A DNA stretch of 49,401 nucleotides, taken from Desulfohalovibrio reitneri (GTDB taxonomy: Bacteria; Desulfobacterota; Desulfovibrionia; Desulfovibrionales; Desulfovibrionaceae). The stretch lies in NCBI RefSeq assembly GCF_000711295.1, contig NZ_JOMJ01000001.1, positions 1 through 49,401 of the forward strand, given 5' to 3'. Shown piece after piece: positions 1-49,401 of the stretch (position 1 is its first letter; each line of letters begins with the position of its first letter). A program made the position numbers and the translations under genes. The notes under the pieces were generated by a model. The model was not told the origin of the DNA and ran no database searches. It saw nothing but the letters and a program-made list of their open reading frames with translations.

Positions 1-955
1 GTGACCAGCTCGTCCTCCTGCTCGTAGCGGATGGCCTCGGTGGGACACACCTTGGCGCAGACCCCGCACTTGCCCTTGGTGAAGCGGATGCAGAAATCCG
101 GGTCGATGGAAGCCTTCTTGGGTATGGCCTGGGGAAGGGATGTTGATGGCCGTGGTGGTGCCCACGCCCTCCGTTGAAATAGTCCGCGGACTTCTTGCTG
201 GGGCACTTCTCCATGCACAGCCCGCAGCCGGTGCAGGCCTCCCAGTCCACGTAGGTGGCCTTGCGGCGGATGGTGGCCGTGTAGTTGCCCACGTACCCGC
301 TCAGCTCGTCGATCTCCGAGGAGGCGTAGAGGGTGATGTTGGGGTGCTGGGAGACGTCCACCATCTTGGGGCCGAGGATGCAGCTGGAGCAGTCCACCGT
401 GGGGAAGGTCTTGTCCAGCTTGGCCATCTGCCGCCGATGGTGGACTGCTTCTCCACCAAAACGACTCCAGGCCGCCGTTGGCGCAGTCCAGCGCCGCCTG
501 GATGCCGGCCACGCCGCCGACCACCATGACACCGCTTGTTGACCTCGAAGCTCTTGGGGGTCAGCGGGCGGTCGTAGCGCAGCTTGGAAACGGCCATGGA
601 CACCAGGTCCAGCGCCTTGCGCGTGTTGGCTTCCTTGTCCTTGCCGATCCAGGAGACGTGCTCGCGGATGTTGGCCATCTCGAACATGTAGCGGTTCAGA
701 CCCGCCCGCTCCACCGTGCGGCGGAAGGTGGGCTCCGTGCATGCGCGGGGTGCAGGAGGCCACCACCACGCCGTCGAGGCCGTGGTCGCGGATGGCCTCG
801 ATGATGCCTTCCTGCCCCTGCTCCGCGCAGGCGTACATGGTGTCCGAGGCGAAGGCCACGTCCGGCAGGGACAGGGCCTGCTCGGCCACCGACCCCACGT
901 CCACGTTGCCGGCTATGTTGCTGCCGCAGTGGCAGACGAAAACGCCGATTCGCAT
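1..955 (-). CDS. hdrA: HdrA-like FAD/iron-sulfur subunit of heterodisulfide reductase, partial and frameshifted
   Basis: HdrA-type subunits carry FAD and several [4Fe-4S] clusters and bifurcate or confurcate electrons in cytoplasmic Hdr complexes. The ATG at 955 gives MRIGVFVCHCGSNIAG, the typical HdrA N-terminus with two cysteines. Reading on across frames gives SCTPRMH, then RAGLNRYMFEMANIREHVSW, then a nucleotide-binding stretch (VMVVGG.AGIQAALDCANGG, VEKQSTIGGRMAKLDKTFP, VDCSSCILGPKM). Ferredoxin-like motifs CTGCGLCMEKCP and CGVCAKVCP follow. The gene leaves the window at position 1. The frame breaks about seven times, near 737, 530, 465, 441, 171 and twice near 140; most are one base too many or too few in short homopolymers. 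I think sequence error at a contig end is likelier than a dead gene. It follows hdrB by 25 bases in the same operon. Family assignment is secure; integrity is not. Confidence 0.85.
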   Translation of the reverse strand, partial: MRIGVFVCHCGSNIAGNVDVGSVAEQALSLPDVAFASDTMYACAEQGQEGIIEAIRDHGLDGVVVASCTPRMHGAHLPPHGGAGGSEPLHVRDGQHPRARLLDRQGQGSQHAQGAGPGVHGRFQAALRPPADPQELRGQQAVSWWSAAWPASRRRWTAPTAAWSRFGGEAVHHRRQMAKLDKTFPTVDCSSCILGPKMVDVSQHPNITLYASSEIDELSGYVGNYTATIRRKATYVDWEACTGCGLCMEKCPSKKSADYFNGGRGHHHGHQHPFPRPYPRRLPSTRISASASPRASAGSAPRCVPPRPSATSRRTSWS

Positions 956-980
956 GATTTCTCCGTTTCCCCGCCACGCC

Positions 981-1872
981 TCAGGAGGCGGCTTCGGCGG
1001 TCTTCCGTTCGGCTTCGCGCAGCGCGAGGCCGGGGTTCACGCACAGCTTGTTCAGGCCCAGGCTGGACTCGTCCAGGCCAAGGGCCAGACCGATGAGCTG
1101 GGTGTAGTAGAAAACGGGCATCTCGTGCTGGCTCTTGGTGGCCGCGTTGATCTGCCCCTGCCGCAGGTCCAGGTTCATCTGGCACAGCGGGCAGGCCGTG
1201 ACCATGGCCATGGCCTGGTTGGCCTCGGCCAAGTCCAAAAGCTTGCCGAAAGACGCGCCACCACGTCCTTGCGGGCCACGCCGAAGGAGGCGCCGCAGCA
1301 CTCCACCTTCAGCGGAAGGGAGCGACCTCCGCGCCGATGGCCTCCATGAGCCGGTCCATGGCCACCGGGTTCTCGTGGTCGTCGAACTCCATGACCTCGG
1401 GCGGACGGTTCATGATGCAGCCGTAGTAGGGGGCCACCCGCAGGCCGCTTAAGGGGCGCACCACCCGCTCGGCCAGCTTCTCCGGCCCCACGTCCTCGAT
1501 GAGCGCCTGCAGCACGGACTTGACCCGCACCGTGTTGCCCACCGGCTCGTCCAGCAGGCTGTTCACCCGGCGCATGAACTCCTCATCGCCCATCCGGTGC
1601 ACGGCCGTCTTGAGGTTGGTCAGGCAGCTGGGGCAGGGGGTGATGACCGTGTCCAGGCCCATCTTCTCCACCAACCCCAGGTTGCGCGCCGCCAGGGCGC
1701 AGGACAGGGTGTGGTCCACGGTGTGCGCCGGAGTGGAGCCGCAGCAGCTCCAGTCCGGAATGTCCACCAGATTCACGTCAAGGGCCTCGCAGATGGCCCG
1801 GGTGGACTGCTCGTACTCCATGGAGGTGCCGAGGCCGGAACAGCCGGGGTAGTAGGCGTAGGCGGGGCTCAC
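981..1872 (-). CDS. hdrB: HdrB-like subunit with two CCG domains, frameshifted twice
   Basis: HdrB holds the noncubane [4Fe-4S] clusters that reduce a disulfide in Hdr complexes. The start is a GTG at 1872 that overlaps the hdrC stop (GTGA), with AAGGAGG upstream. Two cysteine-rich CCG repeats are visible. The first has YYPGCSG, DWSCCGSTPAH and TPCPSCLTN; the second has YYGCIMNRP, VECCGASFG and TACPLCQMNL. The second repeat is read only after correcting two single-base gaps, near 1318 (expected CCC, present CC) and near 1248 (expected GGG, present GG). Both are homopolymer shortenings, so sequence error is plausible. With these corrected the protein is about 297 residues, normal for HdrB. The gene sits between hdrC and hdrA. 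Confidence 0.88.
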
Positions 1873-2426
1873 TTGGAGGCCTCCTTGTAGCGCTGGAAGA
1901 TCCGGGCCACGGCCTCGCGGCCCTGGATGCGGGACGGAGTGAGGTGCAGCTTGCCCTTGGGCAGGATGCGCGGGCCGAGCTCGGCGTCCGTCCAGACCTT
2001 GCCGGTCTTGGCGATGTACGAGGTCAAAAGGCCCATTTCGTACACCCGGCCGTGCTTGGCCACCGATTCCAGGAAGCTGTCCCAGAATACCTTCACGCCG
2101 CGCTCGGTGGCGTACCCCTCGCGCCGGGCCATGTGGCGCAACACGTCCACGATCCGCGCCACGTCGATGCCGTTGGGGCAGCGCGTGGTGCAGGACTCGC
2201 ACGTGGCGCACAGCCACACCGAGTGGCTGGACAAGATCTGGTCCTTCTGCCCGGCCTGCAACAACCGCATCATCCGGCTCACCGGAATGTCGAAGGCGAA
2301 GGTGTACGGACAGCCAGCCGTGCAGTTGCCGCACTGATAGCACAACCGCACCCGCTGCCCGCTCTCCTCCTCGACCTGGCTGATGAACTCGTCATCGCGG
2401 GAATTGGAAAGATCGAGTATTTCCAT
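1869..2426 (-). CDS. hdrC: HdrC-like iron-sulfur subunit of heterodisulfide reductase
   Basis: HdrC is the small ferredoxin-like subunit that passes electrons between HdrA and HdrB. The 185-residue protein, starting MEILDLSNSRDD at 2426, has two [4Fe-4S] motifs: CYQCGNCTAGCP near residues 30-41 and CATCESCTTRCP near residues 75-86. This gives the usual two-cluster arrangement for HdrC. An open frame continues upstream to 2558 but has no family resemblance, so I use the internal ATG. It is the first gene of hdrC-hdrB-hdrA and overlaps hdrB by four bases, which suggests translational coupling. It is intact, unlike the two genes after it. In Desulfovibrio such clusters often pair with flavin oxidoreductase genes, which may lie outside this window. 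Confidence 0.92.
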   Translation of the reverse strand: MEILDLSNSRDDEFISQVEEESGQRVRLCYQCGNCTAGCPYTFAFDIPVSRMMRLLQAGQKDQILSSHSVWLCATCESCTTRCPNGIDVARIVDVLRHMARREGYATERGVKVFWDSFLESVAKHGRVYEMGLLTSYIAKTGKVWTDAELGPRILPKGKLHLTPSRIQGREAVARIFQRYKEASK

Positions 2427-2864
2427 GGAGTCGGTTCTTTGTTGAAGGTTATGTACAGGTCGCCGAGGCGGCCGGTAGTCCAAGGAGCGGTTACGTCCGT
2501 TAGCTCCCCCGGGAATCGCGGAAGGCCGTCCTCGGCGGTCGGTTCCGCTTGCCGCCATGAGGCGCGGCGCAAGGCCAAATGGAGGGGGGCCGTGATGCTC
2601 AATGGGAGAGGCAGTATTATTTGGTGTCTTTGCCGCCCGCTGTCAATGGCAGCCGCACAGCCATTTTCCCAGTGATCGCGGAATACAAGGCGCGTATGGC
2701 AGTCATGGCGAAGCGTGGTGGAGACTGGTCCGGTATCCGTGGATTTTCGTGAGCGGAGGCAAGCGGGATGGTCGTGAGGACGTGCGTGTGGGATTTTCGA
2801 GGTTCTCGAAAGATGGTCGTGATTTCGAAGCGGAAATGTTTTTTGATCTTTTCGGGAAGGCCGC
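2427..2864. other. Divergent intergenic region between hdrC and the MobA-HD gene
   Basis: This 438-base stretch must hold the promoters of the hdr operon (leftward) and of the MobA-HD gene (rightward). I could not identify convincing -35/-10 pairs or an operator. An 88-codon open frame (2602-2868) overlaps the next start by ATGA, but it has no recognisable domain and I do not call it. Confidence 0.5.
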
Positions 2865-4004
2865 ATGACGGAGATGCACGCGATCATACCCGCAGCCGGG
2901 CATTCCTCCCGTATGAGCGGGTTCAAACCGCTCTTGCCCCTTGGTGATGAAGTCGTGGTGGAGCGGCTGATTCGGCTGCTGCGCGATGTCGGGGCGCGGC
3001 GGATCGTGGTGGTCTGTGGTCATCGCGCCGGGGAGTTGGAGCCGGTCGTGCGGGAGTCCGGCGGCGAGGCTGTGCGCAACCCGAAGTGGGAAAGCGGCAT
3101 GTTCTCCTCGGTGCTGGCAGGACTGCAAGCCCTGGAGGGGGAGGAGGGGCATTTCTTTCTGTTGCCCGTGGACGTGATGCTTGTCCGGCGTGACACGTTG
3201 CAACGTTTGGCAAAAGCCCGGACAAAGCTGTGCGAATCCGTACTGCATCCGATTTTCCAGGGACGCAGGGGACATCCGCCCCTCATCCCGTTGTCATTGC
3301 GCGACGACATTATGAAGTGGAGCGGCGGGAACGGACTGGCCGGCTACTTTGCCCAGCGGGAGCGGCAGGCGGTGGAGATTCAGGTGGCTGACGAGCGCGT
3401 GCGCCTCGACGTGGATACCGGCGAGAACTACGCTAAGGCCTTGGACCTTTTGACCTGGGAGGACACGCCCAGTCGGGCCGAGTGCCTGGCGCTACTGGAC
3501 ATAACCCCGGGCGTGACGGACATGGGACGCAGGCACAGCCGTGCCGTGGCGAGGTTCGCCTTGCGCATGGCCGAAGCGCTCAACGTCGTCCGGGGGGTGG
3601 AGAATCAACTTGACGTGCGGCTGGTGGAAGCGGCCGGTCTGCTGCACGACATCGCCAAGGGGCTGCCCGATCACGAGCGGGCGGGTGGGGCCATGCTGGC
3701 GGACATGGGGTATCCCTGCGTGGGAGCGGTGACGGCGGAACATCGTGACGTTGATCCGCCAGAGGAAAGGCCGTTGGCTGAGCGGGAAGTCGTCTTTCTG
3801 GCTGACAAACTGGTTCAGGGGGACAGGCTGGTGCCGGTGCGGCGGCGTTTTCAATCCAAGATGGAGCAGCAAGCGGACGACCCCGAAGAGGTGGAGGCCA
3901 TCAAAGGGAGGATGGAGCGTGCCCTGCGGGTTCAAGAATTGGTGGAGGATGAGTTGGGCGGGTCGGTGGAACGCGTCGCAGGGAAGGGCGACCCCCCTGG
4001 CTGA
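2865..4004 (+). CDS. MobA-like nucleotidyltransferase fused to an HD-domain phosphohydrolase
   Basis: The 379-residue protein has two parts. Residues 1-190 resemble MobA/MocA-type NTP transferases: IIPAAGHSSRMSGFKPLLPL is the nucleotide-binding loop, followed by GMFSSVLAGLQAL and LLPVDVMLVRRDTL with the metal-binding Asp, and GRRGHPPLIP. Residues 215-340 carry an HD domain: H in RRHSRAVARFAL, the HD pair in AAGLLHDIAKGL, AEHRD and LADKLVQGDR. MocA-like enzymes attach CMP (or another nucleotide) to molybdopterin; HD domains hydrolyse phosphate esters. A role in molybdenum cofactor maturation or turnover is inferred from the family only. The gene runs convergently into cooC with 11 bases between stops, and stands alone. 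Confidence 0.8.
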   Translation: MTEMHAIIPAAGHSSRMSGFKPLLPLGDEVVVERLIRLLRDVGARRIVVVCGHRAGELEPVVRESGGEAVRNPKWESGMFSSVLAGLQALEGEEGHFFLLPVDVMLVRRDTLQRLAKARTKLCESVLHPIFQGRRGHPPLIPLSLRDDIMKWSGGNGLAGYFAQRERQAVEIQVADERVRLDVDTGENYAKALDLLTWEDTPSRAECLALLDITPGVTDMGRRHSRAVARFALRMAEALNVVRGVENQLDVRLVEAAGLLHDIAKGLPDHERAGGAMLADMGYPCVGAVTAEHRDVDPPEERPLAEREVVFLADKLVQGDRLVPVRRRFQSKMEQQADDPEEVEAIKGRMERALRVQELVEDELGGSVERVAGKGDPPG

Positions 4005-4015
4005 TCTGCTCTCAT

Positions 4016-4789
4016 TCAGGATAAGGAGCGCAGCACCTCGGCGCAGGCCGCGTCAATGGCCGCCTGTTCTTCCAGCCCCAAAACGGACGGGGAATGGAGT
4101 TGCCGCGCTTGCAGGCTTTCCAGGCGGGGGAGGCTCGCGGCCAGGGGGGGAAGGTGGTCGATGGCGGGCAGGTCCGCGTTTCCATGGTGGCGATTAAGGA
4201 AAAGGGCGCGTCGGCTCAAGCCCATCTCCTCAGCCAGGCGTGAGATATTGGCGGCCGTTTCCAGGCCACGCCGCGAAGGCTCGCTGACCACCACCAGGCC
4301 ATCCACGCTTTGGATGGTGCCACGGCCCAGGTGTTCCACCCCGGCCTCCAGATCCACCAGCACGGTTTCTCCGCGTTGCAGCAGCAGATGAGCCAGCAAC
4401 GCTTTGAGCAGCGAGTTGGCCGCGCAGGCGCAGCCTCCGCCCGCTCCGGCCACCGTGCCCATGACCAGCAGCCGCTTCCACCCGGGCGTCACACCGTCCT
4501 CAACGGAGCCTCCCAGGGGGAGGTCAACGCCCAGTTCTTCGGGCAGGTCGCCGACTTCCGGGTTGAGGTTGAGGTAGCCGGACCCGATTCGCTGGCGCAC
4601 CAGATCCTCGCGGGTGACCAGCGGTTTCGGCAGGTCCTCGGGGGCCAGGCCGGAGGCCGCGCCCAGGGAGAGGGCCGTGTCGGCGTCCACCATCCAGACG
4701 GTGTGCCCTTGCCTGGCCAAATAATCGGCCAGCCAGGTCGTGAAGGTGGTCTTGCCCACGCCGCCTTTGCCGGCAACGGCCAGCTTCAT
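4016..4789 (-). CDS. cooC: CooC-type nickel-insertion ATPase for carbon monoxide dehydrogenase
   Basis: CooC is a MinD/SIMIBI-class dimeric ATPase that helps load nickel into the C-cluster of CooS. The ATG at 4789 has GGAGG upstream and begins MKLAVAGKGGVGKTTFTTWL, a deviant Walker A loop with the signature lysine. DADTALSLG, VLVDLEAGVEHLGRGT (switch/Walker B) and VVSEPSRRGLET follow. GAGGGCACAANSLLKALL contains the CxC pair (near residue 120) that binds nickel or zinc at the dimer interface in characterised CooC. Length 257 is normal. It follows cooS by 77 bases, but a strong terminator hairpin lies between them, so cooC is probably made at lower level than cooS. Confidence 0.93.
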   Translation of the reverse strand: MKLAVAGKGGVGKTTFTTWLADYLARQGHTVWMVDADTALSLGAASGLAPEDLPKPLVTREDLVRQRIGSGYLNLNPEVGDLPEELGVDLPLGGSVEDGVTPGWKRLLVMGTVAGAGGGCACAANSLLKALLAHLLLQRGETVLVDLEAGVEHLGRGTIQSVDGLVVVSEPSRRGLETAANISRLAEEMGLSRRALFLNRHHGNADLPAIDHLPPLAASLPRLESLQARQLHSPSVLGLEEQAAIDAACAEVLRSLS

Positions 4790-4811
4790 GCCGTCCTCCC
4801 CAAAACTTCCT

Positions 4812-4847
4812 GGAAGAAAAGGGGACCGGCCACGTCGGCCGGTCCCC
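4812..4847 (-). terminator. Intrinsic terminator between cooS and cooC
   Basis: GGGGACCGGCC at 4821-4831 pairs perfectly with GGCCGGTCCCC at 4837-4847 around a five-base loop. Read on the minus strand, the stem is followed by TTTTCTTCC, so it fits an intrinsic terminator at the end of cooS. The cooC Shine-Dalgarno starts about 15 bases further on. Partial read-through would set the cooS:cooC ratio. Confidence 0.8.
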
Positions 4848-4866
4848 ACAGCCTGTATCCCGTCGT

Positions 4867-6756
4867 CTAGGGGGTCAGTCCGAGACCCTCGCGTTTGTCC
4901 TTGATGCGCGCGTCGATGAGGTCGGCCGCCTTGAAGGGGTCCGGCTCAACGCCGAAGCACGCGCCCACGAGATCGTCCAACCCTTCCAGGGCCAGATTGG
5001 TGATCATCTCGCTGCCGGTGATGTGCGGCGGCAGACCCAGGTGGGTATAAATGCCGCTGGCCACGGCGTAGAGCCCGATGGCCGCGGCCTTTTCCGAATA
5101 CCATTCCGGGGCGCTGGCGGCCACGGGCAGTTGGGAGATGTCCACGCCCAGGGCCTTGGCCAGCACGGCGCAGAGGTGGATGATGCGGGCGTTGTCCACG
5201 CAGCTGCCCACGTGCAGCACAGGCGGGATGCCCAGTTTGCGGCAGACTGCCGCCAACCCTTCGCCTGCCTGGTCCGCCGCCTCCGGCACCATCAGTCCGG
5301 CCTTGCCCATGGCCACGGTGGCGCAGCCCGTGACCACCACCAGCACGTCGCGTTTGATGAGCTCCCGCGCCAGGTTGGTGTGCACGTGGTCGTGCTTCAG
5401 GCGCGGGTTGTTGCAGCCAACGATGCCCACCACGCCGCGCACCGCGCCGTCCTTGACCGCCTCGACCAGAGGTTCGGGAGAGCCGCCCAGTGCGCCGAGG
5501 ATTGCCTCGTTGGAGAAGCCGGTCATGAGGTCCACCGGCTCGTCGGGAATCTCCACCCGGTTGGGGTCTCGTTTGGCGTAGGCCTCAATGGCCATGTCCA
5601 GGACCCCTCTGGCGCTTTGCAGTGCGTTGTCGTGGCGGAAGTCGATGTGGGTCGCCCCGGGGAAGTGCGCTTTGTTCGATGTGGAGATGAATGCGGTCTG
5701 GTAGCAGTCCGCAATGCCCACCAGGGAGGGCATGATGCACTGGTAGTCCACCACGATGGCGTCCACAGCCCCGGTCACCAGCGCCAGCTCCGTCATCAGA
5801 TGGTTGCCGGCCATGGGCACGCCCTTGCGCATGAGCAGTTCGTTGCCGGTGCAGCACAGCCCGGCCACGTTGATGCCCTGGGCTCCCGCAGCCTTGGCTT
5901 TGTCGATGTATTCCTGGTCGCGCGCCATTGCCAGCACCATTTCGGAGACGATGGGGCTGTGGCCGTGCACCAGCAGGTTGACCTGGTCCTCCTTGAGCAC
6001 GCCCAGGTTGACCTTGGAGCGGCTGGGAGAAGGGGTGCCGAAAACGATGTCCGAAATCTCGGTGGCGATCATGGAGCCGCCCCAGCCGTCGGTCAGGGAA
6101 ACCCTCGCGGCGTGCAGGCAGATGCTGGCCGGGTCGCAGTCCACACCCATGTGGGTGCGGTGCATCATCTCCACTACGTCGCGGTCGATGCCCCGGGGGG
6201 GGATGCCAAGTTTTTCCCAGACCTGTTTGCGCTGTTCGGGAACGCGGCTCATGAAGGAAAGCGAGTCCGTGGCGAAGCCGAAGTCCTGCACGAAGGTTTC
6301 GGCCAACTCCCGGGCCAGTTCCTGGTCGTTCTTGCCGTCCGGGTCGAGCCCGGCCTCGGCGGCCACGGCGCGTAGCTTCTCGGGCTCTCGTACGGCGTAG
6401 TCCGTGGTTTCTCCCTTGCCTATGGCCAGAAGGGTTTCCACCAGGTCGCGGCCATGGTCCGAGTGGGAGGCCGCGCCCGCGGCCACGAAACGGCCGAAGT
6501 TGCGGGCCACGGTCAGGTCGGCGTCCGCGCCGCACACGCCCCGTTCGCGCCTGCCCCTGCCAGGAGTCAGCCGACAGGGGCCCATGACGCACTTCTTGCA
6601 AGTCAGTCCCTGCTCGCAAAATTTGCAGGCCGGGATCTGTTCGTCGAGCCTGTCCCAGACGGTCTCCACCCCGTCCTTGCGCGCCTTTTTGATCATTTGC
6701 TGGGCGTCTTTCCAGATGCTCAGTTCTTCCGGAGCGGCTGGTTTCTTCTCGGCCAT
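4867..6756 (-). CDS. cooS: Anaerobic Ni-Fe carbon monoxide dehydrogenase catalytic subunit
   Basis: CooS oxidises CO to CO2 at a Ni-Fe-S C-cluster and passes electrons through B and D clusters. The chosen ATG (6756, MAEKKPAAPE) lies seven bases after GGAGG and gives 629 residues, the usual size. N-terminal cysteines: C44-x2-C47, then T52, C53, C56, C61 (ACKFC, GLTCKKC, MGPCR). C-cluster ligand motifs are all present: VHGHSP, LCCTGNE, DYQCIMP, VGCNNP, TGCATV, GSCVDN. The residue equivalent to C47 of Carboxydothermus CODH-II is Thr here, so a CX2C pair remains, the arrangement linked with a [2Fe-2S] D-cluster in D. vulgaris CODH (from memory of the family). No cooF or coo hydrogenase genes are adjacent. 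Confidence 0.97.
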   Translation of the reverse strand: MAEKKPAAPEELSIWKDAQQMIKKARKDGVETVWDRLDEQIPACKFCEQGLTCKKCVMGPCRLTPGRGRRERGVCGADADLTVARNFGRFVAAGAASHSDHGRDLVETLLAIGKGETTDYAVREPEKLRAVAAEAGLDPDGKNDQELARELAETFVQDFGFATDSLSFMSRVPEQRKQVWEKLGIPPRGIDRDVVEMMHRTHMGVDCDPASICLHAARVSLTDGWGGSMIATEISDIVFGTPSPSRSKVNLGVLKEDQVNLLVHGHSPIVSEMVLAMARDQEYIDKAKAAGAQGINVAGLCCTGNELLMRKGVPMAGNHLMTELALVTGAVDAIVVDYQCIMPSLVGIADCYQTAFISTSNKAHFPGATHIDFRHDNALQSARGVLDMAIEAYAKRDPNRVEIPDEPVDLMTGFSNEAILGALGGSPEPLVEAVKDGAVRGVVGIVGCNNPRLKHDHVHTNLARELIKRDVLVVVTGCATVAMGKAGLMVPEAADQAGEGLAAVCRKLGIPPVLHVGSCVDNARIIHLCAVLAKALGVDISQLPVAASAPEWYSEKAAAIGLYAVASGIYTHLGLPPHITGSEMITNLALEGLDDLVGACFGVEPDPFKAADLIDARIKDKREGLGLTP

Positions 6757-6864
6757 TCCCATACCTCCCGAGTCTATTGGTATGTCGATCCCGGCCGGAC
6801 ACCGGGCATCCCCTCGCATACCAGTGTTCTTAGGAATCTAGTAGCACCGTCGCCTCCTGGTGTC

Positions 6865-6880
6865 TGTCGGTTGCCCGACA
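6865..6880 (-). promoter_or_regulatory. Predicted CooA-binding site upstream of cooS
   Basis: TGTCG (6865-6869), six bases, CGACA (6876-6880) is a perfect inverted repeat matching the known CooA target form TGTC(A/G)-N6-CGACA. It lies 109 bases upstream of the cooS start, between cooA and cooS. On the minus strand a TACTAG element (about 6838-6843) lies about 32 bases from the site centre, a plausible -10 for class II activation. Confidence 0.8.
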
Positions 6881-6895
6881 AAAATGAAACCAGGG

Positions 6896-7555
6896 TTAGA
6901 GATCGTTGGCGGTCCGTTCCAGCGCGTCCACGTCCGGCACCAGATAGACGCCGCGTCCATGGCGGCGAATCCAGCCTTCGCGCTCCAGCCGGGAAAGGGT
7001 TTCGGACACGGATTGCCTGCTCGACCCGACGATGGAGGCGAGTTGTTGCGTGGTCAGGTCGAAGCGAACCAGCACGCCGTCATCCGAGGGCGTGCCCTGG
7101 TTGCGGGCGGCGTAGACCACGAATTCCGCCACACGGCGGGGGATGTCCTTGAAGGCCAGCGAATTGATGATGGAGAAGGTGGACTTGAGGATGTCGCCCA
7201 GCACCAGGACCATGGTGCGGGGGAGGTGGGGGTGGTCCTGCAAGAGGATCTTGAAGCGGTTGGTGTCCACCAGCCACAGTGTCAACGGCTCCAGCGCCAC
7301 CACATGGGCCCGGGTGTGGGTGGTGTACACATCCCCCGGCTCCAGAAAGCAGAGGGTGAATTCCTTGTCGTCATAGGCCAGGAATACCCGGGCCCGGCCG
7401 GAGGCCACCACAAAGACGCTGTTGTGGTGGGAGTGGGGGGAGGAGATCACCTGCCCGGCGAGGAAGGAGCGGCTGGTTAACTCCCGCCGCAAGCCTTCGA
7501 ACTCGGGCCGGGCGAGTTCGTCCAGGAGGTTGATGTCCATCAACCGGCTTTTCAT
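6896..7555 (-). CDS. cooA: CooA-like CO-sensing heme transcription factor of the CRP/FNR family
   Basis: CooA binds CO at a heme and then activates coo genes. The protein is 219 residues from the ATG at 7555 (GGGGAGG upstream). It has a cNMP-binding-type beta roll (SVFVVASGRARVFLAY, FTLCFLEPGDVYTTHTRAH), a long dimerisation helix (RTMVLVLGDILKSTFSIINS) and a C-terminal winged HTH (TTQQLASIVGSSRQSVSETL, REGWIRRHGRGVYL). The His in YTTHTR aligns with the Rhodospirillum CooA heme ligand His77. The Cys75 position is Thr, as in other CooA proteins without the cysteine switch. Location directly upstream of a CooA-type operator and cooS strongly supports the call over a generic CRP/FNR protein. Confidence 0.9.
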   Translation of the reverse strand: MKSRLMDINLLDELARPEFEGLRRELTSRSFLAGQVISSPHSHHNSVFVVASGRARVFLAYDDKEFTLCFLEPGDVYTTHTRAHVVALEPLTLWLVDTNRFKILLQDHPHLPRTMVLVLGDILKSTFSIINSLAFKDIPRRVAEFVVYAARNQGTPSDDGVLVRFDLTTQQLASIVGSSRQSVSETLSRLEREGWIRRHGRGVYLVPDVDALERTANDL

Positions 7556-7716
7556 CCGGGCCTCCCCATGGATAGTGACCGCGTGATTCTCCGCGGCGGG
7601 CTGTTTTTTTCTAGCACCGGGGCGATTGAGCGGCAAGGCGAGGGGTGAATGGGACACGGGCCTGCTATTGAAAATAACGATTTGTTCTATAGATGTATCC
7701 AGGGTAGCAGAACAAT

Positions 7717-8217
7717 ATGGAGCATCGCGGCCTCGGTACGTCCCATGGCACCATCCCGGAAATCCTGTTCCGTTCGGCGGCCTCACCCTGGACCTGCAGA
7801 TTGATTCGTCTCGGTCTGGCCGGGATGTTTTTTGCCGCCGGTGTGTTGAAAATGGCCGACGTGGGCGGATTCACCGAAACCATCCGTGCCTTTGGCATGG
7901 TTCCCTGGTCACTCGCCCCGGTTCTGGCTGTGGCGCTGCCCGTGCTGGAAGTGGCCTCCGGAGTGGGGTTGGCCCTGAATTATCGCTGGGCGCATTTCCT
8001 GGCCGCTGGAATGCTTCTTGTTTTCATGGCCGTGCTGTTGCGGGCAAAGACCCTGGGGCTGGACATCGACTGCGGCTGTTACGGCCCCTCTGACCCCGAG
8101 GCTGAAGCATTCGCCTCCATCGATTCCTCGCTGTACCGGGACGCATTCATGCTGGCTGCCCTGGGGCTGGTCTGGTGGCGGCGCCGGGCATTTGGGGAAG
8201 GCGCCCGTTCCTCGTGA
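7717..8217 (+). CDS. MauE/DoxX-like four-helix membrane protein
   Basis: The 166-residue protein has four likely membrane helices (about residues 29-46, 65-85, 91-107, 142-155). It resembles the MauE/DoxX family: LIRLGLAGMFFAAGVLKMAD at the first helix, then ETIRAFGMVPWSLAPVLAV, and a DIDCGCYGPSD motif near residue 115. MauE-type proteins are linked to disulfide or redox maturation in the periplasm; the CGC motif fits this, but the reaction here is unknown. The start at 7717 has only a weak ribosome site. The next gene, 35 bases downstream on the same strand, encodes a rhodanese lipoprotein, so the two probably act together in sulfur or thiol chemistry at the membrane. It is divergent from cooA. 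Confidence 0.75.
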   Translation: MEHRGLGTSHGTIPEILFRSAASPWTCRLIRLGLAGMFFAAGVLKMADVGGFTETIRAFGMVPWSLAPVLAVALPVLEVASGVGLALNYRWAHFLAAGMLLVFMAVLLRAKTLGLDIDCGCYGPSDPEAEAFASIDSSLYRDAFMLAALGLVWWRRRAFGEGARSS

Positions 8218-8252
8218 AAACCATTCTGTAATTCGCAACCACAGGAGAAGAC

Positions 8253-8780
8253 ATGATCCAGACGCGTTCCCTTGCCCTTCTCGCTTGTCTGGCGATGCTG
8301 GCCGTTCTGGCCGCTGCGTGCGGCGGCGACGGCAAGTTCGCCCAGGAGGCGGAAACGGAGAAGGCTGCCGTGAAACTCGTGCGCGATACCGCTCGCGGAG
8401 GCTACGACTTGGTTTCCAGTGAACAGCTCAAGGAATGGACCGACCAGGGCAAAGATATGCTGGTGGTGGACACCATGCCCTTTGAGGCCAGCTACGCCAA
8501 AGCTCATATTCCAGGCGCGAAGCAGTTTCTTTTTCCCATACCGGACATGGCCGAATGGAGCACCGAGCAGACGGGCGGCAAGAGCAAACAGGACTTCGCC
8601 GATCTGCTGGGTCCGGACAAGTCCCGCACCATCGTCATCTACTGCGGCTTCGTGAAATGCACCCGCAGCCACAACGGCGCGGCCTGGGCCAAGCGGCTGG
8701 GGTACGAGAACGTTTATCGCCATCCCGGCGGCATTTATGCCTGGAAGGGCCTTGGCTACCCCGTGGAGAGCGTGGAGTAG
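8253..8780 (+). CDS. Rhodanese-like lipoprotein
   Basis: The 175-residue protein starts with a lipoprotein signal: a hydrophobic stretch then LAAAC, giving a lipidated Cys near residue 23. A rhodanese fold follows (residues about 50-170): VSSEQLKEW, MLVVDTMPFEASYAKAHIPG, then the active-site loop CGFVKCTRSHNGA and a C-terminal NVYRHPGGIYAWKGLGYPV. Rhodaneses move sulfane sulfur through a persulfide on the loop cysteine. Two cysteines are present, CGFVKC; the first is at the usual catalytic position. It likely sits in the membrane or periplasm with the MauE-like protein encoded just upstream. Substrate is not evident. Confidence 0.85.
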   Translation: MIQTRSLALLACLAMLAVLAAACGGDGKFAQEAETEKAAVKLVRDTARGGYDLVSSEQLKEWTDQGKDMLVVDTMPFEASYAKAHIPGAKQFLFPIPDMAEWSTEQTGGKSKQDFADLLGPDKSRTIVIYCGFVKCTRSHNGAAWAKRLGYENVYRHPGGIYAWKGLGYPVESVE

Positions 8781-8786
8781 GCGAGT

Positions 8787-9516
8787 TCAGACCAGCGCGT
8801 TTTCCCGCTGGGAATCCATGGCGAAAAGGCAGGCGGTGCCGGCCGCCCGCCCCCTGGCCCGCAGCGTCTCCAGATTGGCTTCGGGAGAAAGGCTGAAAAG
8901 GGTCAGGGACGCCGTGGGGTAGCCTTCCACCCGGCACAGGTCCAATTCCTCGTCGCTTGTGGCCGTGCGCATCATGGCGTTGGGGATGCGGGCCATCTCA
9001 ACCGCGCCGTGGAGGTAGGTTAGCGCTTCCTCTCCTTCGTTATCACTGTCGAGGCGTGCGGTAATGGCCAACTCGGTGTTCCAATTGCGCTTGGGCTTGT
9101 AGGCCAGAAGGAGCGACAGGTCGGCTTGGTCCAGGTCCGTGCCCAGCTTCCAGCCTTTGCGCGGCTTGTCGAGCACCAAGTGGACAGTTCCGCTCAAGGG
9201 CGTGGCGGCGGTATCGGGGTGATTTTCCTTTTCCGCATCATCGTCCTCCGGCTCGTCTTGGTAGATGACCACGCCGAGATCGTATGAGGCGGCATCTCGC
9301 ACCAGCCGTTCCAACTCCTGACCCCGCCGTTTGTCCGGGGTGAGGCGCAGGAAGATCATGTCGGAACGGAAGAACGCCCCGCCCAGGGCCTCCAGCCCGG
9401 CGGCGACGTTTTCGCTGAATGTGGCCGCTCGTACGACTGTCCAGGTGGCGAAGACGGAATCGTCGCGCAGTTTGTTCTCCAGTTCAGGCAGGTTGGAGGT
9501 GAGTTCCTCGTAGTTA
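8787..9516 (-). pseudogene. C-terminal part of an IS-disrupted SLC12-type transporter gene
   Basis: This is the hydrophilic C-terminal domain of a cation-chloride/amino-acid permease (SLC12 type). It reads NYEELTSNLPELENKL, then ATWTVVRAATFSENVAAGLE, a DMIFLRL strand, an acidic linker (YQDEPEDDDAEKEN) and NAMMRTATSDEELDLCRVEG near the end. The frame is open through to the stop at 8787. It has no start of its own; the first codons come from the IS end. The membrane part lies at 10978-12573. Joining the two across one copy of the TTA target gives ...GLTGARNYEEL..., in frame, which shows the two pieces were one gene. Confidence 0.82.
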
Positions 9517-10980
9517 GTCGGTCCTGAAAAAGGCCTTTCAGATTGAATCAGGCGTACTTTAGTCTGCCCCGACTCCAGGTTCCGAAGCAGAGCCAAGGGG
9601 CGAAAAGAGACAAAAAGTGCTTCAGTCCCCGCATCCACTTCTTGAAGTTGAACGCGGCTGCGGCCATCAGCAGGTTGATCGCATCACCGAGGGCCCCTTT
9701 CAGGAAGTTTTTGGCCATGCGGAAGTCGTGTTTGAGATGTCCGATCACCGGCTCGATGCCAGCGCGTCTGCGAAAACGTTGCCTGGCCTTTCGTCTCTGG
9801 TAGGGCGTGTCGCTTTTCTTCGGCCGGCCCGGAATCAGAATGCTCGTGTCACCGACTTTTTTGCGCCCCCTGTAACCCCGGTCACAGATGGCCGCCTCGG
9901 GGCAGGATTCCGTGATTTGCGAAACTTGCTCCAGAACATCCGGCAGGGTGTGACCGTCGAAAACGTTCTCCTTGAAGGACATGGCTCCTACGATCACACC
10001 GGTGGTCTTGGTCCAGGCGATGGAGGCCTTGCGTCCGAACTCGTACTTTTTGTGCTCTTTGCCCTTGCCGATGCAAAGCACGTCCGGTTCGTGCAGGCTG
10101 TAGATCTTGTTCTTGTCGGTACGTTTCTGGTCATGGACCCGGCGGAAGAGCTGCATAGCTTCCCTGTGCCTGGCCAACGAATCCCTGGGCAGTTTGCGCT
10201 CAAGTTCGCGGATCAGGACGCCAGCCATGGTCCGAATGCGTTTGATGATCTTGCGACTCTTGAATCGCTGGCGCAGGAGGCCTGGCAATTCACGGCGGAA
10301 ACTGCGGCGCAAGCTGATTCCTTCGAACTCGGCGATGGCCCTGCATCGCTTGATGACCTTGGTCAGAAGCTTCACGTCAGTGGGGAAGGTGATGTTCTTC
10401 TCCTGGACCGTGGTGTCCACGGCGATCTCCCGCTCCATGGCGTCGTCGCCGTGCAGACCCACCGAGACCTCGAAGATCAAACGCGCCCCACCCTCGCCGA
10501 TGCGTTTGCGGAAATAAACCAAGTCCGTGGGGTCACAAGGAAGCCTCCACCGGAAATGCGTCTCACCGCAGAAGGCCTGATAGTAGGGGTTCCGGACCCA
10601 AGCCTCAATGACACGCTCGTCGCTCAGATTTTCAAGCTGCTTGAGGATCATGAGCCCGACCATGAGTCTGATGGGCTTTGCTGGACGACCATACTCACTA
10701 TAGAGGCTAGAAAACTCCTGCTCGAACCTTTCCCAGGGGATGTTCGCTGCAAGCTTGAGCAGCGGGTCCTTGGGATTGAGCTGATCGATGAGGTCCTCGT
10801 AGAGGAAATTGCCCTGATCGCTTTTGGCTGGCTTGGCCTTCATCATCACTCCCGAACCGGTGACGGCGCGACCGGTTTCTTGCAGAATCACTACAGTTCC
10901 TGGTCGAGAATGATACATTGAATGCTACACTTTGTTAATTCTTTTCAGTGTCATAGATGTTTTTCAGGGCCGACTAATTA
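9514..10980. mobile_element. IS5-like insertion sequence, about 1.46 kb, inside the SLC12-type gene
   Basis: The ends are GTCGGTCCTGAAAAA (9517-9531) and its near-perfect inverted copy at 10960-10974 (14 of 15). Including the flanking TTA/TAA, the match extends to 17 of 18. TTA occurs at 9514-9516 and again at 10978-10980, consistent with a three-base target duplication. Removing 9517-10980 or 9514-10977 gives the same joined sequence and rebuilds an open reading frame in the host gene. The element carries one intact transposase gene on the minus strand. No second copy occurs in this window. Confidence 0.85.
9548..10846 (-). CDS. IS5-family DDE transposase
   Basis: The protein is 432 residues from the ATG at 10846 (a second ATG at 10843 has better spacing to GGGAG; an upstream ATG at 10918 is also possible). 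The N-terminal part resembles DUF772 of IS5-type transposases: PIRLMVGLMILKQLENLSDE, WVRNPYYQAFCGETHF, DLVYFRKRIGEGG. The DDE catalytic core shows IAVDTTVQEKNI (first Asp), CDRGYRGRKKVG (second Asp) and RAGIEPVIGHLKHDFRM (Glu). It is intact and may be active. Its frame is clean although both flanking pieces belong to a broken gene, so the insertion may be recent. Confidence 0.92.
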   Translation of the reverse strand: MMKAKPAKSDQGNFLYEDLIDQLNPKDPLLKLAANIPWERFEQEFSSLYSEYGRPAKPIRLMVGLMILKQLENLSDERVIEAWVRNPYYQAFCGETHFRWRLPCDPTDLVYFRKRIGEGGARLIFEVSVGLHGDDAMEREIAVDTTVQEKNITFPTDVKLLTKVIKRCRAIAEFEGISLRRSFRRELPGLLRQRFKSRKIIKRIRTMAGVLIRELERKLPRDSLARHREAMQLFRRVHDQKRTDKNKIYSLHEPDVLCIGKGKEHKKYEFGRKASIAWTKTTGVIVGAMSFKENVFDGHTLPDVLEQVSQITESCPEAAICDRGYRGRKKVGDTSILIPGRPKKSDTPYQRRKARQRFRRRAGIEPVIGHLKHDFRMAKNFLKGALGDAINLLMAAAAFNFKKWMRGLKHFLSLFAPWLCFGTWSRGRLKYA

Positions 10981-12573
10981 CGTGCTCCGGTGAGCCCCAG
11001 CAGGCGGACGAATCCCTTGGGATAGGCTAGGTCCCGCAGCAGGCCATAGACACGCGCCACCTGATCGGAATTCTCCACCGGCACCAGGACGTTGGCCTTC
11101 CACGTCTTTTCCCTCGGGCCGGTGTACCGTTCCATTTTTTGGCCGCCCACTTGGCCATGACCGCCATGAGTCCGCTGCGCACGTCGCCGAAGGGCGCCTT
11201 GAGGTGTTTGCGCACCAGGTAGGTGTGCAGGATGAGCACGACCACAATCGCCACCAGGCTGAAGGTCGGATTGACGATGAACATGGCGAACAGGCAGCCC
11301 AGCGCTCCAACCAGGGAAACAAAGCGGGGAATGCGTAGTAGTGGCGGAAGCTGACCAGCTTGAGGCTTTGCTCCAGCAGGACCACGACGTTGATCATGGC
11401 GTAGGTCACCAGGAAGAACATGGTGATGAGAGGGGCTATGGCATTGAGGTTGCGGAGCATGAGCGCGGCCAGAACGATGGCCCCGGTGGCCATCATGGCG
11501 TTGCGCGGTTCCCCCGATTGGGTGCGCTTGGCGAAGATTCGACTGGCGGGGAGGACGTTGTGGGATGCCAGGGCCTGCATGATGCGCTGCGCGCCAACCA
11601 CGGAGGAGAGGGCGGAGGAAAAGGTGGCTCCCAAAAGCCCGGCTAGAATGGCGGGGCCCCAGGCCGCCTTGTCCACCATGATGGTGTACTGCCCGGTTAG
11701 CTCGTCCACGGTGGCGCTTGCGGCCAGCCAATAGGTCAGGCCCAGGTAGACCAGCAGGCTCAGTCCGATGGCCCCGAGCGTGCCGATGGGAATGCTCTTT
11801 CTGGGGTTTTCAGCTCGCCGGACATGTTGGCCCCGGCCATGATGCCGGTGGAGGCCGGGAAGAAGACCGCGAAGACCGCCCAGAAGCCGACTCCCTGGAA
11901 GTTGGTTTCGGGGCTGCCGGGGAAGTTGCCCCACCATTGGATTGACTCGCTCATGGACCATTCGGCAGCGGCCCAGCCGATGGAGACCAACGAGCCCACG
12001 ATGATGGCCAGGATGATGTACTGCACTTTGAAAGCCAGCCCTGCGCTGACATAGCCTATGCCGAAGATGATCGCGAACACGGCCAGATCGACCACGATGG
12101 CGGGGTGATCCGGGAAAATATAGGTCCAGCCCGCGCGGAAGCCGAAGATGTACATGGCCGCGGCCAGGGCCTGGGGAAATTTAGAGGGGAATGCCGATGC
12201 TGCCCCCCATCTCCAGGCCAAGGGACTGGGAAATGATGGAGAACGCTCCGCCGGAACCGATGCGGATGTTGGTCACCACGGAGGAGGAGAGCGACAGGGC
12301 GGTGAACGATGTGATGGCGAACGAGAGCAGGATGATGAGCCAGCCGCCAAGAAGACCCGCGTTGCCAACAACCCAGCCTTCCCGCAAGTACATGATGACG
12401 CCGAGGATGGTCAGCAGGGTGGGGGTGAAGACGCCGCTGAAGGTGCCGAACAGCTTGGCCCTGCCCTGGGGCTGGATGTGTTCCTCGACCGCTTCGCGGA
12501 TCTCCCCGCCCGCGCTGGAGGGAGTCTCGACCTTTCCTTCGATGCGCTGCTCGTTTTCGTCGCGTTTCGCCAT
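10978..12573 (-). pseudogene. N-terminal membrane part of the disrupted SLC12-type transporter gene, with four frameshifts
   Basis: The gene starts at 12573 (MAKRDENEQRIEGKVE). The core is an APC/SLC12-type permease: FGTFSGVFTPTLLTILGVIM, LREGWVVGNAGLLGGWLIIL, SIISQSLGLEMGG, FPASTGIMAGANMSGELKNP, IGTLGAIGLSLLVYLGLTYW, AQRIMQALASHNVLP. Such proteins co-transport K+/Na+ with chloride or move amino acids. Frame breaks occur near 12180, 11810, 11325 and 11135. Three are single-base shortenings of a homopolymer (A5 to A4, C5 to C4, A7 to A6), which could be sequence error or slippage decay. Independently of these, the IS at 9517 separates the C-terminal domain, so the gene is very probably dead. 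It is divergent from trkH. Confidence 0.8.
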
Positions 12574-12671
12574 GGGCAGTCTCCGGTTTCCGAAAAATGA
12601 GAGTCTCTCGATTGGCGACTCTACTCCAAGCAGGAGAAAAAGTGAAAACATCGTCGTCGTTCAATGCGGTC

Positions 12672-12700
12672 TTGGTAAAAATACGCAGAGAAGGTACATT
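12672..12700 (+). promoter_or_regulatory. Candidate promoter of the trkH operon
   Basis: TTGGTA (12672-12677), a 17-base spacer and TACATT (12695-12700) form a plausible sigma-70 promoter 41 bases upstream of the trkH GTG. The hexamers match consensus only in part. Confidence 0.35.
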
Positions 12701-12740
12701 GGAATATCCTGCTGTCCCGACAACGTGAGCAACTGATCCG

Positions 12741-14201
12741 GTGAAGAAAGACGCCCCGCTACTCCTGTCAGTCCGCCCCATGGTCGTATGCCGGGCGCTG
12801 GGCATGTTCAGCCTCATTCTTGCGGGACTGACGGCCGTGCCGCTGGTTGTCTCCCTGCTGTTCGGAGAGTGGAACCTGTCGCTGCGCTATCTGGCGGTAA
12901 TAGCCTTTTTCCTGGCGGCCTACGGCGGGGCGCGGCGGTTGCGCGTCTCTCTTCGGGGTATCCAGGTCAACGAGGTCTTCGTGGTGGTGGCGCTTCTCTT
13001 CGCCCTGGTGCCGCTGGTCATGACCTATCCCATGAGTTCCGCCGGGATGGGGTTTATGGACGCCTACTTCGAAGCCCTCTCCGGAGCCACCACCACGGGG
13101 CTTAGCACGCTGTCCACGGTGGAGGGGCTGCCGGAGACGTTTCTCTTCGCCCGGGCCTGGATGCAGTGGTACGGGGGCCTGGGCATCGTCATCCTTTCCC
13201 TAGCGCTTCTGGTTGGGTCCGGCGGCGCGGCCAAGCGGCTGGCAGCGGCCGAGAACGTTGAGGACGACCTTTTCGGCGGGACCAAGACCTACGCCCGCCG
13301 GGTGCTGAGCATTTACCTGGCCATCACCCTGGCCGGGCTCGTGCTGGTTGTGGCCTGCGGCGCACGGCCGTTCCAGGGGCTGCTCCTGGTCCTGGCCGGG
13401 GTCTCCACCGGTGGTTTCGCTCCGCTGGACGCCAGTCTTGGGGGATACAGCTTCCTTGTCAGGCTGGCGGTTGTGTTTGTCTGTCTCGCCGGGTCCATGG
13501 ACCTTATCATGTATGCGCCGCCTTATCGAAGGACCAAGGCCCGCCGGTTCGCCTACATGGAGGCCTTCGCGTTGCTCCTGCTGATTCTTCTGGCCGTGCT
13601 GGCCATGACCGCCTGCCTGCGGTTCGCCGAGGGCTGGGGGTGGTCCCAATCCCTTGGCAACGGGCTGATCATGGGCCTGTCCGCCCAGTCCACGGCCGGT
13701 TTCGCCAGCGTCGATCTCTCCACCGTCTCACCCGTGACCAAGGCGGTCCTGCTTCCGGCCATGTTCGTGGGGGGCGGTTCCGGCTCCACCGCAGGAGGGG
13801 TGAAGATTCTGCGGATTCTGCTATTCATGGGACTGTTGCAGACCTTTTTCGCCCGACTGAACATGCCCAGCCGGGCGGTGCGTCCGCCGAGAATACGGGA
13901 CTTGCGGCTCCGGCCGGAGAGCATCCAGAACGCCCTGCTGCTCATCCTGCTCTATTCGAGTTTGCTCTTTCTCTCCTGGGCGGCCTTTCTGGCATACGGC
14001 CTGCCGCCCCTGGATTCGCTGTTCGACGTGGTCTCGGCGCTGGGTACGGTGGGGCTCTCGGCGGGGGTGGTGAAGCCGGGACTGCCGGATCCCCTCAAAC
14101 TCATACTCTGTCTGGACATGCTCATGGGCCGTGTGGAGATAATTCCGGTGCTGTTGCTTTTCCACCCGGCAACCTGGTTCGCGAGGAGGGCGAGGACATG
14201 A
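12741..14201 (+). CDS. trkH: TrkH-type potassium uptake membrane protein
   Basis: TrkH forms the K+-translocating pore of the Trk system with TrkA as gating partner. The 486-residue protein is highly hydrophobic, with about ten helices. Four pore-loop filter regions are seen: ATTTGLSTL (near 120), VSTGGFAPLD (near 225), QSTAGFASVD (near 320) and LGTVGLSAGV (near 430), each with the conserved Gly. VGGGSGSTAGGVKILR is the usual TrkH motif following the third filter. The start is a GTG at 12741. The stop overlaps trkA as ATGA. The disrupted SLC12-type gene is divergent, so two potassium or chloride-related transporters share one intergenic region of 167 bases. Confidence 0.93.
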   Translation: MKKDAPLLLSVRPMVVCRALGMFSLILAGLTAVPLVVSLLFGEWNLSLRYLAVIAFFLAAYGGARRLRVSLRGIQVNEVFVVVALLFALVPLVMTYPMSSAGMGFMDAYFEALSGATTTGLSTLSTVEGLPETFLFARAWMQWYGGLGIVILSLALLVGSGGAAKRLAAAENVEDDLFGGTKTYARRVLSIYLAITLAGLVLVVACGARPFQGLLLVLAGVSTGGFAPLDASLGGYSFLVRLAVVFVCLAGSMDLIMYAPPYRRTKARRFAYMEAFALLLLILLAVLAMTACLRFAEGWGWSQSLGNGLIMGLSAQSTAGFASVDLSTVSPVTKAVLLPAMFVGGGSGSTAGGVKILRILLFMGLLQTFFARLNMPSRAVRPPRIRDLRLRPESIQNALLLILLYSSLLFLSWAAFLAYGLPPLDSLFDVVSALGTVGLSAGVVKPGLPDPLKLILCLDMLMGRVEIIPVLLLFHPATWFARRART

Positions 14202-14860
14202 GGACCGTATTCGTGGGAGCCGGCGAAACAGCCGTGCGCACTGCTGAATTGCTCATCGGCAGGGGGTATCAGGTGGTCATCGTGGAAAGCGATGAAGAGA
14301 AGATCGATGCGTTTTCCGAAGAGATGGATTGCAGTTTCCTGCAAGGCGATGGCAGCAATCCGGCCGTTCTGCGCCAGACCAATCCCGGCGACAGCGACGT
14401 CCTGCTCTGTCTGACCAACAGCGATCAGGACAACATTATCGCCAGCCTCGTGGGGCGCACTCTCGGTTTTGGCCGGGTGGTGACCAGCATAGCCGATCCT
14501 GAATACGAGCCCATCTGCCGCGAACTCGGGCTGAAGGACACCATCATTCCCACCCGCACGTTCAGCCGCTATCTTGCCGATATGGTGGAGGGAGTGGATA
14601 TCCTTGAGTTGACCACGTACATCAAGGACACCGCCCGCTATTTTTCGTTCACCGCCGGAAAGGATGAAGCGGTGTCGGTGGAGGAACTGGATCTGCCGGA
14701 GACCGCCAGGGTCATCTGCCTCTACCGGGATGGCAGCTTCAAGCTGGCCGACAGGGAGACGGAGATTCGCAAGGGGGACGAGGTGGTCGTTCTCACCCAC
14801 AGCGAAAACATGGCGGAGTTGGAAAAGCGGTGGCGGCCTGGAAGCGAAAAAGAGGAATGA
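14198..14860 (+). CDS. trkA: TrkA-type NAD-binding regulatory subunit of potassium uptake
   Basis: The 220-residue protein is one RCK unit: an RCK_N Rossmann domain (MRTVFVGAGETAVRTAELLI, then VVIVESDEEKIDAF, GDGSNPAVLRQ, LLCLTNSDQDNI, about residues 1-120) and a TrkA_C domain (about 140-212; FSFTAGKDEAVSVEEL, DRETEIRKGDEVVVL). It binds NAD(H) or ATP/ADP and gates TrkH. The start overlaps the trkH stop by ATGA and the stop overlaps ynjD by ATGA, so the three genes are likely translated in series. The size matches single-RCK TrkA/KtrA-type proteins, not the double E. coli form. Confidence 0.92.
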   Translation: MRTVFVGAGETAVRTAELLIGRGYQVVIVESDEEKIDAFSEEMDCSFLQGDGSNPAVLRQTNPGDSDVLLCLTNSDQDNIIASLVGRTLGFGRVVTSIADPEYEPICRELGLKDTIIPTRTFSRYLADMVEGVDILELTTYIKDTARYFSFTAGKDEAVSVEELDLPETARVICLYRDGSFKLADRETEIRKGDEVVVLTHSENMAELEKRWRPGSEKEE

Positions 14861-15525
14861 GTATCGGCCCCGCGCACAGCGGCGGATACGCCCCTTTGCG
14901 CCTGCGCGGCGTGGGACTCGCTCTGCACGGCGAGCCATTGGTTCAGGGGCTGGATCTGGAAGTGCCTCCGGGCGAGGTGGTGACGCTCATGGGGCGCAGC
15001 GGGACGGGCAAATCCTCGCTGCTGGCCTACATGACCGGGACCCTTCCCCAGGCCTTCCGAGCCAAGGGAAGCGTTTCCATCAACGGGACGGGCCTTGACG
15101 GCCTTCCCCCGGAGCGTCGCAGGCTGGGCATCCTCTTTCAGGATGACCTGCTTTTCCCGCACATGACCGTGGGGCAAAACCTGGCTTTCGCCCTGCCATC
15201 AAGTCTCAAGGGCGGCGGAGCGCGTAAGGCCAGGGTCGAGGCGGCACTTGCGGAAGCGGGGCTGCCGGGTTTTGCTACGCGCGACCCGGAAACCCTTTCC
15301 GGTGGCCAGCGGGCCAGGGTTTCGCTGCTGCGGGTGCTGTTGGCCGAACCCCTTGCCCTGTTGCTGGACGAACCCTTTTCCAAACTGGACGTGCAGACGC
15401 GAACCTCGTTTCGCGCCTTTGTTTTCGACCACGCCAGAGGGCTGGGCCTGCCGACCCTCATGGTGACGCACGACCCGGACGACGCCCGCGCGGCGGGCGG
15501 CCCCGTAATCAACCTGGACGAATGA
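14857..15525 (+). CDS. ynjD: YnjD-like ABC transporter ATP-binding protein
   Basis: The 222-residue ATPase has Walker A (MGRSGTGKSSLL), Q-loop (GILFQDDLLFPHMTVG), ABC signature (LSGGQRARVSLLRVLL), Walker B (LALLLDEPFSKLD) and H-loop (LMVTHDPDDA). It pairs with the binding protein and permease encoded next, in the E. coli ynjBCD set (here order D-B-C). The substrate is unproven; family members are often called thiamine-like transporters. The start at 14857 overlaps trkA (ATGA). Confidence 0.85.
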   Translation: MSIGPAHSGGYAPLRLRGVGLALHGEPLVQGLDLEVPPGEVVTLMGRSGTGKSSLLAYMTGTLPQAFRAKGSVSINGTGLDGLPPERRRLGILFQDDLLFPHMTVGQNLAFALPSSLKGGGARKARVEAALAEAGLPGFATRDPETLSGGQRARVSLLRVLLAEPLALLLDEPFSKLDVQTRTSFRAFVFDHARGLGLPTLMVTHDPDDARAAGGPVINLDE

Positions 15526-15554
15526 CCCGGCTCCGGCCGGAACAAGGAGACCGC

Positions 15555-16754
15555 ATGAATCGACTTCTCGCCGCTTGCTTTTGCCTGGTCCTCTGCCTCG
15601 CGGCCGGCGATTCCCGAGCCGCGGAACCCTGGGGGAAGGTGGTGGAACAGGCCGACGGGCAGACAGTCTACTGGAATGCCTGGGCGGGGTCCGAGGCCAC
15701 CAACGAGTACATCCAATGGGTTGCCGACGAGGTCGAAAACCGATTCGGCATCACCCTCAAGCACGTCAAGGTGGCCAATTTGGCGGAGTCCGTGTCCCGT
15801 GTGCTGGCGGAGAAGTCCGCTGGCAAGACCGACGACGGGTCGGTGGATTTGCTGTGGATAAATGGCGAGAATTTCTTGGCCATGAAACAGAACGACCTCT
15901 TGTACGGCCCCTTCGCCGAGCGTTTGCCCAATTACGAATTGACCAATGCCGATGATTGGCCAACCCTGACCGAGGATTTCACCGTGCCCACGGAAGGGTA
16001 CGAGGCCCCATGGGGCATGGCTCAGATCGTCTTTCTCCACGATACGCGGCGGTTGCCCGACCCACCTCGTTCCATGAACGAGTTGCTGGCCTGGGCGAAA
16101 AAGAATCCCGGGCGTTTCACCCACCCGCAAGTGAGCAACTTCATGGGCTCCACCTTCCTCAAGCAGGCCCTGTACGAGTTGGCCGAAGACCCGGAGGTGC
16201 TTCAAGAACCCGCTACGGACTCCAATTTCCAGCGGGTTACGGAGCCGCTTTGGGCCTGGTACGGCAAGCTGCGTCCGCATCTCTGGCGGGACGGCGAGCA
16301 GTTCCCCGAGAACGCCCCGGCCCAGCATCAACTGCTGGCCGACGCCGAGGTGGACGTCTCCATCTCCTTCCACCCTCCCGAGGCCTCCAATCTCATTCAG
16401 AACGGCCTGTTGCCGCCCACTGTGCGGACCTATGTGCTGGACGGCGGGACCATCGGCAACACCCACTTCCTGGCCATTCCCTTCAATTCATCGTCCAAGG
16501 AAGCGGCCATGGTCACGGCCAACTTCCTGCTTTCTCCCGAGGCGCAGGCGCGCAAGCAGGACCCCCGCGTGTGGGGCGATCTGACAGTGCTGGACCTGGA
16601 CGGGTTGTCCGATGAACAGCGAAAGGTTTTCCATGAATTGCCCAAGGGGGCGGCCACCCTCTCCCGCGAGGAACTGGGCGACCCGCTTCCCGAGCCGCAT
16701 CCCTCCTGGATGAACCGCATCGTGGAGGAGTGGGGACGCCGTTACTCCGGCTGA
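15555..16754 (+). CDS. ynjB: YnjB-like periplasmic substrate-binding protein
   Basis: The 399-residue protein begins MNRLLAACFCLVLCLAAG with a signal peptide that likely cleaves after SRA-A. It is an extracellular solute-binding protein of the iron/thiamine/polyamine-type fold: TVYWNAWAGSEATNEYIQWV, DDGSVDLLWINGENFLAMKQ, GYEAPWGMAQIVFLHDT and SISFHPPEASNLIQNG. The start at 15555 follows AAGGAGA and fits the signal peptide; an upstream ATG (15522) overlaps the ynjD stop but would add a charged leader. It stands between ynjD and ynjC as part of the ABC importer. Confidence 0.85.
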   Translation: MNRLLAACFCLVLCLAAGDSRAAEPWGKVVEQADGQTVYWNAWAGSEATNEYIQWVADEVENRFGITLKHVKVANLAESVSRVLAEKSAGKTDDGSVDLLWINGENFLAMKQNDLLYGPFAERLPNYELTNADDWPTLTEDFTVPTEGYEAPWGMAQIVFLHDTRRLPDPPRSMNELLAWAKKNPGRFTHPQVSNFMGSTFLKQALYELAEDPEVLQEPATDSNFQRVTEPLWAWYGKLRPHLWRDGEQFPENAPAQHQLLADAEVDVSISFHPPEASNLIQNGLLPPTVRTYVLDGGTIGNTHFLAIPFNSSSKEAAMVTANFLLSPEAQARKQDPRVWGDLTVLDLDGLSDEQRKVFHELPKGAATLSREELGDPLPEPHPSWMNRIVEEWGRRYSG

Positions 16755-16758
16755 GGCC

Positions 16759-18417
16759 ATGCTGCTGCGACTGGTTCCCTGGCTGACCGTGGCGGCCTTT
16801 CTGCTGCCCGTGGCGGCGGGGCTGCTGGGCACCGTCCTGCCCGCAGTGGGCTATTTCCCCGCACTGGGCGGGGAGCGATTCAGCCTGGCTCCTCTGCGCA
16901 GCCTCTTGGAGCAGCCAGGGCTGGGCAAGTCCGTGGCGGTGACGCTGATCAGCGGTTTCGCCTCCACCCTGGCAGCCTTTGCCACGTCCACGGCCTTCTG
17001 CGCGGCCACCCACGACTCCAGGCTCTTTCGCTGGGCGCGCTATCTGTTCACCCCCAAACTAGCGGCGCCGCACGCGGCCGTGGCCATCGGAACGGCTTTT
17101 CTCCTGGCTCCCAGCGGCTGGCTGGCAAGGTTGTTCACTCCCTGGCTGACAGGCTGGGAAAGGCCTCCGGACGTGAGCATCGTGCACGACGAGTGGGGGA
17201 TGTGCATGGCCTTCGGGTTGGCCCTCAAAGAGATTCCATTCCTGGTGCTCATGACCATGAGTGCCCTGAACCAGGTGCGGTCGAGCGAGAATCTGGCCGT
17301 TGCCCGCTCACTTGGCTACGGCCCGGCGACAGCCTGGATGAAGACGGTCTTTCCTCAGGTTTATCCGCAAATACGGCTCCCGGTGTACGCGGTGCTGGCC
17401 TTCTCCCTTTCGGTCGTGGACGTGGCCATCATCCTCGGCCCGACCAACCCGCCGCCTCTGGCCGCATACGTCTTCCGCCTCTTTTCCCACCGCGATCTGG
17501 CCATGCAATTCCCGGCCGCAGCCGGGGCGATGCTTCAGCTAGGGCTGGTGGCGGCCGGCATCGGGGTGTGGAGGCTGGCGGAATTGGCCGTTTCCCGATT
17601 GTTTCGAGGGTGGCTGACCGCGGGAAGCAGGGGAGGGGGAGTGCCGGTGGGGCGCGTCTGGGCTTGGTCCGCCCTGGGCATGTGCACCGGGGCGGCAGTG
17701 TTGGGCGCGGCGGTCATGGGTGTGTGGTCGCTGGCCAGAAGCTGGTGGTTTCCCGCGGCCCTGCCGAGCCGCTGGACTCTGGACAACTGGAGCCGCCACC
17801 TGGACAACCTGGCCGACCCGTTTTGGACCACGGTCGTCGTGGGGTGTGCGGCCACGGGGCTCGCCCTGGTGTTGGTCCTGGGCTGCCTGGAGAACGAGGA
17901 CCGGCACCGTGTCCGCACCGAACGGCGCGCCTTGTGGTTGCTGTACGTGCCGCTTCTGGTGCCGCAGATAGGCTTTCTCTTCGGGCTGCAGGTGGTTCTG
18001 GTGCGACTGGGGGTGGACGGGGGCCTGGGAGCCGTTGTCTGGAGCCACTTGCTTTTTGTACTGCCCTACGTGTTTCTGGCCCTGGCCGACCCATGGCGAT
18101 CCAAGGACGAGCGGTACGCCCGCACAGCTGCCTGCCTGGGATGTCCGCCCCGGCGAGTCTTTCTGCGGGTCAAACTGCCCATGCTTCTGCGTCCCGTCCT
18201 GTTCGCCGCGGCTGTGGGATTCGCCGTGAGCGTGGCGCAGTACCTGCCCACCGTCTTTGCCGGCGCGGGCCGCCAAGCCACCCTGACCACCGAGGCCGTG
18301 ACGCTTTCCACCGGCGCGGACCGCCGGGTCATCGGGGTCTACGCCTTTGTCCAGGCGGCCCTGCCCATGCTGGTCTATCTGGCGGCGGTTGGGCTGCCGG
18401 GAAGAAGGAGGGAGTGA
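16759..18417 (+). CDS. ynjC: YnjC-like ABC transporter permease (fused two-domain)
   Basis: The 552-residue protein has about twelve membrane helices in two homologous halves, each with a binding-protein-dependent transport fold. The first-half EAA-type loop is near EIPFLVLMTMSAL with SENLAVARSLGYGPATAW; the second half has RYARTAACLGCPPRRVFLRV. So both permease domains of the importer are in one chain, as in YnjC of E. coli. It starts 4 bases after the ynjB stop. It ends the trkH-trkA-ynjDBC run. Confidence 0.85.
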   Translation: MLLRLVPWLTVAAFLLPVAAGLLGTVLPAVGYFPALGGERFSLAPLRSLLEQPGLGKSVAVTLISGFASTLAAFATSTAFCAATHDSRLFRWARYLFTPKLAAPHAAVAIGTAFLLAPSGWLARLFTPWLTGWERPPDVSIVHDEWGMCMAFGLALKEIPFLVLMTMSALNQVRSSENLAVARSLGYGPATAWMKTVFPQVYPQIRLPVYAVLAFSLSVVDVAIILGPTNPPPLAAYVFRLFSHRDLAMQFPAAAGAMLQLGLVAAGIGVWRLAELAVSRLFRGWLTAGSRGGGVPVGRVWAWSALGMCTGAAVLGAAVMGVWSLARSWWFPAALPSRWTLDNWSRHLDNLADPFWTTVVVGCAATGLALVLVLGCLENEDRHRVRTERRALWLLYVPLLVPQIGFLFGLQVVLVRLGVDGGLGAVVWSHLLFVLPYVFLALADPWRSKDERYARTAACLGCPPRRVFLRVKLPMLLRPVLFAAAVGFAVSVAQYLPTVFAGAGRQATLTTEAVTLSTGADRRVIGVYAFVQAALPMLVYLAAVGLPGRRRE

Positions 18418-18512
18418 AGGCGGCAACGCGGCCCTGACTCCAGATTGGCTGCCCGCTCCACGGTCCCCGCGCGTCCTCGATCAGACGGCAATTCGTGAAT
18501 TCGCCCCGGCGC

Positions 18513-18542
18513 TTGTCCAAGATGGGCGGTACGCGATATACT
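18513..18542 (+). promoter_or_regulatory. Candidate sigma-70 promoter for the typA leader
   Basis: TTGTCC (18513-18518), 18 bases, TATACT (18537-18542). A transcript would start near 18549 and give a leader of about 175 bases before typA, ending with the hairpin at 18677-18712. Confidence 0.5.
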
Positions 18543-18676
18543 CGCAGGTAGGCAAATCCAGACTGTCTCTTCGGCGGAGAAAAGGCTTGCCCGACGCGCT
18601 CTTTTGGCCTAATCGGGGCTTGCCGGATTTTCCGGCCCGCGGCGGGAGCCGCCTCGAACTTCATTTTGAACAGTAC

Positions 18677-18714
18677 AAGCCCCCGTTCGCCTTGACGGAC
18701 GGGGCTTTTTCTTG
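18677..18714 (+). terminator. Terminator-like hairpin just ahead of typA
   Basis: AAGCCCCCGT and ACGGGGCTT-type arms (with one bulge) close a short loop and are followed by TTTTTCTT. This fits an intrinsic terminator. It ends about ten bases before the typA ATG, whose weak GGGGA ribosome site follows directly. It can end the ynj transcript, or act as an attenuator in the typA leader. Confidence 0.6.
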
Positions 18715-18723
18715 GGGACCAAC

Positions 18724-20556
<1,833 letters not shown>

Positions 20557-20570
20557 CGATCATGGCCTTT

Positions 20571-20605
20571 CCATCTCCCTTGAGGTAGATTTGGGTGGGA
20601 GATGG
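20571..20605 (+). promoter_or_regulatory. Hairpin covering the ribosome-binding site of the GGDEF gene
   Basis: CCATCTCCC (20571-20579) pairs perfectly with GGGAGATGG (20597-20605) around a 17-base loop. The 3' arm holds the GGGAG ribosome site and the first ATG. Translation of the diguanylate cyclase would need the stem to open. Confidence 0.6.
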
Positions 20606-20607
20606 TG

Positions 20608-21399
20608 ATGGAAAGGTTGCCGGAATATGGGCGCAGGCGATGGCGCCGCTCCGGACAGGGGGTGGTCCTGGGTGCGGGCGCGGCCGCGGGATGGGCTGTT
20701 CTGAGCGGTCTGCTGGGCCTTTGGGACGACGCCGGGCCCGTCTATCAGGTTTGGTTGTACGGCTACATGACCGTCGGCTCCATGGCCGCTTTCGGAGCTT
20801 TCGGTTTCTTCGCTGGCGTGCATGAGGAGCGGTTCGCCGAAATGTCTCTGGTGGACCACCTTACCCGGGCCTACAACACCCGCTCATTTCATGAAGCGCT
20901 TCGCGGCGAGTTCGCCAACGCCAAGCGCCACAATCGCCCCCTGTCCATCATTCTCCTCGACCTCGACCACTTCAAGCAGATCAACGACACCTTTGGGCAC
21001 CAGGCCGGAGACGAAGTGCTCCGGGCGGTAGCCAGTACTGTTTCCGATTACATCCGCGAGGGGGATACGCTTTACCGCGTTGGTGGGGAGGAGTTCGCCG
21101 TGCTCATGCCGGAAACCCCGGCCTCGGGCGGAATGGCCCTGGCCGAACGCATCCGCGAGGCCGTCCGTGAAAAGCCGGTGGTGATCGGTAAGAGCGAGCG
21201 GGTCAACGTCCGCATGTCCCTGGGAGTGGCCGGAACCGACCGCATTCAGGCGGAAACGTCCACGGAGTTGTTCGCCAGCGTGGATCATGCCCTCTACGAG
21301 GCCAAGGAGGGCGGGCGCGATCGCAGCGTCATGGCCGAGGACATCCACTTCGGGGACAGCACCGAGGTCTGGGTGGAAGGCGGCTGGGGCGGAGGTTGA
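20608..21399 (+). CDS. Membrane-anchored diguanylate cyclase (GGDEF)
   Basis: The protein (263 residues from the ATG at 20608; 265 from the ATG at 20602) has two short hydrophobic segments near residues 20-40 and 52-70, then a GGDEF domain. SLVDHLTRAYNTRSF begins the domain; LLDLDHFKQINDTFGHQAGD holds the metal-binding Asp; GGEEF replaces the canonical GGDEF and is compatible with activity. An RxxD inhibitory site is not clear. It should make cyclic di-GMP from GTP. The ribosome site is in a perfect 9-bp hairpin. The hydrolase gene follows with one base between. Confidence 0.92.
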   Translation: MERLPEYGRRRWRRSGQGVVLGAGAAAGWAVLSGLLGLWDDAGPVYQVWLYGYMTVGSMAAFGAFGFFAGVHEERFAEMSLVDHLTRAYNTRSFHEALRGEFANAKRHNRPLSIILLDLDHFKQINDTFGHQAGDEVLRAVASTVSDYIREGDTLYRVGGEEFAVLMPETPASGGMALAERIREAVREKPVVIGKSERVNVRMSLGVAGTDRIQAETSTELFASVDHALYEAKEGGRDRSVMAEDIHFGDSTEVWVEGGWGGG

Positions 21400-21400
21400 G

Positions 21401-23311
21401 ATGCGTCGCCGCGTCCGCGTTCTTTTCTGGATGGGGGCGGTTGTTCTCCTCCTGTCCCTCGCCGGGCTGGCGGTCCTCATCCATTCACGGCGGGTGGAAC
21501 CCATCGACCCGGCGAAGGCCGAATCCCTGGCGGACATCTTTGGCGGAGCGGCGACGTTTCCAGAGCCCGTTTACAAGGGCGTCGATTCGTCATCGTACTA
21601 TGTGACCATGCGCGACGGCGTGCGCATCGCCGTGGACGTTAATCTTCCCAAAGGCTTGCCGGAAGGGGAGCGCGTTCCGGCGCTGTTTTCGGCCACCCGC
21701 TACTGGCGAGACTGGGACCTGTTGCCACCGCTGGACTTGTTGCTGGGCGCGGGCGGCGACACGCGGTTTTTCTGCTCCCATGGGTACGCCGTGGTCAAGA
21801 TGGACGCCAGGGGCACCGGCGCCTCCTTCGGAAGCCGAGGATTTCCCTGGTCCGGGAATGAGCGGCGGGACTACCTTGACGTGCTGGACTGGGTCGCCTC
21901 CCGTCCCTGGTCCAACGGCCGGGTGGGTGCGCGGGGAGTCTCCTACGAGGGCACCGCGGCCGAGTTCATGGCCGCAATGGGCCACCCCGCGCTCAAGTGC
22001 GCCGCACCCATGTTCTGCCTGTACGACGCCTACCGCGACATCGCTTTCCCCGGCGGCGTGCTCAACGACTGGTTCGTTCGCAAGTGGGGGTTGTTCAACA
22101 ACGCCCTGGACGCCAACACCCTGCCCGACTCCCTGCCCTGGCTGGCCCGCAGGCTGGTGCGCGGCGTGGAACCGGTGGACGGCAAAGACGGGGAGGAGTT
22201 GTTGCGACAGGCTGTGGCCGAGCACAGCGCCAACGGCGATATTTACACCAATGCCCGCAGCGTGACCTTTCGCGACGACGTGGCGCGCCCCGCTGGCGTT
22301 TCCATCAACACCTTCAGTCCCCACGCCTTCGCCGAGCAAGCCGAGCGGGCTGGAACTCCGCTGTACGCCTGGGGCGGCTGGTTCGACGGCGCCTACGCCC
22401 GTGCGCTTCTTTCGCGGTTCAGGGGACTGGACGTGCCCCAACGGGCGGTCATCGGACCCTGGAACCATGGGGCGGCTTCGGTGGATGATCCCTTCCTGCC
22501 TGACGACGCCGGGGTCCAGCCGGGCGAAACCGCGCGGTTGTGGGAGCTCCTGCGATACTTCGACTACTTTCTCAAAGAGCGGGGACGACGCCCGGAAGAT
22601 GGCTTGTTCTACTTCACCCTTGGTGAAGGAGCGTGGAAACGCACCGACGTCTGGCCGCCCCAGGGGCAAAGGCGGCGAAATCTCTTTCTGGCCGGTCCGG
22701 GGCAACTCTCCTTTGAAACTCCTGAAAGCGACGGCGAGGAAACCTACAAGGTGGATTTCCGGGCCGCTTCCGGCTCATCCAACAGGTGGCGAACCCAGCT
22801 TGACCGGGGCGCTGTGCGCTATCCAGACCGGGCAGAACGAGACCAGCGGCTTTTGCTCTACGAGTCGCCTCCCCTGGATGGACCGCTGGAATTGACCGGC
22901 TCGCCTGTTCTGCACCTGTACTTGGCCCTGGACGGCACAGACGGCGCGGTGCATGCCTATCTGGAGGCGGTGGACGAGAAAGGGACCCCGCGCATGCTCA
23001 CCGAGGGAACGCTGCGGATGCTGCATCGCGCGGAATCCGAAGATTCTTCTCCCTATCCCGTGCCCGGGCCGTACCGAACCTTCCGACGCGCGGACGGGAT
23101 GGTTTTGAATCCTGGTGAAATAGCGGAAGCGGCCATCGAGATGCTGCCCACCTCCGTGCTCATCCCGCGCGGCCACCGACTACGCCTGGCCCTGGCCGGG
23201 GCCAACGCTTCCCAGTTCGCACGCATTCCGGTTCAGGGCGGCTTGAGCTGGTCCGTGAAGCGCGGCCCGGCTTTCCCTTCCCGGCTCGATTTACCGGTCA
23301 TACCCCGCTGA
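21401..23311 (+). CDS. CocE/NonD-type (peptidase S15) alpha/beta hydrolase, membrane-anchored
   Basis: The 636-residue protein begins with an N-terminal hydrophobic anchor (residues 9-27). The catalytic part resembles the X-Pro dipeptidyl-peptidase/CocE family: YVTMRDGVRIAVDVNLPKG, VVKMDARGTGASFGS, the nucleophile elbow GVSYEGT (Ser near 181), YAWGGWFDGAYARALL with the Asp, and IGPWNHGAA with the His. The C-terminal jelly-roll domain (from about 430; LELTGSPVLHLYLAL, RGHRLRLALAGAN) is present. Members cleave ester or acyl bonds or N-terminal dipeptides; the substrate is not clear. It follows the diguanylate cyclase gene directly, but a functional link is not evident. Confidence 0.85.
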   Translation: MRRRVRVLFWMGAVVLLLSLAGLAVLIHSRRVEPIDPAKAESLADIFGGAATFPEPVYKGVDSSSYYVTMRDGVRIAVDVNLPKGLPEGERVPALFSATRYWRDWDLLPPLDLLLGAGGDTRFFCSHGYAVVKMDARGTGASFGSRGFPWSGNERRDYLDVLDWVASRPWSNGRVGARGVSYEGTAAEFMAAMGHPALKCAAPMFCLYDAYRDIAFPGGVLNDWFVRKWGLFNNALDANTLPDSLPWLARRLVRGVEPVDGKDGEELLRQAVAEHSANGDIYTNARSVTFRDDVARPAGVSINTFSPHAFAEQAERAGTPLYAWGGWFDGAYARALLSRFRGLDVPQRAVIGPWNHGAASVDDPFLPDDAGVQPGETARLWELLRYFDYFLKERGRRPEDGLFYFTLGEGAWKRTDVWPPQGQRRRNLFLAGPGQLSFETPESDGEETYKVDFRAASGSSNRWRTQLDRGAVRYPDRAERDQRLLLYESPPLDGPLELTGSPVLHLYLALDGTDGAVHAYLEAVDEKGTPRMLTEGTLRMLHRAESEDSSPYPVPGPYRTFRRADGMVLNPGEIAEAAIEMLPTSVLIPRGHRLRLALAGANASQFARIPVQGGLSWSVKRGPAFPSRLDLPVIPR

Positions 23312-23360
23312 CCCCCGAACACGGCGCGAAACCTGGTTTCGTTGCGCATTTCGTTTCCAG

Positions 23361-23379
23361 ATCGTGTTTTTGACACGAT
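23361..23379. promoter_or_regulatory. 19-bp palindrome over the -35 box of the metal ABC/FmdE operon
   Basis: ATCGTGT-N5-ACACGAT (7-5-7, perfect). It contains TTGACA (23370-23375), a perfect -35 hexamer; TATACG (23391-23396) is a candidate -10 with a short 15-base spacer. A repressor site is the simplest reading. The regulator cannot be named. The stem is followed by TTTTG, so a weak terminator for the preceding gene is an alternative. Confidence 0.6.
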
Positions 23380-23459
23380 TTTGAGATTCGTATACGCATG
23401 GCGCATCAGCTTTCATGATGAAATCACACTCAAGTGGTCCGTAATTCCGGGAGGCAGCC

Positions 23460-24563
23460 ATGGGCAGGGTTTTTTTCATTCTTCTCATTCTGTTGACAGC
23501 TGTTTCCGCGCCCGCCGCGGAAAACCGGCACGTCACGGATGCCCTTGGCCGACAGGTCGCGGTACCGTCCGAAGTGGAACGCGTTATCTGCTCCGGACCG
23601 GGGTGCCTGCGGCTGCTCACCTATTTGCGGGCGCAGGACATGGCAGTGGGTGTGGACGACATGGAAAAAAGGCGTCCGGCCTTCGACGCCCGGCCATACG
23701 CCCTGGGGCATCCCGAGTTTAAGAAGCTCCCCCTGTTCGGCGAGTTCCGGGGACACGATAATCCGGAACTCATCGCCTCCCTCGATCCGGCGCCGCAGGT
23801 CATTCTCAAGACGTATCCCACAATGGGGCACGATGCCGCCGAATTGCAGGCCAAGACAGGTATTCCCGTGGTCGGCTTGGAGTACGGCGATCTGGTCAAT
23901 TACCGGGAGCAGCTGAACCACGCCCTGCGAACCATGGGGCGGGTGGTCGGCAAATCTGAACGGGCCGAGGAGGTGATCAATTACTTTGACGGCGCGATAG
24001 CCGATCTCCATGAGCGGTCAGGGGATGTTGCAGATCCCCGCCGGCCAACTTGCTACGTGGGTGGCATCGCCAAGAAGGGGCCGCACGGTTTTCAATCCAC
24101 CAACCCCACGTATCCGCCCTTCGTGTTTACCAACGCGGACAACGTGGCCAGCGACCCCTCCCTGACCGGGCGAGCCCGCCAGCACGCCAACGTGGCCAAG
24201 GAGATGCTCCTGGTCTGGGATCCAGATGTCCTTTTTTTGGACCTGGCCACCATGCAACTGGCGGGGGCCGCCTCCGGCCTGCACGAACTGCGCACCGACC
24301 CGGTTTACCAAGCTCTTTCAGCGACCGGAGAGGGGAGGGTGTACGGGCTGCTGCCGTACAACTGGTACACCAAGAATTTCGGAACCATTCTGGCCAACGC
24401 CTACTTTGTGGGCAAAACCCTGTACCCGGAGCGGTTCGACGACGTTGACCCGGCGGCCAAGGCGGACGCCATCTATTCCTTTCTGGTCGGCGAGTCCGTA
24501 TTCGACCGCATGAACGAGTCGTTCCGGGGAATGGCGTACAGGCGAATTCAGGTGGCCGAATAA
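23460..24563 (+). CDS. FecB/BtuF-type ABC transporter substrate-binding protein (metal or metal chelate)
   Basis: The 367-residue protein starts MGRVFFILLILLTAVSAPAA with a signal peptide. It has the FecB/BtuF/helical-backbone fold: HVTDALGRQVAVPSEVERVI, CSGPGCLRLLTYL, DNPELIASLDPAPQVILK, then a long helix and the second lobe AKEMLLVWDPDVLFLDLATM and YWYTKNFGT-type end (LLPYNWYTKNFGTILANAYF). The start follows GGGAGG. Family members carry iron chelates, cobalamin or molybdate/tungstate. The linked fmdE suggests Mo or W, but this is inference. It is the first gene of a four-gene operon. Confidence 0.85.
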   Translation: MGRVFFILLILLTAVSAPAAENRHVTDALGRQVAVPSEVERVICSGPGCLRLLTYLRAQDMAVGVDDMEKRRPAFDARPYALGHPEFKKLPLFGEFRGHDNPELIASLDPAPQVILKTYPTMGHDAAELQAKTGIPVVGLEYGDLVNYREQLNHALRTMGRVVGKSERAEEVINYFDGAIADLHERSGDVADPRRPTCYVGGIAKKGPHGFQSTNPTYPPFVFTNADNVASDPSLTGRARQHANVAKEMLLVWDPDVLFLDLATMQLAGAASGLHELRTDPVYQALSATGEGRVYGLLPYNWYTKNFGTILANAYFVGKTLYPERFDDVDPAAKADAIYSFLVGESVFDRMNESFRGMAYRRIQVAE

Positions 24564-25631
24564 ATGCACTTCCACGACGGCGCCGTACCAGAGGAATACC
24601 TGCGGTATACGGGGCGCAAGAAGCTCCTGCTTGCTCTGGGCGTTACCCTCTCGGCCTGCATGCTGGTGGCGGCCGTGTCCGTGGGGTCGGCCGGGCTGCC
24701 GGTACACGAAGCCGTGGCCAGCCTGCTGGGCATGGGCGACGACAAGCGGATCGACCTCATCGTCTGGTCCATCCGCCTCCCACAGGCCCTGACGGCAATC
24801 ACAGCTGGGGCCGGACTGGCCGTTGCCGGGGCGGTCATGCAGTCCATTCTGCGCAACCCCCTGGGGTCGCCGTTCACCCTCGGCATTTCACAGGCTGCGG
24901 CGTTCGGAGCGGCCTTTTCCGTCATGGTGCTTGGTTCCGGGATCATGACCTCCACCAACGCCGGCGCTGTGACCATTGCCAACCCCTATCTCACCACGGC
25001 CACGGCCTTCTGTTTCTGCCTCTTGGCGGCCTGCGTCATTATCGCCGTTTCCAGGGTGCGCGGGGCGTCTCCGGAAACCATGGTGCTCTGCGGCGTGGCC
25101 TTGGGGTCGCTGTTCACCGCGGGCACCATGTTCCTGCAGTACTTCGCGGACGATGTGCAGTTGGCGGCCATGGTCTTCTGGACCTTCGGGGACGTTGCCA
25201 GGGCGAGTTGGCGGGAGTTGGCCTTCATCGCCATGGTTGTCGTCCTGTCTTCGATTTACTTTCTCTTTCAGTCCTGGAACCTCAACGCCATCGACGCGGG
25301 CGACGAAACGGCCAAGGGCCTGGGCGTGCGCGTGGAGCGGCTTCGACTGGTGGGCATGCTGGTGGCTTCCCTGCTGACCGCGGTGGTGGTTTCCTTCTTG
25401 GGCATCATTGGCTTTGTGGGGCTGGTTACACCGCACATGGTGCGGCGACTCATCGGCGGCGACCACCGCTACCTGCTCCCAGCGACCATCGTGCTCGGCG
25501 CGCTGCTATTGCTGGCTGCGGACACCGCCGCTCGGCTGCTTCTGGCTCCGCACATCCTGCCCGTTTCCGTGCTCACGGCCTTCCTCGGCGCGCCGGTTTT
25601 TCTGCTCCTTATCCTGCGGAGAAGAAGCTGA
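24564..25631 (+). CDS. FecCD-type ABC transporter permease
   Basis: The 355-residue protein is a FecCD/BtuC-family permease with about ten helices. Conserved parts: RLPQALTAITAGAGLAVAGA, QSILRNPLGSPFTLGISQAA, GASPETMVLCGVALGSLF, GDETAKGLGVRVERLRL, GIIGFVGLVTPHMVRRLIGG (the usual C-terminal signature). The ATG directly follows the stop of the binding protein (TAAATG), and the stop overlaps the next gene by TGATG. It forms the channel of the importer. Confidence 0.92.
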   Translation: MHFHDGAVPEEYLRYTGRKKLLLALGVTLSACMLVAAVSVGSAGLPVHEAVASLLGMGDDKRIDLIVWSIRLPQALTAITAGAGLAVAGAVMQSILRNPLGSPFTLGISQAAAFGAAFSVMVLGSGIMTSTNAGAVTIANPYLTTATAFCFCLLAACVIIAVSRVRGASPETMVLCGVALGSLFTAGTMFLQYFADDVQLAAMVFWTFGDVARASWRELAFIAMVVVLSSIYFLFQSWNLNAIDAGDETAKGLGVRVERLRLVGMLVASLLTAVVVSFLGIIGFVGLVTPHMVRRLIGGDHRYLLPATIVLGALLLLAADTAARLLLAPHILPVSVLTAFLGAPVFLLLILRRRS

Positions 25632-26398
25632 TGCTCGCGGTCAACGACATCACCTTCGCTTACAACGGGCACAAGGTATTGCGCCGCGTGAATCTATCGG
25701 TTCCCCCCGGTAGCCTGACCGCCGTGCTGGGACCAAACGGCGCGGGCAAGACCACTCTGCTCAAGTGTGTCAACGCCATCCACTCCCCTGGCGGCGGGGC
25801 GGTCATGGTGGACGGCCGTGAGGTCTCGCGACTGGGACCGGAGGACATTGCCCGGCTGGTGGGCTACGTGGCCCAGCGCACGGAACCGGCCAGGCTTACC
25901 GCATTCGATGCCGTTCTCATGGGCCGCAGGCCGCACGTGCGCTGGCGCGTGTCCCGCCACGACCTGGAAACCGTGGACGCGGCCCTCAAGCGATTGGGGC
26001 TCGCCGACCTGGCCATGCGGCACATCGACGAGATGAGCGGCGGCGAATTGCAGAAGGTGGCAGTGGCCAGGGCGCTGGTGCAGGAGCCGCGCCTGCTTTT
26101 GCTGGACGAGCCAACCAGCTCCCTGGATCTGCGCAACCAGATCGAAGTGCTGCGCATGGTGCGGCGGGTGGTGGACGAGCACGGCGTGGCCGCGCTGATG
26201 ACCATGCACGACCTGAACACCGCCTTGGCCACTGCGGACCGCTTCGTTTTCCTCAAGGAAGGGCGGGTCCAGGGGTGTGTGGACAAAAGCGGAATAACCG
26301 CGGAAATCATTTCGGAGGTTTACGGGCTTCCGGTGGACATCGAAACCGTGCGGGGGTTGCCTGTGGTGGCTCCACGCATGGATTGGAGGACGGCATGA
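25631..26398 (+). CDS. FecE/BtuD-type ABC transporter ATP-binding protein
   Basis: The 255-residue ATPase contains Walker A (LGPNGAGKTTLLKC), Q-loop (VGYVAQRTEPARLT), signature (MSGGELQKVAVARALV), Walker B (RLLLLDEPTSSLD) and H-loop (ALMTMHDLNTAL). VLMGRRPHVRWRVSRHDLE between Q-loop and signature is typical for the iron/B12 type. It powers the FecCD-type permease. Its stop overlaps fmdE by ATGA, so it is translationally coupled to it. Confidence 0.93.
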   Translation: MLAVNDITFAYNGHKVLRRVNLSVPPGSLTAVLGPNGAGKTTLLKCVNAIHSPGGGAVMVDGREVSRLGPEDIARLVGYVAQRTEPARLTAFDAVLMGRRPHVRWRVSRHDLETVDAALKRLGLADLAMRHIDEMSGGELQKVAVARALVQEPRLLLLDEPTSSLDLRNQIEVLRMVRRVVDEHGVAALMTMHDLNTALATADRFVFLKEGRVQGCVDKSGITAEIISEVYGLPVDIETVRGLPVVAPRMDWRTA

Positions 26399-27003
26399 CT
26401 TGCGGGATCCCCTGGGAAAGAATCCAAGCGGTGATTGATTTCCATGGCCACTCCTGCCCCGGGCTGACCATCGGCGTGCGCGCGGCGGAAATGGCCCTGC
26501 GCGACCTGGGCCACGCTTCGGAGAGCGATCTTGTTGCCGTTGTGGAAACGGACATGTGCGGCGTGGACGCCATTCAGTTCCTCACAGGTTGCACGTTCGG
26601 CAAGGGCAACCTCGTGCATCGCGATTACGGCAAGATGGCCTTTTCCTTTTACGACAGGTCGTCGGGGAAGGGGGTCCGGCTGCTCCTGCACCCCGAAGCC
26701 CAGGGCGAAATGGGGGCGGAAATGCGGGATTTGATGGGCAAGTCAGCCCGGGGGGAGGCTTCCGAAGTGGACCGGACGCGCCTGGATGAACTCCGCGAGG
26801 CCGTGCAGCGGCGCTACATGGAGCTGCCCCTCGAGGTGTTGTTCGAAGCTAAGGATGCCCCGCCGCCACCCAGCCCGGCCCGGATTCTGGAGACCCTTAC
26901 CTGCGCCGCGTGCGGGGAGGGCGTCATGGAATCGAGGAGCCGCCGAATGGGTGGCGAAACGCTCTGTATTCCCTGTTTCCAGGACGGAGAGCAGAAACGC
27001 TGA
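26395..27003 (+). CDS. fmdE: FmdE-like protein with C-terminal zinc ribbon
   Basis: The 202-residue protein has an FmdE domain (residues 1-135: [59 protein letters not shown]). A C-terminal ribbon follows with CAACGEG and CIPC. FmdE is named from the molybdenum formylmethanofuran dehydrogenase operon of methanogens, but bacterial copies occur without that enzyme and their role is unknown. The conserved His/Cys residues suggest metal binding. The gene overlaps the metal-type ABC ATPase (ATGA). I infer that the four-gene operon acts in supply or sensing of a metal such as Mo, W or Fe. Confidence 0.88.
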
Positions 27004-27068
27004 CCTTGACCAGCACTCCCCCCAGGCACTACACCGGCTCGATACAAAATGCACAAGGGGAGAGCTAC

Positions 27069-28223
<1,155 letters not shown>

Positions 28224-28248
28224 CCAGCCGCGCGTACTGAACGACCAT

Positions 28249-28277
28249 GGGCGGCTCCTTCGGGGCCGCCCTTTTTT
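28249..28277 (+). terminator. Intrinsic terminator of icd
   Basis: GGGCGGC (28249-28255) pairs with GCCGCCC (28265-28271), then six T residues at 28272-28277. Confidence 0.9.
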
Positions 28278-28283
28278 CTTGCG

Positions 28284-28973
28284 CTAGAGAAAGATGAGGC
28301 CCAGGACCACCACCACGCCCAGTGCGGGCAGTAGGTCGCCCAGCCGGACGTACTTGAGTTCCAGCAGATTGATGGAGATGCCTAGGATGAGCACGCCGCC
28401 CACGGCGGTCAGTTCGCCGACAAGGGCGTCGGTGAGGACGTTTTGCAGCTGCGCGGCCAGCAGGGTCAGGCCGTACTGGTAGGCGAAAAGAGGCAGAGCG
28501 GAGAAGAGCACCCCGACCCCGAAGGTCGAGGCAAGGGCGATGGAGGCGAAACCGTCCAGCAGGGACTTGGTCAGCAGCAAGGTGGGGTCGCCACGCAACC
28601 CTTCGTCGAACGCGCCCACGATGGCCATGGAGCCGATGCAGTAGAGCAGGGTGGCTGTGAGTAGCCCCTCGGTGAACTTCTCGTTGCGGGAGCGCACCAC
28701 CTTTTTCAGCCTGTCGCCCAGGGAGGCCAGAAAGTCCTCCAGTCCGAAGGCCGCACCGATGATTCCGCCGATGATGATGGAGAAAATGACGATGAGCGGT
28801 TCGGCCATTTCCAGGGCCATGTCCATGCCCACGGCCAGGGTGCACAACCCCAAGCCCTGAAAGACCACCAAGCGCACCCGCTGCGGGAAGCGGGCGCCCA
28901 GCAGCAGGCCGATGGTGCCGCCCACCAGGATGGCGACGACGTTGACTATGGTGCCTAGAGGGAAAACGTCCAT
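28284..28973 (-). CDS. DUF554 family membrane protein
   Basis: The 229-residue protein has about seven membrane helices. It is typical of DUF554/YdfK: PLGTIVNVVAILVGGTIGLL, FQGLGLCTLAVGMDMALE, IFSIIIGGIIGAAFGLED, FTEGLLTATLLYCIGSMAIV, TLLLTKSLLDGFASIALAST. The start at 28973 (MDVFPLGT) matches the family; an upstream start at 29099 would add a non-conserved leader. Its function is not known; a transport or channel role is often suspected. It converges with icd. Confidence 0.9.
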   Translation of the reverse strand: MDVFPLGTIVNVVAILVGGTIGLLLGARFPQRVRLVVFQGLGLCTLAVGMDMALEMAEPLIVIFSIIIGGIIGAAFGLEDFLASLGDRLKKVVRSRNEKFTEGLLTATLLYCIGSMAIVGAFDEGLRGDPTLLLTKSLLDGFASIALASTFGVGVLFSALPLFAYQYGLTLLAAQLQNVLTDALVGELTAVGGVLILGISINLLELKYVRLGDLLPALGVVVVLGLIFL

Positions 28974-29097
28974 GGCTGCTCCGAAGCGACAGCAGCTATC
29001 ATGCCCGGTGTCGTACGGCAAGAAAAAGCCTTGAGACACGGGGACTCCGGGCGTATTGGTAGGAAATGGAAAAGTACGGACGGTCTTTGGAGCGGGC

Positions 29098-29460
29098 ATG
29101 ATAGAAATACTGGACGAAAGCCATGGCGATACGGTCGGTATGCGCGTGGACGGCGGAATTTCCGTGGAAGATTAGCGCAGAGTGGAATCGGACCTGGAAA
29201 AGGTTTTCGCCGAGCACGGCAAGGTGAACGTAGTCGCCGTGGTGGAGAGTATGGAAGGCTACGGCTTCAAGGAGTTTCTGGAGGATTTGCGCTTTGTGTT
29301 CAAGCACTGGAGCCAGTTCCAGCGTGTAGCCGTGGTCGGCCGGTCTGAATGGATGAAGCTGGCCGCCAAGGTGGATTCCGCCCTGGCCCCGTGGGAAGAG
29401 CGCTTTTTCACGCCCAACCAAATCGAGCAGGCATGGAAATGGGCCAAAGGCAAGGCTTGA
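29098..29460 (+). pseudogene. SpoIIAA-like (STAS-related) protein with an in-frame amber codon
   Basis: A good start at 29098 (GGAG five bases upstream) reads MIEILDESHGDTVGMRVDGG, the normal N-terminus of the SpoIIAA-like family (PF11964 type). Codon 26 is TAG (29173-29175) where relatives usually have Tyr (EDY). The same frame continues RRVESDLEKVFAEHGKVNVV, KHWSQFQRVAVVGRSEWMKL and ends GKA at 29460, giving 120 codons in all. So one C-to-G change (TAC to TAG) explains the break. A shortened product could start at GTG 29182, but would lose the first strand. Sequence error and recent nonsense mutation are both possible. It lies divergent from the DUF554 gene. Confidence 0.7.
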
Positions 29461-29502
29461 CAGGTCCGCTCGCCGTTCCCTAGATAAGCCGTCACCCACC
29501 GT

Positions 29503-29589
29503 GCCGGGATGGCGGAATTGGTAGACGCAGCGGACTCAAAATCCGCCGGTAGCAATACCTTGTGGGTTCGAGTCCCACTCCCGGTACCA
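29503..29589 (+). tRNA. tRNA-Leu (anticodon CAA)
   Basis: Cloverleaf: acceptor arm GCCGGGA with TCCCGGT, D loop AATTGGTAGACGC, anticodon stem GCGGA/TCCGC with loop CTCAAAA (anticodon CAA), long variable arm, T arm GTGGG/CCCAC with TTCGAGT, and encoded CCA. The long variable arm and the GACGC in the D arm fit leucine. The first base pair is G-U. Confidence 0.96.
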
Positions 29590-29617
29590 CAATAATACCA
29601 GCGCTTTAGGCGCACAG

Positions 29618-29662
29618 AAAAGCCCGCTTGGCCGCATCGAAGAATGCGCAGCCGGGCTTTTT
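29618..29662 (+). terminator. Intrinsic terminator after tRNA-Leu
   Basis: AAAAGCCCG (29618-29626) pairs with CGGGCTTTT (29653-29661) with an inner GCAT/ATGC stem, ending in a T run. Confidence 0.85.
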
Positions 29663-29715
29663 GTCTCCCTGTTGTCCCCAATGGGTATGCGATGGAGTGA
29701 TGCCGGAAAAACGGA

Positions 29716-29838
29716 ATGAGGCGGGTGGTGGGGCCTCCCAGTCCGGGCTGAGCCCGGCAACCCCACATATCGCTCCGCACCGAGTGGTTCGGTGGTGCTA
29801 CGGCCGGGAGATTCATCACCGTGTCGCACCCGCCTCAT
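29716..29838. ncRNA. Compact structured RNA candidate closed by a perfect 12-bp stem
   Basis: ATGAGGCGGGTG (29716-29727) is exactly complementary to CACCCGCCTCAT (29827-29838). Inside are GTGGGG/CCCCAC closing a CCGGGCTgaGCCCGG hairpin, a CACCGA/TCGGTG hairpin (about 29779-29794), and CCTCCC that can pair with GGGAG (29796-29800), a possible pseudoknot. The pairing holds for either strand. A T-tract in CCGTTTTTCC follows the minus-strand reading. It may be a ncRNA (prophage C4-type RNA is one candidate to test) or a mobile-element end. I see no protein gene in it. Confidence 0.5.
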
Positions 29839-29918
29839 AAAAAAACGTAGTGCATGAAACGGCCGAGGTAAATTGGCGGCCAGTGGAGATTTTTCGGAAT
29901 AATGCCAGGAAGGGGACG

Positions 29919-30338
29919 TCATTCGCTGATGGACAATGTGATCTCACGTTCAGCGAGGGTGGCGGATTTTGCTCCAGCGCAGCTGGACTTGGCCACCAGG
30001 TTGACCATGAAGCGGAATATGTATTCGCCCGGAACAGGACAGGTTATGGTGCTCTCGGGTACGCCGGAAAGGACTTCCGGGGTTCCGCCTTCCGGACCGG
30101 ACAGTCGTGTTACCAGATTGGTCATGTAGAATCCGGGCGGAAGCCGGGGAGGTTTCACCGATACCACTATGACAATGGGGTCGCCGACCGTGCCCGAATA
30201 GTGATCGCGGGGAAAGGTGACTTTCATGGGCGGGACACCCAGGGGGCAGGCCTCGGTTGATTGCCGCGCTTCCGCCGGCTCGGCTAGGGCGATGCACCCC
30301 AGCAGAAGGACCAGGGCGGCGATGATGCTTGTCCGCAT
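29919..30338 (-). CDS. Secreted small hypothetical protein
   Basis: The 139-residue protein starts MRTSIIAALVLLLGCIALAE with a signal peptide likely cut after AEA. The mature part (CPLGVPPMKVTFPRDHYSGT, GDPIVIVVSVKPP, YIFRFMVNLVAKSSCAGAKS) is predicted to be beta-rich and has three cysteines. I do not recognise a family. The ATG at 30338 follows GGAG with eight bases between. It is divergent from the PAS/LuxR regulator gene, with 56 bases between starts, so they may share control. No enzyme motif is visible. Confidence 0.65.
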   Translation of the reverse strand: MRTSIIAALVLLLGCIALAEPAEARQSTEACPLGVPPMKVTFPRDHYSGTVGDPIVIVVSVKPPRLPPGFYMTNLVTRLSGPEGGTPEVLSGVPESTITCPVPGEYIFRFMVNLVAKSSCAGAKSATLAEREITLSISE

Positions 30339-30394
30339 GTTGTTTACTCCGTACTGGGTATGGTAGCTACTCATCAGGAGAAGGGGAAGATCCA

Positions 30395-31753
30395 GTGTCG
30401 AACAGCCATGCCGAAGTACGTACGATCCGGACGGCCGCGGACATTCTTTTGTCCTTGCGCGGCGCGTCCCGCGTGGAATCGTTTCTGGAAAAGTGGAAAC
30501 GGAACATGGACCTTGCCGGGTATCTTGAGCATACCACGGCCAAGCGTGAGGACTGCATTCGCTCCTACGAGGGTTTTTTGGAACCTGTTTGGGCGGACGC
30601 GCAGGGCGCTGGCGCGAGGGGGTTCGCCCAACTGATCTCCAACGACGACGGCTGGGCGGACGCAGTGGTGGAGATGGCCCGACGGCATCGCTCCCGGGGA
30701 GTGACGCCGGAGATGTTCATCGGCTGCTTCGAGACGCTTGTGCAGTCGATTGAAGAGATTGTCACCGAGATGGAGGCCCCGGCGGCCGAGGCCCTCAAGG
30801 CGGGCACGACGCTTCGGGCCTACGCCGACGCCCTGGTGGCCGTCCTTGTGGCGGACTGGTCCGCCTCTTCCAGCCGGGACATGCTGGCGGAGCTGGATGG
30901 GGCCAATAGGCAACTGACTCTGCAGAAGAACAAGTACGAGAACATCCTGGCCTCCACCTCCGACGTGGTGCTGGTTGTGGACGACGAAGGCCGCATTGTG
31001 GAGGCCAACGAGTCCGCGTGCATGTATCTGGACGAAAGCCGCTTTCATGAGCCCGTGTGGGACGTCTTGGGACTGGAAGCCGGTGGCATGGAGGATCTCG
31101 CGTCCTTCTATCCCCCTGACGTCGCCCACGAGATCAGCCTGTACGACGAGGAGTTTTTCTTCGAACTGCGCGTGGTGCCGCTGCATTCGGTCAGCCTAGC
31201 ATCCACCGGATACCTCTTCCTGCTGACCAACATCACTCAGCACGTCAAACAGCGCGAGATTCTGGAAGAGAAGGTGAGGGAACGGACCAGCGAACTGGAA
31301 CAGGAAAAGAACCGCCTTGAGGAAATGAACATCACCCTGCGCAACGTCATGGGGTCCATCGAGAACGACCGCAAAGACCTTGAGCGTTCCATCTCAGCGA
31401 CGGTGGAAAACCTTCTGCTTCCCACCATGTCGCGGCTCAAGAACGAGGGCTCCGCCGCCGTGCGCAAGGGCTACATAGACATCATCGAAGACCAGCTCTC
31501 GCGCTTGCACACCGGTGGCGAATCCGGCGCCGAGGCGCATCTGCTCAAGCTCACGCCCACAGAAATGCGCATCTGCCAGTTCATTCAGGCGGGGTCGGCC
31601 TCCAAGGACATCGCCGAGGCCATGAACCTTTCCCTGACAACGGTGCAGACCCACCGCCGAAACATTCGCAAGAAGTTCGGCCTGCATAACAGCAACGTGA
31701 ACCTCTACAATTTTCTGCACAGCGGACATAAAGGCGTCGACCTGGCCGACTGA
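30395..31753 (+). CDS. PAS-containing LuxR-family transcriptional regulator
   Basis: The 452-residue protein begins at a GTG (30395) after AGGAGAAGGGG. The N-terminal 150 residues (FLEKWKRNMDLAGYLEHT, RSYEGFLEPVWADA, VEMARRHRSRGVTPEMFIGC) look like the RsbRD N-terminal sensor type. A PAS domain follows (about 190-290: KYENILASTSDVVLVVDDEG, VVPLHSVSLASTGYLFLLTN), then a coiled coil (REILEEKVRERTSELEQEKN). A LuxR/GerE-type HTH ends it (KLTPTEMRICQFIQAGSASK, SLTTVQTHRRNIRKKFGL). It likely senses a cytoplasmic signal and controls nearby genes, possibly the molybdoenzyme operon that follows by 74 bases; this is inference from position. No kinase receiver is present. Confidence 0.82.
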   Translation: MSNSHAEVRTIRTAADILLSLRGASRVESFLEKWKRNMDLAGYLEHTTAKREDCIRSYEGFLEPVWADAQGAGARGFAQLISNDDGWADAVVEMARRHRSRGVTPEMFIGCFETLVQSIEEIVTEMEAPAAEALKAGTTLRAYADALVAVLVADWSASSSRDMLAELDGANRQLTLQKNKYENILASTSDVVLVVDDEGRIVEANESACMYLDESRFHEPVWDVLGLEAGGMEDLASFYPPDVAHEISLYDEEFFFELRVVPLHSVSLASTGYLFLLTNITQHVKQREILEEKVRERTSELEQEKNRLEEMNITLRNVMGSIENDRKDLERSISATVENLLLPTMSRLKNEGSAAVRKGYIDIIEDQLSRLHTGGESGAEAHLLKLTPTEMRICQFIQAGSASKDIAEAMNLSLTTVQTHRRNIRKKFGLHNSNVNLYNFLHSGHKGVDLAD

Positions 31754-31797
31754 GTAGAAAAACATACCCACTCTTTCCTCATTTTCTCAACTGGAAG

Positions 31798-31827
31798 GAC
31801 TCCCCGCGTCACGCGAAAAGGGGAGTC
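31798..31827 (+). promoter_or_regulatory. Hairpin that buries the torD ribosome-binding site
   Basis: GACTCCCC (31798-31805) pairs perfectly with GGGGAGTC (31820-31827); GCG/CGC forms an inner stem. The GGGGAG ribosome site is fully within the 3' arm and the ATG follows at once. Translation of the chaperone should depend on opening this stem. Confidence 0.7.
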
Positions 31828-32412
31828 ATGGAATACCGCTGTTCCGAATCCGACATCACCGGAGTTGCCGCGCGGCCGTTGCGCGATTTCTTCGCCGCGG
31901 TCACGAAGGATGACATGCGTGCCGCGTTCGAACTGTTGGCGGCGGACGACCCGGATGCGCCACGCGTTTCCGACTGGGACGAGGTGGAGTTCGCCTTCAA
32001 CAGGTTCTTTGTGGGACCTGCCAAGTTGCAGGCCGCGCCGTACGCCTCTGTTCACCTGGACCCGGAAGCGAGTCTCATGAGCGAGTCCACACTGGCGGCC
32101 AGGGGGGTGTACGACGCCCTGGGGCTGGCCGTGCCTGATCGGGCCATGCCCGACGATCACATCGCCTACGAGCTCGACGGGGCCATCGCCCTACGTTTCG
32201 CCGCCCAGCACGTCGAGCCCGAACGAAGCGGGGATTTGGCCGACCTTCGGCGGCAATTCATCACGGAGCACATGGGAAAGTGGATTCCGGCCTTCGCGCA
32301 AAGCGTGAGGCAAGCGGGGCCGCCGCCCGCCATCGAGTACGTAGCGCGCCGCCTGGAAGGCTGGCTCGAGGCGGAGATGGACGAGGCGGACGAGGCCGTA
32401 ACCAGGGGCTAG
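31828..32412 (+). CDS. TorD/DmsD-family molybdoenzyme chaperone
   Basis: These small helical proteins bind the Tat signal of a molybdoenzyme and protect it until cofactor is inserted. The 194-residue protein has the typical parts: RPLRDFFAAV, EVEFAFNRFFVGPAKLQAAP, YASVHLDPEASLMSESTLAA, VPDRAMPDDHIAYELDGAIA, FITEHMGKWIPAFAQSV. Its gene lies nine bases upstream of a Tat-bearing molybdopterin enzyme, so that is its likely client. A strong hairpin covers the ribosome site. Confidence 0.88.
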   Translation: MEYRCSESDITGVAARPLRDFFAAVTKDDMRAAFELLAADDPDAPRVSDWDEVEFAFNRFFVGPAKLQAAPYASVHLDPEASLMSESTLAARGVYDALGLAVPDRAMPDDHIAYELDGAIALRFAAQHVEPERSGDLADLRRQFITEHMGKWIPAFAQSVRQAGPPPAIEYVARRLEGWLEAEMDEADEAVTRG

Positions 32413-32421
32413 GAGGACAAC

Positions 32422-34680
32422 ATGGTCAAGGAAACCATCAGGGACGCCACAGGGCTTTCGAGACGCAGGTTCCTGCAGGGGATGCTGGCCACCGGGGCCG
32501 TGACCCTGCTGCCCTGCGGGCTGTTGCGGCCCACCACGGCCAAGGCCAAGCAGGTGTATGAGGGAAACTACGAGATTTTCCGCAACGCCTGCCCCAGAAA
32601 CTGCTACGACACCTGCAGTATCAAGACCTACGTCAAGGACGGCGTGGCCCGGTTCGTGGAAGGCGCACCGGAGTCCACCTTCACCAGGGGCGGGCTGTGC
32701 GTGAAGGGCAACACCTACATCCGGTACAGCTACAGCCCGGACCGCATCAAATACCCCATGGAGCAGCAGGGCCGGGGCACCGGCAACTGGAAGCGCATCT
32801 CCTGGGACGAGGCCTTGGACAAGATCGCCCGCAAAATGCTGGACATCAAGGAGCGCGACGGCTCCCTGCTCGGGCTGGGACTGACCAAGTATTCCGGAAA
32901 CTTCGGCATCACCAACTACGTGGTGGAGGGCATGATGTCCTCCCTGGGCTACACCACGCGTTTTGTGGGCACGCCCTGCTGGCCCGCCGGCATCGACGCC
33001 CAGAACTACGACATGGGCGGCATGTGGTGCAACGACCCCGAGGACATGGTCAACTCCAAGTACATCATCGTCTGGGGAGCCAACCCGGCGTGGTGCTCCG
33101 TGCATTCCATGAAGTACATATACGCGGCCCAGGAAGCCGGGGCCAAGGTGGTGGTCATCGATCCGGTCTTCACCCAGACCGCGGCCAAGGGCGACGAGTA
33201 CTGGCAGGTTAAGACCTCCTCCGACGGCGCGCTGGCTCTGGGCATGTGCCGCCATATCCTGGACAAGGGCATGGTGGACCGCGATTGGGTCAAGGACAAC
33301 TCCATCGGCTTCGCCGAGTTCGAGCAATATCTGCGCGACAACGTCACCGTGGAGTGGGCTTCGCAACTCTCCGGCGTGCCCGCAGAGCGCATCACCAAGG
33401 TGGCCGAGGAGTTCGCCGCGGCCAAGCCCGCCACCATCTGGCTGGGCTACGGGCTGCAACGCCACGTCAACGGCGGGGCCACGGTGCGCTCCATCGACGC
33501 CCTGGTGGCCATGACCGGAAACGTGGGCAAGGAGGGCGGCGGCGCCCGCTACGGCCACCTACACACCTGGGGCTTCAACTACCACGCCTTGATTCAGAAG
33601 CAGCCCGCAGGCTCCGTGGGCTGGACCGGCGAGGGCGGCCCCAAGGGCGAGTTCGACTTCAGCGGCGGCGCGGGGGAGATCGACTTCACCGACCGCTCCG
33701 TGAACATCAACAAGACCGCCCAGGCCATCCTGGACACGGACAACCCGCCCATCCGCATGCTGTGGGTGTCCTGCAAGAACGTCTTCTCTCAGGACTTCGA
33801 CCGAAATAAGATGCTCAAGGCTTTCGACAAGCTGGAGACGGTGGTGGTCGTGGACCATTTCTTCAACCAGACGGTGGAGCAGGCGGACATCGTCCTGCCG
33901 GCCACCACCAACCTGGAGGAATGGACCATCAACGCCTCCTATTGGCACTACTGGCTGTCCATCAACCAGCCAGCCATCGAGCCCATGTACGAGGCCAAGT
34001 CCAACATGGAGATCGCGGCCGCGCTCTCCAAGAAGATCAACTCCCTCGCCCCGGGCTCCTGCACCTTCCCCGAGGAGGTGGACACCCGCGAGTGGACCGC
34101 CAAGGAGTTCAACAAGGGCATCTACGACCTCTTCGGCATATCGAGCTGGGAAGAACTGCTCAAAGGGCCGGTGAAGGCCAAGATGCACCCCGCCTCCTGG
34201 CACGACGGCAAGTTCGCCACGCCCTCGGGCAAGTACGAGTTCAAGTCGGAGTTGTGCGCCGAACACGGCCACAACGCCCTGCCGGTGTACGTGGAGCCCC
34301 GCAAGCCCTACGACCGGCTCAGGCTGCTCACCCCGCACTCCAAGTTCAACATCCACTCCCAGTTCCAGAACCTGGACTGGATGGCCGACTTCCACAACGA
34401 GCCCATCGTCTACGTCCACCCCAAGGTCGCCGCCGACAGGGGTATCGAGGACGGGGACATGGTCCGGGTCTTCAACCAGGTGGGAGAGGAGCGGCTCAAG
34501 GCCCACATCACCACCAATGTGCCGCCGGACGCCATCATGATGTACGAGGCCTGGTACGCGGGCAAGAGCTACAACTGCAACATCCTGGTGGATGACACCT
34601 CCGCGGACATGGGCAAGTACAAAACCGGTTCGCCGGGAGTGGCCATCCACGATCAGTTTGCCGACATCGCCAAGGCCTAG
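32422..34680 (+). CDS. DmsA/PsrA-like molybdopterin oxidoreductase catalytic subunit
   Basis: The 752-residue enzyme begins with a Tat signal (SRRRFLQGMLATGAVTLLPC; SRRRF twin-arginine). A [4Fe-4S] site follows (CPRNCYDTC with RGGLCVKG, CX3CX3C plus a fourth Cys). Mo-bis-MGD fold parts include WDEALDKIARKM, KYIIVWGANPAWCSVHSMKY and the C-terminal cofactor domain ending TGSPGVAIHDQFADI. The Cys in FVGTPCWPAGIDA may be the Mo ligand, but I could not confirm this. It sits with a four-cluster ferredoxin subunit and a DmsC/NrfD-like anchor. The substrate (sulfoxide, sulfur, thiosulfate or other) cannot be told. The subunit likely faces the periplasm. Confidence 0.88.
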   Translation: MVKETIRDATGLSRRRFLQGMLATGAVTLLPCGLLRPTTAKAKQVYEGNYEIFRNACPRNCYDTCSIKTYVKDGVARFVEGAPESTFTRGGLCVKGNTYIRYSYSPDRIKYPMEQQGRGTGNWKRISWDEALDKIARKMLDIKERDGSLLGLGLTKYSGNFGITNYVVEGMMSSLGYTTRFVGTPCWPAGIDAQNYDMGGMWCNDPEDMVNSKYIIVWGANPAWCSVHSMKYIYAAQEAGAKVVVIDPVFTQTAAKGDEYWQVKTSSDGALALGMCRHILDKGMVDRDWVKDNSIGFAEFEQYLRDNVTVEWASQLSGVPAERITKVAEEFAAAKPATIWLGYGLQRHVNGGATVRSIDALVAMTGNVGKEGGGARYGHLHTWGFNYHALIQKQPAGSVGWTGEGGPKGEFDFSGGAGEIDFTDRSVNINKTAQAILDTDNPPIRMLWVSCKNVFSQDFDRNKMLKAFDKLETVVVVDHFFNQTVEQADIVLPATTNLEEWTINASYWHYWLSINQPAIEPMYEAKSNMEIAAALSKKINSLAPGSCTFPEEVDTREWTAKEFNKGIYDLFGISSWEELLKGPVKAKMHPASWHDGKFATPSGKYEFKSELCAEHGHNALPVYVEPRKPYDRLRLLTPHSKFNIHSQFQNLDWMADFHNEPIVYVHPKVAADRGIEDGDMVRVFNQVGEERLKAHITTNVPPDAIMMYEAWYAGKSYNCNILVDDTSADMGKYKTGSPGVAIHDQFADIAKA

Positions 34681-34691
34681 GGAGGCATGCC

Positions 34692-35258
34692 ATGAAAAAA
34701 AGACTCGGCTTCTACGTCGACGCCAAGCGCTGCATCGGGTGCTACACGTGCGCCATGGCGTGCAAGAACCAGTACCACCAAGTAAACGGCGTGGTCTGGC
34801 GCGACATCTACGACCTCAAGGAGGAGCTCTTCCCGCACCGGGAGCGGGCTTTCTACTCGCTGGCTTGCAACCACTGCGAGAACCCCACGTGCCTGGAGGT
34901 CTGCCCTGTGGTGGCCTATTACAAACGGGATGACGGGGTTGTGGTCCACGAGCAGGAGAAGTGCATCGGCTGCGGCAACTGCATCCGCTCCTGCCCCTAC
35001 GGCGCGCCGCGCTACAACCCGGTGGAAAAGCGGGCGGAGAAGTGCAGCCTGTGCTGGCAGCGGCTGGACGCCGACCTGCTGCCCGCCTGCGTTTTGAGCT
35101 GCCCCACCGACGCCCTGCAGCTCATTGACCTGGCCACCTTCGATGAACCGAACGCGGTCCAGTTCCCGCCGGGCTATCCCCGCATGAGGAGGCTGAACCC
35201 GTCCACACGTTTCCGCATGGCGGAAATGCCCAAAATCTACAGGAGGGAAGACGTATGA
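34692..35258 (+). CDS. DmsB-like four [4Fe-4S] electron-transfer subunit
   Basis: The 188-residue protein has the four cysteine groups of DmsB/PsrB: CIGCYTCAMACK, CNHCENPTCLEVCP, CIGCGNCIRSCPYGAP, CSLCWQRLDADLLPAC followed by CPTDALQ. Each group gives a [4Fe-4S] cluster. It should carry electrons between the membrane anchor and the molybdenum subunit. No signal peptide is present, as usual because it is exported with the Tat subunit. The start is 11 bases after the catalytic gene and the stop overlaps the anchor gene by ATGA. Confidence 0.95.
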   Translation: MKKRLGFYVDAKRCIGCYTCAMACKNQYHQVNGVVWRDIYDLKEELFPHRERAFYSLACNHCENPTCLEVCPVVAYYKRDDGVVVHEQEKCIGCGNCIRSCPYGAPRYNPVEKRAEKCSLCWQRLDADLLPACVLSCPTDALQLIDLATFDEPNAVQFPPGYPRMRRLNPSTRFRMAEMPKIYRREDV

Positions 35259-36043
35259 CACCTTCTGATCTTCCTCTCGTGTTCTTCACCGTGCTGAGCC
35301 AGCTGGCCATCGGCATGGTGCTTGTCAGCGTATTCCGAGGCAGAACGGCCGAGGGGCCGGAAGCCGGCGGGAGAATTGAATGGCTCACCGCAGGGGGACT
35401 GCTGCTGGCAGCGCTGGTGGCTTCCCTCTTCCATCTGGGGCACCCCCTGGGCGCGCCCAACGCCATCAAACACCTCGGTTCGGCCTGGCTCTCGCGGGAG
35501 GCGCTGTTCTTCGGCCTGCTGCTGGCCCTCATCGTGCTCACCGCCCTCACCGGGCTCAAAAGTACCCTGGCCCGGATCACGGCCCTGGTCGGCGTGATCG
35601 CCCTGTTTGTCCAGGGCATGACCTATTCGCCGCCCAGCTTCCCCGCCTTGAACAACGGCCTGCCGTTCGTCTTCTTCGCCATCTCCGCGGTTGTGCTTGG
35701 TGCCGGGTTCGGGTCTTACTTCGCGCCCAAGTCCAAGCAGGGGATGCTCACCCGCGTGCTGACCTACGGGTTGGTACTGGGACTGGTGGTATTCCTGGTC
35801 GTCCCCTGCGTTTGGCTCTCTGGCGGGGAGATCATGGAAATGACGGCCATGGGCTGGCTGACCTCGCCCCTGTACTGGGTGCACATCATCGTCGGGCTGG
35901 CCATTCCTTTGGCCGCTGTGCTGTTCGCCGGGCGAATTCAGCCCTGGGTGCCGATCCTGCTGCTTGTGGGAGCGTTCTGCGGCCGCCTGGTCTTCTACCT
36001 GGAGACAGTGCATACAGCGGTCAACATGGGCGGCATGTACTAA
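35255..36043 (+). CDS. DmsC-like membrane anchor subunit
   Basis: The 262-residue protein has about eight membrane helices. It resembles DmsC: PLVFFTVLSQLAIGMVLVS, LLLAALVASLFHLGHPLGAP, LGSAWLSREALFFGLLLALI, and near the end ILLLVGAFCGRLVFYLETVH. The FHLGHPLGAPNAIKHLGSAW segment and SREALF are the usual DmsC features for quinol contact. It probably takes electrons from menaquinol for the molybdoenzyme. The gene ends the operon, and a strong terminator follows at 36062. Confidence 0.92.
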   Translation: MTPSDLPLVFFTVLSQLAIGMVLVSVFRGRTAEGPEAGGRIEWLTAGGLLLAALVASLFHLGHPLGAPNAIKHLGSAWLSREALFFGLLLALIVLTALTGLKSTLARITALVGVIALFVQGMTYSPPSFPALNNGLPFVFFAISAVVLGAGFGSYFAPKSKQGMLTRVLTYGLVLGLVVFLVVPCVWLSGGEIMEMTAMGWLTSPLYWVHIIVGLAIPLAAVLFAGRIQPWVPILLLVGAFCGRLVFYLETVHTAVNMGGMY

Positions 36044-36061
36044 CACCGCACACATCCGAAC

Positions 36062-36095
36062 GGCGCGGGCTTCGGCCCGCGCCTTCTCTTTCTTC
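36062..36095 (+). terminator. Intrinsic terminator of the dms-like operon
   Basis: GGCGCGGGC (36062-36070), loop TTCG, GCCCGCGCC (36075-36083), tail TTCTCTTTCTTC. The tail runs into the next start codon at 36096. Confidence 0.9.
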
Positions 36096-36845
36096 ATGGC
36101 GGACCGCACACGCATAGAAGTCACCGAGGCGACCTGGAACCCGATTACGGGATGCTCGTCCGTGAGCGAGGGATGCCGCCGTTGCTACGCCGCCCGCTTC
36201 GCCAAGCGGCTGGCCGGGCGGTACGGCTACCCTCAAGAGAACCCCTTCGCCGTGACAGTTCATTCGGACCTGTTCGGCCAGCCTGGTGCATGGCGGAAGC
36301 CGCGCCATATCTTCACTTGCTCCATGGGCGACTTGTTCCACGCCGACGTGCCGGGCGAGGCATTGCAACGGGTTGTCCGGGCCATGGCCGAGAACACCCG
36401 TCATACCTACATGGTCATCACCAAGCGTCCGGAGCGCATGGCCGCCTTTATACGTGGGCTGCATTCAAGCCTGCGGGCACTGCTCAAGGAAATCCTGTGG
36501 CTTGGAGTGACGGTGGAAAATCAGGAAAGGGCGGAAGAGCGCCTTCCCTGGCTGGTGGAGAACTGGCCCGGGCTGCGGCTGGCCTGCGTTGAGCCCATGT
36601 TGGGGCCGGTGGACCTTTCCCCATGGCTTGGAGGGGAGCGCGGCCTGGACTGGGTTATCTGCGGCGGCGAAACAGGACCCGGCGGACGGACCATGGACCC
36701 GGACCACGCCCGCGGCTTGCGCAACGCCTGCCTGGAAGCCGGTGTGCCGTTCTACCTCAAACACTTCGGCGGACCCGATAAGAAGCTGACCGGACGTACC
36801 CTGGACGGACGCACCTGGGACCAGATGCCGCCATACCGACGATAA
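36096..36845 (+). CDS. Phage Gp37/Gp68-family protein (DUF5131)
   Basis: The 249-residue protein has the family features: RIEVTEATWNPITGCSSVSE, GCRRCYAARFAKRLAG with closely spaced cysteines, HIFTCSMGDLFHADV, HTYMVITKRPERMAAF, EERLPWLVENWPGLRLACVE and WVICGGETGPGGRTMDPDHA. DUF5131 proteins occur in phages and bacteria; the Cys-rich TGCSSVSEGCRRCYA part suggests a radical SAM-like cluster, but the exact reaction is not known to me. The start at 36096 falls directly after the terminator of the dms-like operon, so its promoter is not obvious and read-through may drive it. A bidirectional terminator follows. Confidence 0.85.
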   Translation: MADRTRIEVTEATWNPITGCSSVSEGCRRCYAARFAKRLAGRYGYPQENPFAVTVHSDLFGQPGAWRKPRHIFTCSMGDLFHADVPGEALQRVVRAMAENTRHTYMVITKRPERMAAFIRGLHSSLRALLKEILWLGVTVENQERAEERLPWLVENWPGLRLACVEPMLGPVDLSPWLGGERGLDWVICGGETGPGGRTMDPDHARGLRNACLEAGVPFYLKHFGGPDKKLTGRTLDGRTWDQMPPYRR

Positions 36846-36864
36846 CCCCCGCTAACCAATGCGA

Positions 36865-36902
36865 AAAAGGGCCGGGCTCCCGAACAGGAACCCGGCCCTT
36901 TT
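36865..36902. terminator. Bidirectional terminator between DUF5131 and livK
   Basis: AAAAGGGCCGGG and CCCGGCCCTTTT are exact complements around a 14-base loop. A and T runs on both sides make it work for both converging genes. Confidence 0.9.
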
Positions 36903-36930
36903 GCATAGCCGGTTGCGAGTCGGAAACGGC

Positions 36931-38097
36931 CTACTTGGCGTAGTCCACCAGCTTGCCGCCCTTGTAGATCTTGCGCTGGTAGCTTTCGCTGACCTGCATG
37001 CCGTCCTCGTCAAAGGTCTTGTCGCCGGTGACGCCCTTGTACTTGGTGGAGACTTCCTTGAGGGCGGCCGCCACGGCGTCGGAATCCGTGGTGCCGGTCT
37101 TCTGGATGGCCAGGGCGGCCATCATGGCGGCGTCGTAGGCATAGGCACCGAAGGCGGTGGCCGGGGCCTTGCCGAACTCGCCCTTGAAGGGCTGGGCGTA
37201 CTCATCCTGGTAGAAGCTGCCGGAAACACCGACCACCAGTCCCTTCACGCCTTCGGCGATCTCGGGCATTTCGGCCACCTCGTTGGTCCACATGGTCATG
37301 TACGGGGCGTACCAGCCCTTGGGCGGGGTGTGGCCGCGCTCGTAGGCCTGGCGGAAGATCAGTCGGGCCTCGGTGCCGTAGGCGGTGTAGAAGACGGCCT
37401 CGGGCTCGGTGCCGAACAGGGAGGCCAGCTCGGAGCGATAATCGGACTGCTTGAGCTTGTAGCGCACCGTGGAAACGCACTCGCCCCCGGCCTTCTCGAC
37501 CTCGGGGCAGGTGTTGACCTCGACGCCCACACCGAAGGGGTTGTTGGGGACGATGGAGCCGAAGCGTTCGGCGCCGGAGTCCTCCAGGGCGAACTTGGCA
37601 ACGGCCGCGCCGGCAACGTCATCCAGGCCGATGGAGCTGAAGAAGTAGGGGCCCACGTCGCGCAGCTTGGGGGAGGTGGCGCCCACGCCGATCTGGATGA
37701 CGCCCTGACTGTTGGTGAACTGGCCGGTGGGCACGGTGATACCGCTGGAGAACTCGCCCAGCACCAGGTCCACCTTGTCCACGTTCAGCAGCTTCCGCAC
37801 GGCGTCCATGGCCGCCTGGGGACGAGACTCGGTGTCCTCGACAACCTCGTTGACATCCCGCCCCAGCAGGCCGGGGCCGATCTTGACGGTGGAGCCGTCG
37901 TTCATGGGCACTTCATACCCGGCGTTGATGCGTTTCACGGCAAGCTCCATGCCGCGCTGCATGTCCTGGCCGAGGTTGGCGTTGGTGCCGGTGAGGGACG
38001 TGATCATTCCGAACTCGACCGGTTCCGCGCCGAAGGACGCGGCCGGGAGCAGAAGGCCCAGAACGAAGGCCGTAAGGATAAGCTTTTTCAACTGCAT
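36931..38097 (-). CDS. livK: Branched-chain amino acid-type ABC transporter substrate-binding protein
   Basis: The 388-residue protein starts MQLKKLILTAFVLGLLLPAA with a signal peptide cut near SFGA. The mature part is a LivJ/LivK-type periplasmic binding protein: VEFGMITSLTGTNANLGQDM, GMELAVKRINAGYEV, VDKVDLVLGEFSSGITVPTG, YFFSSIGLDDVAGAAVAKFA, AVFYTAYGTEARLIFRQAYE. The ligand is likely a branched-chain or other amino acid or amide; this cannot be fixed. It is the last gene of the cluster, with two hairpins before it that may raise or set its level. Confidence 0.9.
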   Translation of the reverse strand: MQLKKLILTAFVLGLLLPAASFGAEPVEFGMITSLTGTNANLGQDMQRGMELAVKRINAGYEVPMNDGSTVKIGPGLLGRDVNEVVEDTESRPQAAMDAVRKLLNVDKVDLVLGEFSSGITVPTGQFTNSQGVIQIGVGATSPKLRDVGPYFFSSIGLDDVAGAAVAKFALEDSGAERFGSIVPNNPFGVGVEVNTCPEVEKAGGECVSTVRYKLKQSDYRSELASLFGTEPEAVFYTAYGTEARLIFRQAYERGHTPPKGWYAPYMTMWTNEVAEMPEIAEGVKGLVVGVSGSFYQDEYAQPFKGEFGKAPATAFGAYAYDAAMMAALAIQKTGTTDSDAVAAALKEVSTKYKGVTGDKTFDEDGMQVSESYQRKIYKGGKLVDYAK

Positions 38098-38133
38098 GCT
38101 ACCTCTCTACGTTTGCGGTTGGAATGGAAATCG

Positions 38134-38170
38134 GGGCGGCAAATCCGCCCTGTCCGCGCCTTGGGCGCGG
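38134..38170 (-). promoter_or_regulatory. Two hairpins between livF and livK
   Basis: GGGCGG/CCGCCC (38134-38150) and CCGCGCC/GGCGCGG (38154-38170) are adjacent stems in the livF-livK gap. Neither is followed by a long T run on the minus strand. They may stabilise the livK mRNA or weaken read-through. Confidence 0.6.
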
Positions 38171-38171
38171 T

Positions 38172-38885
38172 TTACTGGGAGCCCAGATAGGCTTCCTTGA
38201 TTCGCTCGTTGTCCAGAATGTTTTCAGGGGTGTCGTCGAACTCGTTGCGGCCGCTGGCCAGGACGTAGCCCCGGTCGGAGATGTCCAGCGAACGCTTGGC
38301 GTCCTGCTCCACGATGATGATGGAAGCGCCGGCGTCCCGGATTTCCTCGACCTTCTGGAAAACCGCCTCGGCCATGCCGGGGGAGAGAGCGGCGGAGGGT
38401 TCGTCCAGCAAAAGCAGGTCGGGGTCGAGCATGACCGCGCGGGCCAGGGCAAGCATTTGGCGTTCGCCGCCGGAAAGGCAACTGGCTTCCTGCTTGCGCC
38501 GCTCCTTGAGCTTGGGGAAGTGTTCGAAGACTTCGGCCATGCGCTTCTTCAGCTTCTTTTTGGACAGGCTGTAGCCGCCGATGACCAGGTTTTCCTCCAC
38601 GGTGAGGCTGGGAAAGACGTTACTGAGCTGCGGCACGAAGGTGATGCCGCGTTTGACACGTTCGTGCGGGGGCAGGTTGGTGATGTCGTCCCGTTTGTAC
38701 TTGATTTTACCGTTGTTGGGCTTGAGATAGCCCATCAGGGTCTTGAGCAGGGTGGACTTGCCAGCACCGTTGGGCCCGATGATGGAGATGATGCCGTCTC
38801 CCCGGTCCATGCGGAAGTCCACGTCGTGCAGAATGTCGGCTTTGCCGTAGCCGGCGGTGATGTCCTTCATGTCGATGGTGGGCAT
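38172..38885 (-). CDS. livF: LivF-type ABC transporter ATP-binding protein
   Basis: The 237-residue ATPase has Walker A (IGPNGAGKSTLLKT), Q-loop (FVPQLSNVFPSLTVEEN), signature (LSGGERQMLALARAVM), Walker B (LLLLDEPSAALS) and the switch His position replaced by Gln (IIVEQDAKRSLD), as is usual in LivF. It pairs with LivG on the two permeases. The start at 38885 follows AAGGAGA. It is 13 bases after livG. Confidence 0.94.
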   Translation of the reverse strand: MPTIDMKDITAGYGKADILHDVDFRMDRGDGIISIIGPNGAGKSTLLKTLMGYLKPNNGKIKYKRDDITNLPPHERVKRGITFVPQLSNVFPSLTVEENLVIGGYSLSKKKLKKRMAEVFEHFPKLKERRKQEASCLSGGERQMLALARAVMLDPDLLLLDEPSAALSPGMAEAVFQKVEEIRDAGASIIIVEQDAKRSLDISDRGYVLASGRNEFDDTPENILDNERIKEAYLGSQ

Positions 38886-38898
38886 GGGATTCTCCTTG

Positions 38899-39702
38899 TC
38901 AGGCCGCGGCCGTGTCGTCCGCGGGTTCGTCTCCGCCGCGCGGGGCGGCGAGGTAGGCTTCGAGCACCTTTGGGTCGTTGAGCGTCGGTTCCACGTCCCC
39001 GCTGGCGATGATCTCGCCCGCGTCGAGGACGGCCACGGTGTCGCAGACCGTGCGCACGAAATTCATGTTGTGTTCCACGATGAGGAAGTTTTTCCCCGCG
39101 CGGTGCAGGCGCTGGATGGTCTCCTGGATGTCCTCGATGAGGGCCGGGTTCACCCCGGCCACCGGTTCGTCCAGCAGGATGAGGTCGGCGTCGAGCATGA
39201 GCGCCTTGGCCAGGGCCAGCAGCTTCTTCTGCCCGCCGGAGAGGTTGCCCACGTACTCGTCCATCTTGTCGCCCAGCAGCACCGAGTCGAGTATTTCCCT
39301 GGCGCGTTCCAGGTTCTCCCTTTCCTGCCGTTTCACCGATCGCGGCTTTAGGAAGCAGGAAAGGAGGCTTTCCCCGACCTGGCCGGACGGGGAGAGCAGC
39401 ATGTTCTCCATGACCGTCATCTGAGTGGGATTCAGGCTCATCTGGAAAGTGCGGTAGAGGCCGAGCCGGGCTATTTTGAACGGAGGCATGCCGGTCACGT
39501 CCTCCCCCCGGAAACGAATGCTTCCCTCGTCCGAGGGCAGGAAGCCGGTGATGATGTTGAAGAGCGTGGATTTGCCCGAGCCGTTGGGTCCGATGAGCCC
39601 TGCCAGGGCTCCGGTCTCCACGCGCAGGTCCACGGAATCCAGGGCGGTTAGGCCGCCAAAGCGTTTGCTCACGTCCTGAATGTTAAGCAGCGTCTCGGCC
39701 AT
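38899..39702 (-). CDS. livG: LivG-type ABC transporter ATP-binding protein
   Basis: The 267-residue ATPase has Walker A (IGPNGSGKSTLFNI), LivG-type insert (KIARLGLYRTFQMSLNPTQM), signature (LSGGQKKLLALAKALM), Walker B (LILLDEPVAGVNP) and the H-loop (FLIVEHNMNFVRTV). It ends in an Ala-rich tail. The start overlaps the end of livM by 20 bases. The second ATPase of the importer. Confidence 0.94.
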   Translation of the reverse strand: MAETLLNIQDVSKRFGGLTALDSVDLRVETGALAGLIGPNGSGKSTLFNIITGFLPSDEGSIRFRGEDVTGMPPFKIARLGLYRTFQMSLNPTQMTVMENMLLSPSGQVGESLLSCFLKPRSVKRQERENLERAREILDSVLLGDKMDEYVGNLSGGQKKLLALAKALMLDADLILLDEPVAGVNPALIEDIQETIQRLHRAGKNFLIVEHNMNFVRTVCDTVAVLDAGEIIASGDVEPTLNDPKVLEAYLAAPRGGDEPADDTAAA

Positions 39703-40597
39703 ATAGCCTTCTCCTTTCGGGGAAGAGTCCCTTGGGCAGATAGAGGATGATGCAGATGATGAGCACGCCGATGAGGATCATGCGCAGCGGGCCCAGCAGG
39801 GAGGCATCCAGGGGAAGAATGTCGTCCAGGAATCGTGTGGAGTTGGAAAGCGCCACGATGACCACTGTGCCGAGGAGCGCGCCACGGTTGTTGCCCGCGC
39901 CGCCGAGGATGATCATGGCCCAGACCAGGAAGGTTTCCAGCGGCAGGAAGTAGTTGGGCGCGACAAAGGCGTTGTAGTGGGCGAAGAGCGCCCCGGCCAC
40001 GCCGCCCAGGCCGCCGGCAACGGCCATGGCCCGAATGCGGAACCAGCGGACGTTCTTGCCCAGGGCAAGGGGAACCTCGTCGCCTTCACGGACCGCCTTG
40101 AGCACGCGCCCGAAGGGCGTCTTGAAGATGAACTCCGACAACAGGTAGGCCAGAAGCAGGGTGCACGCGGCGATGCCCAGGTAGGCAAGCTCGAAGTTCT
40201 GTCCGCTGAGCAGACCCTCCAGAGGCCGGGGAATGCCCGGAATGCCGTAGGAAGCGCCTATGTAGTCGCCTTTGATGGGTTCATTGAGAAAGATCAGCCT
40301 GGCGATTTCCGCGAAAGCCAGGGTGGAGATGGCCCAGTAGTCCTCCCGCAGGTTGGCGGTTGGCAGGGCCAGGACCACGCCGAACAGTCCGGCGAAGAGG
40401 GCCCCGCCGAGCATGCCGAGGGGGAATGGGAATCCGGAGAACATGACCAGGATGGAGGAGGCGTAGGCTCCGACCATGAAGTAGGCCACGTGCCCCAGGT
40501 TGACCAGCCCGGCCAAGCCGAACTGCAGATTCAGGCTCAGGGACAGGATGCCCCAGATGCAGGCCATGATGCCCAGGTAGATGAGAAAATCGATCAT
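39683..40597 (-). CDS. livM: LivM-type ABC transporter permease
   Basis: The 304-residue protein has about nine membrane helices with the LivM pattern: GLVNLGHVAYFMVGAYASSI, TANLREDYWAISTLAFAEIA, YLLSEFIFKTPFGRVLKAVR (EGDEVPLALGKNV follows, the EAA-type loop), AMIILGGAGNNRGALLGTVV. The start at 40597 overlaps the livH stop by ATGA; an in-frame upstream start at 40633 would add a non-hydrophobic leader. It forms one half of the channel. Confidence 0.92.
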   Translation of the reverse strand: MIDFLIYLGIMACIWGILSLSLNLQFGLAGLVNLGHVAYFMVGAYASSILVMFSGFPFPLGMLGGALFAGLFGVVLALPTANLREDYWAISTLAFAEIARLIFLNEPIKGDYIGASYGIPGIPRPLEGLLSGQNFELAYLGIAACTLLLAYLLSEFIFKTPFGRVLKAVREGDEVPLALGKNVRWFRIRAMAVAGGLGGVAGALFAHYNAFVAPNYFLPLETFLVWAMIILGGAGNNRGALLGTVVIVALSNSTRFLDDILPLDASLLGPLRMILIGVLIICIILYLPKGLFPERRRLYGRDAA

Positions 40598-41499
40598 TTG
40601 GAGGTGCCTCCGAACAGGCCACTCGGCCGCCAAAGCAGCACCAGTATGAGCAGGACGAAGGGGGCGGCTTCCTTGTAGCCGGTGGGAATCTTCCAGAATT
40701 CCTTGGTGGTGAGGTCGAGCAGGTGGCCCAGCGGGGCGAAGTTGACCGCCAGCGCCACGTTCATGGCGAAGGCCACGATGGCCGCGCCGGCCATGGCTCC
40801 GCGCGGATTGCCGATGCCGCCCAAAAGCGCGGCGCAGAAGACCGGCACGATGATGGCGAAGCCGGTGTTGGGGTGGATCTGCGTTTCAAGCCCGATGAGA
40901 ATGCCTCCCAGGGCGGCGAAACCCGCGCCGATGAACCAGACGATGCGCAGCACGCGGTCGGTGTCGATGCCGCTGGCCTTGGCCAGGGAGGGATTGTCCG
41001 AGGTGGCCCGCATGGAGATGCCCAGGCGGGTGTGGTTAAGGAGCAGGTGGAAGCCGACCATGCAGACCACGGCTGTGGCGATGATGCCCAACTGCAGCGG
41101 CGTGACCCGCATTCCCCAAAAAGCCAGGGGGCGCATGAGTCCGAGTTCGTAGAAATGGGGGGATGTGCCCCAGATGGCCCGTACCGACTCGCGAATGACG
41201 ATGCCCAGCGCGAATGAGGCGATCATGAGCATGATGGGGGAGGCCGAGCGAAGCTTGGCGAAGACCACTTTGTCCGAGACAACGCCCAGCAGTCCGGCCA
41301 CGACCATGGCCGCGGGAATGGCCAGCTGCAGCGGCAGGCCAAGGCCATTGAGCAGCAAGGCCACGTAGGCGCCGACGGTGGCGAACTCCACGTGGGCGAA
41401 GTTGGGGAAGCCGAGCGAGCCGTAGACCATGGTTAGGCCCACCGCCAGCAACGAGATTTCCCCCGTCATGATGAGGCTGTCGAGAATGACTTGCGTCAA
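40594..41499 (-). CDS. livH: LivH-type ABC transporter permease
   Basis: The 301-residue protein starts at a TTG (41499; GGAG six bases upstream), which fits the family: LTQVILDSLIMTGEIS, GLTMVYGSLGFPNFAHVEFA, TVGAYVALLLNGLGL, SMRATSDNPSLAKASGIDTD (EAA-type loop), VFCAALLGGIGNPRGAMAGA. About eight helices. The open frame continues upstream to 41676 but with no conserved residues. It is the first gene of the livHMGFK operon. Confidence 0.9.
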   Translation of the reverse strand: MTQVILDSLIMTGEISLLAVGLTMVYGSLGFPNFAHVEFATVGAYVALLLNGLGLPLQLAIPAAMVVAGLLGVVSDKVVFAKLRSASPIMLMIASFALGIVIRESVRAIWGTSPHFYELGLMRPLAFWGMRVTPLQLGIIATAVVCMVGFHLLLNHTRLGISMRATSDNPSLAKASGIDTDRVLRIVWFIGAGFAALGGILIGLETQIHPNTGFAIIVPVFCAALLGGIGNPRGAMAGAAIVAFAMNVALAVNFAPLGHLLDLTTKEFWKIPTGYKEAAPFVLLILVLLWRPSGLFGGTSK

Positions 41500-42054
41500 G
41501 TGCGGCTCCTTTTTCGTGGACGCTTGACTCCATGCGCCAGGGGGTTTCCCTGAGAGTTCGGACCGGTACCGCTGGAATTTAGTCGCAGCACGAGGTGAAC
41601 GCTCGTGTGAATCCTGATCGACTACCCGAGCCGGTCGGGGAAGCCAGTGGGCGTCCGAAAACCATGGCTGTCCCATGGTGCGCTGATGCAGTTTTTATTT
41701 ACAAAAAGGAAGGCGTTTGGTGCTCACCATTTGCGCACAAGATATTCATTGCCTCCCGAAGTGTTCGCAAAGCATAGTCAATAGAATGGAAAAAGAGCAA
41801 TTGTGATAAGAATAAAGAGAGTAACCTTTCATCTTTTGAATGCGGATAATCACGGCAAGAGGAGGGGGCATCCTTCGTATTCCTCCCTCATTCGGCGATT
41901 TCCTACGTCGAACTCGATTTTCCTGCGGGGCTCAATCAAGAGATGTATGGAAAGTGAATGCAGCCCGCGAATAGTGCGGAATGTGAAAAAATGCCGGGGA
42001 AACGGGGGGATGCCTCCCGGGACGGCATGCCGCCCCGGGAGAGCGAGGGAAGGG
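41500..42054. other. Long AT-rich intergenic region upstream of livH
   Basis: This 555-base gap is the most AT-rich part of the window, notably 41690-41850. It must hold the liv promoter. I see no convincing -35/-10 pair or gene. A GC-rich hairpin lies at its right end (42014-42041) below the BCCT gene. Confidence 0.6.
42014..42041 (-). terminator. Hairpin after the BCCT gene
   Basis: CTCCCGGG (42014-42021) and CCCGGGAG (42034-42041) pair perfectly; the loop holds the palindrome GGCATGCC. There is no T run on the minus strand, so it is an RNA end or stabiliser more than a classical terminator. Confidence 0.5.
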
Positions 42055-43572
42055 CTACTTGTCCAGCAGGCAGGGGTCTTGCTCGCCGGTCTTGAACTCG
42101 TACTTCAACCCCTTGAGCAGGCTTTTGCACAGCAGGAGCATGATGAACGTGAAGGGCAGCGCCGCGGCGATGGCCATTCGCTGCAGTGCCTCCAGGCCGC
42201 CTGAGTTGAGCAGGATGGCCGCGGTGCCGGAAACGGTGACGCCCCAGATGATCTTTTTGTGAGCCGGGGGGGTGGCGTTGCCGTGGGAGGTCATCATGGC
42301 CAGGACGAAGGTGGCCGAGTCCGCCGAGGTGACGAAGAACACACCGAGCAGCACCACGGTTATGAGCGAGAGCACTTGGCCGAGGGGATAGTTGGCGTAG
42401 AGCGAAAACAGCCCGGTGGAGATATCCTCGGCCACCGTGGCGGCGATACCGTTGATGCCGTTCAGTTCCAAGTGAAAGGCAGCTCCGCCGAAGACGCTGA
42501 ACCAGACGAATGTCAGCAGGGGCGGCACCAGGAGCGAGGCCAGGATGAACTCGCGAATGGTCCTGCCACGGGAGATACTGGCCACGAACATTCCCACGAA
42601 GGGGGACCAGGAAATCCACCAGGCCCAGTAGAAGAGGGTCCAGGACTGCGTCCATTCGTGCCCCTGGAAGGGGTTGGTGGAAAGGCTCATGTCCATCAGG
42701 GAAGTCAGGTAGTCCGCGATTGTGTTGGTGAAGATGTCCAGCATCATGGTGGAAGGGCCAACAACGAACATGAACAGAAGCAGCAAAAGCGCCAGCAGGA
42801 TGTTGGCCTTGCTCAATATCTGGATGCCTTTGTCCAGGCCGGTCATGCTGGAAATCATGAAAAGCACCGTGACCACGGCGATGACCGTCAGGATGACGGG
42901 GTATGTGGACTCGAAGTCGAATACCATTCCCAGTCCGCTGGTGATCTGCATGGCCCCAAGCCCCAAAGATGTGACGATGCCGAATACGGTGGCGAACACG
43001 GCCAAGATGTCGATGCCCCGGCCTATGGGGCCGTAGATGCGGTCTCCGATGAGGGGGTAGAAGCAGCTGGAAATGAGCGGCGGCATGCCTCGTCTAAAGG
43101 AGAAATAGGCGATGCACAGGCTCATGATGATGTAGATGGCCCATGGGTGCAGCCCCCAGTGGAAGAAGCTGTACCGCATGGCGAACTCGGCGGCGTCGCC
43201 CGAGCTTTGGGCTATATGTTCCGGCGGGTTCAGGTAATGGCTCATGGGTTCGGCCACGCCCCAGAAGATCATGCCGATGCCCATCCCCGCGGCGAAGAGC
43301 ATGCTGAACCAGCCGAAGTAGGAATAATACGGCCGTTCGTGGTCTCCGCCCAGCTTGATGTTCCCGTATTTGCTGAAAGCGATGTAGAGACTCAGAACCA
43401 GGAAGATGAAGGCCGATGTGAGATAGCCCCAGCCGAAGTTCTTGATGATGCTCTCGTGCAGCCAGGAGGACAGGCTGTCCAGTCGTACCGGGTCCATGAC
43501 GCCGAAGACCGACAGCGCCAGCACGATAACCAGCGAGATGACGAAGACCGCGTTGCGGCGAAAGGTAGGCAT
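42055..43572 (-). CDS. BCCT-family betaine/carnitine/choline transporter
   Basis: The 505-residue protein has about twelve helices. The BCCT signature is clear: FGWFSMLFAAGMGIGMIFWG, AEPMSHYLNPP, RYSFFHWGLHPWAIYIIMSL, TSLGLGAMQITSGL, WTLFYWAWWISWSPFVGMFV, SISRGRTIREFI, FFVTSADSATFVLAMMT. The family takes up glycine betaine or choline with sodium (or protons), often for osmotic protection. The 15-base gap to the upstream Usp gene marks one operon. The substrate is assumed from the family. Confidence 0.93.
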   Translation of the reverse strand: MPTFRRNAVFVISLVIVLALSVFGVMDPVRLDSLSSWLHESIIKNFGWGYLTSAFIFLVLSLYIAFSKYGNIKLGGDHERPYYSYFGWFSMLFAAGMGIGMIFWGVAEPMSHYLNPPEHIAQSSGDAAEFAMRYSFFHWGLHPWAIYIIMSLCIAYFSFRRGMPPLISSCFYPLIGDRIYGPIGRGIDILAVFATVFGIVTSLGLGAMQITSGLGMVFDFESTYPVILTVIAVVTVLFMISSMTGLDKGIQILSKANILLALLLLLFMFVVGPSTMMLDIFTNTIADYLTSLMDMSLSTNPFQGHEWTQSWTLFYWAWWISWSPFVGMFVASISRGRTIREFILASLLVPPLLTFVWFSVFGGAAFHLELNGINGIAATVAEDISTGLFSLYANYPLGQVLSLITVVLLGVFFVTSADSATFVLAMMTSHGNATPPAHKKIIWGVTVSGTAAILLNSGGLEALQRMAIAAALPFTFIMLLLCKSLLKGLKYEFKTGEQDPCLLDK

Positions 43573-43587
43573 GTGGCGACCCTTGTC

Positions 43588-44394
43588 TCAGTGGTATCCA
43601 GGGATGATGAAGACGCTGCGCCTTGATTTGTCCGGCAGGATTTCCGCGGTCGAGCCCAGCAGGGCTTTCAGCGGCTTGGGTTTGTCCGCCTTGCCGACCA
43701 CGATGAGGTCCACCTTGTGCAGATAGGCCTGCCGCAGAATCTGCTTGCGCTGGTTGCCCACGACCTGCAGCGTTTTCACGTTGCTGTAGGCGTGGCGAAG
43801 TTCCCCCGCCAGCCTCTCCAGGTTGTCCTGCACGCATTGTTGCCGGGTGTGCTCCGTGGCCGGGTCCGGCGCGCGCTCACCCACGTGCAGCAGAACCAGT
43901 TCCTCGGCTTGGAAGTCCTGATTCCGCAAGTAGGGAATGACCTTTTTGTCGGTGGCTTGGAAATCCGTGGCGTACAGCACCCGCTTGAGTTGGGTGCTGG
44001 CGTTCATGAGGCGGCGGTTGTAGACGAAAACCGGCACGTCGCTCAGGCGGAGGATGTCGGAGTCGATGCTGCCCAGGAGCGCCTGCACCAGAACCGCTTT
44101 GGGCAACCAGTAGATGCCGAGATAGTCCACCTCCAACTCGCGCGAAGTGGCTATGGTTTGGTAGGAAACATGGCCTCGCTTGGCCGTGGCTGTGGCCGTG
44201 AAGCCCAACTCGCGCACTTCCGCGGCCAACTTGTCCAGTTGCCTCTGCCGTTCCTCCTGTTTGCCGGACGACCCCGAGTAGACGTGCACCAGGTGCACCG
44301 TGGACGTCCCGAAGCTTTTGAGGAACCGCATCATATCCAGAAACTTGGCCCTGGGTTCCTTGAGGCTGACCTTGATGGCGGCTTTTTCCAGCAT
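43588..44394 (-). CDS. Tandem universal stress protein (UspA-like)
   Basis: The 268-residue protein has two UspA-like parts. The first (1-125; HLVHVYSGSSGKQEERQ, DYLGIYWLPKAV, LSDVPVFVYN) is diverged. The second (138-268; LKRVLYATDFQATDKKVIPY, LVLLHVGERA, VDLIVVGKADKPKPLKALLG, RSVFIIPGYH) is a more regular Usp domain. The usual ATP-binding G-2x-G-9x-G(S/T) is only partly kept, with LLGSTAEIL in place. It is upstream of the BCCT gene and likely co-transcribed, so a link to osmotic stress is plausible. Confidence 0.82.
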   Translation of the reverse strand: MLEKAAIKVSLKEPRAKFLDMMRFLKSFGTSTVHLVHVYSGSSGKQEERQRQLDKLAAEVRELGFTATATAKRGHVSYQTIATSRELEVDYLGIYWLPKAVLVQALLGSIDSDILRLSDVPVFVYNRRLMNASTQLKRVLYATDFQATDKKVIPYLRNQDFQAEELVLLHVGERAPDPATEHTRQQCVQDNLERLAGELRHAYSNVKTLQVVGNQRKQILRQAYLHKVDLIVVGKADKPKPLKALLGSTAEILPDKSRRSVFIIPGYH

Positions 44395-44485
44395 ACCCTC
44401 TCCGTTGACTGTTCAAGGCCCTGTTGCCCTATCAAGTCCTGCAAGGCAAACCTTTCGGGTTGATTTTCCCCTCTCGGGATATGAA

Positions 44486-44536
44486 TAATAATGAAAGGAA
44501 CGGCCGCTTTCCGTAACTACTTCCGAAAAGCGGCCG
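44486..44536 (-). terminator. Intrinsic terminator of the nitroreductase gene
   Basis: CGGCCGCTTT (44501-44510) pairs with AAAGCGGCCG (44527-44536). On the minus strand a T-rich tail (TTCCTTTCATTATT) follows. Confidence 0.75.
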
Positions 44537-44567
44537 CGTTTGAACACATGCGATATTGCCCGAAGGC

Positions 44568-45398
44568 TCACCCCTTGGGCCAAGCGATGTTGGCCGGGCC
44601 GCGTTGTACCGTTCGGGCGTATTTCACCTTGGGCGTGCCGAAGAGCATGGCATAGCCGATCTGATGGTCGTCCGGGATGTCGAGTTCGGAGCGGAGTTGG
44701 GGCAGAAAACCGTCCACGGCCCAAGTGAGCAGCCCGTCCCACATGGTTCCCAGTCCGTTTGCCTGGGCCACCAGATCGAAGGTGGTAAGGGAGATGATGC
44801 AGTCCTGGGTGGGGCAGGGAGTGTCCTTGGGCGCGCTGGCAACCAGGACACCCGGCGCCCCGCGAAACAGGATGTCGACGCCGTTGCGGGTATAGCTCTT
44901 GAGGGCCCAGCCCAGATAACGGCCCACGGGCGATTTGGAGGTTTCCTCGTCGGCGAGCGCGGTTTCCAGGTCGGCATGAACGCGGCGGCTGAGGTCGGCG
45001 ACGACGTCCCTGGAATTGATGACGGTCAACTGGACCGCCTGGGCGTTTACGCCGGTGGGTGCGTGCCAGGTGGTGTCCAGCACGCCGCGAAGCAGTTGCG
45101 GGTCAACATCCTCGTCCTTGTAAAACCGCACGGAGCGACGGCCGCGAATGAGCGTGTCCAACTCACTGGGCTCGGGCAGGTTGCCCTTGAGCGCGACCGA
45201 ATCCTCCGGTTCACGGCCCAGTATGGAAACCGCCCCTGTGGGGCAGATGGCCAGGCAATGCTGGCAACGGATGCATTTACCTTCGTTGACGAGTTCAGGG
45301 AATTGGTCCTCGCCGAATTGAATGACGCCCGGAAAGCAGTCCTGGATGCACAGGCCGCACTGGGTGCAGCTTTCCTTGTCTATGCTGAAGTCGACCAT
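44568..45398 (-). CDS. Ferredoxin-nitroreductase fusion protein
   Basis: The 276-residue protein has an N-terminal two-cluster ferredoxin domain (CTQCGLCIQDCFPGVI and CIRCQHCLAICPTGAV, residues 11-59). An FMN nitroreductase domain follows (residues 80-250: LIRGRRSVRFYKDEDVD, DTTWHAPTGVNAQAVQL, FDLVAQANGLGTMWDGLLTW, GYAMLFGTPKVKYARTVQR). The domain pair suggests electron delivery from a low-potential ferredoxin to FMN. The natural substrate is unknown. A TetR gene is divergent and an operator-like repeat lies just upstream, so it is probably TetR-controlled. Confidence 0.92.
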   Translation of the reverse strand: MVDFSIDKESCTQCGLCIQDCFPGVIQFGEDQFPELVNEGKCIRCQHCLAICPTGAVSILGREPEDSVALKGNLPEPSELDTLIRGRRSVRFYKDEDVDPQLLRGVLDTTWHAPTGVNAQAVQLTVINSRDVVADLSRRVHADLETALADEETSKSPVGRYLGWALKSYTRNGVDILFRGAPGVLVASAPKDTPCPTQDCIISLTTFDLVAQANGLGTMWDGLLTWAVDGFLPQLRSELDIPDDHQIGYAMLFGTPKVKYARTVQRGPANIAWPKG

Positions 45399-45427
45399 GA
45401 AAATCCTCCAAACGTGGTTGCTGTACG

Positions 45428-45436
45428 CGGTGACCG
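45428..45436. promoter_or_regulatory. Candidate TetR operator near the nitroreductase start
   Basis: CGGTGACCG, an odd palindrome within TACGCGGTGACCGA, 30 bases from the nitroreductase start. It shares TACGCGGT with the site at 45579-45594. Confidence 0.35.
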
Positions 45437-45578
45437 ATTTGTATCAATGAGTAAAACGAGACGCGCCGTATTGCTTGTGGTTCGCCACGTCAACCGATCT
45501 TGTCACCCGGAAGGGGCCATCCAGCCATGGATGCGGGGCTTCCACTGTACCGGGGAGGTAAGGTAGGGTGCCCCGTTT

Positions 45579-45594
45579 TACGCGGTCCCGACCG
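45579..45594. promoter_or_regulatory. Candidate TetR operator near the tetR start
   Basis: TACGCGGTCCCGACCG holds the inverted repeat CGGTC-N2-GACCG. It lies 42 bases upstream of the tetR ATG and shares the TACGCGGT element with 45424-45431. Confidence 0.35.
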
Positions 45595-45635
45595 GGAGAC
45601 GCCCCGAAGAAAGGGACAACGGACCGGAGGAAGGC

Positions 45636-46211
45636 ATGACCAGAAAAGTACACGGCCGCCCTCGGTGCCCGGAATGCCGGGCAGCCGTTCTCGAAGCTGT
45701 GCACGACATGCTGCGCGGCCACTCGCTCCAATCCATGACCATCGAGGGCATCGCCCGCAGAGCCGGGGTCGGCAAGCAGACCATTTACAGGTGGTGGAAG
45801 GGAAAGGCTGACCTTGTCATGGAAGCCCTGGGCGAACTGACCTGCGAGGCGGTGCGGCCTCCGGAATCAGGGAGCCTGGAGAACGATCTGGCCACGTACT
45901 TGGCCCAGGCGTTCGAGGCGATCGAGCAGTGGTCGGCGCAGCATCTTCGTTGTCTCATGGTGGAAGCCCAGTTGGACGAGGAATTTCGGCGGAAGTTCAG
46001 GGAGCGGTTTCTGGAGAAGCGGCGTTGCTCCCTGAAGAGACTGTTCGAAGCGGCGCGAGAAAGGGGGGAACTCCCCACTGAGGACGATGCGGATCTGGCC
46101 GCGGACATGGTTTTCGGGATGATGTGGTACAGGCTGCTGGTGGGCCACGCCCCATTGGACGCGCGCTACGCCGGGGACATCGCCCGTCTGATTGCCAAAT
46201 CGTTCACCTGA
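45636..46211 (+). CDS. TetR/AcrR-family transcriptional regulator
   Basis: The 191-residue protein has a TetR-type N-terminal HTH (residues 14-62: VLEAVHDMLRGHSLQSMTIE, GIARRAGVGKQTIYRWWKGK, ADLVMEALGEL). The C-terminal helical part (TetR_C-like; LATYLAQAFEAIEQW, LMVEAQLDEEFRRKFRERFL, FGMMWYRLLVGHAPLD) should bind an effector. The start at 45636 has GGAGGAAGG upstream. Divergence from the ferredoxin-nitroreductase gene and shared operator-like repeats suggest it represses that gene and itself. The histidine kinase gene converges on it with 13 bases between. Confidence 0.92.
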   Translation: MTRKVHGRPRCPECRAAVLEAVHDMLRGHSLQSMTIEGIARRAGVGKQTIYRWWKGKADLVMEALGELTCEAVRPPESGSLENDLATYLAQAFEAIEQWSAQHLRCLMVEAQLDEEFRRKFRERFLEKRRCSLKRLFEAARERGELPTEDDADLAADMVFGMMWYRLLVGHAPLDARYAGDIARLIAKSFT

Positions 46212-46224
46212 TGTGGGCGGCCGA

Positions 46225-47970
<1,746 letters not shown>

Positions 47971-48089
47971 TTGGCACCAGCATGAAAAGCCCGGCGCGAT
48001 CCGTCAAAGGTTGAATTTGGGGATTTTTCGGGGATGCTCCTTCCTGGTTACTCGCCCCTGATGCGGGCATGGCAGGCAGCGGAAGGTTC

Positions 48090-48239
48090 TTATTGTTCAG
48101 CGGGGAAGTAGAGGCGGCAATTCCTTCCCTCGATGTGCTGGTAGGTTTTTTCCTTCCAGTGCAGTTCCGTCCGGGTCAGGTCGTCCAGCAGCCAGCCCGT
48201 AAGAAGGGAAAAAACCAGGAACAACAGTATCATGCGCAT
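48090..48239 (-). CDS. Small hypothetical protein with one hydrophobic segment (49 residues)
   Basis: The ATG at 48239 follows GGGAGGGG with good spacing. The protein reads MRMILLFLVFSLLTGWLLDD, a single hydrophobic segment (possible signal anchor), then a basic/aromatic tail (LHWKEKTYQHIEGRNC, LYFPAEQ). No family is recognised. It is convergent with nothing and lies between the histidine kinase gene (downstream) and cheW (divergent). Confidence 0.5.
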   Translation of the reverse strand: MRMILLFLVFSLLTGWLLDDLTRTELHWKEKTYQHIEGRNCRLYFPAEQ

Positions 48240-48396
48240 TGATTCCCCTCCCTTCGAATGCGCTTTGATCCGAGGCGCCAATCGTCCGGCGAGGGCCGTC
48301 GTAGCAACGCCCGTGCCGGGCTGTTCTTGACAGGCCGGGCATGGGAGGGACATTACCTGAATAAAGCCAAGCCCATTGCGGACAATTGGAGGAGTT

Positions 48397-48927
48397 ATGA
48401 GCGAGGCAGCCGATACCAGCCAATATCTGACCTTCACTCTGGCGGACGAGATTTTCGCCCTGGACATCGCCTCGGTTCGGGAGGTCTTGGAGTTGATCGC
48501 CATAACCCGCATACCGCGAACTCCGGCATTCATGCGGGGAGTCATCAACCTCCGTGGTCACGCCGTTCCGGTTGTGGACATGCGTCGCAAATTCGGCCTG
48601 GATGAGACCGAGGACACGGTCAATACCTGCATCATCATCGTAGAGGTTGATGTGGAGGGCGAGTCCACCCAGATCGGGGCCCTGGTGGATTCCGTGCGGG
48701 AGGTGGTGGAGATGCCGCCGGACACCATCGAGCCCGCACCACGCATGGGTGCGGCCATCAACACCGAGTTCATTCGGGGGATGGGCAAGCAGGACGGCGA
48801 TTTCGTCATCATCCTCGACATCGACAGGGTCCTTTCCCCTGAGGAGTTGGCCATGGTGCGCGACTACGGCGAAGGCGGCGAAACGGCTCGATCCTCCGGG
48901 CCGGACGCCGCCGAGGCGGCCTTGTGA
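48397..48927 (+). CDS. cheW: CheW-like chemotaxis coupling protein
   Basis: CheW links chemoreceptors to CheA. The 176-residue protein starts at 48397 after GGAGGAG. It shows the CheW fold: QYLTFTLADEIFALDIASVR, EVLELIAITRIPRTPAFMRG, VINLRGHAVPVVDMRRKFGL, IGALVDSVREVVEMPPDTIE, FVIILDIDRVLSPEEL. A short acidic tail extends beyond the normal end. It is 28 bases ahead of the next gene on the same strand, perhaps an operon of chemotaxis genes that continues past the window. Confidence 0.94.
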   Translation: MSEAADTSQYLTFTLADEIFALDIASVREVLELIAITRIPRTPAFMRGVINLRGHAVPVVDMRRKFGLDETEDTVNTCIIIVEVDVEGESTQIGALVDSVREVVEMPPDTIEPAPRMGAAINTEFIRGMGKQDGDFVIILDIDRVLSPEELAMVRDYGEGGETARSSGPDAAEAAL

Positions 48928-48955
48928 GCCAGCCTCGCCCTCGGGAGGGGGCGTG

Positions 48956-49401
48956 GTGAGCATATACGGGCGGTTTTTCGGCCAGTTTCTGGTGGAGAAT
49001 GGGGTTTTGTCCCCTTCCCAGCTGGAAGAATGCCTGGACGAGCAGAGGCGGATCAACGCGCCATTGGGGGCGCTGGCCCTGGAATCCGGGGCCATGACCG
49101 CGGAGCAGGTGGAGGATGTGGCAGCCAGGCAGCGGGAGACGGATGAGCGGTTTGGCAATCTGGCGGTGAGCCTGGGGTATCTCTCCCCGGATGGGCTGGA
49201 AGACCTGCTGCGCAACCAAGGCGAGCGCCACCTGTTCCTCGGCGAAAGCCTGGTGCGGCGTGGAGTCTTGGATTACTCGCGGCTGGAGGAACTGCTGGCG
49301 CGGTTCCACAATGAGTCGAAGCTGGCCGAAGCGGAGTTGCCCGAACGGCTGCGTTCGGCCGATGGAAACGAGGTTCGCCTTGTGGCCAGTACGGCCAGGC
49401 G
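48956..49401 (+). CDS. Protein with MshEN/GspE-N-like repeats, partial (runs off the window)
   Basis: The GTG at 48956 (GGGAGGGG upstream; another GTG directly before it) reads MSIYGRFFGQFLVENGVLSP. Three related helical repeats are seen: FGQFLVENGVLSPSQLEECL, GALALESGAMTAEQVEDVAA with FGNLAVSLGYLSPDGLEDLL, and LGESLVRRGVLDYSRLEELL. This is the pattern of the N-terminal MshEN domain of GspE/PilB-type proteins, which can bind cyclic di-GMP. The window ends after 148 codons with no stop, so the rest is unknown. Position after cheW hints at chemotaxis or surface motility. Confidence 0.65.
   Translation, partial: MSIYGRFFGQFLVENGVLSPSQLEECLDEQRRINAPLGALALESGAMTAEQVEDVAARQRETDERFGNLAVSLGYLSPDGLEDLLRNQGERHLFLGESLVRRGVLDYSRLEELLARFHNESKLAEAELPERLRSADGNEVRLVASTAR

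Follow-up and report, generated by a model that had tools for sequence, protein, structure and literature searches.

A probable structured RNA gene of Mu-like phages, with a predicted promoter of its own, and its stand-alone copy in Desulfohalovibrio reitneri

The stretch of Desulfohalovibrio reitneri DNA analysed here (49,401 nucleotides, hereafter the window) carries on its minus strand, at positions 29715..29840, a probable gene for a structured RNA, whose 5′ end lies near 29839 and 3′ end near 29716. The assignment is based on homologues and on a match to covariance model R3 (85.8 bits; the window sequence is itself among the 60 used to build this model). As judged from sequence comparison, the RNA family is carried by more than 200 stretches from several phyla, with strong covariation, and its members share an outer stem and a three-helix junction, in which a loop-loop pseudoknot joins two of the helices. 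An earlier note had seen a compact, possibly pseudoknotted RNA at 29716-29838; this observation is confirmed as real and more than chance, because homologues are present in 8 of 59 genomes and covariation is found in the inner part of the outer stem, in two inner helices and in the pseudoknot. We consider the chances somewhat better than even that the family represents an independently transcribed, stand-alone, phage-derived structured RNA gene that acts in trans, an “RNA moron”.

The outer stem (P1) is formed by minus-strand segments 29827..29838 (5′ strand) and 29716..29727 (3′ strand). As the earlier note claimed, it is a perfect 12-bp stem in the window, compared to medians of 7-9 contiguous pairs in other copies, and in 60 aligned copies changes on both sides are seen in 11 of the 12 pairs. 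Three helices, likewise on the minus strand, lie inside P1: a hairpin closed by ACGG/CCGT (plus-strand letters; 29800..29822), in which 100% of alignment cells are paired and nearly invariant; a second hairpin (29772..29798), consisting of two outer pairs and a CACCGA/TCGGTG stem, with 96.9% of cells paired and both-side changes in 6 of 7 pairs; and a GTGGGG/CCCCAC helix (29728..29766), with 99.7% of cells paired and both-side changes in 4 of 6 pairs. The loop of the ACGG/CCGT hairpin (29806-29810) provides one side of the pseudoknot, while the loop of the GTGGGG/CCCCAC helix contains the other side (29735-29739) and an optional hairpin (29743-29757). The pseudoknot, which spans 29735..29810, pairs CTCCC (29735-29739) with GGGAG (29806-29810; plus-strand letters), so the complementarity behind the CCTCCC:GGGAG pairing proposed earlier is present; it is paired in all 60 aligned copies and complementary in 37 of 37 copies of a second set. 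Both hairpins described in the note are also found in the window, at 29743-29757 and 29778-29794; the former (CCGGGC/GCCCGG) turned out to be optional in the family, being absent from 30 of the 60 copies. Positions 29716-29838 fold more stably than dinucleotide shuffles on both strands, with z-scores of -3.42 for the plus strand and -3.08 for the minus strand.

When the 60 aligned copies are read on the minus strand, 92.6% of cells pair (72.1% after shuffling). Covariation scores 0.545 compared with 0.154 for shuffled alignments, none of 500 shuffles reaches the former value, and sliding the partner columns by 1-3 positions lowers the score to 0.117 or less. The four outermost P1 pairs, perfect in the window, fail in 18 to 37 of the 60 copies. 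The ACGG/CCGT helix is paired in all 60 and barely varies; the support for it therefore comes from pairing only, and covariation says little about it. Since most of the 60 copies were chosen by a motif that fixes part of the pseudoknot, the pseudoknot test was repeated on 37 copies retrieved by a search model that contains no pseudoknot (12 of the 37 are shared with the 60, and the two weakest matches, L299 and L300, are left out). A complementary five-base partner in or beside the P2 loop was present in 37 of 37 copies, 35 of them in register, with eight pairings, compared with a mean of 16.8 and a maximum of 23 when partners were shuffled among the 37 copies. A base triple suggested by the plus-strand letters resolves into G·U pairs on the minus strand. 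A coding function was considered as well: an AUG is invariant on the minus strand in the 60 copies, yet a shared coding frame seems improbable, as loop lengths of 11, 12 and >20 nt break it. Covariation, the pseudoknot test and the phage context described below all support the original description of a compact, pseudoknotted, non-coding, phage-related RNA.

The fold had initially been read on the plus strand, and in this respect the description had to be reversed. With the four outermost P1 pairs left out, most apparent mismatches on the plus strand are A·C (65 cells, compared with 9 of G·T); on the minus strand the 65 A·C cells become G·U, and pairing increases from 95.0 to 98.1%. Upstream of P1 on the same minus strand, a σ70-type promoter was predicted in 103 of 115 copies located between the Mu-like F and G genes (F-G copies) and in 70 of the 83 located elsewhere, among the matches listed, with flanks shorter than 80 nt and near-identical flanks excluded. 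The best -10 element starts 16-26 nt before a conserved GYGAC in those copies (22-24% in shuffles), and the spacer is 17 bp long in 83 of the 103 F-G copies and in 45 of the 70 others. Since the A·C cells turn into G·U and the upstream promoter points independently to the same strand, we take the minus strand to be the RNA strand, the plus-strand letters being its complement. Judging from its position, the predicted promoter would start transcription at the outer stem. The same evidence bears on whether the repeat acts instead as a DNA element, e.g., a cruciform or a single-stranded recombination site, a reading that would suit the mobile contexts and the serine recombinases found beside some copies. 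We regard this as most improbable, since the fixed one-strand upstream promoter together with a pseudoknot realised by eight in-register pairings points to RNA; the excess of G-U pairs alone would not exclude single-stranded DNA.

In the window, the predicted promoter-like element is TTTACC-17-TACGTT (29844..29872, minus strand), with position and spacing as in the family. It is weak, matching 8 of 12 consensus letters and falling below the threshold of a strict scan, which reported neither a promoter nor a terminator for the window copy. Between the tRNA-Leu gene and the RNA, a G+C-rich inverted repeat flanked by runs of A and T (29618..29664) was seen by eye; it is possibly a shared terminator of tRNA-Leu and the RNA, and received no terminator score in the strict scan. 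Across the family, TTTT occurs in the 20 nt after the 3′ end in 37 of 128 F-G copies, 11 of 43 stand-alone copies and 4 of 33 copies near other Mu-like genes, and farther downstream in only 10, 2 and 2 copies, respectively.

The RNA family appears to be new, although the broad kind, a phage-borne structured RNA, is already known. The earlier note could not place the RNA in a known family, and a scan against 4227 Rfam families agreed, returning none at gathering threshold; the sole matches at E <= 10 in the element, sR38 and sot2652, were far below their gathering scores, and Rfam 15 found only tRNA in the whole window. The suggestion of a C4-type antisense RNA was not borne out: RF01695 gave no match at gathering or at E <= 10, and nothing in the eight RNA-bearing genomes. 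Among the 59 genomes it matched only in G050, where no copy of our RNA was found. This is a true C4 in a genome of the same order (L012 1501-1582, i.e., G050:C100:5394-5475; 56 bits). C4 resembles our RNA in being phage-borne, structured and non-coding, with an outer stem and inner hairpins; the printed C4 consensus and the L012 copy differ from it in layout and sequence. Mu-gpT-DE is a structured RNA near Mu-like head genes and to that extent similar, but it occupies a different place. Its model, RF03012 (PMC7657543), matched neither the window nor any of 17 loci, of which 10 or more are Mu-like phage stretches. By model search, the RNA belongs to none of the C4, phi29 packaging RNA and Mu-gpT-DE families, though it may work in a similar way. 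The prophage small RNA svsR is reportedly an independent RNA gene in a prophage like the RNA studied here, but its prophage is lambdoid (PMC12803456). A literature search, whose scope did not extend to a 2017 motif survey and most subscription papers, found no description of the RNA.

Blastn found homologues in 8 of the 59 genomes, the window's own included, each from a different genus, and a covariance model search retrieved the same eight. A degenerate motif of the most conserved part retrieved at least 120 stretches of viral contigs and at least 119 of species genomes (15 of 254 motif matches could not be parsed). The genome matches listed come from alpha-, beta- and gammaproteobacteria, Desulfobacterota, Nitrospirae, Verrucomicrobia and others, and many are metagenome assemblies. 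Minus-strand model R3 found copies in 11 of 395 genomes of the window's phylum and in 18 of 295 genomes of the family of G059 (Tropicibacter), the centre genome being counted in both cases. The RNA is about 95-125 nt long across the family. Plasmids yielded no real match (two short chance matches only), nor did E. coli in one query; blastn with three copies against 50,697 phage records gave nothing beyond one 26-nt partial match. No second copy was found in the window's genome by either blastn or the covariance model.

The main home of the RNA is the gap between genes F and G of Mu-like phages, with further copies in Mu-like mini-elements and as single copies in hosts. In three phage loci annotated with Pfam and PHROGs, the order is Portal_Mu, Phage_Mu_F, the RNA and a homologue of Mu G (Phage_tail_S), with a head protease beyond G in one of the three. 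Among 120 viral matches listed, 112 adjoin F and/or G, 6 are near other Mu-like genes and 2 near none; the corresponding numbers for 122 genome matches listed are 45, 31 and 46; and among seven Desulfovibrionaceae matches counted, one adjoins F, two are near other Mu-like genes and four, including the window copy, near none. The Desulfovibrionaceae count leaves out L007, L008 and L009, all three of which have portal or G matches nearby, and a few records are doubled across the sets (L155 = L003, L170 = L004). The context labels come from our own gene finder and clusters, and the “other Mu-like” labels of L164 and L192 may be wrong.

Two features by which a moron may be recognized are seen here. 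Inside the phage operon an independent promoter is predicted for 103 of 115 F-G copies. Related phages appear to be free of the RNA: in D108, DMS3, JBD67 and vB_ThpS-P1 the F and G genes directly adjoin or overlap, leaving no room for it, and R3 found no copy in 3-6 kb stretches of these four phages. Across 63% of the query, the F protein of vB_ThpS-P1 shares 59% identity with the F protein of a phage that carries the RNA. Likewise, R3 found no copy in 3-6 kb stretches of RS1, RcapMu, EBPR siphovirus 4, Curvibacter phage TJ1 and RcWaterboi. Another antisense promoter-like element with a 17-bp spacer was observed between F and G in RcapMu (L255 3731-3822), Rhodovulum phage RS1 (L253 3755-3820) and EBPR siphovirus 4 (L258 3734-3836); the gap sequence is RNA-like yet different, has no R3 match and was not counted as a member of the family.

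Where it lies between F and G, the RNA runs antisense to the late operon. It could accordingly be a cis-acting antisense device, in which the minus-strand transcript, or a fold in the late mRNA, tunes F or G. The RNA fills the gap, the start of G is often close beyond it, and the antisense promoter-like elements of RcapMu, RS1 and EBPR siphovirus 4 occupy the same gap. However, 91 of 249 classified matches among those listed lie elsewhere, in either orientation relative to their neighbours, and the promoter is kept in 70 of 83 non-redundant copies outside F-G. Control of G in cis is unlikely because of these other locations, and we consider a cis-acting device improbable.

Some carriers are small. 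Locus L340 contains, at 7.5-15.1 kb, a compact Mu-like element with a repressor, MuA, MuB, gemA, capsid T, protease I, the RNA and Mor, the names being based on clusters and visual inspection; genes for terminase, portal, F, G or tail were not seen in it. The capsid gene appears to be split in two. Similar compact elements, mostly in alphaproteobacteria, were seen in part in L137, L156, L184, L186, L196, L202, L231 and L246. These elements are possibly capsid-bearing transposable satellites.

The location among head genes calls to mind the packaging RNA of phi29, which is about 120 nt long, has an outer stem, two loops able to pair and its own promoter, and is found in a head-gene setting. All of these features (size, outer stem, loop pairing, an own promoter, here a predicted one, and the head-gene setting) recur in our RNA, which differs in that it has no Rfam match, belongs to an unrelated phage group and has copies outside phages. 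A virion-assembly or DNA-packaging RNA of this type would be expressed from a promoter of its own and would bind the portal, the terminase or head proteins, and the stand-alone copies would be remnants or decoys. Its regular place in the terminase-portal-F-[RNA]-G-protease-capsid block is consistent with such a role, and so is its retention in mini-elements with capsid T and protease I, where terminase, portal and tail genes were not seen. Against it, four Mu-like isolates, including a close one, lack the RNA at the F-G position, many copies lie beside unrelated genes, and Rfam gives no match. On balance, we think the packaging explanation decidedly unlikely.

The window copy has no Mu-like gene in the surrounding 3.1 kb, and all Mu portal and G matches of its genome are on another contig. 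Among the matches listed, it is nearest to phage copy L052 (83% identity), and for this reason most likely derived from a Mu-like phage. With a predicted promoter of only 8 of 12 consensus letters, it could be decaying. The surroundings, the weak promoter and the separate contig would fit a phage remnant without present function at this locus, which is compatible with a functional family; conversely, helices, pseudoknot and conserved loops have all been preserved in it (85.8 bits), and the 12-bp outer stem is longer than usual. We consider a remnant possible but doubtful. For our preferred reading of a stand-alone RNA gene, the outer stem speaks both ways: six or more contiguous P1 pairs are present in most stand-alone copies (36 of 47), but this is a smaller share than among F-G copies (145 of 153; copies near other Mu-like genes, 31 of 34).

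The earlier note pointed to the adjacent tRNA as a common integration site. The tRNA-Leu gene (29503-29589) is real, and no other tRNA was found in the window. Across the family, however, just 6 of 276 copies have a predicted tRNA within 600 nt; the proximity of tRNA-Leu therefore looks incidental. Matches to this tRNA-Leu are present in 47 of 59 genomes, with an RNA copy near one only in the window's genome. Additional matches to the 3′ part of tRNA-Leu alone (G016:C39:224385-224447 and similar ones in G007, G013 and G023) are what elements integrated at that tRNA might leave behind; none was found in the window's genome.

No shared partner protein was found among 149 of 200 candidate neighbours at 60 sites, which leave out six stand-alone copies, including the window's; one place occurs twice among the sites (L208/L333), and a few of them are Mu-like mini-elements (e.g., L339 and L340). 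The commonest neighbour Pfam families are resolvases (5), DNA methylases (4) and Mu-like protease I (4), and most of the families listed are neither phage nor defence families. PADLOC ranked mad2 first, followed by methyltransferase models. Of ten neighbours picked by hand, five belong by their matches to families of a defence type, including a type IIG restriction enzyme, a Dsr2-like protein and Cas8e; the other five had no defence family match. Geothermobacter-type stand-alone copies L321, L326 and L352 are probably located beside a UmuC-type gene of the Y-family DNA polymerases; three neighbours of this kind appear in the Pfam counts, which do not name the loci.

Some copies are located near CRISPR arrays. 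Within stretches of up to 8 kb per locus, arrays are present in 6 of 45 stand-alone genome loci versus 1 of 74 others (Fisher p = 0.012; matches listed), and also near L004. Of 28 places from the model search, which overlap in part with the motif set, three have an array 0.9-2.1 kb away, one of these adjoining F. The RNA lies 1-154 nt from arrays in L354, L355, L356, L357 and L358, and stand-alone copy L351 is also close to one. In L331, one CRISPR repeat ends at the RNA; in L358, a degenerate repeat seems, by eye, to abut it, and in L348 a single repeat is found 85 nt from it. In L348, L354, L355 and L358 (type I-E-like), the RNA is presumably at the older end of the array, assuming a general rule on repeat orientation. 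Spacers of ten arrays (several hundred) were compared with the RNA plus 60 nt on each side. The best match of the ten arrays was 11 nt, shared by an L354 spacer and the stretch between the -35 and -10 elements of the RNA's predicted promoter and not located at the spacer start; the best of 144 shuffles for the L354 array reaches 9, and shuffled spacers of the L351 array reach 11. The apparent CRISPR association comes from a few loci.

These loci raise the possibility that the RNA is linked to CRISPR, for instance as a toxin of the CreT type that a CRISPR-like antitoxin keeps in check. We know of no common fold of CreT RNAs. The CreT/CreA systems, as reported (PMC8501985, PMC10097628, PMC9458426), resemble ours in combining a small RNA with its own promoter, here near CRISPR in some loci. 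The five loci with arrays 1-154 nt away, the repeats at or near the RNA in L331, L358 and L348, and the 11-nt match in the L354 promoter, longer than in any shuffle for that array, would agree with such a link; most copies, however, have no array in the stretch examined, and the 11-nt match is the best from ten arrays with several hundred spacers, is not at the spacer start and is equalled in length by L351 shuffles. We find a CreT-type function very improbable.

The explanation that we favour thus remains that of an RNA moron. Its transcription in the lysogen or host would need no other phage genes, and the RNA would act in trans as a structured, probably protein-bound molecule, and the benefit to its carrier would lie in conflict with other phages or mobile elements. 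The conservation of the loops and the pseudoknot suggests a structured, protein-bound role rather than that of a simple base-pairing regulator. As to function, we would place phage-phage or phage-host conflict first, since it fits the accessory pattern and some stand-alone settings, and virion assembly second, since it fits the place among head genes and the retention in mini-elements with capsid and protease only. Both may be combined in a tentative and, in our view, unlikely proposal: Mu-like phages, Mu-like satellites with a capsid gene and host defence loci would have in common one cassette, consisting of the promoter and the RNA, which would be an RNA-only weapon of mobile elements, the folded RNA acting on virion assembly or DNA packaging. 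If so, phages would need the RNA or use it against rivals, and satellites and hosts would exploit it. To our knowledge, few structured RNAs with trans roles in phages have been described. The RNA, its strand, its predicted promoter and its pseudoknot are defined well enough for direct tests, and an RNA whose settings include virion genes, small Mu-like elements and sometimes the vicinity of CRISPR arrays may offer a concrete test case for RNA-based phage-phage or phage-host conflict.
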